A stretch of DNA of 64,000 nucleotides from positions 315,138 to 379,137 of the forward strand of contig CAJNDS010000247.1 in the NCBI GenBank assembly GCA_905221605.1. Reading direction: 5' to 3'. Below the pieces are notes generated by a model that was not told where the DNA came from, ran no database searches, and saw only the letters and a program-made list of their open reading frames with translations. Both the position numbers and the translations under genes were made by a program. The stretch is from Symbiodinium natans. Lineage: Eukaryota; Sar; Dinophyceae; Suessiales; Symbiodiniaceae. Below are positions 1 to 64,000 of the stretch, piece by piece (the first letter of the stretch is position 1; every line of letters starts with the position of its first letter).

Positions 1-369
1 TTGGGTGCTCCCAGCCACATGGTTTGAAAACCATGGATTTGATGGAAAACACTGGTTTTGCCGATGTTTTTGGGGCTCCATCCTTCAACAACATTGGTAA
101 AACCAATGTTATCCGTGATTTTCGTGATCTGAGGCTCTCTCCCAGCCAAAATTTCTCGAGGTAGTACCAGGCAACAAACTCGAATCCTGCAAATTCTCGA
201 GTACAAAAACCTCCATATAATCAATCACGCCCCAATACGCAAGACATGCCATCTATCCAAAAACTATACCTTAGCCACCATATCTCAAACAATCATCCCC
301 CGATAAGCAAAACCTAATATCTATACTAAACACTGTACCTTAGCAACATATCTTAAGACATCACGCCCT

Positions 370-1262
370 AAGGCTCCTACAAATTTAATAAGGTTCCTAT
401 CAATTTAAACAGGATTCTTATTCATGTTACTGGGATTCGCATAGGGTTCTCATTAATTCTACAGGATTCCTATTGGATTAGGCTCATATTAGTTTAGTAG
501 GATTCCTATCAGTTCTTGTTTTTGGATTCTATTGTTTTTTCTTTCGGCCTGTTGGTTCCTATTGATTGTAGAAAGATTCCTTCTCGTTTTAATAGGGTTC
601 CTGTGAATTGTAATTCGGGGTCTTTTTGATTTGTTAAGGGTTGCATTCATTTTAGTAGGCTTCCTTCCTATTGACTGTTGTCCGGTTCCGATAAGTCAAT
701 AGAAGATTCCTATTTATCTTCATAGGATTCCAGAAAAAGTTTCATAGAGTTCCGAATTATTAATGAGGCTCCTATTGTTTTGTAATAAGAGTCCTATAAA
801 TTTAATCAGTTTCTTATTCATGTTAATGAGGTTCGTGTTAATATTAAAGGGGATCTCATTCACTTTCAAGGGATTCCTATGGTTTAGACTCATGTTCATT
901 TTAATCGGGTTCGTTGTTATTTTTCTAAAGGTTCACATTTTCTTTACAGGAGTCCGATTGGTTCCTATGTAACAGGATTCCTGTTAATTCTACGAGGATT
1001 CTCATAAGCTTATGAGGAGCCTCCAATTCATTTTAAGAGGCTTCCTATTGACTTTACGGCGCCGATTAATTTGAAACAGGGTTCCTATGGATTCAAATAG
1101 AGGATTCCCATTGTTGTTTATAGGATTCCATAAAGTTGTCCCATTTGTTTTAGTAAAGCTCCTACACATTTAATAAGATTCCTATCAATTTAAGTAGGGT
1201 TCTTTTTCATTTGAACCCCATTTATTAAATTTGATCGGAACCCTATTCGAATCAATTGGATT
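370..1262. repeat. Degenerate ~21-bp A+T-rich tandem repeat
   Basis: The phrase AGGATTCCTATTAATTTTAA, with many substitutions (GGTTCCTAT, GGATTCTTAT, GGGTTCTCAT), recurs about every 20-23 bases. Short open frames here are by-products of the repeat. Bases 1-370 are A+T-rich, are less clearly repetitive, and show no gene. Confidence 0.6.
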
Positions 1263-1449
1263 CCTATTTAAACTCACAGCATGCAATCCACGAGCAAATT
1301 GTTCAGGTCACTTCTGCTAGAATTAATTGTTATGGGAGCTGCCCAAAAAAATAAAACGACCGCGCGTTGCGGGATCTTGGGGGGAGGGGAGAGACAGGGA
1401 GAAATACAGAATATTCAGCCCAAAAGGGTAGGTACATGGGGGGGTAGCA

Positions 1450-1574
1450 TATATATATATATATATATATATGGTAGCATGTATATATATACATACACAT
1501 ATACATATACATATACATATACATATGTATATACATGCACATGTATATATGTATGTGTATATATATGTATATGA
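1450..1574. repeat. TA / TACATA microsatellite
   Basis: A run of TA dinucleotides passes into TACATA and TGTATA hexamer variants. It gives open frames rich in Tyr, Ile, Thr and His on both strands, which I do not treat as genes. Confidence 0.9.
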
Positions 1575-1577
1575 AAT

Positions 1578-1916
1578 GTGGGAAGCGTTGAGCCAATCTC
1601 TGCAGAGCCGAAGGTCTTGCTATCGGAACGCTTCTTCAACAACCTGGATACTTATCCAGTGCACCCTTTGACCCAGGACAGGTCTGAATGCACACTACGC
1701 TGCAAAAGCAGTCCCACACCGCATGCAGGCATCATGGTGCTTGGTCGAGCTCGACGCACTGAACCTTGCGAAGGGCTTGTTCGGAGCTCAGATGGTGATG
1801 AGAGCACACGAAGCGAAACCCAAGCAATCCCAGAAGCGGGCGAGAAACAGCTACCAGTAGCAAAACGCAGAGTGCAGCACTGGCCCCTTGTCGAGGAGGC
1901 AGGAGTTGCCCGGTGA
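1578..1916 (+). CDS. Possible exon, unknown protein (112 codons)
   Basis: This frame runs from the end of a microsatellite to a TGA. The later part is rich in Glu, Arg and Ser (TEPCEGLVRSSDGDESTRS) and reads somewhat like coding sequence. No domain is recognised. The opposite strand also has a 65-codon frame, so this could be chance. Bases 1930-3120 that follow show no convincing gene; they are A+T-rich and low in repeats. Confidence 0.2.
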   Translation: MGSVEPISAEPKVLLSERFFNNLDTYPVHPLTQDRSECTLRCKSSPTPHAGIMVLGRARRTEPCEGLVRSSDGDESTRSETQAIPEAGEKQLPVAKRRVQHWPLVEEAGVAR

Positions 1917-3439
1917 CGAGCCCACTCAAGGCTTCGGATGTTTATGGTAATACCATAAATATTAACATGACATTAACAAATAGTACCATGAAAAGTACAA
2001 TAATCGAATATCAGAACAACAAAACTTTAAAAGTTCAAGACTAGAGCAGTTGAACAATGGAACAATCTAGTCACATAAGAGGTTGATAAAGTAATCGTAC
2101 ACTGCAAGAATAGTAGAAAATCATACAATCTTATAAGAAGACATTCCAAAAGCAGCTAACCATGTAGCAACATTCATTCAAAATAATTGCATATTCATCT
2201 GTGAGTTGATGGGTCAAGGAAAGGCTTGGCCTCCCCCGTGTGTGTGTGGGCAATTTGCAACATAAACACAGGTGTCATGTGATGGAGAGAGCGCAAAGCC
2301 CCTGTATTCCTTCCTACATTCAGAGAGGGTTGTGTGGGCACACCTCAGTTACTGCTTTTGTTTCAGGCATTCGCCAACGTTTCTTTGTGAGTCAACCTCT
2401 CATCCGCCTTTCCATGAGACCCGTAAAAGAAATCTTACGAGGTATATGCAATGAGCTCATTTGCGTGTGAATGGAGATAACAAGCAAAGCAATGAATGTA
2501 TGAATGAAGTGTGCGGCTCCGTTGAATTATCTTGGTAGGCCGCAGGAATACAACGAACATTTGGGCTCTTATTCATGGTACTTTATGGAGCTCCTATGGT
2601 TATTAATTATAGTATTACACACGGCCCCCAGTATGATTGAATAGAACGGCTTCTGGTCGCTAGTATATTTGGTATAAGCTTCATGGGCCCGTGTACTATA
2701 CCTTTTGGGCCCATTATTGCACTTTGTTTAACAGGCCCTTTGTATCTTCTTTTTATCACGAATAAAGAACTTGTAATCAGAAAAGCTCAGGCATAGCGAG
2801 AGTTCCGAAGTTATTTCCTTGCCCACTAGAACCAATATGTGGGGAGTATCGCTATGGAGCTCTTGCTTGGGTATTAGACACTGTGTGTCTGTGTATGTGT
2901 TGTTGACATTCCGTTTTTACAGAGTGGTTCAAACAGCACCTCACCTCACATCCCATCCGCCCCGCCAACCTCCTCATACCAAATCACCACCACGCAACCT
3001 TGACAGTCGTACATTTTTTAAACCGTCTTGCATACAAAAGTAAAAGGCACTGTCGCGTCTAGCAAGACGGCACATCGGCTTTCACGAGGAGGCTTTTGGT
3101 CGCTTAGAATTGACCCCTTCAGCCCTACATGCTTCCTTCCTGTCTTGCACTCAAAACATCCCATGAACCCCACAATACCCTACAAGCCCTATACAAACCT
3201 GTAAACCTGTTCTGGACGAGGCTTCCCAGAGGGGCGCTTTGCCATGAGGAGGGTCTTCGAAAGGCTGGAGGCAGCGGAGCGCCGTGTGGCTGTGAGTTTA
3301 GGGTCTTCAGGACTTAGAGACTTAGAGTCATATGCCTCTGAATGATGTCGGGCTGGGTTCGACATGATTGGGCTTCAGGGCGTGGGAATTGAGGAATGCC
3401 CTCAGGAAACTGAACCCTTGACTCGCTTCCAAATCCTTC

Positions 3440-3835
3440 ATGATCCGTCAGCCAAAGCTGTGGGGTGCCCCCTCCCGAGGACCTCAACAGCCGAAGTCCT
3501 TTCACGCCTACTCAGTCGGACGCCAAGACACCAGAAAGCTGCCAAAGCATGGGCCAAATCGTTCTGCTTCAAGGAGATGCCACGTCCAGCAGCTAATCCG
3601 GGCCCGCTGGCTCAGGGAACGCCCCGTGTGCAGGACCATGACACTATGCAACTATGCATGGCGTCTCGCGTCTCATGTCGCTGATAGCCACAGCACGACC
3701 TTCCGTGCCATCTCAAGCCACTACCTTAAGGCGTATAGATATCGATTCGAGTTGGACTACGGCTTGCTGCCCCAGAAGGCCAGCACGGCATGCAGTAGCC
3801 CGTTTGTTTTCAAGGAGGCAGAGCCAGCCCCTTGA
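3440..3835 (+). CDS. Possible exon, unknown protein (131 codons)
   Basis: This is an open frame in a G+C-richer stretch. Its C-terminal half, including FRAISSHYLKAYRYRFELDY, looks more protein-like than the overlapping 106-codon frame at 3364-3684. There is no recognisable domain. It could be a decayed exon, and the true start and ends are not resolved. Confidence 0.2.
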   Translation: MIRQPKLWGAPSRGPQQPKSFHAYSVGRQDTRKLPKHGPNRSASRRCHVQQLIRARWLRERPVCRTMTLCNYAWRLASHVADSHSTTFRAISSHYLKAYRYRFELDYGLLPQKASTACSSPFVFKEAEPAP

Positions 3836-4114
3836 AAAGTTGCAGGTGAAATCCTTCTGCAAGTCTCAGTTTGACGTCTCAAATTCTGTGGCACTGCCCT
3901 CAGAAGGCTAACAATGTAACAAGGTCACCTGAGCTCTGTGCCTCTGAAGTCCTTTCGCGGAAGGTGTCTTCTGTGGCTTGGTCGTAACAAGCAGCGGGCT
4001 GATTGCGAGCCGGTGGTGCAACTCCCCAAAGTCAAAAGTGCGAGTCGGCCGTGATGCCTGGGGTCCCTGCAAGATTTGCCCCGAGCAGATGAGTTCGCCT
4101 GGCCACCGGAGCTT

Positions 4115-4756
4115 TTAATTGGCTTTGAAGCCATGAAAGCGCATGAAGACAGTTCGATTCCTCCACGGCATGCATAGCAGGCATAGCACATTCAGACTGT
4201 CGAACTCCTGCGAGGGATGCAGTGCCACTCCCACGCACTGTAGCCATTGAGCCAGTATAACATAGCTCTGTTCTGGCTGGGCGCACAGTGACGCGACACG
4301 GCGCTGGCATGTGTTCATGCTCGGAAATGGCCGTTTCGAAGTGTCGCCGCTTTTTCCCGGGTGCTCTGCTGCCTCTACTGCCAGAAGCTTACGGCATGCG
4401 ATATCCCCGATTCCCGTGATGGCAAGTCTGATATAACGACCTTGTGCCGCTTGTGCCAGGTCGGCATCTTGTGCAGGCCTGAGAAACTGCCAGTTGCCTT
4501 GGACTGCTGGGACTGACGTGACGTGGGGAACCTGACATGATCTCACATGAGAACACCCATAGAACACCCATTCTACGCCACGCGCTTCAATTCTGGTCCT
4601 CACAACACCCTGAGCTGCATGGCCCGGCGCTCCCCTGGAGCTGCTCCGCACATGTGAATGAGTGAGCATGACTGAACCATATGAGAGACTTCGGGAAAGA
4701 AACTCCCAGGCTTGATGCTGTCGGCAGCACAAAGCAATCGGAGCCAAGGCACCCAT
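4115..4756 (-). CDS. Unrecognised 213-codon open frame
   Basis: This is the longest open frame in the first 16 kb. The translation has mixed composition (many Cys, His, Arg and Gln), no hydrophobic segments and no domain I know. Overlapping frames on the same strand are also open, which is common in this G+C-rich stretch, so length alone is weak evidence. Confidence 0.2.
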   Translation of the reverse strand: MGALAPIALCCRQHQAWEFLSRSLSYGSVMLTHSHVRSSSRGAPGHAAQGVVRTRIEARGVEWVFYGCSHVRSCQVPHVTSVPAVQGNWQFLRPAQDADLAQAAQGRYIRLAITGIGDIACRKLLAVEAAEHPGKSGDTSKRPFPSMNTCQRRVASLCAQPEQSYVILAQWLQCVGVALHPSQEFDSLNVLCLLCMPWRNRTVFMRFHGFKAN

Positions 4757-5055
4757 TCGAGCATCCTAGCACTCCACTTAGCCGTTGGGCAAGCCCCTGG
4801 CGGTAGTCTGGCGCAGGTGCTATCACAGAAGAGCTTCAACAGCGCTTTGACCGCATCAAGGCGCGGGTGAAGTAGACGAAGTCGTTCTTCCGTGTCACAC
4901 TACATGTGGTGAATGATAAGGGCATGGAGACTTGCACAATGAGCTGCTAACATGCGCCAACGAAGCTGAGCTGCTCAGGAGCTGATGGAACAAAGCGACG
5001 ACGTGAGTCCTGCAGAAGTTGTTTGGCAGCCTGCGCTTGTTCCTCTGTGTCACGG

Positions 5056-5364
5056 ATGTCACAGCAGGATGATGCTGAGCTCCGCAGCAACTTCTCGGAG
5101 ATTGAGAAGCAGCTGGAGGTGCCAACATGTGCCGGCATGTACCAGTCGTTCTCGTTGCGCCCGGTCGACGAAACATACAAGAAATGACAGCATGTCCAGG
5201 AGCTGAAACGGGGGAAAGTGAGCTTGGAAGAGGCGAAGGAGCAGCTGGACAGGCAAGGGCTAAGGAACATCCACGCTCTCAGAATTGGCCTCCGTGGTGC
5301 TATCATCCGTACGCAGAAAAAATCCCACCTTCAGGGGCCACCCTTATGCGGCAAGTTTCGCTGA
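5056..5364 (+). pseudogene. Coiled-coil fragment with one in-frame TGA
   Basis: From an ATG at 5056 the frame reads MSQQDDAELRSNFSEIEKQL and continues to TGA at 5185-5187. The same frame then resumes as a Lys/Glu-rich helix (HVQELKRGKVSLEEAKEQLD) and ends at TGA 5362-5364. About 102 residues are open apart from the one stop. The heptad-like Leu/Glu/Lys pattern suggests a coiled coil. Either the stop is a lesion in a decaying gene or a very small intron lies at the break. The reverse strand also has open frames here, but their composition is poorer. Confidence 0.35.
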
Positions 5365-5459
5365 CACCCGAAGCCCTGATCTCTTCATGGGTTCACTCGC
5401 CAGGATAGACCCTACCCCTCAGCCTAAGCCCCTTAATCCCTCCGCAAAAGACCTCAGCT

Positions 5460-5487
5460 CTGAACCCTAAACCCTAAACCCTAAACC
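5460..5487. repeat. Interstitial CCCTAAA patch
   Basis: Three to four copies of the CCCTAAA heptamer, the plant-type and dinoflagellate telomere unit, are followed by CCCCCGAAAGG. Confidence 0.9.
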
Positions 5488-5811
5488 CCCGAAAGGGCGC
5501 CTTGGGCCAGGTCTCGCGAGCATCTGGACCACGCCGCGGACTCAGGGCTGAGGCATTTTAGGTTGATGTGACCTTGAGCCAGGCTCATTATTTAAGTATA
5601 GGGAAGGAGAGTTTTCCCTGGAAGTTTATTGAGGAGGATCTAGGTTTTTGGGGGTTTAGGGGATGTTTCGGGCTTCGGGATTTTCAGAGATGTTTAAGTT
5701 GTTTTTGCCAAGTTCGCGAAGCGCCTGGTGGAATTCCAGGCTGATGCCGCCTGGACAGCCACCTGCACAGCTCTCAGCTTCACCTCGCCAGTTCTCCCAA
5801 TCGTGGTCCCC

Positions 5812-5970
5812 CTAAACCCTAAACCCCTAAACCCTAAACCCTTTCGGGGTCCCCTGAAGAGATGGGCCCGTGTTTACCAGAAAGGCGCAAAAAGGTAGGA
5901 GCTGATTTGTTGTTGCGAAGTCACTCTCATGGTCGGTTTAGGGTTTAGGGTTTAGGGTTTAGGGTCCTAG
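5812..5970. repeat. Facing CCCTAAA and TTTAGGG patches
   Basis: CCCTAAA copies at 5812-5842 and TTTAGGG copies at 5936-5968 face each other about 95 bases apart. Together they could form an imperfect hairpin. Confidence 0.85.
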
Positions 5971-6420
5971 GGAAAACTGGGGCCTTTCACTTGTAAGGCC
6001 CTCCAAAACTTCTCTGGATGCTAAGGTTTTGCCCTAGCGACAGAGACGCTGGGCGGCAGGTTAACCAAAGAGATCATGACCAGCCTTGAGCGCCGAACTT
6101 TGCTTCTTCAGACCGGGGGGGGAGGGAGGGGGGCAAAGTCTGAAGGAATTGGGCTCGTCTTGAAACACTTCGTGTCCAAGGGTTCTCAGGGTTTGGGTAT
6201 GAACGGGTATGAACTGCTAGGGTTTTGGAATTCTTGCGCTTGGTGAACAATGGCCTTTGCATGCTCTAAGTCTTTCAGCCAGATTGCGGTATCGGTGCAA
6301 GCCTGTCTCGACGATGCACGTGGTGGGACTTACAAATTTTCCGCTCGCTGCCATCTCTGCTGAGTAACTCAGGCGTCTTGCTGCTAACGATTTGCCAGCT
6401 GAAGAGGCGCAGCTTTATGA

Positions 6421-6600
6421 GGCCTAGCAGGACAGGTTGGGTTCTGGACGCTTGCTTCCTCGCAAGCTGAAGTTCCACTGCAGCGCGTCGCTGTTGACGG
6501 GCAGGCTGCAGAGATGCCGCTGTTTCGTATGGCCAACGTGTGCATGCAGAAGAGAGCAGAAGGAGGCGGATCTGCATTGGGGACAGTGCAAAATGCCTAG
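6421..6600 (+). CDS. Possible exon, unknown protein
   Basis: The open frame reads GFWTLASSQAEVPLQRVAVD and ends at TAG 6598-6600. Its codon choice and balanced composition look like coding sequence, better than the overlapping frames. It lies on the same strand as the fragments at 5056-5364 and 6930-7070, so these may be remnants or exons of one plus-strand gene. No domain is recognised. Confidence 0.25.
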   Translation, partial: GLAGQVGFWTLASSQAEVPLQRVAVDGQAAEMPLFRMANVCMQKRAEGGGSALGTVQNA

Positions 6601-6929
6601 AGGAGCACCCTTAGATTGAGCCAAATTCCTGGTTGTCTGCTGGGGATTGCTGGGGTGTTCCAAGAGTGGGCTGAACCGAGCATGCTGAAAGCCTGGCAAG
6701 TCGGGTTTTCGTCACTGGCCTCTCAATTTGTCAACTTCGGTAGTATTGCCCGAAGCGGTCGATCATCTACAGCATGGTGGATGTTACGCACTCGAGCGAG
6801 TCACGAAAGCTACGACAGCGGACTGCAAGCGTGGCAAGCCTACCTTGTTTCAACACCATCCACTCAAACCCTGGAGTCCTGGAGATGCATCACAAGAAAA
6901 AGGCCGTGTAGCTCTTGAAGCTTCCGCGC

Positions 6930-7070
6930 ATGTCAATTTCCGCCATTGGGCTGCGTTCAGGTGAAACTTCCACGCTGGCCCTCGAACTGTTGCAGCAGGT
7001 CAAGGCGGCCATGAAAAGAGGCCCTCTGGTGACTTTGTCGGACGTTGCCGGCATGGCGCATGAGACTTGA
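6930..7070 (+). CDS. Possible exon, helical protein fragment
   Basis: An ATG at 6930 opens MSISAIGLRSGETSTLALEL and continues with LLQQVKAAMKRGPLVTLSDV to TGA at 7068-7070. The composition is protein-like with an amphipathic helix pattern. It is too short to identify. It is probably an exon or exon remnant; the frame ending KRQWDLMKIQATS near 7415 may be a later exon of the same gene. Confidence 0.3.
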   Translation: MSISAIGLRSGETSTLALELLQQVKAAMKRGPLVTLSDVAGMAHET

Positions 7071-7521
7071 AAGGCAAGAGGCCACCGAAGATGCCACAAG
7101 CTGGCTTCCCAGGGTTCCCAAGCCAAGAGTGCGAAGAAACGACTCGGAGTATGGGAGCCTGGGTAGCCTGGGCTTGTCCCAGGCATGGGTGAACTTCGCG
7201 GAGAGTGCTCTCGGCATGCCTTGCAGGGTGTTCTGCCGTTTCTACCTGTGATGCCTTTTCCTTCTTGGGCGTCAGTTAGGCGAAGATGCTGCTGTGCAGG
7301 CGCCCAACCTCCAGCTTGCGTTAGGCTGCATTCTGACCGTCCCATGCGCGTCTTGCAGGTGCGCGAACAATCCAAGAGGCAATGGGACCTGATGAAGATT
7401 CAGGCGACATCTTGAGGGGACGAAGCAGTTTAGAGAGCCAAAGGGCTGAACAAAATGTCTAGAATTGGCACCCTGAAGAGCAGTGATGCGCACCATCCTG
7501 TTCACCCCATAGCCGCTAGCC

Positions 7522-7790
7522 CGCCTAAACCCTAAACCCTAAACCATAAACCCTAAAATGCAAAAAGGCCGACGTTGCCGTCAAGAACAACCACTGGACG
7601 AATCGAGGCCCACCTTTGCTCGATCCCCGGTACCAGAAGCAAAGGTTCAGGGTTTAGGGTTTAGGGTTCAGGGTTTAGGGTTTAGAGTTTTAGGGTCTAG
7701 GTTTTTAGGGTTTTAGGTTTAGGGTTCAGGGTTTAGGGTTTAGAGTTTTAGGGTTTAGGTTTTTAGGGTTTTAGGGTTTAGGGTTTAGGG
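7522..7790. repeat. Telomere-like arrays in both orientations
   Basis: CCCTAAA copies at 7524-7556 are followed by about 140 bases of TTTAGGG with interspersed TTTAGAGTTTTAGGG variants (7648-7790). The variant block itself repeats as a higher-order unit. Confidence 0.9.
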
Positions 7791-8880
7791 CAAATCCCCT
7801 TTTCATGCCCGCGCTTGCACGACTCTGGGGGGTTTTGCCCAAGGTTCTTCCTGGTCTTCGCGCTCCCAGCTGCAACCTCAGCTGCTGCACTTCATTCTTT
7901 GTATGGCGGGGGCTTGGGTCAAGTCCTTGCTGGCATCTTCACCTTTGTGACATGGGCGTTCTTCCTTTTTATCAATTGATCCTTATTGTCTTCAGCAATC
8001 TACAGACGCTCCCAAGCGGGTACTGCTGTGATCTTAAATGTTTGGGCTGCTGTGTACAAAGGCTCACATGTTGGGTCGCGGCCCCCCTTGCGAGCATTGT
8101 AGCACGTGAGCCATTGCGTCCGAGCGACTGCGTCTGGCACTTGCACTCTTCCTCAGCATGTGCTCCATGTCTGGCTGAGTTACCACTCTACTACCTGGTT
8201 GACTGGTTGCTGAGGAGACTTGGGAGTCAGAGCTCAAGAAAGTAGCAGCTGCAGAATGCCTCAGTTACTGAAGTCTTGGCCGATGCAGGAAATGGCGGAC
8301 GCGAAAAGCTGAGGTGGAAGCAGACGCAAAGAAGGCACTTGACTGCATTGGGCAGACTGGCATGTCAAGTTGATGTTGACAGGATGAGAAGGAGAAGCCT
8401 TCACCAAAGAAAGAGTCCAAGAAACAGAAATGAACGCACGAAGTGCTTCATCCTCCTAAAATTGGGGGACTAAAGACAAGCCGCCCAAAGTTGGATGGAG
8501 AGGTGGTTCGAATACAAAATGAAATACAGAAGTTTTTGCTAGCAAATGGTGTGTCTGATTTAATGCACACGCTTACTCAGAAGATTCTTATTTGAGCATT
8601 GATCTAAAGGTCCTTGCATGTGCTTGTAGGCTTTTACTCAAAAGGGTTTGAATCTGCAAGACAGCATGCGAATGCCTTGATGGCCAAGCAAAAACCCATC
8701 CACGAGAGTTGCGTTTCACAGATTTGCAGTACTGAAGTTTAGACAAGCAGGGAATCCCAGTATGGATCGTAAAGCAATTGGATCCCCTGGATATAAGGAT
8801 CCCGCCAAGGCATTGCTAGAACTGGAGGGTGTTGCTCGAGCGATAGAAATCGGCACAGGTTACGAGCATGTCTCACCAAT
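7791..8880. other. No gene supported
   Basis: There is a 146-codon plus-strand frame at 7805-8245 rich in Cys, Leu and Trp, and a Lys/Arg-rich frame at 8276-8473. Neither has a recognisable domain or a convincing composition. The stretch grades into the A+T-rich island. Confidence 0.5.
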
Positions 8881-9479
8881 TATTTTGTCGTCTTGCCAAT
8901 ACTTTTAAATACGAAAGAACATTTTAACGAAAACAATTGGTTTGGATTTGATTCTCGAATGGATTGTCATTTGAGATTGGATTATCATCAAATGGATGGG
9001 CGCCAAATTCGTGAAATTTTTTCGAAGAGAATGATGACGATGAACTAATGTGGTCTTCAGGTATGATTCAGGTATGACTTCTGTAATTTATGGGTTATTG
9101 ATATTTGTATTTAATCGATTAGATTCAATTTGTTTTGAGGATTAAGATGATATCGAAGAAAGATAATAAAATTGAGGATTTCTCTTTCAAGAATTTTAAA
9201 AGAAATAGAAAAAGAATGGTATTATAAGAAATGAATATGAATTTTTTATTGGGGAATGAATTTTGCATTATTGGTAAATCGATTATTATCTGAAAAAATT
9301 CATATTATCTAGGATTTGGAAATTTTAAATACAAATGATTAAGACCCGTATTTTGTTTCTCTATATCGTTCAGTCGTTAAAAAGATATTGTTTTTTAGGA
9401 ATGGCTCGCACGAATATCTTTTATGTATTCGTCTTTCGGATTATTAGAAAAATTTTGTTATTTATATCAATTTAATATT

Positions 9480-10830
9480 TAATCGAAAATGAATCTTAGC
9501 ATTCGAAAGATTTTGATCTTGATTTTATTTTGGATCTTATATTGAAATTTATTCTAAAGATTGAGGGGTTGATTTGATTTTGAATTTGATTTCGGAATCT
9601 ATTCTAAAGATTGTGATCTTGATTATAGATTTAATTTTATATCGATATCTATTTTAAAGATTATGATTTTGATTGCATATTGAATTCTAGAGAGGGTAGT
9701 TGATTATTTTATTTCTTGGAAGAACAATTGAATGGATGGGGGAATGGAATTTCAATATTTAATTTCTGAGATGATTACGATCGAATAAAAAGACGATTCG
9801 GGAATGATGGGGATGAGGGTCGCAAAAGAAAATATGATTTCGGTTTTGAATCCCGTCTTATTTGATCAATAGATTATTATTTGTGTTTTTCAGGGTTCTT
9901 ATATCCTTGTCTAATCGAGAGAATATGGATTTTATTTGTTCGGTTTTCGAATATTTTGTTTTCCGAGATCTAAAATGAAATTATTCATTCTATGTAATAG
10001 ATTTAGGATCTTTCTTTATATTTGAATCAAATATTCAGATTTGTATCCAAATAAAATTCTTAAATTTTCTTGATCATGGATTGATCTTTCTTTCATTTCT
10101 ATTCATATTCTTAATCGAAAGATCATGATTATGATCTTTCTTTGAATTCTAATAGTTTTCCCAAAAAAATAATAGTGAGATTCTTCAATAAATTCTATTT
10201 GAAAAATTAAATTCATATCCAATCACCAGAATAAATTCTTGATCTTTCTTTGATTTCTATCTTAATATCGTATTAAAGATCTTCTTGAATTCTTCTTAAA
10301 TTTCCAAAAAAGATCGAATATTGATATTCTTCTATGAATTCCATCCTTAGATCCAATCGAAAGATCATGATTTTGATCTTTTTTTGAATTCTATCCAAAA
10401 ACCCAAAAGATCGAATATGGATTTGATTCTTTCCATCTTAATATCTAATCAAAAGATCTTGAATTTGGATGTTCCATGAATTCCATCCTATTATCCAATC
10501 AAGAAAAGATCATGATTTGGATCTTTTCTTGAATATCATATCCATTCAAAAGATCGATCATTATCTTTTCTTGAATCCTCTCCTAAGATCTAATCCAAAG
10601 ATCATTTTCTCTTATTTGAATTGCAGATTATTATCCAATCGAAAGACCATGATCTTGATCTTTCCTTGAATATTATCTTATTATTCGAAAGATTATGATC
10701 TTAATCTATCTCTTCCTTGAATTCCGCCCGAATATCTAAATACAAGATCGGATATGATCTAAATGCCTCCATGAATCTCGATCAATTATTCGAACGAAAG
10801 ATCATCATCGGAAAATCTCAAATATATAAT
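9480..10830. repeat. Degenerate GATC-rich satellite, unit ~55-65 bp
   Basis: The phrases AATCGAAAGATCATGAT, TTGATCTTTCTTTGAATTC and CCATGAATTCCATCC recur about every 55-65 bases with heavy divergence. Successive copies keep the order (AATC)GAAAGATCATGAT, then CTTGATCTTTC, then TTGAATTCTATCC, so this looks like an old tandem array. The internal GATCATGATCTTGATC portion is partly palindromic. Confidence 0.55.
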
Positions 10831-11567
10831 CATTTCATCCAAATCATATATATATATATATTCACGAAAAAAAAAATATATATATATATATCAATTAAAT
10901 TAAAATATTGGGGAAGATATGCCTAGGAATCAGTTTTTATGGGAAGAAAAAGAACCGACATCTATATATATATATATATATCAATATATTAGCGGATTCT
11001 ATGCCTCATATTTGCCCTGTCCTTGGTTATGTCCACCATATCGGTCGTGATGAAATTGGATTTCTTTCGTCTGATATTATGAGGATTCATATTGATCTCC
11101 ATTTGGATCATGAATTATATGATTCAATATCCGAGGATTAGATATTCAAAATTTGACGGTAAATCTATCTTTGGCGTCGTTCATGTTCGGCAGCCCGACC
11201 CTTGGGTCGGATGCCCGAAACCCCCCTACATCATTGAGGCCATTTATAAGATTATCTTCTCCCTCAAAAAGAGGGCCGGGCCGGGGCTTGATGAGATATA
11301 CGGGGATATTTTGCGATTTGTTCAGCCAATGTCTTGAAGACGAGCCTCTCGGTCTAGTATATTGTGAATTTGTATAAATTTTGAGGTGCGGATTTATTTG
11401 CGAAATTTCTTTGGGGCGGACGATTGGTTGGCATTGAGAAGAAGGACAATGAAGGGTGACATATCGAAGTGGATATTGATATTCGTCCGATCATTTTATA
11501 TATGATATAAAATAAATCTGTCTTCTATAAACCCCTTATCATAGATAGGGATGATATCCAGGATCGT

Positions 11568-11849
11568 TTGGGGGATCAATATATGGCTTTAGGATTCCGA
11601 TATTTTGTTTCATATGGCGTTGGATTGGAATCGATGTCATTCTTCTCGTCCCCCCCGGCGGTAATCCTTCAGAAAGAGGTCCGTAATATTTTTAATGAAA
11701 TGCGTCCCCACGAAGTTCTTCAAGATTGTCAGGCGTATACGCCGGCGTCTATGATTTTTGTTCACTTCTGCCATGGGGATAGCGCCCATCTCGTTTTTTG
11801 GATATTTTGGAAGGCTCGTATCGAGGATAACAAGGATATCCCTTTATAG
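11568..11849 (+). CDS. Possible gene remnant inside the A+T-rich island
   Basis: This is the most protein-like frame of the island. It includes GDQYMALGFRYFVSYGVGLE followed by a Phe/Ser/Pro stretch and ends with KARIEDNKDIPL. The first ATG is at 11583, and the open frame also extends upstream of it. Another protein-like frame lies at 11092-11337 (VRQPDPWVGCPKPPYIIEAI). I recognise neither. They may be parts of one decayed gene. Confidence 0.2.
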   Translation: MGDQYMALGFRYFVSYGVGLESMSFFSSPPAVILQKEVRNIFNEMRPHEVLQDCQAYTPASMIFVHFCHGDSAHLVFWIFWKARIEDNKDIPL

Positions 11850-14800
11850 TGACCATATTTTGCATGTCTCGGCGTCGTATATTCGATCTCGTGCGGATTG
11901 AGTGTCGATAATTTCCTGATTTCGAGATTGAATTTATCGATGATATCTATCATACGAGGGTGGGGGAGAATATTCTGAACGCCTTCAAAATTGAAATAGG
12001 TTCATCGGAACGATTCGATTTCTATTTCGATTTCCTTAAGTGGATTCTCTATCTTCTCGAGGGGAAATAATTTCGAGGAGATATCTCAGAATTCCAAATC
12101 CTTAGGATTCGGATCGTCACTAGATCTGAGCTAGTTAGTATATGGCACTGCAATATTCGGCGAATTCGCCATTAGGATTCGAGAATTTTCTTAGGAATAT
12201 GTATCTATATTATTAGAAGAAATCCTTCCCATGATCCAATATCAATATTTGGAGGGAATTCTGGATAAAACATTCATATCTTCGTAATGGTCAGAGTCGC
12301 CTTTCCGATCGTTGCGGGGGCCTGGGGCTAGGGAATGCAAGTCTTTCAGATTATCGATCTTGCTAATTTAGTTTCTAGGCGTCAAATCCATAGCCGTGTT
12401 ATACAGCTTGTTTCAGGCTACGAATGTGCCCTTATTACAATCATACGTTGGTCCCATGTGGACACCATATCTGAGGATATTTTCGTCAAGATTGAAAAAA
12501 TTAGGGTTCATAATAATTTATATAATATTATCTTTCCATATACTTATCTTATGGATTTGAATCCTCTTTAGGAAGCTACGAATCTCTTGCCGGACGATCC
12601 ACGTTGTCGACCAATTGATATTAATTGATATTTTGATCTCGGGCCCTCCCACGCTTCGGCAAAATTCTTAGTCTAAATATCCCCGAGTTGTATTGGATGG
12701 GACGAGGATTAGCCTTTCCGCCTTGGTAACCAGTATAATTGAATATTATGACTTACGATCCGATATGCCCAATATAAGTGTGCGCACGTGGATATCGTTG
12801 CGAAATGGGCGGCAATTAATCTCGGTTTCGAATCCATCGTCTTTGAGAATTTGGGTGGTTTCGAATAAGAGTCTCGGGATTTGTTAGTCAGAACGGATCG
12901 ATGAGCGATATCGACGTTCGATGGAATATTCTTTTCAGGAATATTAGGGCCGATTATAATTTGATTTATATTTCGATTGGGATATGGGACGGGACCTCAT
13001 GCCATCGATACTTTCTTAGATCTATATGAATGATTCATGAAAATCCATGCAAGATGTCCCTCGCGTAGGGTCATGGGCCGAGCCCAAGTATTGAAGACGA
13101 TTGATAGGAGATTGAGTTGAATGCCTTCTTGATTTAGATTACTTATCTCCTTCCTCCGAGATTGTTTGCTTCATATTTCTAATTTAAATATCTGGATCTC
13201 ATCATCGATATATTTCATTTTGGGAATCCTCATTGTTTCTCATCTATTTCGTCTTTTTGGAATATCTCGGTAATTGGGGGTAGTGATGGGTTTTAAATAT
13301 ATCGAGGTTTCTTAGAGAATTCGAAATTCTTCTTTTTTTTATTTTAGATATGGATTCCTCCCATGATATTTCTATCATAAATTTCATCCTTGAGTTCGAA
13401 ATCGAATTAAGATTTTAATCTAATATTTGAAAGAATAAGATTCTTTTCTTCTCCCATTGAATAGGTTCTAGAATGATTTTCTTTCAAATCTTTAAAATAA
13501 ATGCAATGAGATCTATTCCCGAATTATCTAAAGTATCCAAAATCAATAGATCATTTCCTAAATAATTTTCATATTATCCATATTAATATCTCATTTAAAA
13601 ATCTGAATCATGGGATTTATATTATCTATCTAAATTCGTATTCGATTATTCATAAATTCTGAATCCTAAATATGAAAAATTCGAGGGGACCCGTCGATTC
13701 CATCGATGGCATAGCCGCCTATTGAATGGAAAAAGACGTACGTTAAAGCTTTGAAGAAATACGGACAAATAAAAGGTCCAATTAATTTCGGGATCCCTGT
13801 ATAGAAATCTGAGAGCCTGACGCGCGAGCGTGGAGGATACCAATTTATCCAATAAGAATTTGACCGAATGGGGAAGATTGAAGGCAAGATTTAGGGATTG
13901 TCGCTTAAGATTTAGGATCTTGGTGCCTGAAGGAACAAGGTTTCCAAATTCGAATCCGGAAATTCATTCTATGAATGAAATATATCATCCAGATGTTATA
14001 TATATCCAAGTCAATGAAAGGATTTTTTTAAAAATTTTGTCATTCCATCATATCATCCTCATGCTCGATGCAAACGATATCTACGCCCAAAAATATCAAT
14101 TAAAAGATTGATAGACGATACTTGTGCCAAGAAATATCCATTAAATTCAGAGAGGTATTATTCCCAATCCATATCCATCCAACCGTTTCTCTACGCATGA
14201 ATATCCTCGAATACGAGCCGTCATATTCGATGCAAGCGGCATCTGCGCCCAAAAGCACCAATGAATATCCTCGAATTGGACGAGAAAAAAATCCAAGAAT
14301 GAAAGGATATTTCCCTATTCTCGAGTACGTGCACAGTCCCGCCACCACCCCGAATTGAGCCGGAGAGAAGAGAAATATCCAAAGAAGAAAAATGTCAAGA
14401 TCGATTCGAGAAAGAGAATCCATATCCACGAAAATAAGAAGAATTTCGAATTCTCCAAGGCGCCTCGATATGTTTAAAAACCCGCCGCCACCCCCAATTA
14501 CGAATCATCCCATAAAGACTAAGAAGAATCGAAGATTCCTAAATATAAAGAATCAAAAATGAATTGAATCATCGATTCAAAAAGATATTCTGATGAGACG
14601 AAATATGATTTCAATTTCCTCAAATATCCATCGTATTCAGGAGGTAGGCTCGATCCATGATCCTATGCGAGAGGGATATCCTTCAAGGAATTCGAATGAA
14701 AGAGAATATTTTGGGTTATCCGGCGGGCTGTCTATCTGATATAGGAACGTGACTACGGAATTTATTTACATATTTTCGGTATCTATTTGACCCGATATTA

Positions 14801-16203
14801 TTCCGAATTATTCTGATCTTGCAATACCTCGGCACGCCAATTCCTGAATCCGTTCCGAAATCATTCCGAACCGTTCCGATCCATTCCAAACTCGAGTCGC
14901 AAACTCTGGAAAAATCACGGAGCAAGGATATTGAGATAATTCCTGAATATGATGAAATAGTTTTGGAGATAAATAAATGGGATCTGAGATGTTATTATGC
15001 CTCCGAAAAAGAAATCGTATGCTAAACAACCCACCAGGCTATCCAAAGAATATGCATGAATCATTCATATAGATCCAAGAAGGTTGCGATGATATCAGGG
15101 CATTGGAGTTCGAAGACCCTATGGACCTCGCAACGACAGCCACGCGCGCTTACGATGGGCATATTAGGACGTAGTCTGCAATGCCCCAATTACACTAACA
15201 GCCGACAGAACCCAAACCATGACAGCAAAAGCAAAAAACAAAACCCCCCAAAATACGATAAAACTCCGAATGCAAACCCTAGACCGTAAAGCGTAAAACC
15301 CTGAACCCGGGGGATCCGGAATTCTAAATTCCTCGAAAACCATTGCTGACAGGTGACCGCGAGGCCGAACCCCCTTGAACAGCTGGCGGACGACGACCAT
15401 CATCGGAATTATCCTGGATCAAGAGATTTCCTTGAAGATTTGTTTGAAGGTGAGGAACATCCATATCATTAATATTTCTAATCCGGAAAGCCTAAATCTC
15501 AATCCGAATGATTCCGAAAATTCCGAGAATTTTCAGATCCGGGTGATTCCCAAAATTCCTAGGATTTTTAGATAATAGATTTTAAAATTCCGGGAACTTT
15601 CCGGATCCCCCTACAAGCCCTCGCAAGCAACCAAATTAATCGGAAAAGGAGGTGAGACATCCGACAAGGCGGCCGCAGATCCAAAAAAGAATCGAGCCCA
15701 TAGCCTTTTATGAGAATATAATATTTCGAGAATATCAGAATTTTTTTCTTTTTTTGCGAGATTTATATTTCCTTACGAATTCGTATCAGAAAATCCAAAA
15801 TTATCCATTTCCTATCATCAAATTTAAATAATATTAATGAGATTCATACAAATGAGGATAGATTTAAATGAGGATAGATTCAATAGATGAAAAATATAAT
15901 AATAATTCAATTAATCTAGATCATCCAATATTAAATCATTATTCCAAAAATAAATCTTTAGAATCTGATTGGAGATTTCCTGGTCCATCGTAAATTCGAG
16001 ATTGTTCCATATTTTTGTGTATCTATTGATAATTATCCAAATATTTTTTTCGTTCAATTTCCCATAAAGATATTTCTCTCATTTGTTCTGTTGAATTATT
16101 ATTGTCGGGTCGTTTATAGTGTCGTTATGAGATCGTAAGATGGGGCATTTAGATCTTTGGCATGTAGGTTTTCGTACAATTCAGAGTTTCGGGCTTAGGG
16201 ATT

Positions 16204-16503
16204 TTGATTGATTATTTCTATATCCAATTCCCGCAAGCCCTGGAGGATGGAAAGGCCGGTCGTTTAGACATCGTAGGCACTATTGCTCCCATCATTTCAG
16301 TATTGGTGAGCTGTCTAGGAGAGCTGCTTAGGCTTCTCTCTAGTCACATGCGTTTTCTTGTAGAACATGAGAAGGTTGCTATCGTCCACTTCGAGTGTAT
16401 GCAAAAATGGAACTGCCATGAGGCCCTCCAGATCCCTATCATTTCCCCTTTCCGTGTCTCATCTGAGGTGTACAAGAATGGCTGTCATCCCTTTGGGATT
16501 TGA
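16204..16503 (+). CDS. Possible exon at the island border (99 codons)
   Basis: The frame starts at ATG 16204, exactly where composition returns to normal. It contains a hydrophobic helix (IISVLVSCLGELLRLLSSHM) and ends at TGA. The composition is plausible, but no family is recognised. It is on the strand opposite to the glycosyltransferase gene that follows. Confidence 0.25.
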   Translation: MIDYFYIQFPQALEDGKAGRLDIVGTIAPIISVLVSCLGELLRLLSSHMRFLVEHEKVAIVHFECMQKWNCHEALQIPIISPFRVSSEVYKNGCHPFGI

Positions 16504-16799
16504 CACTCCTTAAAGCTCGCAAGTCTTCGACCTGCTCACCACCTCTTAAAGCATAAGAATTGGTCTTCCGAGGGATGACCGAATGACAAAATCTGGGCTG
16601 AAAGTCCAGCTGCCACTTAAGACCCAGGCACATTTTCGTTGAAGGCAACAAGGCCCTCAAATGAGCCGTGCTATAAAAGATTTACGACCGCAAAGCAGGC
16701 TAGCAACGAGAACAGTTTTGTGATGAGGGCGTATCCTGACCTCTTTCAAGGCAAAACATTACAGAAGAGGCTGCCGTCGTGAAAAGAAATCAGAAAAGG

Positions 16800-18425
16800 T
16801 CACATAGCCTGGTCTTTCTGGTATGCCGTCATGGCTGCTTTCATTGCTTTGACAGCGTTCTCGTCCACACCGCAGCGTAAAGCAGAGATACCAAAATGGA
16901 ATTGCTCAGGTGCATGTGCAGCACTCTCGTCAGACAGAACCTCAAGGTTTCGAAAGTGATGATTCTCTGAACCGCGATCACCACACCAGATTTCCACAAC
17001 GCGAGCATGAGGCGGAAGGAAGAGGGCATGGGTCATCCCTGCACCGTGCGCTCCCACCAGAACTTGCGTGCTTTGCGCAACGGCGATCTGTTCGTTCAAG
17101 GTCTTCAGGGTCTCGGGGCGGTAGGTTCTCAAGCTCCAGCCTGGCAGCAATGCTTTCGTGACAGCCTGAACTGCCTCGTCTTCATCTTCAAAGCCCCGGC
17201 TCCCAGTTCTCAAGATCAAAGTCAAGGTCAAATCTCCTGGAGGCTTCACAGAAGGAAAGATCCGCTCCAGGAAAACGGCTGAAGACATCAGCGTCGGTGA
17301 AGCACAGGAGACCAAGCCACCACGGCCGCCATTAAAGGTGGGAGTGCTGAGGCCGCCATGGGGCACCGTGGCCAGATGCGAGAAGCATGCACCTTGCCCG
17401 AATAAGTCCTTTCGGGTGCCAACATGCACGGCTTCGCTTGAGAAAGCATGTTGCCAAGCATCATCAAACGGACGACTCTTCATACTCCCTGGCTCGATGT
17501 TCAGGAAGATGTCGACATCCTTGGGATTCCAGTCAAGGATTGCCAGAGTCTCCCACAAAGTGACCCAGTCGCCAAGCCACTCGTAAAGGTTGCGCGTGTC
17601 CCAGGGCATTTGTAGCAATGCCTTGCGAGACGTGGTAAGGTTGCAAGCAAGTGGCAGATCCTGCGACTGCAGCTCCTCCAGAAAAGGTTTCTCGCACCAT
17701 CCCCATGTAGCTTCCCTGGCCCAAGCAGTCACTTCACAGCTTTCCACTCGCGTGCTGTCCTCACCGATCTGCACATTCTGCAACTCGCAGAAGTAGCGTG
17801 GTATATCGAAAGGCACTCTCTCATGGCAAACAACGCTGCTCTTGCCTTTGCAAACTGTGTGACTCGTTTCGCGTGTTTTTTGAATCATGGACTTGCCGTA
17901 GATTTCTGAGCAGTTCGACGAGATGTGCTTGTCGAATTCTGCCAGGGCTCCAAGGGAGTCTTGAAAGGCATCTCCGCTCCTATTGTCGAAGCTGGGTCCC
18001 TGCACAAAACTGAGGAAGTTGCGGACAAACATGGAAGCAGCCGCACTTTCTGCCCCAAGAGAAGCACGATCTTTGCTAGCGAGGAGCTGTAGCAAGCCCG
18101 GCTGGTCACAGTCGCCCTCAGGCATGGAATAACTTTGCAAGAGAGTCGCAGCAAGAACCACAGTTCCACCAAGTTTCACAGCCATGCGGTTCAGTCGGGC
18201 CATGACGTCTATCTGCCAAGTCGGGACTGTGATGTAGTTCAGTCTCGGAGCCTGAATGCTCAACGGCTTGAGCCGGCTGCGGATATCATCCCTTGTTGGA
18301 ATCCCTAGTGATCCTGGTATTGCTCCTGCTATTTTCCTTTGTTGGAATCCATAAAGATCCGTTCCTTTTAGAACCCACATACATGCCCTCTCGTGTCCAT
18401 AGACCTCTGTCAAAACGTGCTTCAT
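16800..18425 (-). CDS. Glycosyltransferase family 61 (EOGT/XYLT-like)
   Basis: GT61 enzymes transfer GlcNAc or xylose to glycoproteins in the secretory pathway. The 541-codon frame carries the family's C-terminal signature. LTLILRTGSR is followed about 60 residues later by VLVGAHGAGMTHALFLPPHA and RVVEIWCGD, the block that binds the nucleotide sugar. The N-terminal ~300 residues are divergent and hold several Cys and Trp residues. No signal peptide or anchor is visible at the ATG at 18425, so the true N-terminus probably lies in upstream exons. Near residues 25-45 a 12-bp direct repeat (18293-18304 and 18339-18350) brackets a 46-base stretch that could be an intron. Removing it changes the frame, so the first ~40 residues are uncertain. 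The exact donor and acceptor substrates cannot be read from the sequence. Confidence 0.7.
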   Translation of the reverse strand: MKHVLTEVYGHERACMWVLKGTDLYGFQQRKIAGAIPGSLGIPTRDDIRSRLKPLSIQAPRLNYITVPTWQIDVMARLNRMAVKLGGTVVLAATLLQSYSMPEGDCDQPGLLQLLASKDRASLGAESAAASMFVRNFLSFVQGPSFDNRSGDAFQDSLGALAEFDKHISSNCSEIYGKSMIQKTRETSHTVCKGKSSVVCHERVPFDIPRYFCELQNVQIGEDSTRVESCEVTAWAREATWGWCEKPFLEELQSQDLPLACNLTTSRKALLQMPWDTRNLYEWLGDWVTLWETLAILDWNPKDVDIFLNIEPGSMKSRPFDDAWQHAFSSEAVHVGTRKDLFGQGACFSHLATVPHGGLSTPTFNGGRGGLVSCASPTLMSSAVFLERIFPSVKPPGDLTLTLILRTGSRGFEDEDEAVQAVTKALLPGWSLRTYRPETLKTLNEQIAVAQSTQVLVGAHGAGMTHALFLPPHARVVEIWCGDRGSENHHFRNLEVLSDESAAHAPEQFHFGISALRCGVDENAVKAMKAAMTAYQKDQAM

Positions 18426-18434
18426 GTCAGTTGC

Positions 18435-18655
18435 GCTTGGACTGCTCGCTGCCTCCCCCTTTCACATCCACGTTCCTCAGAGCCCCAATGAATCCAACGA
18501 TGCTCAAGTTCAAGTCACGTTCATGAGCTCAACATGGAAGGGTACATCGAGAATACTTGCGGATGACAAACCCTCCCAAGTCGTCCCAAATCAAAGCCTT
18601 AAACCTAACTATGTGGAGTTCTGGGCTTGGACTGCTCGCTGCCTCCCCCTTTCAC
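18435..18655. repeat. 31-bp direct repeat, 190 bp apart
   Basis: Bases 18435-18465 and 18625-18655 appear identical over 31 bases (core CTTGGACTGCTCGCTGCC followed by a C/T-rich run). They lie just upstream of the glycosyltransferase frame. They could be a local duplication, or the borders of an intron or small insertion. Confidence 0.85.
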
Positions 18656-18954
18656 TCACCGTTCGGCACATGTGCGACGCGTGCGACATGCTCTCTCTTA
18701 AGAAAACCCAACAAAGCCTCCACGCTTGGAGACCCGTGAAGCTTGAACGGGTGAACAAAAAGCAATTGCGAAAGATGTGCCGGAAGTTCCTCAAAAAAAA
18801 CAAAAGCACGAAAAAAAGAAATGCCGGCTGCCGGTACGGACTCTCAGCACCTCTTGGCCCGTGCTGCGGAAACACGCCGGATCGCTGCGCGATGTATGCA
18901 AGTCACGCTGGCAAGTTGCGCTAGCTGCTAGCTTTTAGGGTTGTCAGTTAATAC

Positions 18955-19060
18955 GAATGGAGCCCCTGAGCGAGTTGAGCCAGCGCGCATGATTCACGTT
19001 TCTCGCCCTTTCCTCAAGAATCATACTGTACGTGGGGAGTGCCAGACACAGCAAAGAGGT
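18955..19060. repeat. Partial copy of dispersed repeat R1
   Basis: The sequence from GAGCGAGTTGAGCCAGCG through CTCAAGAATCAT to GGGGAGTGCCAGACACAGCA matches the same block at about 21825, 35365 and 59985, with scattered differences. Confidence 0.7.
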
Positions 19061-19404
19061 AAATCAAAGGGTTGCTGGAGCACACTTTTGCATTACCAAA
19101 CTCAGCAATTTTTAACCTCATGCAACTACACGGACCTACATACGCTCGGAGCCCCTTCTCTGAAATAGATCTCAGATCGTCATATACTGACCCCGCAGCA
19201 CAGAGAGCTCGCCTGCATTTTCTGTCTGTCTGCGAATCGATGTGGGTACATTCTGCTGAAACGTTGGCGGCTTGGAGTCAAGCTTCTGGGATTTCAGGTT
19301 GGCCGGAGAGATTTTGGGGTCTTGGATGGTCTGGGACTTCGGGCTCCAGACCCCAAATCCCATATCAGAAATCAGACTTCGACACTGGCCGCATCAACTC
19401 TCGG

Positions 19405-19569
19405 GGGTTTAGGGTTTAGGGTTTAGGGTTTAGGGTTTAGGGTTTAGGGTTTAGGGTTTAGGGTTTAGGGTTTAGGGTTTAGGGTTTAGGGTTTAGGGTT
19501 TGGGGTTTAGGGTTTAGCGTTTAGGGTTTAGGGTTTAGGGCTTAGGGTTTAGGGTTTAGGGTTTAGGGA
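19405..19569. repeat. Long interstitial TTTAGGG array
   Basis: About 23 consecutive TTTAGGG heptamers run with only a few variants (TTTGGGG, TTTAGCG, CTTAGGG). It is the purest telomere-type array in the window. It is flanked on both sides by ordinary sequence, so it is interstitial and not a chromosome end. Confidence 0.97.
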
Positions 19570-20290
19570 CCCTTCACCTAGCTCAATCCATCCAAGCCTC
19601 ACAAGCCCCAAGGCACACAAGCGTGACTACACGTGATTCCGAAGACCTGAAGGAAGCTTCAACACATAAGGAGTTCACCCGACTTTCGACTGAGCAACTG
19701 ACCAAACTCTGTGAGATGTTCATAGTTGCAACTCGGGATTAAACCGCTACTAGCAGGATCTCCTGATAAGTTGAAGCCATCACTCCCGAGATTTTATGCA
19801 CTCGCTCCAGTATCTGGCTCCAGAACATGCGACATCCTCTCACGTTGCCTTGAGGGGCAGCTGTGAAAGAAAGGCAGATCAGCACTCGGCTGCACTCGGC
19901 TGCTTCCACTCACAACATGTTTGAACATGACACCATCTACATCAGCAAGGCGCTGAAACGATCGTGCACTCCGGATTCTGGGTTGGAATCCAATGCAACT
20001 CTTCTGAAGCTGAGCTGGGGTACTCCTCTCCCCGGCATTTTGAGCATTGCTTCACAATGTCACAATGTCGTTGATGTCTGCCGACTCTGGGTGGTTGAAC
20101 GCGCGCCATGATGCCTTTGAGGTATCCTCACTCCGTGCCCAGCTGTCGCCCATACACTGTGCGAGCCAAAAATGTTGATAGAATGGCGGGGGTTGTCTCC
20201 GTCTGGAACCTTCCGAGGCCCAAGTGCACATCTTGATAGATGGCCTGGCTTATCCCTATCATGCTGGTAAACATGCTGGCATTGAATAAA
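19570..20290. other. No gene supported
   Basis: Mixed sequence with short frames only. An 82-codon plus-strand frame at 19863-20111 has no recognisable features. Confidence 0.4.
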
Positions 20291-20297
20291 ATAAAAA

Positions 20298-20711
20298 TCA
20301 TCCCACCAAGTCGAACATCGGTAATCTGGCAAGGCCAGCTGCTTGAATGAGAAGGGACAAAAATCCTTCCTGAAGTTTCTCGGTTTGCATGACACGCAAC
20401 AGCACATCAGCCGTGTACCCAACTCGGAATGATTCTCGAATTGCTTCAACAACCTTGCCAAACGAAAGCTGCTGTACCTGGCTCGAAGCAAGCACGGCAA
20501 GCTGTAAAGCCGCGAGGACCCACTGCTGGGTTGTCACGAGGCCGTAAACATAGTACACATCCAGAAAGATGTCCATGGAGAAAAACAACGAGTGGGCAGC
20601 AAGTTTCACTCGGAACAGCATCTGCAGGAAGCGTGCAGTGTTCTCCTCTTCAATCCCCCAGGTTCCAGACGTGCAGCACACATGCGGGCACCACAGAATT
20701 GGGCTCAGCAA
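20298..20711 (-). CDS. Hypothetical membrane protein, possibly XK-related-like
   Basis: The frame contains a hydrophobic stretch around SLFFSMDIFLDVYYVYGLV, then QQWVLAALQLAVLASSQVQQ, and ends with LQEGFLSLLIQAAGLARLP. The pattern of an acidic pair in the first helix, W-x-x-A-x-x-Q in the next, and Glu-Gly-x-Leu-Ser-Leu-Leu-x-Gln in the last resembles XK-related scramblase-type proteins. That is only an impression from spacing. An upstream exon may lie at 20650-20913 on the same strand, and a downstream one at 20060-20290. A helical transmembrane protein seems likely; its identity is uncertain. Confidence 0.4.
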   Translation of the reverse strand: MLSPILWCPHVCCTSGTWGIEEENTARFLQMLFRVKLAAHSLFFSMDIFLDVYYVYGLVTTQQWVLAALQLAVLASSQVQQLSFGKVVEAIRESFRVGYTADVLLRVMQTEKLQEGFLSLLIQAAGLARLPMFDLVG

Positions 20712-21059
20712 CGGCGCCGCAGAATCGAGTCCTGATCACGGACACATGGGAAAGAGAAGCATCTGATGCAAGGATCATGCAGAACGACCACGTCACGCAT
20801 GATGGACCGCCACGATCACAAACATCAGTATTGCTCGTACCGTAGTTCGTGAGGAAACATCGCAACGACAATGCATCTGGGTTCAACAGCATGCAAGCAA
20901 GAGAATCAAACACGGTCTGGGGTCCAAAGATTCCTGCCGGGGTGATTTCGCATCAGACTTTTACTTGCCTCTTGCCATGACTTCACTACCCAGAGAGCCC
21001 AATACCCCTGAATTAAGGAATATCATGGAATATATACCTTAAACTATAAAGGGATCCCT

Positions 21060-22400
21060 ATTATGATTTAAGGAGTAGAGGCCCGCAGCAACGTGAGAGC
21101 CGCTTGCTTGTCTATCGGCAGCTTGCTTGTCTATTTTGGCGGTCGGATCTAAGGCTACTCAGCTATTCCAGAGTTGACCCCCCTCAACCCAAACCTTCCG
21201 GCCTCGATCTGGTCCTCAGAGGCCTTTGCTGAGCTTCTTGGCAGATGCCGGCCACTCCACTTGCAGCCTCGGAAAAAGAAAAGGGTGTAGGCTTCAGGAC
21301 GCTCTACCGCGACCGGCAAGAAAAAGAGCCAGCCACTCCGGAGGAGTCAAAGTAGGGGTGCTCCTAGATCCACACTGAACCCACGAACTCACAATGCGGC
21401 TCGGCCGCTCAGTGGCAAGCAGCAGCAGAAAAGCCCTGCGAGCCATTCGGACCACGTGGCCGAATCCGACTCGCTGTCTTTGGGCTCTGCATCGGCCCTC
21501 TGCGTTGAAGCAGCGGCCTCGAGATCGGCAGCGGAAGCGGCCGCGAACTCGGCTCGCAGGGCTAGTTCCGAGGCCTTCCAGCGTTGGCCGGCCTTTTTCA
21601 GCTCGGCCGCTGCTTCGGCACGGCCAAGGCCCAGCTGATCGCCAAATTCTTCGACGAGGTCCCGCGGCATCGCAGCGACGCTCGGAATGATTAGTAATTC
21701 GACACAATCCCCATGGTTTCATACAAATCTTGCATCCTCGGACAAGGGATGGATTCATGACACTTCATGTCGGAGCTGAACGGATACTGAAGTGCCCCTC
21801 TGCACCTGGGCTACGTGGAGCCCTGAGCGAGTTGAGCCAGCGGGCATGCTTCACGCTTCCCACCCCCCTTTGCTCAAGAATCACAGGTGGGGAGTGCCAG
21901 GCACCACAGAGTTGGATCAGAGGCTTGCTTGAGCACCCTTCTGCATCACCAAGCTCACTGACTACGAACCTAGTGCAACTACCCTAGAACTACATAGCCG
22001 CTCGGAGCCCCTTATCTAAAATACTCGGATATGACTTCCGCAGCTCGGACAGCTCGCCGGCATTTTTCTGCTTGTCGGGGGAATCGATATGTGTGCATTT
22101 TGCTGAAAGACATCAGCTTGGGGTTTGTGCCTGGCAGCGTGGAATCTAGCTTCAGGGGGGATTTTTCGAGGGATTGTTAGGCCTGACCGGTGTAGGGTCT
22201 AGGGTTTGGGATGGTCCGGGACTGCAGGCTCCAGACTCCAAATCCCAAGTCAGACTCGATGGCGTTGGCCGCATACACATCTCCATCGTCCCGGGATGCA
22301 GCGCGAGGTCCGAGGCGACGGCGTGCCATCCAGCATCGCCTGAGCACGCTAGAGGTTCAGGGCTTCAAGGAAGTTCAAGGCTTCGGGCTTTTCGCTTAGA
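21060..22400. repeat. Dispersed repeat R1, copy A
   Basis: The blocks, in order, are GCAGCAACGTGAG with GCTTGCTTGTCT, GGCCACTCCACTTGCAGCC, GCGGCTCGGCCGCTCAGTGG, GAGCGAGTTGAGCCAGCGGG, and AAGTCAGACTCGATGGCGTT. The same blocks recur, largely in the same order, at 59590-60660 and 61340-62070, and rearranged at 35350-36060. It could be an old transposable element. I see no terminal repeats. Confidence 0.7.
21389..21670 (-). pseudogene. Conserved peptide carried by R1, copy A
   Basis: This minus-strand frame encodes DLVEEFGDQLGLGRAEAAAE, an Ala/Glu/Lys helix, then an acidic stretch and DSESDSATWSEWLAGL. Nearly the same peptide is encoded in R1 copy D (61728-62020), and its C-terminal half in copy C (59600-59826). 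Frame retention across copies suggests R1 carries, or descends from, a coding exon. The Ala-rich helical region followed by acidic and Trp residues matches nothing I know. Copy-specific changes break the ends, so this copy is probably not a working gene. Confidence 0.4.
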
Positions 22401-22505
22401 GGTTAGGGGGTTCGGTTCCTCTAGAGGATGCTGCAAGAAATCCCTCAAGCTTGAACCGTCCCCAGGATATCTCGCACTTCACAACATCTCAAGCCGGAAC
22501 CGTCG

Positions 22506-22524
22506 GGAGGGGGGGGGGGGGGGG
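22506..22524. repeat. Poly-G tract
   Basis: A run of about 18 G residues with one A near its start. A similar run occurs at the equivalent place in R1 copy C (about 60609-60625). This supports the two as copies of one repeat. Confidence 0.9.
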
Positions 22525-23295
22525 AACCAAAGACATGAACTTGCGCAAGAGACTCTGCCTCGTCCATGTCTTCTGGGTCCTCCCCCTCGAACTTCTCCTC
22601 TTGCACAGCAGCATGTCAGTCAGCAAAATAGCGATCTTCTGACAGAGTCTGCGCTCGCTGTGCAAGTGCCCGAGAGAGCAGGTCATTTCGCTTAAATCTC
22701 TAGGAATCATCGTCTTCGAGCTTGGAGCTGGGGATGCAAAGGCGTAAGCATCACCGAGCACAAAGGGCACACCCCGAACCCATTAAGTGAACAAAAGCGC
22801 ATTCCAGTCCCACATGCAAGCCACAACTAGTACGGCTGAGCTCCGAACATTTCTAAGCCATATTCTCTAAGCTTTTAAGCCCCTCGGCTCACCCCTGAAT
22901 CGCTTTGACTCCCCACGCTCCTCCAACTCAACGGCCCTCGAACTGCCTGCTAGAGCCTTCTAGCCAAGCGCTTGCAGTTTCGGATGGTAACTTCGATTGC
23001 GTCGAGGGTCTCCCCCGAAAAGCGACTGCAGGCAGCCGAAGGCCATGAGGTCATGTACTTCAAACTCTTCATATCTGTTCTTGTCAGGAAAAACATGCAA
23101 AAAAGAAACAACGACACACCTCCACTCGCCACGCTGCGAGCACTCCAGGTGCGGGTGTCGCCGAGGCTGTCTGACAAGGCATGAGAGGGCAACGCTGAGG
23201 CAACGCTCGGACAGGATGCTGAAAAAGCAAGAGCTTGGGGTGGGAGAGCTGAGGAAAAAGTTTGGGGACCTCCTGAATCCGAAATCTTTGTGGCC

Positions 23296-23353
23296 CCGAA
23301 GTCCACAAAGCCCCCGAAGTCCCCGAAGTCCCCGAAGTCCCCAAAGTCCCCGA
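23296..23353. repeat. 9-bp minisatellite (CCCGAAGTC)
   Basis: About six tandem copies of CCCGAAGTC and its variant CCCAAAGTC. They encode Ser-Pro-Lys or Gly-Asp-Phe repeats in different frames, none clearly real. Confidence 0.85.
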
Positions 23354-23569
23354 TCAGCGAAACTTCCTCGGGCCTTGGGGGAGATGGCCGCTGGCAGCGT
23401 CCTTTGGCTGCCAAGCCAGAAGCTGGCGCGAAGCCCTTCAGCGGGTTTTTGAATCGGGCTTGGGTTGGAACTATGGGGAATCAAGCCCCCGAGACCAGGG
23501 TGTACACCCTGGGGGATACAATGGGGGCAGCGCTACTTACCGAGATTTCTCTCGCACCACATCTTATAG

Positions 23570-23935
23570 TATACTATCGTATATTAAATCGTATCATATA
23601 GTAAATTTTCTTTCAGGTTCCGAATCTAATGACAGCTGGCTAGTCTTTGAGGCACGTACGGGCTGAAGGTAGTGTCTGTGGCTGCTGGGCTTGAGATGAA
23701 TGCAGAGTTGGGGACAGTATATAATACCGTATAGTATAGTATACTATACTGCCCCTGAGTTTTTTTGTTTATGATTTCGGGTTTAAGGTTCAAGGTTTAG
23801 GGGCCTTCAGGCTTCGTCGGAGGTCCTCAGGAAACTTGGTACAGAGGAAGCTTATCTTGTAGCGAACTGGGTATGCCATATACTACTATATAATATAAAG
23901 TACTATATACTATATAGTACGATCTTTTAGTACTT
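23570..23935. repeat. Palindromic A+T-rich TATAGTATACTA clusters
   Basis: Three clusters of TATAGTATACTATA-like sequence at about 23565-23600, 23718-23750 and 23878-23930. They are self-complementary. No coding content is seen. Confidence 0.7.
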
Positions 23936-24208
23936 GCGTACTTTCACAGCCATGGGCACAACGAACTTCAGACCCTTCAAGCCTATACAATAAGATGACA
24001 GAGAGAAGCAGCAAGAGTGTTCAACTAGCCCTCAACCTCACAAATAAAAAAATTGAAGAAACCAAAAAATATATAAACTTCAACCTAATCACAAACCCCG
24101 GGGGCCAGGGACAAAGGAGGCGTCCAGGTGTGGATAACCGATAACTGGTCCACGCCTCATCACCCAACCTAACCAACCCACCTCCAGAACCAATCCCTTC
24201 CAGCCCTC

Positions 24209-24390
24209 TCACTTTTGCATCTTGAGCCAAAGACCATGTTTCATTCTTGCAGCGCTCCACACAACTTGCACCTCGGATTTAGAGGTGGCTGCGCAGACAT
24301 GAAAAGTCCGTCCGGACATCTCGGCTGTGGCATGCCATGGCAGAAATGGGGCGGCCACCCGAAGGTAGTCGTTGATGATGTCAGAGCAGT
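24209..24390 (-). CDS. Probable exon ending in KHGLWLKMQK; SL-like motif in it
   Basis: The minus-strand frame after the trinucleotide array reads SDIINDYLRVAAPFLPWHAT, then TAEMSGRTFHVCAATSKSEV, and ends LWLKMQK at TGA. This is protein-like sequence with no recognised family. The final codons contain TTTGGCTCAAGATG (reverse complement of 24218-24231), the same 14-mer seen in both LTR families. It may be a retroposed or spliced-leader-derived junction. If so, the frame before it would be coincidental. Confidence 0.35.
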
Positions 24391-24483
24391 AGCAGTAGTA
24401 GTAGCAGTAGTAGTAGCAGTAGTAGTAGCAGTAGTAGCAGCAGTAGTAGTAGCAGTAGTAGTAGCAGTAGCAGTAGGCAGTAC

Positions 24484-24537
<54 letters not shown>

Positions 24538-24820
24538 CAGTAGTAATAGTCGTCGCCGTCGTGGTAGTGGTAGTGGTAGTCGCAGTCATAGTCGAAGTGT
24601 AGTAGAGGTGGGGGTAGTGGTAGTGGTAGTGGTCGTGGTCGTGGTCGTGGTCGTGGTAGTGGGAGTGGTAGTGGTGGTAGTTGTAGTGGGAGTGGGAGTG
24701 GGAGCGGGAGCGGGAGAGTGGTAGTGGTAGTAGTAGAGTGGTAGTGGTAGTGGTAGTGGTAGTAGTAGCGGTAGTAGTAGTGGTAGTAGTAGAAGCAGTA
24801 GCAGTAGCAATGAGTTGTAT

Positions 24821-24860
<40 letters not shown>

Positions 24861-25316
24861 CGTAGTAGTAGTAGTAGTGGCGGTAGTGGTAGTGTTCAGT
24901 AGTCGTAGTGGTAGTGGTAGTGGTAGTGGTAGTGGTAGTGGTAGTGGTAGTGTAGCGGAGGTGGTAGTGTAGTGGTGGGGGTAGTGGTAGTGGTAGTGGT
25001 AGAAGTCGCGGTAGTAGTAGTGTAGTAGTGTAGTAGTGTAGTAGTGTAGTAGTGTAATAGTGTAGTAGTGTAGTAGTGTAGTAGTGTAGTAGTGTAGTAG
25101 TGTAGTAGTGTAGTAGTGTAGTAGTGTAGTAGTGTAGTAGTGTAGTAGTGTAGTAGTGTAGTAGTGTAGTAGTGTAGTAGTGTAGTAGTGTAGTAGTGTA
25201 GTAGTATAGTAGTAGTGTAGTTGTGTAGTTGTGTAGTTGTGTAGTAGTAGTAGTCGTCGTCGTCGTCGTCGTCGTCGTAGTCGTAGTCGTTGTCGTAGTA
25301 GGAGTAGTAGTAGTTG
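24385..25316. repeat. Compound GTA/GTG trinucleotide and 8-mer arrays
   Basis: GTA repeats with CAG-type and GTC/GTG variants run for about 930 bases. Between about 25021 and 25205 the array becomes a regular 8-mer, TGTAGTAG, in about 23 copies, with a GTC-rich tail after it. The long low-complexity frames here (poly-Tyr, poly-Thr, poly-Leu, poly-Ser) follow from the repeat. Confidence 0.95.
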
Positions 25317-25387
25317 TCGAGCAGACAAATATCTCCCCCGAGCACGCCACGCATGGTTAGGAAGCTCCTTCAACATAGAGCTTGCCC

Positions 25388-25552
25388 TTCGAATTGGCTG
25401 GCACTAAGAAATACTATACAATACCATGCAATACTATTCAATATACTATACAAAACATTACAATACAATACTATACTATACAATACTATACAATACTAAA
25501 CTAGACTAAACTATATTAAACTAAACCAAACTATACTATACTATAATCTACT
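25388..25552. repeat. ACTATACAAT-type A+T-rich minisatellite
   Basis: Degenerate copies of ACTATACAAT and, towards the end, ACTAAACTA. No coding content. Confidence 0.8.
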
Positions 25553-25558
25553 AGAGAA

Positions 25559-25885
25559 GAGAGCACAGCTGTTGGAAGTTGGTCTGCAGTGGTACTGGTA
25601 TGGGCGCTCGACTTCATCATGGGTGCCTCTTGGGTGCCCTGAGCTAGAACAACAAGTAGAACATTATGGAGACCAGGGGACCCGAGACCCTCCGTAAACC
25701 CTATAAGGGACCTCCCCCGAAAAACAAAAAACGTGTGCATAATAGTTGCGTATATAGATATACGTAAATGTATATATATATATATATAGACACACACACA
25801 TACACAATAGTAGAGAGCCAGGAAGCTTGAAGGTGTCGAATGCTGTTCTACAGTTGGTTCAATCACGGGTGAGAGGGACGGGTAA
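25559..25885. repeat. Dispersed repeat R2, copy 1
   Basis: About 320 bases match 33560-33860 in the same orientation. Landmarks are GACTTCATCATGGG, CTTGGGTGCCCTGAGCTAG, AACATTATGGAGACCAGGGG, a TA/CA microsatellite, then AAGCCAGGAAGCTTGAA and CAGTTGGTTCAATCACG. The copies differ by point changes and microsatellite length. The origin is unknown. Confidence 0.85.
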
Positions 25886-26179
25886 ACTGATGGCGCTACG
25901 AAGATTGGGATTAGAACCCCGAGGGAGTCTGCCTATGCTACGAACCCTCCAACAAGACCGTCCGCTTGTTCCGACAGTTCTTGTGTCGGCGCCAAATCGG
26001 AAAAATAAATTGAAAACTAGGGCGACTGGCCACTTCTATTCTACCAGTTTAGGACTTAGGGTGTAGACGCGTAGGTTCCCGACTGAGCGACAGGCGGAAA
26101 CATTTAGGCTTGTATCCAACAAACATGGGCGCACTTGGTCAGGTCCCGCCCTAGTACACGGGATGGCAAAGAGGCGGAG

Positions 26180-28960
26180 CTCAACCCTAACCCCTAAACC
26201 TCAATCCGATCCCAGTATGTTTGGGGTTTACGGTTTAGGGTTTCAGGTTCAGGGTATAGGGAGGCTCCCTCGTTCCGATCCCAATACGCTGGGAGTTTAC
26301 TCAGAGACGGCAGGGGCAACTGCTCTAAAGCATTCATGAAAACGCAGCAGCGTTAGTAGACTTGGTGGAATCACAATGCCCATCCACAATAGCCCTCCTG
26401 GTGTGAAGCCCAGATTCTCTTCAAGCCTCAGTCGGCTAATGGACCAAGGGAAAAAGGTGTAAAGAGTGCAAAACCTTAAGCCCTATAAACCTTATACCCT
26501 AATCCCTATACATCCTAACCCCCCAAAATCTCCTAAACCTCAAACCTAAATCCTAAACACTACCCGACAAGATAAAAGTCCATTCTTTGGCCAACTCAGG
26601 AGCAGCCGCTTCAGCCTCCAGGCGGAAAAAACACAAATCCTAAAACCTTGCAAAGCCTGAATCCTGAAGTCCCTATACCCCTAAACCCTAGTTCCTAAAC
26701 CCCTATACCCTAGGGTTTAGGAATTTAGGGCAACCCCAAGTTAAACCATATTAAACCCTTCTAAACCCCTAAAGCCAAAACCCCCGAAGCCCTCAGCCTC
26801 CAGGCGGGAAAGAAGCAAATCCCGGCCAAAAAGATTGTCAAAACATTGGCGCCCAATCTCCTTGGGTCCCCGTCAAGTTTCGAGGGCTTATTTATTACTG
26901 TTTAATTAATTATTCATTTTGAATGGGTGAACTGGTTGTCGGAGGGTCTAAGGGTTTAGGAAAAGGGTTTAAGAAAAGGGTTTGGGGGTTTAGGCTGAGG
27001 GTTTTAGGATGTAGGGTTTTTTCTAGGCTTTAAGGGTTTTAGGGTTTAGGCTTTACGGGTTTGAGGTTTAGGGTTGAAGGTTTTGGTTTAGGGGTGCGGG
27101 CGTTCGGGGTGAGACAAGGTTCGGAAGCCACCATTATTTTACCAGTACCTTTCACGGAAAAGTGTCCATGGGCGATACCCTGAACCCTAAAGCCGAAACC
27201 CTAAACCCTAAAGCCGAAACCCTAAACCCTAACCCTAAACCCGAACCTTCCCCAAGGCCCCCTAGGTCCCCATGGCTCCTTAAAACAAAGCCACGGTATG
27301 GTGACCGACCGGGAAACGAAACCAATCCTGCCTAAATCCCGTACCACAGACCAGAAACCCTAACCCACAGACGCCATAGACCCTAACGCCCCAGGCCAAT
27401 ACCCCAACACCTGGAACCCAAACCAAGTCAAACAGGATCCATGTCTCTGCCAGCCGGTAAGCTTGGAGGTCCTGTCGACGCTCCGAGACCCTGTAAAAAT
27501 TGTTAAGGTTAACTACTTACACTGACTCAAATTCCTGTAAGCCCTACACGCTATGTAGAGGTTGAAGCCCCCACAACAAGTGCCGAATGCGGAACTGCTT
27601 CCGCACCAACCGGGCCCACAACACTACCACATTTCTGCGTGCTCTTCGGGCACAGCGCTCCGAAATTTGCAATGCACCTATTTTACTTGAGCCAAAATAC
27701 GATAGTACGACATCAGCACTCATCCTATTTAGGAGAATACGTGTCCGGAAACAATAAACCCTAAGCCTCCTAAACCCTAAAGCCCTAAAGCCTAAACCCC
27801 TATAGCCCAAAGGCCTTAAACCCTAAACCCTCAAACCTAATGAACCCTCGCCCCACTCTCACGGCCCACGCCCGCCTTAGGATGGCACTGATCGTGAGGC
27901 GGTAGATGGCCGGTATGATGAGCAAAAACCAGACCAAACCTTGGGTCTACAACATTTTATATATTTCTTTCACAATGCGTAAGGGGTTAGGGGTTTAGGG
28001 GTTCAGGGGTTCAGGGGTTTAGAGGTTTAGGGGTTCAGGGACTCAGGGGTTTAGAGGTTTAGGGTTTAGGGGGTTTAGGGGTTTAAACCCAAACTAATAT
28101 ATTAAACAAACAAAAAAACCTCTGAAGACCAGCCCTGGAAGCCACCAAGGACCAGCCAAAGCCCTTCCTCCATGGGGGTTGGAGAGTCTAGGCTTTAGGG
28201 TTTAGGAGTTAAGGGTTTATAGGGTTCAGGGTTTAGGCTTTAGGGTTTAGCGGGGAGGGGGGGGGGGAGGGTAAAGTTATGTCTATTTTTGTTGGGTGGG
28301 GGGTGGCTGGGGTAAGGGTCTAGGGTTCACGTAAAAAAAAATAACACTGAACCCTAAACCCCCCACGGTTCCTCCCAGTCCCCAGCTCGAAATCTTGCTG
28401 ATGCTGTGTCGAGGCCGGCCCACAGGAAGGGCACCTGGAGAGTGGAATCTGTAAGAGTAAGAAGGGCAGAGCAGACCCCAGGTTCTTTTTGGGTTTCGGG
28501 TGTAGGGCTTAGGATGTTTAGGGTTTCGGGTTTAGGGTTGAGGACTTTGAGGGTGTAGGGATTCAGATACTAATGGTTTTATATAAGGCTCAGGGTTTAG
28601 AATGTTTCAGGTTTAGGTTTCGGGATGTTTCGGGTTTAGAACATATATTTATGGTCTAGGATGATGTTGAGGGTGTAGGGTTCAGGGTTTGGGGGTTTAG
28701 GGGCTAAGGGTTTGAGAGGTTTAGGATATCGAAGGTTTAGGCATTTAGGGTTTCGGATATTTAAGGTTTAGGGTTTTAGTGTGTACGTGTGAATTCGATG
28801 CTGAGCTGGGAATGAGATTCATGATCCATGGGCATCTAGGGCTTACCTACATCGGAATGCCTATAAATAACTATCCATTGTCAAAAACAATGTTTAGGGT
28901 TTAAGGTTTGGGCTAAAGCCTAAACCCCAAACCCTAAACCCGGAACCCCAAACCTACACC
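26180..28960. repeat. Long tract of degenerate telomere-like sequence
   Basis: CCTAAACCC and GGGTTTAGGG variants, along with GGGGTTCAGGGG, alternate in both orientations for most of about 2.8 kb. Short ordinary stretches separate them. The heptamer is decayed into 6-9-base variants. No gene is supported apart from a doubtful minus-strand frame at 27544-27810. Confidence 0.8.
27686..27698 (-). other. Spliced-leader-like 13-mer ATTTTGGCTCAAG
   Basis: The reverse complement of 27686-27698 is ATTTTGGCTCAAG, the last 13 bases of the dinoflagellate spliced leader as I know it (...CCATTTTGGCTCAAG). It is preceded by CGT. The minus-strand frame after it (27544-27680) reads IGALQISERCARRARRNVVV and is open to near 27544. 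This may be a relic of a retroposed trans-spliced mRNA. Confidence 0.45.
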
Positions 28961-29525
28961 CTTGACCCATTGTCATTCTCCGCCCCCCCCCCCCCCCCCC
29001 CCCCCCATTCTTCACGAAGCAGCACCTCGAGCTGCAAGTGCAGGCTGTAAGGGCAGAGTGCTTTCCCGAGCTGCTGCTGGAGTGCATGCTGCACCTCTTG
29101 CCGTGCAGCTCGCTCGAACTGCTCAGTGGAGCCGAACCACACGGAGATGCATTGCGAGATGGTCTTCCGATCGCAGTGCTCGTCCTCACTTGCATGGCCT
29201 TTCGCGCAGCATGCGCAGTCCAGCTTCCCGAAGGTGAACTGCTCCAACTGGCTTTGCAAAGAAGCACAGGACGAAGCATAGACCAGCATGAGGTAATAGC
29301 TGAGCCAGCACATGGCAGCAGTTGCAACCAAGAACACAATCATACCCCCGGAGCTGAAGGGAAGGCCAAGTGCGGCAAGCCCGATCAGCAGCCAAGTGAG
29401 CAGCTGTGTTATGTAAAGAAGCAAAATGGCATCAGGCTTCACAAGGATCGACTGATCCACTCGGTGGCTTTGTAAAAATGCCGCCAATTCAAAGACACAC
29501 CAAAGCCGCGACGCCCACACAGAGT
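28954..29525 (-). CDS. Membrane protein gene (RLWCVFELAAF type), 3' exon after LINE
   Basis: This is the downstream half of the coding exon cut by the LINE. It reads SVWASRLWCVFELAAFLQSH, two transmembrane stretches (AILLLYITQLLTWLLIGLAA and GMIVFLVATAAMCWLSYYLM), then a Cys/Glu/Gln-rich soluble part. The RLWCVFELAAF block is typical of a large, poorly characterised dinoflagellate membrane protein family, whose earlier motifs FVD-x-A-x-x-HQ and HTFLSHSW are found upstream here. The frame enters a poly-G (Gly) run at about 29006-28983 and soon loses protein-like character, so the real end is unknown. The frame's apparent Met at 29556 is in LINE sequence and is not the start. Confidence 0.65.
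28983..29006. repeat. Poly-C tract (poly-G on the coding strand)
   Basis: About 24 C residues in a row, encoding polyglycine or shifting the frame at the end of the membrane-protein exon. Tract length is likely variable or uncertain in the read data. Confidence 0.9.
29511..29525. repeat. LINE target-site duplication, left copy
   Basis: ACGCCCACACAGAGT occurs here and again at 31499-31513, exactly bracketing the LINE. Confidence 0.95.
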
Positions 29526-31498
29526 ATGTATGTATGTATGTATGGCGTGACTGCACCCTGCCACAAGTGTGGGTAACAGCCAGTCAAGGCGTCTAGAAGT
29601 CCCTCACCCTGCCCGCTGCTCTAGCGACCTGGGCGACAGCATCGTGCCAGGTGGCAACAAGCAAGGCTTGGCGGGTCACCGCAGTTTCTGCCCAGGAGGC
29701 AGCTTGAGCCGCAGCCATCTTGGCTGCAGCGAAAACATGGGTAAAAGGCGCAGTGGCTTGACCAGCTGCGCTGTCAGCAGTCTCATTGAGAGCGCGCAGT
29801 TTTGCGGTAGGCACTGGAGCAAGTGGCGACTCCCATTCGGGATGGCGGCCATGTGCAGGAACCCAGTACACAGCGGAGCCTGCAGGAAGCAGGCGGTGAA
29901 CAAGCGCCCAGTAGGCTCGAAACTCGCCGTTTATGGCAAGAGCAGATCGGAACCCGGTAACCAAGGCTTTGTTGTCTGTGAAAACACACACTGGCGCACC
30001 CAGCTGGGCAGCTGCTGTGGCTAACACGAGGAGAGCATAGCGCTCTGCTGCAGCGGAGGACCTATCTAACCCAGGAACCACCCCACCAAACCCTACACCA
30101 GGTGCACAAGCAATGCCCCAGCCTGCGTGCTGGAACCACAAGCGCTGCCATCGGTGGCAACCAGCAGTGCAGAGTCAATCGTCTCGGCGTCCGAGAGTGC
30201 AAGCAACAAGTCCTCAGGGACATCCGGGAGCTGCCACTCAGGGGCACTCAGCCCGGAAAGCAGGGGAACCAAGAAACGGTGCTCTGCAGAGGAGCGATGA
30301 GCCAGAGGGGAAGGCATAGCCGGGCAGTCGAAGGTGACATGCGTGCGCGTGGGGAGCGGGTCACCGCACACGCAAGGCGTGAAGGGAATGCGCATGCGTT
30401 CCAAGGTGCGAGTATCATGAGCGGCAGCGTGCAAGACACGGCGCATCGCACCACCAGTGGCATGGTGCGGCGCTTGGGCACGGTGGTAACGCAAAGCAAA
30501 ATGCGAGGTGGCCTGCAACGGGCCACCTGATTTAGGGTCGGCCGCCCACAGCTCACGAAGCCAGGAATCTTCCGCTAGAAGCCTAGCAACCCCAACCGAA
30601 AGAAACCCAGGCCTAAACTGACCAAAAGGCGTGCACCACACACCATCCGGCCGGATGGTCCAAGCAAAAGTGGACAAGGCAGCAGCCAAAGCAGGGCACG
30701 CGCGAGAGCGAGCCGGAGGCGGTTGCGCGCCACCGCTGCGCCGCAACTCATGGCGGACGGCAGCGAAAGCAAGAGCAAACTTGGGATGCAGGCGCGGCCT
30801 TGCCCACACCGCCCAAAGCAAAAAGCGAGACCGGGCAGAGACAACACGGCCAACAGCAGTCTCCACAGCCCTAGCCCACCCTTGAGCAGTAAGGTGAGGT
30901 ACGCTAGTCCAGGGGCCAAGCCAAGAAACCAAACTTATCACCAAGGCCATCAGCAGGCGCCTGCGTTGATGCAAGTGGCGAGCCGCAATGGCAATGCGGC
31001 GAGCACGGTTTGTGATGACCGGGTTGAGACGGGCAGAGTCAACAGCACCAGTGTGGGCGCAAAGGCGGTAGTGAATGCCCAGAAGCTTAAAGCCAGAAAC
31101 GACAGGGCCACACAGGGCCGGCCGGGCAGCAAGCACACGGCGAGCGGGAGCACGGGTGGCCCAACAAGCGAGCTTGTCGGGGTGAACTTGCAGAGCCAAA
31201 GCTTGGTCCACAGTGGCAGCAGTTTGCAAGGCAGTACAAAGATGATCGGGCGCACCCCGGCCGGTAGACCAAAGGGCACGGTCGTCAAGAAAGACGGACA
31301 TGCTGACAGTGGGAGAGGTAGCACGGATGCTCCGAACCCAAAGCAACATTAAGCCGTTTAACAGCCCAACACTAGCAGGGCAGCCTTGGAGCAATCCCCG
31401 TGTGGGGGCAACGCAAGAGCTGGCAAAGTGGCCGCGGACAGCCACCCAACGCTGTTGGCCTTCATAGAAGGCGCGCAGAAGAGAGACAAGAAACCAAC
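29526..31498 (-). mobile_element. 5'-truncated LINE inserted in a host exon
   Basis: A 1973-bp non-LTR retrotransposon copy lies on the minus strand. It is bounded by a perfect 15-bp duplication and ends at its 3' side in an ATAC/ACAT tetranucleotide tail (29526-29544). Tetranucleotide tails are common for LINEs without poly(A). The 5' end is cut within the reverse transcriptase. Removing the element and one duplication copy restores the host reading frame exactly (WDSVWA joins SRLWCVFEL). This confirms both the borders and a fairly recent event. Confidence 0.93.
29593..31498 (-). pseudogene. LINE reverse transcriptase and RNase H, truncated and frameshifted
   Basis: Reverse transcriptase motifs, in order: TRGLLQGCPASVGLLNGLML (motif B) and SMSVFLDDRALW (catalytic F-x-D-D; both Asp present). 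A thumb-like region follows, then a Cys/His segment (CVCGDPLPTRTHVTFDCP) and RNase H. RNase H shows its catalytic Asp in VATDGSACG, Glu in AAAERYALL, Asp in VFTDNKALV and a later Asp in NETADSAAG, with WVPAHGRHPEWE between. The frame breaks at about 30125-30140, between the first and second RNase H motifs. The N-terminal fingers and any endonuclease are missing. This is a dead copy. The ORF upstream of 31498 is host sequence, not LINE. Confidence 0.9.
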
Positions 31499-31513
31499 AC
31501 GCCCACACAGAGT
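31499..31513. repeat. LINE target-site duplication, right copy
   Basis: Second copy of ACGCCCACACAGAGT; see 29511-29525. Confidence 0.95.
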
Positions 31514-31592
31514 CCCATAGGATCAGGAGGTGGTCAGAGTTCTTCAAACAAGCTCCAAGGCTCAAAATCCCCTTGCCTTTCATCCGCGAGTC
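31514..31592 (-). CDS. Membrane protein gene, exon part before LINE
   Basis: Reads DSRMKGKGILSLGACLKNSD and HLLILWDSVWA, and is then interrupted by the LINE. It follows directly, in phase, from the exon at 31680-31796. The LGACL-x-x-S-x-x-L-x-I-L-W pattern precedes RLWCVFE in this family. Confidence 0.75.
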
Positions 31593-31679
31593 CTTCTGGT
31601 TGATACAAATTACTTTAGACAAGATGTAAACTCCCCTAGTCTCCCCTAAACCCTTATCTCCTAAACTCATCTGCCAATC
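31593..31679 (-). other. Short intron, GA...AG, in a 10-bp direct repeat
   Basis: An 87-base intron has donor GA and acceptor AG. ACCAGAAGGA occurs at both ends (31678-31687 and 31591-31600), so the borders lie in a direct repeat. Removing it joins HQK to DSRM and gives the family's usual continuous motif. It contains TTTAGGG-like sequence. Its length is a multiple of three without stops, so it is hidden inside a long open frame. Confidence 0.7.
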
Positions 31680-31796
31680 CTTCTGGTGGACGCATGCAAC
31701 GTCCACAAACATCGAGGTTTTGGGGCGACGAAACAGCAGCACCAGCAAGAATGTGACGATACCAGCACCGGAGCACCAGGCCCCGAAGAGGTACTC
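31680..31796 (-). CDS. Membrane protein gene, 39-codon exon
   Basis: A 117-base exon of exactly 39 codons. It begins EYLFGAWCSGAGIVTFLLVL (one transmembrane helix) and ends RPKTSMFVDVACVHQK. FVD-x-A-x-x-HQ is the family motif that comes before the RLWCVFE block. Both neighbouring introns have GA...AG borders. Confidence 0.75.
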
Positions 31797-31850
31797 CTTC
31801 TGTATGGAATATGTTCAGGGTTGATGGCTTAGGGATCCGAAGAGGTACTC
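31797..31850 (-). other. Short intron, GA...AG, in a 15-bp direct repeat
   Basis: A 54-base intron with donor GA and acceptor AG. GGAGTACCTCTTCGG is repeated at 31837-31851 and 31783-31797. It contains a stop in the exon frame, which supports removal. Confidence 0.65.
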
Positions 31851-31885
31851 CGTTCGCCGGTGGTATAAGGACCGTCTTTTATCTA
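31851..31885 (-). CDS. Membrane protein gene, small upstream exon (partial)
   Basis: Reads RRSLYHRRT on the minus strand before the 54-base intron. A possible acceptor (GGGCTGTAG) lies near 31885. Between here and the first exon (about 32.4 kb) there is degenerate telomere-like DNA, presumably intron, that may hide another exon. Confidence 0.4.
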
Positions 31886-32424
31886 CAGCCCTAAGCCCCA
31901 AACCCTTAAACAAAGACCTTAACAGCCCCTTAAACCCAAAACCTTCAACACCCTTAAACAAAGTAATAAGCCCTTAAACTGCAAGGCAAGAATCCAAAAC
32001 ATCCTAAAAGCCCCTAAATGTCCTTGCCAGTGGCCAGGGCCGTCTTTGGAAATGCTGGGAGATCTCCGTGCACAAAGAGGAGCCCGGTCAGGAATGCCGC
32101 CACTATGCCTTAGCAGATTAACCCGAAATATCCTAAAGCCCTAAAGCCCTTAACCCTAAAACCCTGAAGCCGTAAACCCTAAAATTTAGGGTAGCTTCAG
32201 GAGGGGAGTTCCCAGGTGGGGTACCTTATATAAGGCTTCTATACGGTGTATATAAGGGCACTAAGGGCTACATTCGTGTTATTTCCGGGGTATATATGGG
32301 GGAAACTACCCATCTGAAATGGGCCTAGACAAAAACCCCACATCCCCAAACCCTAAATCCCACAAACCCCCAGACCCTACAATCCTAAACCCCAAAACCC
32401 TAAAACCCTAAAGCCACAAAACCC

Positions 32425-32779
32425 TAAAACCCCAGAGGTCCAGGATGCTGACGGCCAAGGCCACAGGACCATTGTAAGTCAAGAGAAGAAGTATGACCTT
32501 TCTCCAAGCTTTCATGCGCCAGCTGTGGCTCAGGAATGTGTGGATCTTGCTGCACTCGCGACTCATAAAAAAATAATCTTGCTCTGAACTTGGATGTCGG
32601 AAGATGTAGCCAAAGCCTCCTAGCACGTCCCCCAGCTTTACCGAGCGAATGAACTCAGGTGCGACCGGCTGCATCTGCGCAAGTACTCCCACGAGTCCAT
32701 CTTGCGGAGAATCCTCTACTTGGGCATTCCGTGTCGCCTGCCCGTAAAGTTGCACCTGCACGTCACCAGGTGTTGCCAT
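32425..32779 (-). CDS. Membrane protein gene, 5' exon (HTFLSHSW)
   Basis: The ATG at 32779 opens MATPGDVQVQLYGQATRNAQ. It continues to a conserved block, SRECSKIHTFLSHSWRMKAW, and a hydrophobic stretch (VILLLLTYNGPVALAVSILD). The SHSW block is the N-terminal hallmark of the same dinoflagellate membrane protein family. It sits about 550 bases upstream of the next exon, on the same strand. The exon probably ends near 32430, just before TTTTAGGG-like intron sequence; the splice site is not resolved. Biochemical role unknown. Confidence 0.6.
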
Positions 32780-32879
32780 GGCTGAAAACAGGAGGTCGCA
32801 ACGAGCATATATTAGCCAGGCTTAATTTGGCTTTAAGATACATAAATCCCACCTAAACAATCGTTTTCAAAAACGATTG

Positions 32880-34429
32880 ATCCTCGGAGGACAAAAAGAG
32901 CGCCACCACACGATTGTTTAAATTACTATCTGGAGAAGCGTACAGCCCTAAACCCTCCCTAAACCCTGGCGAGACCCCTTAACCCAGAACCCTAAACCCC
33001 AAAACCAAATTTTATCCTGAACCCTAAACCCTGAGCCCAGAATCCTGCATCCTAAGCCTCAGGTCCTATAGCCTTTAACCCGATGAAGCCTGAACCACCA
33101 TGCCTTTCTGCCGCGACCGATTATGAATTTGGCCCGTGTCGTCCACCACATCTGCGTCTTGGTTTTTATTTCGGGTTTCGGGTTTAGGAATGGGATATAA
33201 AGCTCGCTCGAACCTGCCTTGTCCCAGACTCCTCCGCCAGCACGCAATGGCAAACTCGACACCCTGAGCACCCTAGACTTCTCCTAAACCTCTGACCTCT
33301 CCCTCCCCTCCCCCAGGTAATGCTCTTGGGCCCTGGCTGGTAGCCTTGTGCCACAGGGGCTTCCCAACACCTGGGACTCGAGGGTTTTTGGGACCCAGGG
33401 CTGGTCATCCCACTGTTGTTGCGCAGGGTTTGTTTAGGGCTTATAGGGTTTAGGGTGGGCTTCATGCTCTTGCCGGAGCCTGCAAGGGTCATCCACTGTC
33501 AAGGTTCAGGGTTTATAGGGCCCCAAACCCAAAACCCTATAGTTGTTGACCCTGGAGCTAAAAAGCAGCAGTTGGAAGTTGGGGCTTTCGACTTCATCAT
33601 GGGCGCCTCTTGGGTGCCCTGAGCTAGAACAACAAGTATACTATAGAACATTATGGAGACCAGGGGGCCCTAAACCCTCCGTAAACCCTGTAAGGGACCT
33701 TCCCCGACAAAACAATAAACATGCATAATGGTTGCGTATGCAGATATATGTAAATGTACATATATACACATACACAATAGTAGAAAGCCAGGAAGCTTGA
33801 AAGTGTCGAATGCCGCTCCTACAGTTGGTTCAATCACGTGTGAGAGGGTGACGGGTAAGGTGGCATTACAAGGGGCCCTTCAATTAGATCAACCCGAGAG
33901 GAGTCTCAAAGCCATAAAACCCCGACCGCTGAATTTAAACTAAAGCTATGAAACTCCAAACGCCCTTCCTACGCGCTGATGTTTCCTTGCGCCGTCTGTG
34001 ATCCGTAAACCCTTAATATGCCCTAAACCTGAACCCCCAACTCTAAACCCTGAACCCTAAACCGCCTTCCGCGGCCCGCCGCATCTGCGGCGGCCTTCTG
34101 GTGCAGCGAGCCAGCGAGCACCTCCATAATGCTTCCGGTTTTTTTAAGGGTGTAGAAAGATAGATATCTCTAGGTGAGCTTACAACCCAAACATCCGCAG
34201 GATACAAGGAATGGCTTCGGGTTGAGGATTGCAGAAACATAGGTTGAAGAACTGTCAAGCATCAACAATTTCAGCTCTGGTCGTCGCCCACTGCAAGCCT
34301 CCTCCTTTCAGGCACTCTGGCCTACGAGTCTGTTTTGTTAATGTACGTATTGTAGTATCATAGCCTCCTAAGAGCATTGTTTAAATGCTTTACGAAAGAT
34401 CGCCATCTTAGTATCCTGAGAAGCAGGAT

Positions 34430-34430
<1 letters not shown>
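32880..34430. other. No gene supported outside R2
   Basis: Degenerate CCCTAAA-type patches (about 32945-33080 and 34005-34065), G+C-rich mixed sequence and repeat R2. The short frames have no recognisable features. Confidence 0.5.
33560..33862. repeat. Dispersed repeat R2, copy 2
   Basis: Partner of 25559-25885, about 8 kb away and in the same orientation. This copy has a shorter TA/CA tract. Confidence 0.85.
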
Positions 34431-35120
<690 letters not shown>

Positions 35121-35132
35121 TGACGACGACGA

Positions 35133-35340
35133 CCACCTACTACCTACTACCTACTACCTACTACCTACTACCTACTACCGACTACCGACTACCGACTACC
35201 TACTACCTACTACCTACTACCTACTACCTACTACCCACTACCCACTACCTACTACCTACTACCTACTACCTACTACCTACTACCTACTACCTACTACCTA
35301 CTACCGACAACCTACCTACTACCTACTACTACCTACTACC
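35133..35340. repeat. 7-mer array CCTACTA
   Basis: About 28 copies of CCTACTA, with CCGACTA and CCCACTA variants, directly follow the trinucleotide array. The unit length equals that of the telomere heptamer CCCTAAA and differs at two positions. Confidence 0.95.
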
Positions 35341-35349
35341 CAAAAGACC

Positions 35350-36060
35350 ATCTAAGCCAGAAACTGAGCGAGTTGAGCCAGCGGGCATGCTTCACGCTTC
35401 CCACCCCCCTTTGCTCAAGAATCATAGGTGGGGAGTGCCAGGCACAGCAGAGTTGGATCAGAGGCTTGCTGAGCACCCTTCTACATCACTAAGCTCACTG
35501 GACTACGAACCTAATGCAACTACCCTAGAACTACTCAGGCGCTTTGAATAGAGGGCTTGGGTTGGAGCTTCGGGGAATGCGAAGCACCCGAGACCAGGGT
35601 GTACACCCTGCGGGATACTTCCAAGTGCATCTTCTACTGTGTCTGCGCGGGGCTTCAGATGCAAAGAAAGCTCTGGGCTCAGGGCTTACAACTCAGGGTT
35701 AACAGGTTAATCAGATAAGCGTCCACAAGCCCTACAAGGCCTGCGATCGACGCCAAGCGCGGCGGCAATCTGCGCGGCCAGGCTGGCAGAGCGCGGATCA
35801 GGAGCTCGCCATGCATCTGCCAAGAAGCTCAGCAAAGCATCTGACAGATGCTTTGCTGAGCTTCTTGGCAGACGCCGGCCACTCCACTTGCGGCCTCGGA
35901 AGAATAAATGGGTGTATGCTTCAGGACACTTTGCCGCTACAGGCGAGAAAAGACTCCTGAGGAGTACCCCGCACGGGAGTGCGGCTCACAATGCGGCTCG
36001 GCCGCTCAGTGGCCTGCACGCTGCAAGCAGCAGCCGCTCCTCTGGCTTCTGGAAGTCAAA
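35350..36060. repeat. Dispersed repeat R1, copy B (rearranged)
   Basis: Contains the R1 blocks GAGCGAGTTGAGCCAGCGGG (about 35366), CCGAGACCAGGGTGTACACC (about 35588), CTTGGCAGACGCCGGCCACT (about 35864) and GCGGCTCGGCCGCTCAGTGG (about 35991). Their order differs from copy A, and a palindrome lies in the middle, so it looks rearranged. Confidence 0.7.
35818..35870. repeat. Perfect 26-bp inverted repeat, 1-base loop
   Basis: Bases 35818-35843 and 35845-35870 are exact reverse complements around a single A at 35844. The arm contains AAGCTCAGCAAAGCATCTG. The sequence is the R1 block AGCTTCTTGGCAGATG, so the structure looks like a fold-back junction within R1. Confidence 0.95.
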
Positions 36061-36104
36061 CCTGCATGTCAACCTCGTGCAAACTAACCGCTACTGCTGC
36101 CTTC

Positions 36105-36512
36105 CTACGGACACAAATGACCCGTAAGCGATGCCGGCTCACCGAGTAGCAAGTTGATACACAACACCAACAAGACCTGCCCCAAAAGTCTCAAGAAGCC
36201 GTTCTCGATGCCAGCAGACAACCAGGTGCCAACATACAAATGGCGGCATTGTGTTGCCGCCAAGACCACGAGCTGGCAGCGAAGACACCTCATAAACCGA
36301 TGAAGCCCAAGTGCTTGAAGACATGGCCGAACAGAACTAAAAGCCAATGATGTTGCAGCTTTCAAAAAACACAACTCTAATTCTGCAGACTGTGACGAGG
36401 AACTAGGAACTGGATCCTCTTGTTCTGGCAGCAAAGCTTTTGTGCCATCAACAACTGTTTCATCGTCACAGCTACTTACACTTCTACTTCCTGCCAAGAT
36501 TGCGATGTACAT
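36105..36512 (-). CDS. Hypothetical protein, hydrophobic C-terminus
   Basis: The N-terminal part is acidic and Ser-rich ([20 protein letters not shown]). The C-terminal part is hydrophobic ([19 protein letters not shown]), possibly one or two membrane segments. It lies downstream of, and on the same strand as, the 37-39 kb gene, and could be its 3' exon. The annotated Met at 36512 is in microsatellite-adjacent sequence, so the start is doubtful. No family recognised. Confidence 0.35.
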
Positions 36513-36559
36513 ATATGCGTAGTATGTGTATGTTTGTATGTTACATGTGCATAATAATT

Positions 36560-36905
36560 ACTGTATATACAGATATACATATATATATATATATATACTT
36601 TTACATATATACATATATACATATATACATATATACATATATACATATATACATATATACATATATACATATATACATATATACATATATACATCTATAC
36701 ATGTATACATGTATACATATATACATATATACATATATACATATACATATATACATATATACATATATACATATATACATATATACATATATACATATAT
36801 ACATATATATATATGCATATACATACATATATATATACATATATATATATGTACATACATATATATATATACATATATATATATATACATATATATATGT
36901 ACACA
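36560..36905. repeat. TATACATA 8-mer microsatellite
   Basis: About 40 copies of ACATATAT with TA-rich interruptions. The long Tyr/Ile/His frames on both strands are by-products. Confidence 0.95.
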
Positions 36906-36976
36906 TGATGCAGTCTTGTCCAGAATCAAGCACTACAATGCAAAAGCTGCCGAGCGCAACATTCCATGCCACAATG

Positions 36977-37492
36977 TCACACAACCACCGATGAGTTTGG
37001 CTTGCACTCAATTGGAGCTTGATGAATGATCCCAACCCAGGAAAGCTGCGCGTTGCCTCCTGCAGTCTTCTGCCGTTCACCTAAACACGGAAACAGCTCG
37101 GACCGTGGTTGGAGGCCCTCCTTCCCTTCCTCCCTCCTTCTCTCCTGCCCTCCGTCCCGCCGCTCGACGGGGTGAACCGCACGAGGAATGCAGGCCAATG
37201 CTCCTGCTCCTGGTAAACGAAATCGTGAACTCCAACAGCATCTGAATCGCAGAGCGTAGCTTTTCACCCTTGGCAAAAGCGCGTCCGTCAAAGAGCAGGA
37301 CAGGAAAAACGCAGAGCTGGCTGGCATCTTCTTAAAGGTTGCCGCAGCACTGCAGGTAACGAGGACGGATGAAGTGCCCGGGGTTATCGTGGTAGTTGCC
37401 GTCATGTCATATCCCCTTGTACTCTGGAACAGCATTTGCGGAACATCATTTGCTATGCTGAATCCGGTCCTGGCAAATACCATCAGCATCAC
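36977..37492 (-). CDS. Possible downstream exon(s) of the 37-39 kb gene
   Basis: The early part reads [20 protein letters not shown] and [20 protein letters not shown], a Thr/Ser-rich stretch that could be extracellular. It fits the Cys-rich region just upstream at 37562-38155 on the same strand. After about 37250 the translation loses character (Arg/Glu-rich, low complexity). Exon limits are unknown. Confidence 0.3.
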
Positions 37493-37561
37493 TCCACGGG
37501 ACTCACCATCCTCTACAGTAACCAGACACGAGTGTGTTGAACGCTTCGTAGGTTTTGAACA

Positions 37562-38155
37562 TTAGCGAAGAGAGAAATCCAAACTGATTTCAGGCAGATC
37601 GATCTGCAGGAGGGCTAGAGAAGTCTTTACAGCGACCATCCCCGAGCACTTGAAATGGGTGGGGGAGAAAGGCGATCGCGACACCGTGATTTGTGAGCCT
37701 CGGCCGATACATTCGGACTGCCTTACCATCCAACGGGCGTCATCATTGTTACACGGTTCCGTGATGATCGTGTTGCAGGTGGTCAAGTCCACGGTGGTTA
37801 CCACCACGTCCTCGCAAGTCGGGAAACGGGCGACAAGGGGCAACAGTCTGCAAAAGCATCCCCCGTCCCGGCTTTCGCCGTCCTGGCCGCTCAAAGTGTG
37901 CGGAAGCTGGAAGGTCTGCGATTCTCTGGAGTGCAAGGGAATCTCGAAGGAGAAGAAGGTCGCCTCGCAGTTGTAGCTCGGAAGGCCGCTGAAGGTCTGT
38001 GGGATGTCACTATGAAGCGTGACGTCCTTGGGCGAGAAGATGCAAACTTGAAGCGTCGCCTCCCAGGTCCAATGAGTCCAGTGCCAACAGCTCATGTCTT
38101 CAGCACACATCCTCGAGCCTGGGGCGAGTCTACTCCAAAGCTCCAGGAAGACCAA
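37562..38155 (-). CDS. Cys-rich region of a hypothetical gene, second frame
   Basis: The frame reads SCWHWTHWTWEATLQVCIFS, continues with a Cys-rich stretch (GGCFCRLLPLVARFPTCEDV and TTVDLTTCNTIITEPCNNDD) and ends at TAA near 37562. The alternating Cys and Thr suggests a secreted or surface domain. It overlaps the end of the 38092-39438 frame by about 60 bases in another frame. The switch is probably an intron or an indel near 38.10-38.16 kb, and this frame gives the better downstream protein. Family unknown. Confidence 0.45.
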   Translation of the reverse strand: MVFLELWSRLAPGSRMCAEDMSCWHWTHWTWEATLQVCIFSPKDVTLHSDIPQTFSGLPSYNCEATFFSFEIPLHSRESQTFQLPHTLSGQDGESRDGGCFCRLLPLVARFPTCEDVVVTTVDLTTCNTIITEPCNNDDARWMVRQSECIGRGSQITVSRSPFSPTHFKCSGMVAVKTSLALLQIDLPEISLDFSLR

Positions 38156-39438
38156 GGTCGGAAGTAGAAGTTTTCAGCCGAAGTGCAGGTACCCGATGTC
38201 GGCCGTTCCTTGCCGAGTCGCTGCCAACATTCCCAGCGGACGGCTGTGTTCCTCCGGCGGTCTTGCCAGTCTACAACGAGATAGTTGTGGCGGCCACACC
38301 CACTTCCGTGGTGGCCCTGCCTGTAGCCCCTTCGCCGGGAGTTGTGATTGCAGTACCAAGTCCATCGGTTGTCGGACCAGCGGTGCATCATCACCCCCTT
38401 TCGATGATGTTTGGGCACATGAACCCAGCCTCGTGCTGTCTCGACTCGGACGTCCTCTCGGCAGCCATCATCTGTCCTACCACTATAGTGGAAACGATTG
38501 TTGTCGTGGAGGTACCTGTCACATACAAGCCCAACCCAAACAATCCTCCGATCACTGTTTTCCAGCTGCACAACGATCTTGTTCACATGACGATCGAAGC
38601 GGACCCACTCATCACACCAGCTGTGACCACAGCACCAGCGGAAGTCTTTTTTGGGATCTGAAGAAATCATGGAGTAGGCCTCGTGACCTTTCTGAATGTG
38701 CCGCTCCCACTCACCGGTCTTCTCGTCCCAGGTCCCGGTAAGCTTGATATGGTTTTGACTGCATCGATCATAGGTACGCTCCACCAACTCGCAGTCACTG
38801 GTGAACCAGGGTTGCTTTCCGTACATGTCAGGGGTGGCCTTCCAAAGGGTCGTCTCGGGCATAACCGTGATGGGAACAGACACGGTGAATGTGAAGATGC
38901 CCAAGAAGCTCACCTCCACTGTCCACTTCGCGGCTATCGAGATGGTGTCATCGGCTTTGTTATTCGGGTTCTGCAGGGGGAAGGGCCCGAGGCGATCAAA
39001 CGTGACCTCGATCCCTGGATACTTGTACGGGACCTCGAATGAGATCAAACCGGCAAATAGGTCCACAGTGCCGTAGGGAGTGAGGCTTCCCACCACCTTG
39101 AAAGTGTCCTGAGGAGCTCCGGCTGTTTGAGTCGGCACCTCAACCTCCAGTCCTCCTCGACCACCAACCGCGGCAGTAATGAGCTCTCCGAGGCCCACTC
39201 CAAGCTCCACAGCAAACTCGATGGCACCGGCTCCATAGCAGTGGTCCTGGCCCACCTTACATCTCACCTTCAACTCTCCCATGCCGGACAATCCAACCTG
39301 CACGGGCCCGAACTGCACCTTGGGGGCGTGCTCAGCGTCCAACGTGAAGGCGAAGTCCTCCGTGCGGGAGCCATCGGAAGCCACCTCGTTCTGGTTGCAG
39401 AATTGGAAAGAGAAGCGATCTCCAAGTTTGAAAGCCAT
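38092..39438 (-). CDS. Hypothetical 448-residue protein, Trp/His/Cys-rich C-half
   Basis: The ATG at 39438 opens MAFKLGDRFSFQFCNQNEVA. The N-terminal ~200 residues are rich in beta-forming residues and Gly (VQVGLSGMGELKVRC, FVVELGVG-type strands). The C-terminal half is unusually rich in Trp, His, Arg and Cys (WCCGHSWCDEWVRFDRH, RWSDNRWTWYCNHN, GHHGSGCGRH). It could be a beta-sandwich followed by a metal- or glycan-binding part, but that is only a guess from composition. It is one of the longest non-repeat frames here, and its opposite-strand shadows are weaker. I recognise no family. It probably continues into 37562-38155. Confidence 0.6.
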   Translation of the reverse strand: MAFKLGDRFSFQFCNQNEVASDGSRTEDFAFTLDAEHAPKVQFGPVQVGLSGMGELKVRCKVGQDHCYGAGAIEFAVELGVGLGELITAAVGGRGGLEVEVPTQTAGAPQDTFKVVGSLTPYGTVDLFAGLISFEVPYKYPGIEVTFDRLGPFPLQNPNNKADDTISIAAKWTVEVSFLGIFTFTVSVPITVMPETTLWKATPDMYGKQPWFTSDCELVERTYDRCSQNHIKLTGTWDEKTGEWERHIQKGHEAYSMISSDPKKDFRWCCGHSWCDEWVRFDRHVNKIVVQLENSDRRIVWVGLVCDRYLHDNNRFHYSGRTDDGCREDVRVETARGWVHVPKHHRKGVMMHRWSDNRWTWYCNHNSRRRGYRQGHHGSGCGRHNYLVVDWQDRRRNTAVRWECWQRLGKERPTSGTCTSAENFYFRPWSSWSFGVDSPQARGCVLKT

Positions 39439-39442
39439 CGGG

Positions 39443-39990
39443 CAGAGTGTGGGTGACCTAGGCTGCAGCTAAACTCGTCTACTGCGCTCCTAGTCAGTCT
39501 GCCTAGTCTCAGAGATGTGAGGCAGGCTGCACACTGTCCAGCTCGTTCCTCTCCTGCTGGCTGGCTCGGCGCCGACGATCGCTGCTTGCGCGAAGGCGCC
39601 GGACCCGGGGCGCCAGTTCTGCCCCACGGGCGCTCAGGCGCCGGCTTCCGCTGGCATTGGACCCGTTGGACTCGGACTCCTGCCAGCAGGAACTTGGGGA
39701 CTTCGCGATTACGCTAGTGCCTTCTGATAGCTGCACGCCACTTATGCTTTCGCCTCATGGAACTGCCCGTCCTCTCGTTACATGACGACCCCGCAGCCCT
39801 TCCCTGCGCTCGAACATGTTGTCCCCAATCTTCTTCGAATTTTCGCGGCTGGTTGCCCTCTAAGAGTTGCCAACGCGAGAATTCTAGTCACAGTAGCAGC
39901 ATCAGACCTGCAGAAGTGTTGCCAAAGGCTGAAAATGCGAGGTGATGGCATCACTTCTCAACACCCAGGCTCACCCAGGATCCTGCAATT
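39443..39990. other. No gene supported
   Basis: Upstream flank of the 39.4 kb gene. It contains G+C-rich frames of 60-80 codons on both strands with no features. A promoter is not recognisable, as expected if transcription follows dinoflagellate rules. Confidence 0.4.
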
Positions 39991-40049
39991 CCAGAACCGG
40001 CGGGGCTTCAGCCGATGAATCTTGAGCAGCGACAGCTTGCCAGTATGGC

Positions 40050-40529
40050 CTCAAGCTGAGTCTTTGAGTTTCGATTCGGGCTCCGGGTTCATGGTTTGGC
40101 GCTTGCAAAAGAATCGAAGCAAGGAGCACATCCGGGACGGGAATCAAACCCTCATCGAAAAGATCCTGGTAGAGGTTCAGAATGCTCTGCTTCTCCTCAG
40201 CGGCGCTCATGCTGCTCGCCACTGCTCGCCCTTCCCCGTCACACTAGTGCTACACTGAAGCAATCAAACGACTCCCGGGTTTTCTTACAAGTCACATCCA
40301 AAACCGAGACGTTCGCCAACTTGGCAAATCGGCTGTCGCGGCCTTCGACCGTCTTCGAGCAGTCATCCTGGATGTCCTGCAGTTGACTTAATCTCCTTAG
40401 CAAGTACTCTGTCGTGGGGCTTCGGCCAAAGGGGTTAGGGATCGGAGCATCCTCCTTGATCGTCTGGAGCTCCTCCAAGGACACCTCCTTGCTGAAGTTG
40501 GTGAAGAAGCTGATCGACGTCCCCTGCAA
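40050..40529 (-). CDS. Host gene 1, downstream exons
   Basis: Two protein-like segments lie on the minus strand. The first, about 40523-40275, reads TSISFFTNFSKEVSLEELQT and later EYLLRRLSQLQDIQDDCSKT. The second, about 40213-40060, reads SAAEEKQSILNLYQDLFDEG and LIPVPDVLLASILLQAPNHE. Both are helical and soluble. They follow the exons at 40.64-40.97 kb on the same strand and probably belong to the gene interrupted by LTR element 1. Splice sites not resolved; family unknown. Confidence 0.45.
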
Positions 40530-40559
40530 CTGGGGCTCGTGAACATGTCAGGGATCAGG

Positions 40560-40612
40560 GAATACCCTAAACCCTAAAACCCTAAACCCTAAACCCCAAA
40601 CCTAAACCCTAA
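40560..40612. repeat. CCCTAAA patch in a probable intron
   Basis: Five to six CCCTAAA-like units lie between exon-like segments of host gene 1. Confidence 0.85.
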
Positions 40613-40643
40613 GCCTGAATACTCAGCTCTCACCCCTAAATCC

Positions 40644-40972
40644 TCAATCTGGTGGCTTGTAGGGCTCCATGGTGGCGCTCCGCTCCCAGAGCTCCACGGT
40701 GGCCATCTTTCGCGCCGCCTCACTGATGCCTTCGTCCTTCAGGAAGATGTGAAACCTCAACACGGTGACATAGAGCGACACAGGGCAAAATGGAGCGAAA
40801 CACAGCGTTCCGCAAGAGCTCCGGATCCGCCCTCCGCACTGCCTTACGCCAAACATGCCATCAACCGAGGGAGGAGCCTCCGGAACCACTCCCCGCCCGA
40901 CTCCACTCGACCCATTGCGGCAATGGCCCAGTCGGCGGAGTTCTTAAAGGCCAGGATGCTGTTGTCAACCTT
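40644..40972 (-). CDS. Host gene 1, two exons just 3' of LTR element 1
   Basis: Exon at about 40972-40849: KVDNSILAFKNSADWAIAAM, GRVESGGEWFRRLLPRLMA, followed by a GTAAGG donor-like sequence. Exon at about 40785-40647: LYVTVLRFHIFLKDEGISEA and ARKMATVELWERSATMEPYK, ending at a TGA (40644-40646) unless spliced before it. Both have strong protein-like composition in short frames missed by length filters. No family recognised. Confidence 0.5.
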
Positions 40973-40979
40973 GGGGAAA

Positions 40980-41074
40980 TTGTGTATATAAAATTATTAT
41001 TTTTGATAATAATATAATATAATACAATGTAATATAATGTAATATAATATAATATTATATTATATAGTATAATA
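40980..41074. repeat. TATAA-rich microsatellite left of LTR element 1
   Basis: An AATATAAT-type repeat directly abuts the LTR. The same type of repeat continues on the far side (46722-46855). The element probably landed inside one A+T-rich tract within an intron. Confidence 0.9.
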
Positions 41075-41299
41075 GTTGAAAGACTCAAAACTCTGATGCC
41101 TGAGCTAAGGGAACAAGGCAACAAGAGGGAGAACCACAAAGGGTTGGGGATCAACACAGCCCTCGACCCTACGTACAACCCGCTCTCAGAGCGGCCCTTT
41201 TTCATCTTGAGCCAAAGGTCAGAAGGTAAGCCATCCTGATCTGCATAACATGACTATACATACATCACTTTACAGGAAGGAAGCTCGTGATTCTTCAAC
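41075..41299 (-). repeat. 3' LTR of element 1
   Basis: 225 bases. In element orientation it starts GTTGAAGAATC and ends GTCTTTCAAC, giving short inverted ends GTTGAA/TTCAAC. It contains TTTGGCTCAAGATG (reverse complement of 41203-41216) and a GCTCT/AGAGC hairpin. Confidence 0.93.
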
Positions 41300-41309
41300 T
41301 CCCCCCTTC
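41300..41309 (-). promoter_or_regulatory. Polypurine tract of element 1
   Basis: The minus strand reads GAAGGGGGGA immediately before the 3' LTR. This is the expected primer site for plus-strand synthesis. Confidence 0.85.
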
Positions 41310-41511
41310 ATGTTTGCAGATTCTCAAGTCCTAGAGCTCATTTGAAGCTCGATTCTGGACTTCAGGAAGCAACAGCTACGAGCTCAACTCTGCAGCCAAA
41401 CCTACTGTCGATTGAAGTACAGGCTTAGCCATGTACAAATTGAATCCGGTATCTCAGGTGATCAGGCTGAAACGTAGACTCAATAAACCTTTAAGGTAAT
41501 TCTACCTGCGA

Positions 41512-41935
41512 TCTATACAAAACTACTCTCAACCGGTGCAGGACTGTGCTCAGGCGGAGTCAGAGCGGCGCTTGGGAGCAGCCGTACACTGACACAACGC
41601 AGTGCAAGGCTGAGGGCAGGCAAGGAGTGCAGAACGAGATCCTCAAGAACTCATTCAGATGACACAGGGATGATGGCTCATATCCAAGTGTCTGCAAAAG
41701 CACGATGATGGATACTGTACAAGACTACTCCCAATCAGAAGCACAGCTGTGCTCATGCAGAGTCAGAGTGGCGCTAGGCAGCAGCCAAACACCGACATCA
41801 CACAGTGCGAGATTGAGGATAGGCAGTGGTTTAGGAACGAGTTCTTCAAGAGCTCATTCGGATGACACAAGGATGAAGAGAGCGGCCGCTGGGCATCCGA
41901 GTGTCTGCAAGTTGCACAGTGATGGAAGTATCGCT
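41512..41935. repeat. ~200-bp tandem duplication inside element 1
   Basis: Two diverged copies with a period of about 202 bases share ACTACTC, CAGAGTGGCGCT-like and ACTCATTCAGATGACACA sequence. They lie in the non-coding 3' part of the element, where integrase and reverse transcriptase would be in a complete Copia. Confidence 0.7.
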
Positions 41936-42224
41936 CAGCTGAACAACCATCGCAACATTATCACCAGAGGCAATTGTAACAAAGCTTTAGGTGACGGCGA
42001 ACACACTTAGCTGGGAACATCTGGCAGATGTTTAGTAGAAATGCGCAGCAACTTTAGTGCATGAGCCCATTTCCGGATTGAAAGGGCCTTCGTCAAAGAA
42101 TTACCTTTCTCAGCTTAGCTGAATATCCTTTCGGATAATGGCGACACAAGCTTCATTATTTGCATGACACAAAAGCTTGATGCCAAGAATCACGGTTTGC
42201 CAAACTTCAAGTAAAGGCAACGCG

Positions 42225-45200
42225 TCATTGAACAGGGCACTGCTCGAACACAACATACTCTCTTCCGGGAGCGTTGGAGTCGCTGAGTGACTTGAACACA
42301 TGAATGTGATCAGCTGCGATGGCTTCTCCAAATTCCGAGGCTTCAAGCAACGCGGGCTCAGAGTCCTCATCACGAGGCTTGCGACACACTCTTCTGGACA
42401 AGAGCTTGGATTGATTGCACACATCACAGACCGGGTTCTTTGGGAAGTGGAAGAAGCGATGCTTCACACTTACAGCTTCATCTCTCAGTTTGCGAACTCG
42501 ATCACTGACATGTGCATCATCCACAACGGGGAATCCAGGTGGACTCAAATCTAGAGGCTTGTCCCCTTCAGGAAGCGCAGACGCAGCAGGACCATCAGGG
42601 CTTGCTTCGATAAGATGTTCTTTGGGTAACCCCCCTGACGAAGAGGAAGGTATCTCGGACGAATCAACTTCTGCGGGAATGACATCAACCAGCGGAAGAT
42701 TGTCCAGTAGAAACCCAACTCCTATGAGAGCATCCAAAACATCATGCTCGAGAGAAGCAGGATCTTTTGCCGCACACAAGACCATCACAAGTCGATCACC
42801 AGTCCAAGGCTTCGTGGCACGAAGTCGATCTTTGGCGGAAAACCGGATGACCCCTTTCTTGGACTTCAGTAGACCGACCACACCACCTCGACAGAAGCAA
42901 CCTACTGCAAAGGACGAGTCATCGCTCGGCTCAATCCCTCGGGATGCGGAACCACGTTTCATAAGTCCAAAGATCTTACGAACTTGATTGGGCTGAATAT
43001 CACCACGCTTTGTTAGGAGGTCTTTGGCATACTCTTCAGCTGGATCATGGGCAACGGGACGCGAAGGCTCTTGGCATTCCTCACCCGACTCGTCAAGAAA
43101 ATCAGCTGATGCAGCAAGACCATGGACAAACTGACATTTGCTGGTGAAGATCGGCACACGCTCATCTGTGCGCTTGGCATAAAGCTTGGCTTCTTCGGCG
43201 CAGTCGACCCGAAGCTTAGACAAGTCATGCGCGAAGAATGGAAGGGAACCAGGTAACCATATGAAGGCCTTCCCAGATTCAACATCCAAGCCAGTGCTTC
43301 GAACAACTGGGCAGTTGTCCAACATGTAGTGAATGGCGAGAGGCATATTGTCGGACGCAAATCCCAAGCTCTGCGAACCGGGCTGAGGTCCACCGCCTGC
43401 GTGGAACGTAACAAGGCTCGCTGAGCGCGCAAGAAACGACCTGTATGACTCCGACGGAATTCCCCGGTCTGCCAACGCCCGTGCCGATCCAAGATGCCGA
43501 CCAGCAGCTGTATCCGCAGCCCACCCAACGCTGAAGGCGTTGCTTCCAGGGATGTTGCACACGCTTGAGGCGGCAATCATTGCCACGACTGCCTTCGCAA
43601 CGGCTCCTGTGGATTTGGGTTTGGGAGCGGCGGCCTTAGGCTTAGACTTAGGGTCAACCTTAGGGGTCTTATCAGGGTCATGACTGTACTTGCAGTCCTC
43701 TCCGTGCATGCAACCAGATGCCATCCTGAAGAAAATGCAAGGCGTCTTAGCCTTTTCTGCATCTGACATGCTTTTTGCTTTTGGCTTTGCTCTCGCCTCA
43801 GGCTCAGGGGTTGGTGCTGGGGTTGTAGACACTGGAGCCTCTGGCGGAGTCTTGGGCACTGGAGGACTTCGCGGTGGCTCTTCGGTCTCAGCAGGTACCC
43901 CCCTGGCCTTTGCCTGCGGAGCTGCAATCTGCAGGGACTTGATTACCGACTGAGCATTGGTGTCTTCTCGTTCTTGAACGATGACGTCTTGTATCTTGTT
44001 CCATAGGTAACTCCACTCACGACGACGGGATTCTGGCGCAGATTCTCTGATGTCATCAATGACACGTTCTAGCTTCCTAATGTGCTTCACACGGTGGAAG
44101 AGCCATTCGCCAGTGAGGCGATCATCCGGCCTCTGTCCTATTGGGATTGAATACAGAACAGTCCGAACGCGCTGCACAAAATCCCGGAGATCTCGAATGG
44201 AGTTTCCTCCAATTTCGACCTGGAACAACGTTGAAGCAGTCAGCACAGTGCCTCGAACGCGGTCAATGCTGAAATGACGAGCAAGAAGAGCAAGCATGTA
44301 TCGACCTTTCGGCTGGGACCCTGTCTGGCCACACAACTCAACGTAGGCGATAACTTCTTGCGCCAACTCAGTCACTTGCTTCAACACACGCATGGAAGTC
44401 ATCTCTCCAGCAATCCAAGCATCAAGGCGAGGAAGAAGACCTGATTCAGTAAGCTCTTCTTTTTCAGCTGTGAAAGACCGAGACAACCATGCAACAACCA
44501 AACCTTCGCCTGACATGTCAAGCTTGGCAATCTGGACCAACAACGAGTTTTTCCAGGCTCGGAAACCAGCAGCGTCGGAAGGAACCGGCTCAAGCTTGAG
44601 ATGTAACAAAGCTCGGCTGTCAACAATGTGCTTCTCTTGCCTTTCAGGCTCTTCGATCTCATGAACAGGAGATGCATCATTGCATCCTGGATCCGTGCCA
44701 TTTCTTTGGGCAAGCAGTTGCTGTACGACATCAATCAACTGATCAACACGAGGATCGGTAACGGTCGCAGGAGGGACGGTCGCAGGAGGGCAAGGGGCTG
44801 ACTCATTGACAACTTGCGGCAATGAAGGTGCACCACTACTATCCTCATTAGAACCGTTATGTACCCAACTAAACCCACCAGAGCATGCACTTGACGCAAG
44901 TACCGGCGGCTTATCTGGCTGGTGAGGAGCAGACGTTGGAGGCGAAGACCCAGGACTCGTGGCGCTTGCAGCAGCCTGGCGAAGTCTCTGAATCTCGCGG
45001 TCTTTGACTTGCAACTCGACACGTAGCTGGGTGTTTTGGGAGTTCAGCAAGTTGTTGTCACCCCGGCAGCTGGTTAGGGCGGCTTCAAGCTCTTGGTACC
45101 CTGCACGAGCGACCTGAAGTTCTGCTTCGGCCTTGCTTAGCTCGGCCTTAGCTACAGAGAGCTGTTCTTCCAAGATTCGACCCTGTTGAAGGATCTCATC

Positions 45201-45644
45201 ATAGCGATGTTCGTACTGTTGCAACTGCTCACGCATTTGCTCAACGGTGGATTCAACCAAACCTCTAGCCTCATTCTCAACACGCTCTAGCCTTGTGGCA
45301 TGCAACTGTTCAGCATGATCAGCAACATGTTGCGCTGCTTGCGCTGCGGCTAAACGCTGTGCATCCAAAACCTCTTGCGGAGAGGCTCCAACATTCAGGA
45401 TGTTCTGTGTGTATGAGGCTTGAGCGGTTAGATTAGGGTAAGGGCTTGAGTGCTCATGAGTTTTGCGAGGTCTAGACAAGGCTTGTCTAGTCAGAGGAGG
45501 GGACCTTTCACGGACCTCAACTGCTGAACTACTAGCAACCGAACCACTATCCGAACCAACACCACCTGGCAATGCCGTGGCTGAAGCACTTGACAAATCA
45601 AGCACCGAGCTGGCTTGATTGCTAGGGTCAGAAGGAGAAGACAT
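42225..45644 (-). CDS. Gag-protease-partial integrase polyprotein (element 1)
   Basis: 1139 codons from ATG 45644. Residues ~95-225 form a long coiled coil. About 345-575 is a helical capsid-like Gag region (FRAWKNSLLVQIAKLDMSGE to IQDVIVQERE). A CCCH finger, C-x8-C-x5-C-x3-H, has C636, C645, C651 and H655, in place of the usual CCHC knuckle. A Copia-type protease is suggested by ADTAAGRHL with D711. Near the end H1062, H1066, C1073 and C1076 (HFPKNPVCDVCNQSK) resemble the pre-integrase zinc motif, and D1112 (IAADHIHVF) the first catalytic Asp of integrase. The frame then stops 27 residues on. The rest of integrase, reverse transcriptase and RNase H are absent. It would form particles and process them but could not copy RNA. 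Confidence 0.85.
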   Translation of the reverse strand: MSSPSDPSNQASSVLDLSSASATALPGGVGSDSGSVASSSAVEVRERSPPLTRQALSRPRKTHEHSSPYPNLTAQASYTQNILNVGASPQEVLDAQRLAAAQAAQHVADHAEQLHATRLERVENEARGLVESTVEQMREQLQQYEHRYDEILQQGRILEEQLSVAKAELSKAEAELQVARAGYQELEAALTSCRGDNNLLNSQNTQLRVELQVKDREIQRLRQAAASATSPGSSPPTSAPHQPDKPPVLASSACSGGFSWVHNGSNEDSSGAPSLPQVVNESAPCPPATVPPATVTDPRVDQLIDVVQQLLAQRNGTDPGCNDASPVHEIEEPERQEKHIVDSRALLHLKLEPVPSDAAGFRAWKNSLLVQIAKLDMSGEGLVVAWLSRSFTAEKEELTESGLLPRLDAWIAGEMTSMRVLKQVTELAQEVIAYVELCGQTGSQPKGRYMLALLARHFSIDRVRGTVLTASTLFQVEIGGNSIRDLRDFVQRVRTVLYSIPIGQRPDDRLTGEWLFHRVKHIRKLERVIDDIRESAPESRRREWSYLWNKIQDVIVQEREDTNAQSVIKSLQIAAPQAKARGVPAETEEPPRSPPVPKTPPEAPVSTTPAPTPEPEARAKPKAKSMSDAEKAKTPCIFFRMASGCMHGEDCKYSHDPDKTPKVDPKSKPKAAAPKPKSTGAVAKAVVAMIAASSVCNIPGSNAFSVGWAADTAAGRHLGSARALADRGIPSESYRSFLARSASLVTFHAGGGPQPGSQSLGFASDNMPLAIHYMLDNCPVVRSTGLDVESGKAFIWLPGSLPFFAHDLSKLRVDCAEEAKLYAKRTDERVPIFTSKCQFVHGLAASADFLDESGEECQEPSRPVAHDPAEEYAKDLLTKRGDIQPNQVRKIFGLMKRGSASRGIEPSDDSSFAVGCFCRGGVVGLLKSKKGVIRFSAKDRLRATKPWTGDRLVMVLCAAKDPASLEHDVLDALIGVGFLLDNLPLVDVIPAEVDSSEIPSSSSGGLPKEHLIEASPDGPAASALPEGDKPLDLSPPGFPVVDDAHVSDRVRKLRDEAVSVKHRFFHFPKNPVCDVCNQSKLLSRRVCRKPRDEDSEPALLEASEFGEAIAADHIHVFKSLSDSNAPGREYVVFEQCPVQ

Positions 45645-45790
45645 TGCTGTGGGAGGTGGAAGCGGTTAGCAGCAGCTCACCGCACCCTTTCTTTTGGCGG
45701 AAGAGGCGAGGCTCACGGCGTTCACTGGTGCAACAGTGGAAGGATGTGGCGAAAATTCGCCGAACTATCCTTCAAGGACAGGCACTCCGT

Positions 45791-46435
45791 TCACTCCTCG
45801 GAATTCGGAACAGAGTTGATACACCAGTTGCAAAGCGACTCTTCTGCTTCAATCAGACCAGAAAAACTGGGCACCGTAGATCGAGGATAAACTCGCGTTC
45901 CGCGCTTAGCCAAAGAAATGTGGAACGGAGTGATGAATGATGCTCCGGCACACTCGTCCACAACTTCTGCACTGTCGTCAACAATGGCAATGGGACAACG
46001 AGCAATATCAAAGACCTTCTCCAGCAGCGCCCGCTTTCCTGATTCACCCGTGGGCTTGCGGGTGATAAAAAGTAGCGAGAGGACTGAAACTCCTGCTTCA
46101 CGGATGAGCCGATCAGTGCTGTTGCAACTCGTGCCGAGAACTTGAGCTACTGTGTCAGAATGACGGCAATAAGAAAGCACCACCACCAATATCTGCCTGC
46201 TCTCCGTAATCTGACTCAACCTCTGCAAAAAGCGAATGTTGCGGTCCGGATACTCTGGGCAATCGTCGCGCCAATTTGTGCTCTGACGAATATCACGGTC
46301 AAGGACTCCGTGAAAATCAAAAGCAAGGACTGCACGCGCCTGAGCCACCTCGCAGGAGCGCTTGCACCTTCACTCGAGACTGGAGCCGCTCCGGATGCCT
46401 CGGGGCTCAAAAGCACCTTCTTGCTCACTGTCCAT
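45791..46435 (-). CDS. HAD-superfamily-like ORF ahead of Gag (element 1)
   Basis: This ORF lies between the primer site and Gag. From ATG 46435 the frame reads MDSEQEGAFEPRGIRSGSSL and meets one in-frame TGA (46370-46372). It then continues to 45791 as AQARAVLAFDFHGVLDRDIR, QILVVVLSYCRHSD, KRALLEKVF and IAIVDDSAEVVDEC. These fit HAD motif I (nucleophile Asp in AFDFHGVLD, but His replaces the usual second Asp), motif II (Ser), a Lys, and motif IV (Asp-Asp). HAD proteins are mostly phosphatases. The His change may alter catalysis. The next start inside the open part would be a GTG (46346-46348), so the TGA is probably a lesion or is read through. The reading frame differs from that of Gag. Confidence 0.65.
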
Positions 46436-46481
46436 CCATTCTCAGGCAGCTACACTTAGGGTCTTAGCTATGAAAGCAATA

Positions 46482-46496
46482 CGGACCTGATAACCA
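46482..46496 (-). promoter_or_regulatory. Primer-binding site of element 1
   Basis: TGGTTATCAGGTCCG follows the 5' LTR directly. Its complement contains CTGATAA, the form of a tRNA anticodon loop (anticodon GAU). That suggests half-tRNA priming as in Copia, though with a different tRNA than in element 2. Confidence 0.6.
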
Positions 46497-46721
46497 GTTG
46501 AAAGACTCAAAACTCTGATGCCTGAGCTAAGGGAACAAGGCAACAAGAGGGAGAACCACAAAGGGTTGGGGATCAACACAGCCCTCGACCCTACGTACAA
46601 CCCGCTCTCAGAGCGGCCCTTTTTCATCTTGAGCCAAAGGTCAGAAGGTAAGCCATCCTGATCTGCATAACATGACTATACATACATCACTTTACAGGAA
46701 GGAAGCTCGTGATTCTTCAAC
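46497..46721 (-). repeat. 5' LTR of element 1
   Basis: 225 bases, apparently identical to 41075-41299. The SL-like motif lies at 46625-46638, about 83 bases from the LTR's 5' end, and is followed by an ATG that opens a 61-codon frame (MKKGRSESGLYVGS). Confidence 0.93.
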
Positions 46722-46856
46722 TATAATGCAATATAATACAATACTATATAATATTATATAATATTATATAATATTATATAATATTATATAATATTATATA
46801 ATATAATATAATATAATATAATATAATATAATATTTTATATTATAATATAATATGA
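46722..46856. repeat. ATATT microsatellite right of LTR element 1
   Basis: TATAATATTA-type repeats, continuing the tract interrupted by the element. Confidence 0.9.
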
Positions 46857-46857
46857 A

Positions 46858-47280
46858 TACTGTATCTTGGGGTGTTAGAGCATGTCCGCAGATCAACCGT
46901 TTTTGGCCCCGCGTCACCTCGCTGCTGCAACTCAGCATCTTTGACGTGAAGGTTTTCACAACCTGCGCGAGCCCGGTCTGGATGTTCACATGTTTGGAAA
47001 TCTCGACACCAGGCAAGTTAGGCCATTGCTGTATGGAGACCATCTCTGTGTCGGAGGCTATCACTCGCTCGGTCTGTGCCACGTACTCGTACTCACTCGT
47101 GGCAAGGTCTGTGGCAAAGCCCGGCAGGGACGAGCCGCTGATAAACTCGGAGTTGCAGTAGGATCCGCACCAGACCAATGTCCGAATGGTGAAGCTGTAG
47201 GGGGGCTGAAGCTGTTCAAGCGGCTTTGCTGTGCTGTCGCACGACCACTCGTAGTCCATGATGAAGTTGAACAAGCCGAC
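46858..47280 (-). CDS. Host gene 1, exon just 5' of LTR element 1
   Basis: After an acceptor-like GCGCAG it reads VGLFNFIMDYEWSCDSTAKP, then SFTIRTLVWCGSYCNSEFIS and SEYEYVAQTERVIASDTEMV, and runs to DTVFI where the A+T tract begins. The composition is strongly protein-like, with several Cys. It is on the same strand as the exons at 47.34-47.68 kb and 40.6-41.0 kb. I infer a single gene with element 1 in an intron. Family unknown. Confidence 0.55.
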
Positions 47281-47336
47281 CTGCGCAGTCACACGAGTCC
47301 AGCCGAAAAGCAAAGCGCTACGCCGCGACGCCGCTA

Positions 47337-47489
47337 TGCTGGCTTCATGCACTGTTTGAGCCAGGCGGCGATGCTCGAACCCGCCGAGAGGCGCCGGAAG
47401 CTGGAGGCGGAGAAGTCACCCTCCAGGCCTTCCAGGCTCATGTCCAGTTCCTCTTCAGCTTTCCTCTTCAAGCTGAGGTCCTTCAGATC
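47337..47489 (-). CDS. Host gene 1, upstream exon (51 codons)
   Basis: DLKDLSLKRKAEEELDMSLE is followed by GLEGDFSASSFRRLSAGSSI and AAWLKQCMKPA, in a frame too short to be listed by length. Charged helix, then a Ser-rich region. Confidence 0.5.
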
Positions 47490-47553
47490 ACAGGGCTTGT
47501 CCTACAACTTGGATGCTTGCCGTGGCATCGGAAATATTCTGCTGAAGCATTCA

Positions 47554-47700
47554 AGAAGCCAGGTAGATGTCGGTGTCATCCAGAATGAGAACACCCCACT
47601 CAGTCTGCAAGTGGACCACGCTCCCACACTGGCTCCCAGCATCGAGCTTTCGCACGTAGTGCAGCCTTGACTGGGGCATGCCTTCGACATCCCCCGTACC
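47554..47700 (-). CDS. Host gene 1, upstream exon (MPQSRLHYVRKL)
   Basis: The frame reads MPQSRLHYVRKLDAGSQCGS, then VVHLQTEWGVLILDDTDIYL, to a stop at 47551-47553. The ATG is at 47679, though the frame is open further upstream. It is better protein than the overlapping 67-codon frame. It lies just after a telomere-like array that separates it from the previous gene's stop codon. Confidence 0.5.
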
Positions 47701-47734
47701 ACCAAGACACCAAGCAGGACAAGGCTTGACTTCG

Positions 47735-47867
47735 ACTTAGGGTTTAGGGTTTAGGGTTTAGGGTTTGGGGTTTAGGGTTTAGGGTTTGGGGTTTAGGGTT
47801 TAGGGTTTAGGGTTTAGGGTTCAGGGTTTAGGATTTAATTTTAGGGTTTAGGGTTTAGGGTTCCTCG
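47735..47867. repeat. Interstitial TTTAGGG array
   Basis: About 18 heptamers with TTTGGGG and TTCAGGG variants. It sits between two minus-strand genes. Confidence 0.95.
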
Positions 47868-47879
47868 GTTGCACCAAGC

Positions 47880-48276
47880 ATACTAATTCAGTCGAAGCCG
47901 CACGTCGAGCTCCAAGGTGGCTCCATCGGCGCCGAGTTCGAGCCTGACCTTCTTCATCTCGGAAAGATACTGGTCAGGAACCACTGAAGTCAGGGCGCGA
48001 GCCTTGCAGGCATCTGTTGAAACACGGACTGAGACCCGCAGTCAAGCATCTCCTGCAGAAGTCCGCCTTGGCTGGAGCAGCACCGGTGATCAAAACATCC
48101 TCGCCCGACGATGCCGCTTCAGCAGATCCATTCTGCAAGCGACGGCCGTCCTCAAAATCTGCAATCGATCGTGCAGGTGCTCGTGAATTATACGTCAGAC
48201 CTCGGCCTATGAAAACACACTGCAGAGGAGCCCAAACGGCATCGTGCCCGGCCTGGTCCAAATCACGCACGACCAT
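47880..48276 (-). CDS. Last exons of an unidentified minus-strand gene
   Basis: Terminal exon at about 47990-47880: SVVPDQYLSEMKKVRLELGA and DGATLELDVRLRLN, ending in TAG. It is preceded by a protein-like frame at about 48276-47995 (VVRDLDQAGHDAVWAPLQCV, DGRRLQNGSAEAASSGEDVL). The frame change between them implies an intron near 47.99 kb. No family recognised. Confidence 0.45.
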
Positions 48277-48663
48277 ACGGCCATCGGGTAAAACCTCAAA
48301 GGAGGCCGAATCAACCAGGGTTCCTTAGCCATCGTGTCTGGTACATGTTTACAGGCAGTGCCTAAACTCCAGCATGCTCCGGGTGTTATTGGACAAGCGT
48401 CGTTGCCCATTGGAGGCAGCCGTGAGGACCCCATTCTCCAAGCTTCGGGTCTCCTGGAAGACCCCCCAACCTGCAAGAAACCTCCCGAACCCCCAAGGCA
48501 GAACCGAGGCACGGGACTAGGGAAGCAGGAGGCCAGTGTCTGTTGGGAGTGCGACTCGCCCACTACGCAGCCTGAAGAAAGGCCTTCAAGCGCATGATAC
48601 GGCTCTAGGCGCAAGAGCCAAGGACTTAAGAAAGCACTGCGGGCAGTTGGACTCTTCGGGCCT

Positions 48664-49014
48664 TCACTTCAGGAAGAGCCCCCAAGAGCCCGCAAACCTA
48701 GCACGCATGCACGATCCCTTCCGTGGACCCCACCATACCCCACCACCAGTCGCCTTTGAAAGGTCAATGGCCACGAAGGTCAATGCAAAGACGCCGATGA
48801 GCAAGATCACCACAGCAAACCTCAGCACAAGTGCTCGGGAGAACAGGATTTTGTGCTGATGTCCTGGCGGTGCCAGGCGGTGAGCGTTTTTTTCTCGCAC
48901 TGGAGTTACTCTTGATTCCACACAAGTCACCCCCAGCTTAGGACCTGCGCGGGCCTTCCGCACAGAAAGTGCAATGCAGCATTTCGAAGCAGGCCCAGTG
49001 CAGCTGAGAGTCAA
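48664..49014 (-). CDS. Probable exon with one membrane helix
   Basis: SRALVLRFAVVILLIGVFAL continues TFVAIDLSKATGGGVWWG, a clear transmembrane helix. It may be an upstream exon of the gene ending at 47.88 kb. The outer parts of the frame look less coding-like. Confidence 0.35.
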   Translation of the reverse strand: MTLSCTGPASKCCIALSVRKARAGPKLGVTCVESRVTPVREKNAHRLAPPGHQHKILFSRALVLRFAVVILLIGVFALTFVAIDLSKATGGGVWWGPRKGSCMRARFAGSWGLFLK

Positions 49015-49742
49015 CAGGGTGATCAGAGCCTGTCTTGCATGCGCGAAAACATACTTTCAAGTTGGTTTGTGCTTGGGACTCGTCAACGAAGCCGACATGG
49101 ATCTGCCTTGCGGAAGAATGCATTCTGGCTCCGGATCTGACGGGACTCTGCTGCAGCCCGCACCAGCTCGACAGACGTGACCTGGACTACTGGAAAATGA
49201 CATCCGAGCGCGTGCTTCTCGGCTAGGTCCCTAGGCTTAGGCGGTATGTCCGCCGGTATGTACGGTCAACCATGCGGCGAAACTCAAGCCTCTGGATTTG
49301 AACTGGTCGCCCGTGCACGAACAGGTTCAAACGTTGGACTTGGCCCATGCTGTTACAAGGCTTCTTGCATCAACTCCCCCCCTTATACGGCATGTACAAG
49401 TATGACCCGAACTCGTAATTTCAACAACTTAGCCGGTGACCTTGCCATCCTGCGCGTGGTCAAACTCCTGATAAGGGCAAGTTGGCTTTGCAGATTGCCC
49501 AGGGCATAGCCCCAAACAGCTTACGGATATGATAACATAAAACCCTTAAACCTCCACAGCCCCCCGAAACCAAAACCCCAGGGCTGACTGTCACCGTCCC
49601 GCTCGGTCCTTGAGTGCAGTGGCCACCTGTCGGACAGCGTGTTACCAGGGACTTTTATCTCTTCTGCTCAGCAACTCGACACACTACCAGACACTACCAG
49701 ACAGCAGAAAGCTTCGAAAAAAGCATCGGATGAAGAAGAAGT

Positions 49743-49904
49743 TGCGCAAAGTGCCTCCGGCGGGAGGTTGGTGTAGTCGATCATCCCTTGCGCGGCGCTC
49801 TTCTTGAGCTCCATGTACTGGCGCAAGGCGGCCTTCAGCTCTGCGGAGCTAAGTGTCTGGGAGCCGTCCTGTGCAGCGATGGAGAATCCATTGCACCAAG
49901 AGTC
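49743..49904 (-). CDS. Host gene 2, exon 3' of LTR element 2
   Basis: DSWCNGFSIAAQDGSQTLSS is followed by AELKAALRQYMELKKSAAQG and MIDYTNLPPEALCA: 54 codons of strongly protein-like sequence on the minus strand. It lies directly beyond the telomere-like DNA into which element 2 inserted. With the exons at 58.3-58.8 kb it probably forms one gene split by element 2. The last exon base pairs and splice sites are uncertain. Family unknown. Confidence 0.55.
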
Positions 49905-49911
49905 TGAACCT

Positions 49912-49933
49912 AAACCCTGAACCCTAAACCCTA
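49912..49933. repeat. CCCTAAA patch and left target duplication of element 2
   Basis: A CCCTGAACCCTAAACCCTA patch. The last five bases (CCCTA, 49929-49933) are repeated right after the element at 58316-58320. Confidence 0.85.
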
Positions 49934-50220
49934 TACGGGGGCAACCGAAAGGGAACAGGGAAAGAAACCAACCCTCAGCAGTCGCCTATATGGATTTCCC
50001 AGATCGAACCAGAAACAAGAACACCCACCCCTAAGGGGACAGGATAAGGGAGAAGGGACGGGACTACTCCAACCCGTTAAACCCAACCCCAGGCGTACGT
50101 ACTTTTTCAACAAAAGCTGACGGCTCTTGGCCATCTTGAGCCAAATAAGATTTCCGGGTTCATTGACCCTTCCAACCCTCAACACTAACTCCTTTCTACA
50201 ATACCAATTGCAGCTCCGCA
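49934..50220 (-). repeat. 3' LTR of element 2
   Basis: 287 bases. In element orientation it starts TGCGGAGCTGC and ends GCCCCCGTA (TG...TA). It contains TTTGGCTCAAGATG (reverse complement of 50132-50145) followed by a 67-codon frame, MAKSRQLLLKKYVRLGLG. Confidence 0.94.
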
Positions 50221-50230
50221 CTCCCCCTGT
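50221..50230 (-). promoter_or_regulatory. Polypurine tract of element 2
   Basis: The minus strand reads ACAGGGGGAG directly before the 3' LTR. Confidence 0.85.
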
Positions 50231-50594
50231 CCTAGGATTTCCTAGGACACCTTGGAGGTGCAGATATTTTGGCCAAAAACTGCTATTAAGGCAGCAGCCA
50301 GCTGCTTGAAATGCACAATATGGTTTAACGTCATCCAGGACGAAATTATAGCACATTGGCTAACCCACTAACCACAGAGAATCTCTTTTCACCATGATCC
50401 TCTTATCATTGAAGACTCCTTGGCCTTCTTCACCACAAACCGTGGTCTTTGCTACGCGAAAAGCTACTGACTTCTACTATCAGGGATTTCCATACCCTTA
50501 ATAGTACCCCCCCACCACATTGTCAGCACATTGGCTGTTCCAGCGCACTTGTCTCCAGAAAGAGAAAAACCATCCCTTCATCCATACCATCCAA

Positions 50595-53500
50595 TCACTT
50601 CTTTTTCCGATTGTTGGCAATTTTGAGGTGAAGTTGCAGCAGAATATACTCCAGGTCCGAAACTGTAAGAACAGGATCCTGTACGCACCTTTGAATTGAG
50701 GATACCAATCCTTCTCTCTTTGCGTCCTCAATCGCTTGGCAAGATTGACCTAGCTCTGCATTCACAGTGGTAGACACTGGTGCATCCGCATCAGATGGAC
50801 GATCCTTTTCCTCAGGACCTTGCACCATTACCACCTCTTCCTTTTTGGGACTCTGACTTTTCTCCTTCTTCTTTGTCTTTCCACCGACATTTGACTTTGT
50901 GCGCGTTTTCGAGGCTTTTTCCACTGCAGAGACCACCACATTGGATGATGATCCACCCTTCTCAATGATCGTCGGCATCTTCTTCGGCTTTGGAACCATG
51001 AGAGTGTAAGGATCTTCGATAGCTGCAGCTTTCCTCTTCTTTTTTACCTTTTTCTTCTCCTCCTCAACGGCAACCTCCGTCTCCGAAGTCTCAACCACTT
51101 CTTTTTCGGCAGGAATATCCTTGCTGGACTCCCTTTCTAGGGACCTCTTTTTGCCTCTTTTGGAATCTTTCTCTTCTCCCAAATTGGCTCGCTCGTACCA
51201 TATCCTCAGGTCATTGACCCATTCTTCCACCTCCGCGAGCGAAACCTCATACGACTTCACTACTTCGAGAAGTTCCAGCACGGTCAACATACCAGTGGTC
51301 CACGAAACCCATTCTTGATCCATTTGGTCAGTATCTCCAGTGAACTTCAGGAGTTTGAACAATGGGTCCGCCTCTGCTCGAGCCAAATCTGGCTTGCCAT
51401 TGGACAGAAATGAAATCGCCTCCATCAACAGTTCCGTCATTTTGGTATCATCGTCATAAACCATAAAATCCTCCTCACCATCATCGAACTGTTCAGGAGA
51501 GATCTCCTTTTCACCACCATTTGCACCAGAACTTCTCCTTGGACCATCCCTTGGGGGCGTCCTTGGAGACCTTGGCCTCTGTTCATCCAGCGGAACACCA
51601 TGCTCGAAGACACACCTGTCACCATAACGACACTTCCCAGACCGAGCAAACTGGATGCACCTCACACCAGTTGCATCATGCGAGAACCCACAATCCTTTC
51701 CAGCGAAACAGTCTCTCCCTGCCACATAGTATTTGCACCAATACGAATGTAGCACCACATCATCTTCTGAATGGATGAATTTGCAGTCTTCACCAAATTT
51801 GCAGCGATCTTTCCCCTTGCCGAACCAATAGCAGAAGCCTTTCTTCCTCTTCTCCAAGCGCTCTGCCTCGTACCGGTCCATAGGGCGATTCTGCTCTACA
51901 TGAACATTGCCATGTACCTGGGAACTGCTCCCTTCACCCGACGTGCTATCAGTATTTGATGCTTGGAGTACAGCTGGAAAACCTGGCCTTGGTCCTACCA
52001 CCTTCATGATTGGTTTTCCGCCAGCTCCTGAGCCATGCTGAGACGATCCAAAAACATTGAACATCTTCGTGAAGGCCTTTCTAGTGCCAATCTTCTGCAC
52101 CCTTTTGATTGGACATTTCATTGCTCCAACCTTGCATCCAGATGCGTTCAAACGACACAACCTCCTATACCCAGCTCTATATCCCTTCTTCCAAAGAGCC
52201 ATAAGAATTTTAGAGGCAGTAACATTCTCCACCTCTACCTTTTCCAATGGTCCCTCACTTCCCGGAACAAACCCATCCATATCTGAAGACCTTTCCATCT
52301 TTTTTGACACCACTTCGTCGAGGTAGTCTTCCGAGATCCAGGGTAAGTTCCTCTTAGAGGAAGGATTGTCATCATTGCTTGGTCCTTCACCAGGATACCC
52401 TTTGGTGCTGTCAAAGATCTTACCAGTAGTGCGGTCCTGCATAGAGAAATTAGAAGCCACGCGGGAGTACACTGACCACAAGAAAATCCTTGTGTCCGCC
52501 AGTCTTGATGACCCACTGGATGTCTCCTCTTCCGGAGAAACTTCTGGCGCTTTGCCATCCCCTCCAGTGTCACCACTTATCTCACCTCCAGCATCTTCAA
52601 TGGGAATAAGGGATTCATTGTTCCCTTGATCAAGTACCGCATCCTCTGGTCCAAGAACTTCCAGCACCGCTGTCGAAGGATCCACCTCTTCATCAGCATC
52701 GTCGTCCATCCTTTTCCAGAGAGCCTCCAATTGATCCGCACAAGTCGCCGCCTGAAGGAACTCCATCAACCGGGCCCTCCCGCGCTGCCAGAGAAATTCC
52801 GAAACCATCACCGACCCCTGGGCTCCGAGGTTCAGGAACGGGTGAACCAATTTGGCTACCCTCGCCATAAGTTCAATGTGAACTTCCATGCCTGGACTGC
52901 GACTCCAATCATAGGCAATTGCCTCCATAGCAGTTCCAAACTTGTCAGTGTTTTTGAATTCCCCTTCCAGACCAGGAGACAACAATGCACCCATCACCGA
53001 AAGAGGATAATTTCCCACCGCCGGCAAGCACGGGTTGTCATGGAACGAATGACGCAGGTCACAATAATGTCCTTGATCTCTCCTTTGAAAAAGGAGTGCT
53101 CCAGTCCCTAGCTGGGCATTCATTTCATCCACTTGAACCATTTCAGCACATATCCTCTGTGCCATGGACGCCATTGCTGGCCAGACGGAACGATCGGTCA
53201 GACCGCGACGCATAACCCAATCAGTTGTTGGCGACTGAATCAGCGTTCTTGGATCATACACCATAACCACCATCGCACCGTCACCCATTGACTGATCAGC
53301 ATCGTCCTCCAGTGCCAGGTTCTCATCCTGTTCGCTTGCGCCCTCGGATGACATGCTAATAACCAAATTTCGATCCATCTTATTGGACCCCTTTTGGCAG
53401 TCTCTTTGCCCCACAGGCAACTTGCCAACAGCAACCTTCCAATAAATCCGAGTCAGGAGACCTTTAACCAGCAATTGCTGAAGGTCATTCTTCACCGGAC

Positions 53501-54773
53501 AAACATCCAATATCTTCGCACCATCACCACGGAGTTCATTGCTCCCACCTTCTCCTTCTTTTTGGTCAGTCTCCTCGCCAGAAATTTGCACTGCTCCTTC
53601 CAGCGCCGTCTCCTGTCCAGCCACTTCTTGCCCAGGAAGAACTTGAGCGCTTTCAGATACATTCACCTGTCCAGCAACACCTTGCCCAGGTAAAACCTCC
53701 TCCGTGGAGCCCACCGCCAGCGAACCAACCATAACTGAACCATCCCTTGCTCTTTTTTGAGACTGTTCAGTTCGACGAGAAGGTTGTGGTAGCGAAAAAA
53801 CTTGTGAAGTCACTTCTTGGCGGGTCTCCCCCCGCGACGCTTTGTCGCGCCCTTCGCCAAGGTGAACCGATTTTTTCGGCCCGTCATTGGGGCCTGAAGA
53901 ACCACCCTGCGGAACATTGCCACGAATCGCAGTTCTCTGTGAATCCCTTTCTTGCAAGAAGATTTCCTTCAGGCGTTGCGCGGCATTGGTCTCCTCCTCG
54001 CTTGAATCGCTTGAGGAAGCGGCATACGAGACCAAAGCCTCCGCCTGTTCATCATCATCCACCACATCTGCCCACGCTCTGCTGAACCGATACGACAACC
54101 CACCACGAGGCTTCAGTTCCAGTGGCTTCGGCTTTTCCACCACTTCCGCCGGTTGCACTCGTCGTTGTGACCGAGAGCGTGGCACCTGTCGCACCTGTTT
54201 TTTGTCCAGCAAGGGCCTTCCCCTTCTCACAGGGTTTGATCTTGACCGATACTTTTTTGTTGGCGGGTTCACCGGCGGCATTCCAACTCCCACCAACTGC
54301 AGCTTCTGTACGCACAGCGGAGACCTCTGCGCAAGCGTCCAAGCATCACGGTACCTGACCTTATCAAAAAGCTCCCGATAGGAGCCTCTCGGCATGGTTT
54401 TTGCACCGGAGTCTTCAGCTTCACGCACCTGAGTGAGGGTTCGCACCGCTGCTCTTCCAGTTCCTTTGCTCCCAGAAGATCGTTGTACCCGTACAGATGC
54501 ATCGGAAGGAACTGCTTTTTCCGGTCCTCCCGGACGATATCGGACACCACCAACCAATTGCAGAATTTTGCATGCGGTCACTTTGTTGATCCCTTTGTCA
54601 ACCAAATCTTCCACAAAGATGAACTCTTGCAAGTCCGACACATTGGTCACACCAAGTGTAATCATCACCTCACTTACATGAGGGGTATACACCCACAGGT
54701 GTTCGTTGCGAGCCATCCAATTTTCAATTGGCTCCTCCGGATTTTGAAGCCGAGTACCAGTGGATTCAGCCAC
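50595..54773 (-). CDS. Element 2 ORF2: SAM-like start, three CCCH fingers
   Basis: 1392 codons. Residues ~15-75 (VMITLGVTNVSDLQEF, EDLVDKGINKVTACKIL) resemble a SAM-type helical domain. About 85-480 is a basic, then acidic, low-complexity linker with repeats (EEVLPGQGVAGQVNVSE, QVLPGQEVAGQ). About 500-700 is a more globular unknown region (WPAMASMAQRICAEMVQVDE). A basic Cys-containing patch lies at 850-905. Three CCCH fingers follow: C981/C991/C997/H1001, C1013/C1022/C1028/H1032 and C1039/C1048/C1054/H1058. The C-terminus has a helical region (~1108-1195) and Lys-rich tails. CCCH fingers usually bind RNA. The listed start is a GTG. The frame is open about 36 bases further upstream, and the first ATG is at 54718. 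It lies in the -1 frame relative to ORF1, so expression by frameshift or internal initiation is possible. No enzyme motifs seen. Confidence 0.8.
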   Translation of the reverse strand: MAESTGTRLQNPEEPIENWMARNEHLWVYTPHVSEVMITLGVTNVSDLQEFIFVEDLVDKGINKVTACKILQLVGGVRYRPGGPEKAVPSDASVRVQRSSGSKGTGRAAVRTLTQVREAEDSGAKTMPRGSYRELFDKVRYRDAWTLAQRSPLCVQKLQLVGVGMPPVNPPTKKYRSRSNPVRRGRPLLDKKQVRQVPRSRSQRRVQPAEVVEKPKPLELKPRGGLSYRFSRAWADVVDDDEQAEALVSYAASSSDSSEEETNAAQRLKEIFLQERDSQRTAIRGNVPQGGSSGPNDGPKKSVHLGEGRDKASRGETRQEVTSQVFSLPQPSRRTEQSQKRARDGSVMVGSLAVGSTEEVLPGQGVAGQVNVSESAQVLPGQEVAGQETALEGAVQISGEETDQKEGEGGSNELRGDGAKILDVCPVKNDLQQLLVKGLLTRIYWKVAVGKLPVGQRDCQKGSNKMDRNLVISMSSEGASEQDENLALEDDADQSMGDGAMVVMVYDPRTLIQSPTTDWVMRRGLTDRSVWPAMASMAQRICAEMVQVDEMNAQLGTGALLFQRRDQGHYCDLRHSFHDNPCLPAVGNYPLSVMGALLSPGLEGEFKNTDKFGTAMEAIAYDWSRSPGMEVHIELMARVAKLVHPFLNLGAQGSVMVSEFLWQRGRARLMEFLQAATCADQLEALWKRMDDDADEEVDPSTAVLEVLGPEDAVLDQGNNESLIPIEDAGGEISGDTGGDGKAPEVSPEEETSSGSSRLADTRIFLWSVYSRVASNFSMQDRTTGKIFDSTKGYPGEGPSNDDNPSSKRNLPWISEDYLDEVVSKKMERSSDMDGFVPGSEGPLEKVEVENVTASKILMALWKKGYRAGYRRLCRLNASGCKVGAMKCPIKRVQKIGTRKAFTKMFNVFGSSQHGSGAGGKPIMKVVGPRPGFPAVLQASNTDSTSGEGSSSQVHGNVHVEQNRPMDRYEAERLEKRKKGFCYWFGKGKDRCKFGEDCKFIHSEDDVVLHSYWCKYYVAGRDCFAGKDCGFSHDATGVRCIQFARSGKCRYGDRCVFEHGVPLDEQRPRSPRTPPRDGPRRSSGANGGEKEISPEQFDDGEEDFMVYDDDTKMTELLMEAISFLSNGKPDLARAEADPLFKLLKFTGDTDQMDQEWVSWTTGMLTVLELLEVVKSYEVSLAEVEEWVNDLRIWYERANLGEEKDSKRGKKRSLERESSKDIPAEKEVVETSETEVAVEEEKKKVKKKRKAAAIEDPYTLMVPKPKKMPTIIEKGGSSSNVVVSAVEKASKTRTKSNVGGKTKKKEKSQSPKKEEVVMVQGPEEKDRPSDADAPVSTTVNAELGQSCQAIEDAKREGLVSSIQRCVQDPVLTVSDLEYILLQLHLKIANNRKKK

Positions 54774-57700
54774 CGAATTCTTTTGTTCATCAGCTTCTGC
54801 TTCATCCAGAATACCTTTTCACCTTCTTTTTGTGACACATTGGTCATTTGCAGCGCTTTTGGTGCCGAGGATGAGGAAGATTCAGCTCCCCCACTCGCAG
54901 GTGGCTGAAAAGTGCTTCTGTCCGAAATCTCCCATCCTCTCTCCTTTTCAAACCGGACCTGATTGGCCACCTGTACCAAGTGTTTCAGGAGCGTCAGCCG
55001 CTCATCTGACATCTCGTCGTGGGAGTACTTGCAGAAATTTGACCCTTTCCGGCAACGTCCTCTGAGGTAATAATCGAAACAGCAATGGTGGAACCCTGCG
55101 TCCCTTAGTGCCTTCCTGGAAGCATTGTCCCAAGATTTGCCGGGCTCCCAAGTCCCTTCCAATGCTATGTCATCGTTGTGAAGATACCTGCATGTAGTCC
55201 CATATTTACAACCACCTTGATTGTAATACAGACACAGACGACCTTTTGGCTCACCCGACGTAGGTTCACCCTTTGATGCACCTTTGCCAAAATTGTACTT
55301 GGCCCGGAAGGCTAAATCCTCCCGCTCCTGCTGTGCCTCATCCACTGTACCTTCCTCTGTGGGAGGGTCACCGATGTTCCCATCCTCATCTTCAGCTTCT
55401 TGGCTGTTCTTTGGATCAGTTGACCCCCCTTCTGGCCAACCTTCACCATAACGACGATGCTCATAGGGACAACCATCACCATTGCGACACCTTCCCTTAT
55501 TGAAGAACTTGCACAGTTTGCTGTATCCAGGTGACACAGTCTGTGGAGTCATGTGAGCCTTTTTGTACTGGTCAGGGTCCATGTAGGCTTCCATTGGCTT
55601 GTTCTCCCTTTTGCTCATGGATTGCACTGCACCATCAAGCTCCTGCAAAAATAGCTTGGTGTCCAACCAAAGCGCGTTCCAAAACTCATCTTCCCCTTGA
55701 TTCAGCACCGTTGCCACCGCTTCACCCACAACTGGTCGAGTAAATCTCCTTTTTCTGCATGCCAGTTCGAAAAGCGCGTTGTGGTACTGTTTTCGGGAAA
55801 AAGTGGTTAACTTTCCCAAGCCTGTGCTTTCTGTACCATCAGGCTTCCAACCATCATTTTGCAAGACGCCATACGCGCGCCGAGCTTCCGCATTGAGGAA
55901 TGCATGATCTGCAACACACTCCTGTAGCTCTTCCATTGGGCGACCCAACAGCATCCCAGTAATTTTTCCAACATAGGCCTCATCTTCGTTTCCATTCTCC
56001 AGAAGAGCTTTGTAGATCTTTTCTCCATAAAGTTGCCTTTCCTCTCGTTCTTCTGCGGGTAACTCCTGTACCGCAAGCCCTTCATCGGATTGCTCTTCCT
56101 CCTGTTTCCAGTCCCATTGACCGTTGGAATCTTGGTACCATTGACCAGCATACCATGAATCCGTCCACCACGTACTCCAGTCGCTGGGTTTCCATTTACG
56201 CAGCGTCGAGGAAGAGTCCTCCACGTCCTCTTCCCAAACCAGAAAGGTGTCCAAGATTATGGTACCATCATCTTCCACTCGTTTCACTGTTCCATTGACA
56301 GTATCACCAAATCTGAACTGACATGTATTGTTCCCTTCTGCAGGAACCAATACATTCAAATCACCATGGTCCAAAAAGGCTCCATACCCATTGATGCAGC
56401 GCACTAGACCCATGATCTCATCTCCCTCTTGATAGCAATGTTTCCCAGGTGATTCCAAGGCTCCCGCTCGGGGCACTTTCTTTGCATGCTCTTCAGAAAC
56501 CACCTCTGTATCATCGGCTCCTGACGCATCCTTTGTCTTCACCTTTGGGTCACACTGCTCGTCCTGCTCCACGAGTCCCACAGGCTCATCTCCTTTGTGC
56601 TCCTGGATTTCAGGACCTCCCTTTTTTTCCGCCAAAGGCTTTGCCTCATCTGCTGCAGTTCGCCCGGTGTCGACTTCCGGCGAACTTCCAGACGGCAACA
56701 CTTCTCCCTTCATGGGAGTGGACCCATCATTGGAGTCCTTTGTCACACCTTCTGCAGCAGGCACATTTTCTTCCACTGCAGGGCGATTGAGTTGATCATC
56801 CACGGCAGGCACACTTTCTTCCACCGCAGGCTCCTTTGGTTCCATGGTTTCCAAAGGAGAATTGCCACCATCATTGACCACAGCTGCCTCATCGGCTCCG
56901 GTGTAGCCCTTGTCATTTCGTTCCTCGCGGCTAACTTCAGGTTGCACCAGTGCGTCCACCTGTGAACCTCCATCATCAGCTGCTGCGGAGACCTGCGCCC
57001 CATTGTTGCAGTCGCCCGTGGAACGTGACACCATATGCACCTCAACCCGTGCTTCCTTCGCACTCCAGGTACTATCTGGCGCATTGACCCGCGCATCATT
57101 GGCGCTCCAGGCCTCATCTTTCAGATCTTCCGTGTCTCCAGCTATTCCAGAAGCTTCTTTTTCCCCTTGAATGGCAGGATTCTTGGCACCAAACGAAGAG
57201 ACTTCCTCAGTCGCAACACACAACTTTTTCCCTCCGTCTTCCGAATCTCCAGGACCACCTTCCTGAACGACAGGTACCACATCCACCACTCGCTCTTCTG
57301 CAGCACACGCTTGGATCAGATGCTCATCTTTCCGAAAACCATCCCTTTCAGAGACCTGACGCATCTCATCCTCTTCTTCTGACAACTGTTGCAACCTTTC
57401 AGCCTCCATCTGTAGGATCTCCTCCTCCCCCATGGCGTATTCAGCAGCTGGTGCAGCTTCAAAGCTGTCCGCACCCTTCTGTTCGTAACCGCTTCCACCA
57501 CCTTGGGAACTCGAAGATGGATCCCCTTTAATCTTGTTCAGAGGCCTCCTGGCCGCTTGCAGCACTTCTCCAATCAGATCGGTCTGAGACCCTTGGTCTA
57601 CCATTCGACCCGAAGTCGAAGTCGACGGCTGATACCCGTGTTTTTGCAACACTCGTAAAACAGTCACCTCCATTTCACGATCTATACCACCAGTCGCGTC

Positions 57701-57961
57701 CCAGTTCCTTTTTTCACCAGGCTTTGGCGATACAGAGACAGCACGTCCTTCAGCTTCAGCATTGCTAACCATATCCACATTGGGATTCATACCCACATTG
57801 GGGCTTTCCGCAACCAAGGCTTCTTCCAGATGTTCTTCAGCGCCGGGAATCACCTCTTCCAGCACCGCTCTTTCACCCAGAGACTCAGCTGCACCATTTC
57901 CAGCTCCACCATTCTGTCCACCATCCGAGGAAGGTTGGAGCCATCGCTTAGGAGAAGGCAT
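54674..57961 (-). CDS. Element 2 ORF1: S1-like, PABC/MLLE-like, three CCCH
   Basis: 1095 codons from ATG 57961, about 67 bases after the 5' LTR. Residues 1-500 are acidic and disordered, with internal repeats (PAVEESVPAVDDQLNRPAVE). About 512-573 reads as an S1 RNA-binding fold (GDEIMGLVRCINGYGAFLDH, FGDTVNGTVKRVEDDGTIIL). A Trp-rich linker follows. About 645-702 matches the PABC/MLLE domain of poly(A)-binding proteins (GEKIYKALLEN, then GKITGMLLGRPMEELQECVA). CCCH fingers: C817/C825/C831/H835, C910/C918/C924/H928 and C961/C970/C977/H981. MLLE domains bind PAM2 peptides of translation and mRNA-decay factors, so this protein could link element RNA to the host poly(A) machinery. That role is inference. 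Confidence 0.82.
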   Translation of the reverse strand: MPSPKRWLQPSSDGGQNGGAGNGAAESLGERAVLEEVIPGAEEHLEEALVAESPNVGMNPNVDMVSNAEAEGRAVSVSPKPGEKRNWDATGGIDREMEVTVLRVLQKHGYQPSTSTSGRMVDQGSQTDLIGEVLQAARRPLNKIKGDPSSSSQGGGSGYEQKGADSFEAAPAAEYAMGEEEILQMEAERLQQLSEEEDEMRQVSERDGFRKDEHLIQACAAEERVVDVVPVVQEGGPGDSEDGGKKLCVATEEVSSFGAKNPAIQGEKEASGIAGDTEDLKDEAWSANDARVNAPDSTWSAKEARVEVHMVSRSTGDCNNGAQVSAAADDGGSQVDALVQPEVSREERNDKGYTGADEAAVVNDGGNSPLETMEPKEPAVEESVPAVDDQLNRPAVEENVPAAEGVTKDSNDGSTPMKGEVLPSGSSPEVDTGRTAADEAKPLAEKKGGPEIQEHKGDEPVGLVEQDEQCDPKVKTKDASGADDTEVVSEEHAKKVPRAGALESPGKHCYQEGDEIMGLVRCINGYGAFLDHGDLNVLVPAEGNNTCQFRFGDTVNGTVKRVEDDGTIILDTFLVWEEDVEDSSSTLRKWKPSDWSTWWTDSWYAGQWYQDSNGQWDWKQEEEQSDEGLAVQELPAEEREERQLYGEKIYKALLENGNEDEAYVGKITGMLLGRPMEELQECVADHAFLNAEARRAYGVLQNDGWKPDGTESTGLGKLTTFSRKQYHNALFELACRKRRFTRPVVGEAVATVLNQGEDEFWNALWLDTKLFLQELDGAVQSMSKRENKPMEAYMDPDQYKKAHMTPQTVSPGYSKLCKFFNKGRCRNGDGCPYEHRRYGEGWPEGGSTDPKNSQEAEDEDGNIGDPPTEEGTVDEAQQEREDLAFRAKYNFGKGASKGEPTSGEPKGRLCLYYNQGGCKYGTTCRYLHNDDIALEGTWEPGKSWDNASRKALRDAGFHHCCFDYYLRGRCRKGSNFCKYSHDEMSDERLTLLKHLVQVANQVRFEKERGWEISDRSTFQPPASGGAESSSSSAPKALQMTNVSQKEGEKVFWMKQKLMNKRIRWLNPLVLGFKIRRSQLKIGWLATNTCGCIPLM

Positions 57962-58016
57962 TGCTTCTTGATCCCAAAGATCTTAAGACAACACTCAACC
58001 GCAGGGAACCTAATTT

Positions 58017-58028
58017 GGGCTCATAACC
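58017..58028 (-). promoter_or_regulatory. Primer-binding site of element 2 (half-tRNA type)
   Basis: GGTTATGAGCCC follows the 5' LTR. Its complement, GGGCTCATAACC, contains CTCATAA, the tRNA-Met anticodon loop. Drosophila copia is known to prime from a cleaved initiator tRNA-Met at this arm, so the same mode is likely here. Confidence 0.7.
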
Positions 58029-58315
58029 TACGGGGGCAACCGAAAGGGAACAGGGAAAGAAACCAACCCTCAGCAGTCGCCTATATGGATTTCCCAGATC
58101 GAACCAGAAACAAGAACACCCACCCCTAAGGGGACAGGATAAGGGAGAAGGGACGGGACTACTCCAACCCGTTAAACCCAACCCCAGGCGTACGTACTTT
58201 TTCAACAAAAGCTGACGGCTCTTGGCCATCTTGAGCCAAATAAGATTTCCGGGTTCATTGACCCTTCCAACCCTCAACACTAACTCCTTTCTACAATACC
58301 AATTGCAGCTCCGCA
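58029..58315 (-). repeat. 5' LTR of element 2
   Basis: 287 bases, apparently identical to 49934-50220. The SL-like motif lies at 58227-58240, about 75 bases from the LTR's 5' end. Confidence 0.94.
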
Positions 58316-58327
58316 CCCTAAACCCTT
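58316..58327. repeat. Right target duplication of element 2 in CCCTAAA
   Basis: CCCTA (58316-58320) duplicates 49929-49933 and continues as CCCTAAACCC. The insertion target was a telomere-type repeat. Confidence 0.85.
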
Positions 58328-58437
58328 CAGAACAGCAGTCCTCGTCGAACTGTTCGGCCACTTCCCGCAGCTCAGTTTCCCAGTGGCGGATGGAAATGCT
58401 CGTTTTGACCTTCTTCACCGTGCTTTCGCTCTCCGTC
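58325..58437 (-). CDS. Host gene 2, exon 5' of LTR element 2
   Basis: After a CTTGCAG acceptor it reads TESESTVKKVKTSISIRHWE and TELREVAEQFDEDCCSE. This is strongly protein-like and runs up to the telomere-like DNA that hosts element 2. It is better than the plus-strand frame at 58383-58607, which I take as its shadow. Confidence 0.55.
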
Positions 58438-58717
58438 CTGCAAGCGAGAGTCGAATTACCACAGTGCCAATTCTCATCAGATGCCCCCGCACAGTGGTCG
58501 ATCTCGAACGCAACAGTCTAGGATTAGAGGTTCTCGTGCGGGATCTGGGCAAAACAAGTGACGAACAGCAGGATAGAACGCCAACGCAACTGTGTGACTT
58601 ACCATAATATGCCTTTTTAAGCTACGCTGTACACCCACGTGATCCACAGCAAACCTCGGAAAACATGCGCCAAACATGGACCTACGTTTCGGCTTGGTGT
58701 GGTTCCATGCCTTAGCA

Positions 58718-58833
58718 GGTCATGGATGACATGCAGAACTTCAACATGACATGGGTCCCGTACTTTTTCATTCCAGCCCTATCCATTCTCTTGCGGACAG
58801 TCTCACCAGAATCCTTTTCAAACGTGCAGACCT
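58718..58833 (-). CDS. Host gene 2, upstream exon
   Basis: After a TTTTCAG acceptor it reads VCTFEKDSGETVRKRMDRAG and MKKYGTHVMLKFCMSSMT. Charged, protein-like and in a short frame. It is on the same strand as the exon at 58325-58437. Family unknown. Confidence 0.5.
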
Positions 58834-59354
58834 CTGAAAAGCACCCATCAACCCTCAGGATACTGTCCTGCCCCTTCGGGTGCCCTCGACCCCGGGGGCA
58901 CAGTGATCGTCCGGGACGGGTTCGTCGGCATTCTCCATGTCGGCAACCCGCAGCGAAGAATGCGTGTCACGTCGACCGCTGTACACGAAGGAGCAACATG
59001 GAGAAATTTGACTAATCTTTCCCGGCCCAGCCAAAAACAGCAGAGACAAACTGACAAACACTGACAACGCATACGCAACCTGGTTTTTGCATCAGGCCCA
59101 AACATCGTGTGCTGTGTGTTCCGAGTAATAATGGCCCTTGCCCTGTCTCGCACAGAAGCACAACACGTGCGGGCGCAGGGCCTTTCACGATTTACAAACT
59201 TGTGTTGGAAGCACAGTCAGCACACGGACAGTTCTCCTTTTGAGGGAGTTCTCATTCTCTGGCGGCACCACCCTACCCCATCTTTCCCCAGACCCCACCA
59301 CCAATCTTCAACCTTCCGAGGGACGTTTTGCGGGGGTGTGGGTGGTGGTGCGGG

Positions 59355-59588
59355 GTGGTGACTACGAGTACTACTACTAGGACTACGACTAGGACTACAA
59401 CTAGTACTACTACAAGTACTACTTCTCGTGCTACTCTAGTACTACTAGTACTACTAGGACTACTAGTACTACTAGGACTACTAGTACTACTAGTACTACT
59501 AGTACTACTAGTACTAGTAGTACTACTAGTACTACTAGTACTACTAGTACTACTAGTACTCCTAGTACTACTAGTACTACAGTACTAC
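59355..59588. repeat. GTACTACTA 9-mer array
   Basis: Tandem ACTAGTACT/ACTAGGACT units. Low-complexity Leu/Val frames arise on both strands. The array abuts R1 copy C. Confidence 0.95.
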
Positions 59589-59589
59589 T

Positions 59590-60660
59590 ACCCCACCCAG
59601 GAGTGCGGCTTGCAACGCAGCTCGGCCGCTCAGTGGCCTTCACGCTGCAGGCAGCAGCAGAGAAGCACTCTGAGCCATTCTCGGCCCACGTGGCGGAATC
59701 CGACTCCTTGTCTTTGGGCTCTTCATCGGGTCTCTCCGCTGAAGCAGCGGCCTCGAGATCGGCAGCGGGATCGGCCGTGAGCTCGGCACGCAGGGCCAAA
59801 TTCTTCGACGAGGTCCCACGCCCCACCTTTCAGGTTCAGCTCCAGGGCGGGCCTTCGGCGGCGCATCGCAGCGACGTCGCTCGGAATGATGAGCAATCCG
59901 ACGCAATCCCCATCGTTTTATACAAACCTTGCATCCTCGCCGAACGGATACTGAAGTACCCCTCTGCACCTGCACTACGCGGAGCCCTGAGCTGAGCTAG
60001 CGGCCATGCTTCCCGCTTCCCCCCCCCTTTGCTCAAGAATCAGAGGTGGGGAGTGCCAGACACAGCAGAGTTGGATCAGAGGGTTGCTTGACAGCAGCCC
60101 TTAGTCACTGGCCTACGACCCTAATGCTACCCAGAACTAAGCCCTTTCTCAAAAATACTCGGATATAACTTCCGCAGCCCGGATAGCTCGCCTGTTTTTT
60201 TTGCCTGTCGGGGAGGAATCGATGTGTGTGCATTTTGCTGAAACACATCTGCTTGGGGTTTGCGCCCGGCAGCTTGGAGTCTAGCTTCAGGGGGATTGTT
60301 CGATGGATTGTTAGGATTGACCGGAAAGTTTATAGGGTCGCCAAATCCCAAGTCAGACTCGATGGCGTTGGCCGCATACACTCACAGGACATCTATCGTC
60401 CCGGGATGCAGTGAGGTCCGGACGACAGCGCGCCATAGAGTAGAGCGCTGCAACGTCGCCTGAGCACGCTCGAGGTTCAGGGCTTCAAGGAATTTCACGG
60501 CTTTGGGTTCGTCGCTTCGTCTAGAGGATGCCGCAAGAAATCGCTGAAGCCTGAACCGTCCCCAGGACACCTCGCACTTCACACGTCTCAAGCCGGAACC
60601 CCGGAAAAAGGGGGGGGGGGGGGGAACCCGAAGCAACCAAGACCAGGGTGTACACCTGGG
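59590..60660. repeat. Dispersed repeat R1, copy C
   Basis: R1 blocks occur in order: CAGCTCGGCCGCTCAGTGGC, the conserved-peptide block, GGGGAGTGCCAGACACAGCA, GTCAGACTCGATGGCGTTGG, a poly-G run and ACCAGGGTGTACACC. It is close to copy A in layout. Confidence 0.75.
59600..59826 (-). pseudogene. Conserved peptide carried by R1, copy C (partial)
   Basis: Minus-strand ALRAELTADPAADLEAAASA followed by ERPDEEPKDKESDSATWAEN. The N-terminal helix of the copy A and D versions is missing (deletion at about 59800). After the Trp it diverges. Confidence 0.4.
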
Positions 60661-60849
60661 GGCTAAACCCTTCCAAGTGCATCTTCTATTGTGTCAAAAT
60701 TGAACCTTTGCTGGTGTTCGAGGCTCAAGCAGAACTACCAAGGCTTCAGGTACAAGGCCTGCGATCGATGCCAAGCGCGGCGGCAATCTGCGCAGCCAGG
60801 CAGGCATCGCGGAGCGCAGATCAGGAGCTTGCTGTCCCTCAGAAAAGCC

Positions 60850-61340
60850 TCAATTCGTGGCGCAGGGTGTGAACTGAGGGTTTAGGGAGCGCGTTCGATT
60901 TGGGACATGGGGGTCCAGAGGTCGGGCTGCATGGTTTAAGGGTGTTTTCTGCCCGGCTTGACTTTTCTTTAACTGGGGTTTAGGGATAACAACGGGACAA
61001 CCTGGGAAAAGCTTAACCCCACAAACCTCACCGCTGCAGCCACCGCGCCGAATAAAGGTCGCAAGAGAGTAGAAAGAAGGATGGCGAGAAGCTTCTGGCT
61101 TTAGGTTTTTCCACGTTGCAGGGTTCAGGGCTTCGGGAAGGTCACTTGGGATGAAGATCACATCGAGAGTCCTCTCTCCGCAACCTAGACTTTTCTTCGC
61201 TCTTGGAGAAGTGCGCGGAGACTTGCTATGCCAGCGGGCCACGACCCGGTTTCGCCACCGGGTGCCGTGGCAGTGGTAAGTCGGGCGCGGCAGCCGCAAC
61301 ACACGCCTGTCAGGGAGTACAAAACCAGGCTTCAGGGCGT
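60850..61340. other. No gene supported
   Basis: A 170-codon minus-strand frame (60850-61362), rich in Arg, Pro, His and Ser, has no recognisable feature. Its length may be chance in this G+C-rich stretch. Confidence 0.4.
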
Positions 61341-62070
61341 TCAGGGTTGAGGGCCGCAGCAACGTGAGTGCAGCTTGCTTGTCTGTCCTTTGGCCGTGCA
61401 GGTAGGATTGCAGGGCGCTGGTTCATGGCGGATCTGAGGCTACTCAGCTACAGCAGCCACCCAGAGTTGACCCCTCTCAACCCAAAACCTTCCGCCCTCG
61501 ATCTGGTCCTCAGATGCTTTGCTGCGCTTCTTGGCAGATGCCGGCCACTCCACTTGCGGCCTCGGAAACAGAAAAGAACTGTAGGCTTCAGGACACTCTA
61601 GGACACTCTACGCTACAGGCAAGAAAAAAAGAGCCAACCACTCCTGAGGAGTCAAAGCAGGGGTGCTTCCAAATCCACACTGAACCCACGAACCCCGCAA
61701 GTGCCGCTCACAATGCGGCTCGGCCGCTCAGTGGCCTTCACGCTGCAGGCAGCAGCAGAGAAGCCCTCCGAGCCATTCGGCCCACGTGGCCGAATCCGAC
61801 TCGCTGTCTTTGGGCTTTTCATCGGGCCTCTGCGTTGATGCAGCGGCCTCGGGATCGGCGGCGGGATCGGCCGCGAGCTCGGCACGCAGGGCCTTTTCCG
61901 AGGCCTTCCAACGCTGGCCGGCCTTCTTCAACTCGGCCGCTGCTTCGGCCCGGCCAAGGCCCTGCTGATCCCCGAACTCTTCAACGAGGTCCCGCGCCCC
62001 GCCCTCCAGCAGCGTAGGGTTCAGCTCCAGGGCGGGCCCTCGGCGGCGCATCGCAGCGAGGCCAGTGGCT
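61340..62070. repeat. Dispersed repeat R1, copy D
   Basis: Starts with GCAGCAACGTGAGTGCAGCT and contains GCAGATGCCGGCCACTCCAC, GCGGCTCGGCCGCTCAGTGG and the conserved-peptide block. It corresponds to the left half of copy A and lies only about 0.7 kb from copy C. Confidence 0.75.
61728..62020 (-). pseudogene. Conserved peptide carried by R1, copy D
   Basis: Minus-strand DLVEEFGDQQGLGRAEAAAE, LKKAGQRWKASEKALRAELA, then RPDEKPKDSESDSATWAEWL. This is the fullest copy, about 90 residues. The frame is open for 152 codons (to 62186), but only this part is shared with the other copies. Function unknown. Confidence 0.45.
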
Positions 62071-62747
62071 ATTCGCTCGGAATAGTATTGAAATTGATGA
62101 AACCCTGTCGTTTTACAAAGCATCAGGGATGGCTTCATGTCTGCATGAGGGGGCTGACTGGATGCTGTAGAATAGCATTTAGGCATTTAGCACCTGTGCT
62201 GCGTTTAGCACTGGCCTGCTCAAATCTGTAGATCCCGAAGAGGTGACCCCAGAAGTGGGAAGCTGGAGAAACGAACGGACTCAAGCGGATCCAAGAGCTT
62301 AGGGCCTTTTGGGGCTCGGTCTTTAGGGTCGATTCTCCAATACTGGCCCATTCCATGCCGTCCATGAGGGAGCACAGCTGGACACCTCATTTTGCCCTTT
62401 AAGGTGTTCGTCTAAGCTCAACCGCAATGTGTCTGACGGTCTCCGCGTCAAGGTCTCTGTGTCTTGGGGAAGCCTAAAAACAAACATGCAAAAGCTGGCT
62501 TCAGCTGCTTCAACTCTCTCCAGAACCTGTCTGGATCACAACATTTCCGCAAAAGGCGCACTCTTGAACACAGCCATGAACTCCATCCCAACTCTCTGTA
62601 AGCTCGCGCGTTTGCAGAACCTTTCCTTTTCCAAATCGCATTTAAGGCTTCCAAAACCCTCCGAGTGTTCTCGCATCAGCTTCGGATGCAAGTGAGCTAT
62701 GAGGACCTTCGAAAACCAGACCTACCAAAACCCTACGCGAGTCCTGC

Positions 62748-63050
62748 GTGCTGCCTTCGGCGAGAGCCGCAGAATCAAAAAGCCAGGTTGGCAGCGCTAG
62801 TGGCAGAGTCGGGCGCCCTCCACAATCTGCCACTGCTAAAGATTTGTCAGGGAAGCTGATCACGGACAATCTGGAACATGATTCCAAACGAGCTCTGGAG
62901 ACTAAGCGTGGCGAAATCGCCTCCCCTCATAGCCTCCAAAGTTCGGAGGCTGGTAAACTAGAAGTGTCAGCTGTTCCTGCGATCCGTCCTCACATGGGCT
63001 ACACGTCGGCAGTGGCTTCTTTGAAGCCACCCGCTCCGCGTGTGCGATAG
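62748..63050 (+). CDS. Possible exon, unknown Ser/Lys-rich protein
   Basis: Reads SGKLITDNLEHDSKRALETK, RGEIASPHSLQSSEAGKLEV, and ends at TAG. The composition is that of a disordered or helical soluble protein. No family seen. The region 62.1-62.7 kb before it has open frames on both strands that I cannot choose between. Confidence 0.3.
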   Translation: MLPSARAAESKSQVGSASGRVGRPPQSATAKDLSGKLITDNLEHDSKRALETKRGEIASPHSLQSSEAGKLEVSAVPAIRPHMGYTSAVASLKPPAPRVR

Positions 63051-63089
63051 AACCTTGCGCTGTTGACGTTCCACCAATTCAAGGCAAGG

Positions 63090-63252
63090 GTGCCTTGTTA
63101 CTTGGAGGTTCATGGTACTTGTTGACCCAATTATGACTGTGCATATAACCCAATCATAAGCATGTTAGGGCACTTAAGGGGCTTCTAAGTGGGTTATAAG
63201 TACAGTGATAACTGGGTGATAAGTACCATGTACCTCCAAGTAGGACGGCACA
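63090..63252. repeat. Imperfect hairpin element (arms ~53 bp)
   Basis: Left arm 63099-63151 (TACTTGGAGGTTCATGGTAC...) and right arm 63191-63242 are imperfect inverted repeats with roughly 80% matching positions, around a 39-base loop. GTGCC/GGCAC extends the pairing outside. It could be a small fold-back transposon (MITE-like) or a hairpin RNA source. Confidence 0.7.
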
Positions 63253-63599
63253 TGATGCATTCCAAGCAACGTGTTTGCGATGATGGGCTTCTTTCCATAT
63301 GAAGGTGGACGTAGCTCCCCAGGATTCATCCTCAAGCCTGGACCGCACATGTCAACCAGCTGCCAGTCATTTGAAAAGATGGGTCCACAGTGCAGCTCCT
63401 TCCCCTGATCTTGCGTATTCTTGCCTAGCAGCTCAAGCTCATGACTTGGGCTTCTGTCTGCGGTTGCCCATATCGTTCGGCAATGCCATATCCCGCACGC
63501 CGGCGCAGATACTCCTTGCCTGCAAAGAGGAGCATGCCCTTGATGCTACGTTGTACAAGAATGCTCTCAATCTCTGAACAACTAGGGCCAGTGCGACCG

Positions 63600-63780
63600 T
63601 GGCCATCAGCGCTGACACCTCTGTATAAAAGCTCTCGTGTCCCCGGCCGATCCGTCTCCTTGGTGGAACAGCAAGCAGTCTGTGAAACAGCTGCTCCTCA
63701 AGCCCAACGTCGCATGTTGCCTCTTGTCCCAAGATCCAAGGCTCTGCTTGCATATGAAGTTTCTCCTCCTTAGATGTATC
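63600..63780 (+). CDS. Possible exon, unknown protein
   Basis: Plus-strand frame with VPGRSVSLVEQQAVCETAAP and QAQRRMLPLVPRSKALLAYE, ending at TAG 63771-63773. Another plus-strand frame (GEKHAAVYGATLLLEPTVEN) follows at about 63785-63870. They may be two exons. The minus strand is also open, so confidence is low. Confidence 0.25.
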
Positions 63781-64000
63781 ACAACAGAGGTGAGAAGCAT
63801 GCAGCAGTTTATGGTGCAACTCTGCTTCTCGAACCCACTGTGGAGAATGCACACGCAGATCCAGCTATCCCCTGCTATCCCCAAACCCTAAACCCTAAAC
63901 TTCTTATCCTTTCAGCTGGGCATAGCTGGGCCAAGTTGCCAAAAATCCGATGGCGGCCGTTCGCCGTAGAGCCGTGGTCATAGCTGGGCGCATGCTGCCA

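What the first reader, a model, noticed from the sequence alone, without database searches (positions are those of the whole stretch)
49934..58315. A non-autonomous LTR element that encodes two giant RNA-binding-type proteins
Seen: apparently identical 287-bp LTRs, CCCTA target duplication, primer site, purine tract, and two intact overlapping ORFs (1095 and 1392 codons). Neither has a protease, integrase, reverse transcriptase or RNase H motif. Known: non-autonomous LTR elements usually have little or no coding capacity or a lone gag. Inference: this element may supply RNA-handling proteins (six CCCH fingers, an S1-like and an MLLE-like domain) that recruit a partner's enzymes or protect its RNA. 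I do not know of a described element with this layout.
Basis: partly seen in the sequence, partly recalled or inferred. Interest (0 to 1): 0.92.

Follow-up and report, generated by a model that had tools for sequence, protein, structure and literature searches.

The report
Giant-protein retroelement aimed at telomere repeats
In what is likely a dinoflagellate genome, most examined copies of a mobile DNA family sit at one exact position inside telomere-type repeats; the six full copies read carry one giant, predicted RNA-binding protein gene where copying enzymes would normally be, so they likely borrow those enzymes from other elements.

Summary
The element is real: identical 287-bp LTRs, 5-bp target duplication, primer-site-like sequence, purine tract, and no Pfam match to RT, integrase, RNase H or protease. 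But the "two intact overlapping ORFs" are one giant ORF: a database relative (P0043, 2435 aa) runs through the join, and 5 of 5 other full copies have one more base there plus 465 nt that the window copy lacks. All 6 copies read have broken frames, yet dN/dS between them is 0.30-0.49 and zinc ligands are kept in 252 of 262 cells. S1 and MLLE folds and six CCCH fingers are supported.

Of 18 insertions, 15 have the duplication TAGGG/CCCTA; of a systematic sample of 20 others, 17 have that 5' flank. Another LTR family gives 0 of 9. The primer site plus leader has 704 exact genome places.

A short-LTR group shares LTR ends, primer site and target; the one copy read encodes a Gag-like protein unlike the giant one. 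No reverse transcriptase was tied to either group, so mobilisation in trans, RNA binding and integrase targeting are inferred. The papers listed in my searches describe no LTR retrotransposon of this kind.

The parts
58029..58315 (-). 5' LTR (sense is the minus strand), TGCGG...CCGTA, 287 bp
   Evidence: 100% identical to 49934-50220; ends read
49934..50220 (-). 3' LTR, 287 bp
58316..58320 (.). target-site duplication CCCTA (TAGGG on the sense strand), inside a telomere-type repeat
49929..49933 (.). target-site duplication CCCTA, other side
58016..58028 (-). primer-binding-site-like GGTTATGAGCCCA; with four more leader bases it has 704 exact places in the genome
   Evidence: complementarity to the anticodon arm of initiator tRNA-Met is recalled, not proven
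50221..50230 (-). purine tract ACAGGGGGAG before the 3' LTR
   Evidence: same in all 6 full copies
58230..58238 (-). 3' end of the dinoflagellate spliced leader (TGGCTCAAG) in the 5' LTR
   Evidence: leader sequence given in PMC7245778 (passage)
50135..50143 (-). same leader part in the 3' LTR
54674..57961 (-). first part of the giant ORF (S1, MLLE, three CCCH fingers; the WW-like stretch of relatives is missing here)
57304..57305 (-). junction where 5 of 5 other full copies carry 465 more bases
54815..54817 (-). place where the reading frame of this copy is shifted relative to relatives
50595..54818 (-). second part of the giant ORF (weak SAM/HhH-like stretch, three CCCH fingers)

Best explanation
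This is one copy of a high-copy LTR retrotransposon family, most examined copies of which sit at one fixed register inside TTTAGGG telomere-type repeats; it encodes a single giant protein with predicted RNA-binding domains in place of copying enzymes, and is likely mobilised in trans by enzymes of another element. Shown: the LTRs, 5-bp duplications, primer-site-like sequence and purine tract; the fixed target register in most copies examined; one long ORF in a relative; purifying selection between copies; identical LTR pairs in 10 of 13 insertions, so recent movement. Predicted: S1, MLLE and CCCH domains bind the element's own RNA and host poly(A)/translation factors. The MLLE fold in other proteins binds PAM2 peptides, so the protein would act like a poly(A)-binding-protein mimic that stabilises and gathers the element RNA. 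Inferred: the element RNA is trans-spliced or begins near the leader relic in the LTR; a half-tRNA-Met primes cDNA; reverse transcriptase and integrase come from elsewhere; the integrase, directly or through a telomere-repeat-binding partner, cuts TT^TAGGG so that TAGGG is duplicated. A related short-LTR group with the same ends, primer site and target encodes a Gag-like protein in the one copy read, and is the likely source of particle protein, or a sister of the helper.
For: Identical LTRs; 6 of 6 full copies with the same primer site and purine tract; 704 exact genome places of primer site plus leader, reversed control 0; 15 of 18 insertions with TAGGG/CCCTA and 2 more in variant repeats of the same register; 17 of 20 in a systematic sample; other LTR family 0 of 9; dN/dS 0.30-0.36 in 11 pairs with dS above 0.04; zinc ligands 132 of 142 and 120 of 120 against 65% and 80% overall identity; S1 and MLLE folds, MLLE by profile; P0043 2435 aa, cluster of 288 members; 10 of 13 LTR pairs identical, two further pairs with 0 and 2 differences; copy C1446 lacks about 4.1 kb of the coding region yet has identical LTRs and the CCCTA duplication (the deletion may postdate insertion); short-LTR group with Gag-like ORF.
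Against: No reverse transcriptase or integrase sharing the LTR, primer site or target was found. In the one short-LTR copy looked at beyond Gag, the stretch 3.25-4.5 kb past the primer site has stops in all three frames. The tRNA primer is not proven: two of 94 places with the anticodon-arm pattern were scanned and gave no tRNA gene. None of the 6 copies read has an unbroken ORF, though single-base differences could also be assembly errors. One of 18 insertions (TCCTT) and two of the 20 sampled (CCGGG; LTR not recognised) do not show the target. Large parts of the protein are predicted with low confidence (mean pLDDT 38 and 50); only one fold match is below E 0.001; MLLE falls below the Pfam cut-off in P0006.
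Confidence: 0.68

Rival explanations
1. The giant protein itself is the targeting factor: it would tether the integration complex to telomere-repeat DNA or to its RNA, and the integrase is not specific.
For: Both LTR groups with this primer site share the target; the protein has many nucleic-acid-binding-type fingers.
Against: The short-LTR copy read has the same 5' flank, but its first 2.6 kb encode a Gag-like protein with no match to the giant protein; copy C1446, lacking most of the second half, sits in the target too. Both could still be served in trans.
Confidence: 0.15
2. A host gene for an RNA-binding protein was captured between the LTRs and is a passenger with no role in transposition.
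For: S1, MLLE, WW-like and CCCH domains look like host RNA-binding proteins; dinoflagellate retroelements are known to take up DNMT genes (PMC5890265, passages).
Against: 704 primer-site places, purifying selection between copies, and the hits of three protein searches are all 44-98% identical to the queries, with no separate, more distant host-type homologue (in each only the roughly 8000 candidates sharing most words were scored).
Confidence: 0.12
3. The telomere-repeat association is selection or abundance, not targeting: the genome is full of such repeats and insertions elsewhere were lost.
For: Telomere-type repeats are very common here (126 heptamers in the 64-kb window; 4546 places of one junction pattern).
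Against: One register of seven in 15 of 18 and 17 of 20 sites; young insertions; another LTR family with an identical LTR pair in the window hits other sites (9 of 9 not TAGGG); chance of 15 or more of 18 at a 0.9% background about 2e-28.
Confidence: 0.04

Closest known systems
Ty1/Copia-type LTR retrotransposons using a half-tRNA primer (Drosophila copia; PMC5371799, one passage)
   Same: 5-bp duplication, short LTRs, primer site resembling an anticodon arm (recalled) next to the 5' LTR; the related short-LTR copy has a Gag-like ORF
   Different: no pol found; one giant RNA-binding-type ORF; telomere-repeat target
Telomere-repeat-specific non-LTR retrotransposons SART1/TRAS1 (PMC7265360 and PMC2868851, abstract starts in the search listing)
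   Same: insertion within telomeric repeats
   Different: LTRs, target duplication and integrase-type insertion rather than target-primed reverse transcription (recalled); sites here include interstitial-looking repeats
Ty5 of yeast (PMC4700185, passages)
   Same: LTR element directed to telomere-related regions
   Different: Ty5 targets silent chromatin through Sir4, not a DNA sequence register
Non-autonomous LTR elements (gag-only types, LARDs; recalled)
   Same: LTRs and replication signals kept, enzymes supplied in trans
   Different: a protein of 2435 aa or more with S1, MLLE and CCCH domains, no recognised capsid

Membership tests
LTR retrotransposon | identical direct LTRs, TG start, target duplication | tested here: met
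   ends are TG...TA
LTR retrotransposon | primer site and purine tract beside the LTRs | tested here: met
   6 of 6 copies; tRNA identity itself not proven
Autonomous LTR retrotransposon | reverse transcriptase, RNase H, integrase, protease | tested here: not met
   no Pfam match at E 0.1 in the window ORFs nor at E 0.01 in P0043, P0003, P0006
Ty1/Copia superfamily | PR-IN-RT order of pol | not testable with these tools
   no pol in the element or in the parts read of one short-LTR relative
Half-tRNA-Met-primed element | primer site complementary to the host initiator tRNA anticodon arm | tested here: inconclusive
   pattern common in the genome (94 against 2 control) but no tRNA gene found in 2 of 2 loci scanned
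Telomere-repeat-targeting retroelement | fixed-register insertion in telomeric repeats | tested here: met
   15 of 18, 17 of 20 by the 5' flank, control family 0 of 9
Gag (capsid) protein | capsid fold | tested here: inconclusive
   low-confidence model of the first 880 residues of part 2, no match at E below 0.001

The most novel reading that the evidence does not exclude
The first LTR retrotransposon lineage that integrates with DNA-register precision into telomeric (TTTAGGG) repeats, run as a divided system: a Gag-coding element and a giant-protein element share ends, primer and target, and the giant protein is a retroelement-owned poly(A)-binding-protein mimic that keeps the partnership's RNA alive and near telomere-repeat chromatin.
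Probability: 0.35. Interest if true: 0.92.

Novelty: new variant of a known kind. Interest (0 to 1): 0.8.

Why it matters
Strict sequence targeting is known for non-LTR retrotransposons; [quoted passage not shown] Yeast LTR elements are directed by host proteins rather than DNA sequence (PMC4700185, passages). An LTR integration machinery that reads TTTAGGG in one register would be a new targeting mode and would help explain how a dinoflagellate genome carries so many interstitial telomere repeats and LTR elements together. A retroelement with its own giant S1/MLLE/CCCH protein would also show a parasite encoding mRNA-handling functions normally borrowed from the host.

Tried and rejected
Two-gene layout: rejected, a relative and the five other copies read show one frame across the join. 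Programmed frameshift at the join: dropped, because relatives need none.

L072/L074 copia-like element as partner: rejected; its LTR is 175 bp, unrelated, and the telomere repeat near it is not at its LTR end. Junction pattern CCCTAAACCCTATGD to find other telomere-targeted LTRs: 4546 places, but 20 plus-strand places that I chose from the first 100 listed looked by eye mostly like ordinary repeat ends. Pattern GTAGGTTATGAGCCCB: 1 place only. Element 2 of the window as partner: different primer site and targets, and its Gag shares only finger-length similarity. Viral and bacterial collections: no relative. Rfam at E 0.5: nothing in the element. Capsid fold in the second half: no significant match.
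Full report
What is there. The element lies on the minus strand of the window at 49934-58315. Two 287-bp LTRs are identical, flanked by CCCTA. Next to the 5' LTR is GGTTATGAGCCCA, which resembles the complement of an initiator-tRNA anticodon arm (recalled; Drosophila copia is primed by a half-tRNA, PMC5371799, one passage). A purine tract precedes the 3' LTR. The LTR contains TTTGGCTCAAG, the last 11 of the 22 bases of the dinoflagellate spliced leader (leader sequence in PMC7245778, passage); TGGCTCAAG occurs 7 times in the window against 1.1 expected. A longer form of this LTR word (CTTATTTGGCTCAAG) was found in 13 of 30 LTR loci; a motif TTTGGCTCAAGATGNNNAAGNGCCG has 69 genome places in two forms.

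One gene, not two. Protein searches with the two frames returned 40 and 28 relatives. P0043, 2435 aa, covers the second frame fully and residues 219-1056 of the first in one chain. Five other full copies were fetched. All five have one more base at the join and a 465-nt segment at about 57304/57305 that the window copy lacks. Each of the six copies, the window's included, has its own frame breaks, which may be decay, reverse-transcription errors or assembly errors. Some relatives start MPSPKRW and others MATNWL, with near-identical sequence later, which suggests mosaic subfamilies.

The coding sequence is under selection. Over 15 pairs of the six copies dN/dS is 0.304-0.491; in the 11 pairs with dS above 0.04 it is 0.304-0.358 and in the four closest pairs 0.36-0.49 (gapped and stop codons were left out). 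Zinc ligands are kept in 132 of 142 cells (three fingers of part 1, 15 divergent relatives; for the third finger the better-kept of two neighbouring cysteines was counted) and 120 of 120 (part 2, 11 relatives), against overall identities of 65% and 80%. Pfam gives CCCH/Torus and MLLE above cut-off in the window copy, P0043 and P0003; in P0006 MLLE falls just below. A profile search of the PDB finds PABP MLLE domains (E 2.6e-4) and weakly the PRPF40A WW domain (E 0.0045). The AlphaFold2 model of residues 460-1056 of part 1 matches an S1 domain (probability 1.00, E 5.5e-4, the only match below 0.001, poor superposition) and MLLE domains (probability 1.00, target TM 0.84-0.85, E 0.035-0.06), although its mean pLDDT is only 50. 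The model of the first 880 residues of part 2 is poor (pLDDT 38) and has no significant match. A third protein search returned 30 relatives of the same type and no separate host homologue; each of the three searches scored only the roughly 8000 candidates sharing most words.

Copies and youth. The primer site with four more leader bases has 704 exact places in the genome (361 and 343), 0 for the reversed control on either strand. An LTR search saw 1436 candidates and scored 40. Of 13 LTR pairs compared, 10 are identical and three differ at 1, 1 and 3 positions; two further pairs differ at 0 and 2 (L065, L064). Copy C1446 lacks about 4.1 kb, including almost all of the second half of the ORF, yet has identical LTRs and the CCCTA duplication; the loss may have come after insertion. 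These fit mobilisation in trans but do not prove it.

The target. For the 17 insertions behind the 30 best LTR loci plus one fetched copy, the 5-bp duplication (read on one side only for 4 in that call) is TAGGG or CCCTA in 15, TCGGG and ACCTA in two more that lie in variant repeats of the same register, and TCCTT in one that lies a few bases from such a repeat. TAGGG and CCCTA are the same physical site read in the two orientations, so one of seven registers is used. The background of the heptamer is 126 per 64 kb in the window and 546 per 60 kb in pieces of the loci about 500 bp or more from the LTR; at the latter rate 15 or more of 18 has a probability near 2e-28. To avoid choosing by LTR similarity I took every fifth of the first 100 listed of the 704 primer-site places (20 pieces; 12 re-fetched longer): the 5' flank is TAGGG or CCCTA in 17, CCCTG in one, CCGGG in one, and in one the LTR was not recognised; the 3' side was not read for these. 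As control, the other leader-bearing LTR family in the window was examined at 9 insertions (8 fetched plus the window copy): ATTAT, CCTAA, GTTTT, GTTCA, TTAAT, TTCTT, TTTCC, TTATA, TATAT; 0 of 9 in the TAGGG register, one (CCTAA) in a telomere-type repeat in another register (six called by script, three read by eye).

A related group. Ten of the 12 re-fetched copies have shorter LTRs (206-229 bp), 83-91% identical to the window LTR over the first 86-105 bp, with a terminal match of 30-36 bp in 8 of the 10, the same primer site and TAGGG/CCCTA as 5' flank. The interior of one (C1, L143) was read for 2.6 kb: an open frame of 766 codons, running to the end of the piece, with by eye a Gag-like helical stretch, a CCCH finger and a CX2CX4HX4C knuckle (Pfam matches to the fingers below cut-off, none to a capsid) and no match to seven giant-protein sequences at E 1e-5. 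A further piece of that copy, 3.25-4.5 kb from the primer site, has stops in all three frames, so this copy gives no pol there. I therefore call this group a Gag-bearing relative with shared signals, likely part of the helper system, not a proven autonomous partner. Copia-type RT is abundant in the genome (2237 candidates, 150 scored, all 150 above cut-off), but none could be tied to these LTRs. Two RT families (L068, L069) have a likely LTR start soon after the ORF with the leader part about 16 bp inside it (read by eye), so leader-bearing LTRs are not peculiar to this family.

Mechanism and limits. The best-supported reading is trans-mobilised integration at TT^TAGGG plus a giant RNA-handling protein. 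Targeting is shown as a pattern; its agent (integrase, giant protein or host telomere protein) is not. RNA binding and PABP-like action are predictions from folds.

Literature. Among the titles and abstract starts listed by searches (at most 20 per search; 296, 62, 59 and 23 papers matched in 52, 53, 94 and 35) none describes this element or an LTR retrotransposon with register-exact insertion into telomeric repeats. I read passages of PMC3229502, PMC7245778, PMC11453091, PMC12477314, PMC4700185, PMC5890265 and PMC5371799; of the others only listing lines. Most subscription papers are not held, so absence here is not proof.

Noticed in passing
window 41074-46722: A second LTR element on the minus strand: 227-bp LTRs 100% identical, duplication ATTAT, leader part in the LTR, 1146-aa ORF with a CCCH finger (Pfam below cut-off) and, by eye, protease-like and integrase-zinc-like stretches; the window frames scanned gave no RT match. 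Motif spacing of 5.2-5.4 kb recurs in other genome copies.
   Followed up: partly
L031, L041, L053 (3' of the RT ORFs): Downstream of RT ORFs a short word recurs every few tens of bases, different per family: CACTG, ACTTT or CATTG (by eye). Unexplained.
   Followed up: no
G000, e.g. C1: Interstitial telomere-type repeats are very common: 4546 places of CCCTAAACCCTATGD, 5 in the reversed control.
   Followed up: partly
window, 7 places of TGGCTCAAG: All seven matches of the spliced-leader end are on the minus strand, 7 against 1.1 expected; three (5573, 24221, 27686) lie outside the two elements.
   Followed up: no
P0003 versus P0014/P0016: Two alternative N-termini (MPSPKRW and MATNWL) followed by near-identical sequence, suggesting recombination between subfamilies.
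   Followed up: no
window 30093-31814 (-): 573-aa frame that by eye looks like a LINE-type reverse transcriptase remnant; no Pfam match at E 0.01.
   Followed up: no
L072/L074 (C138): Copia-type element with a 175-bp identical repeat at both ends and a 2723-codon open frame around the RT match.
   Followed up: partly
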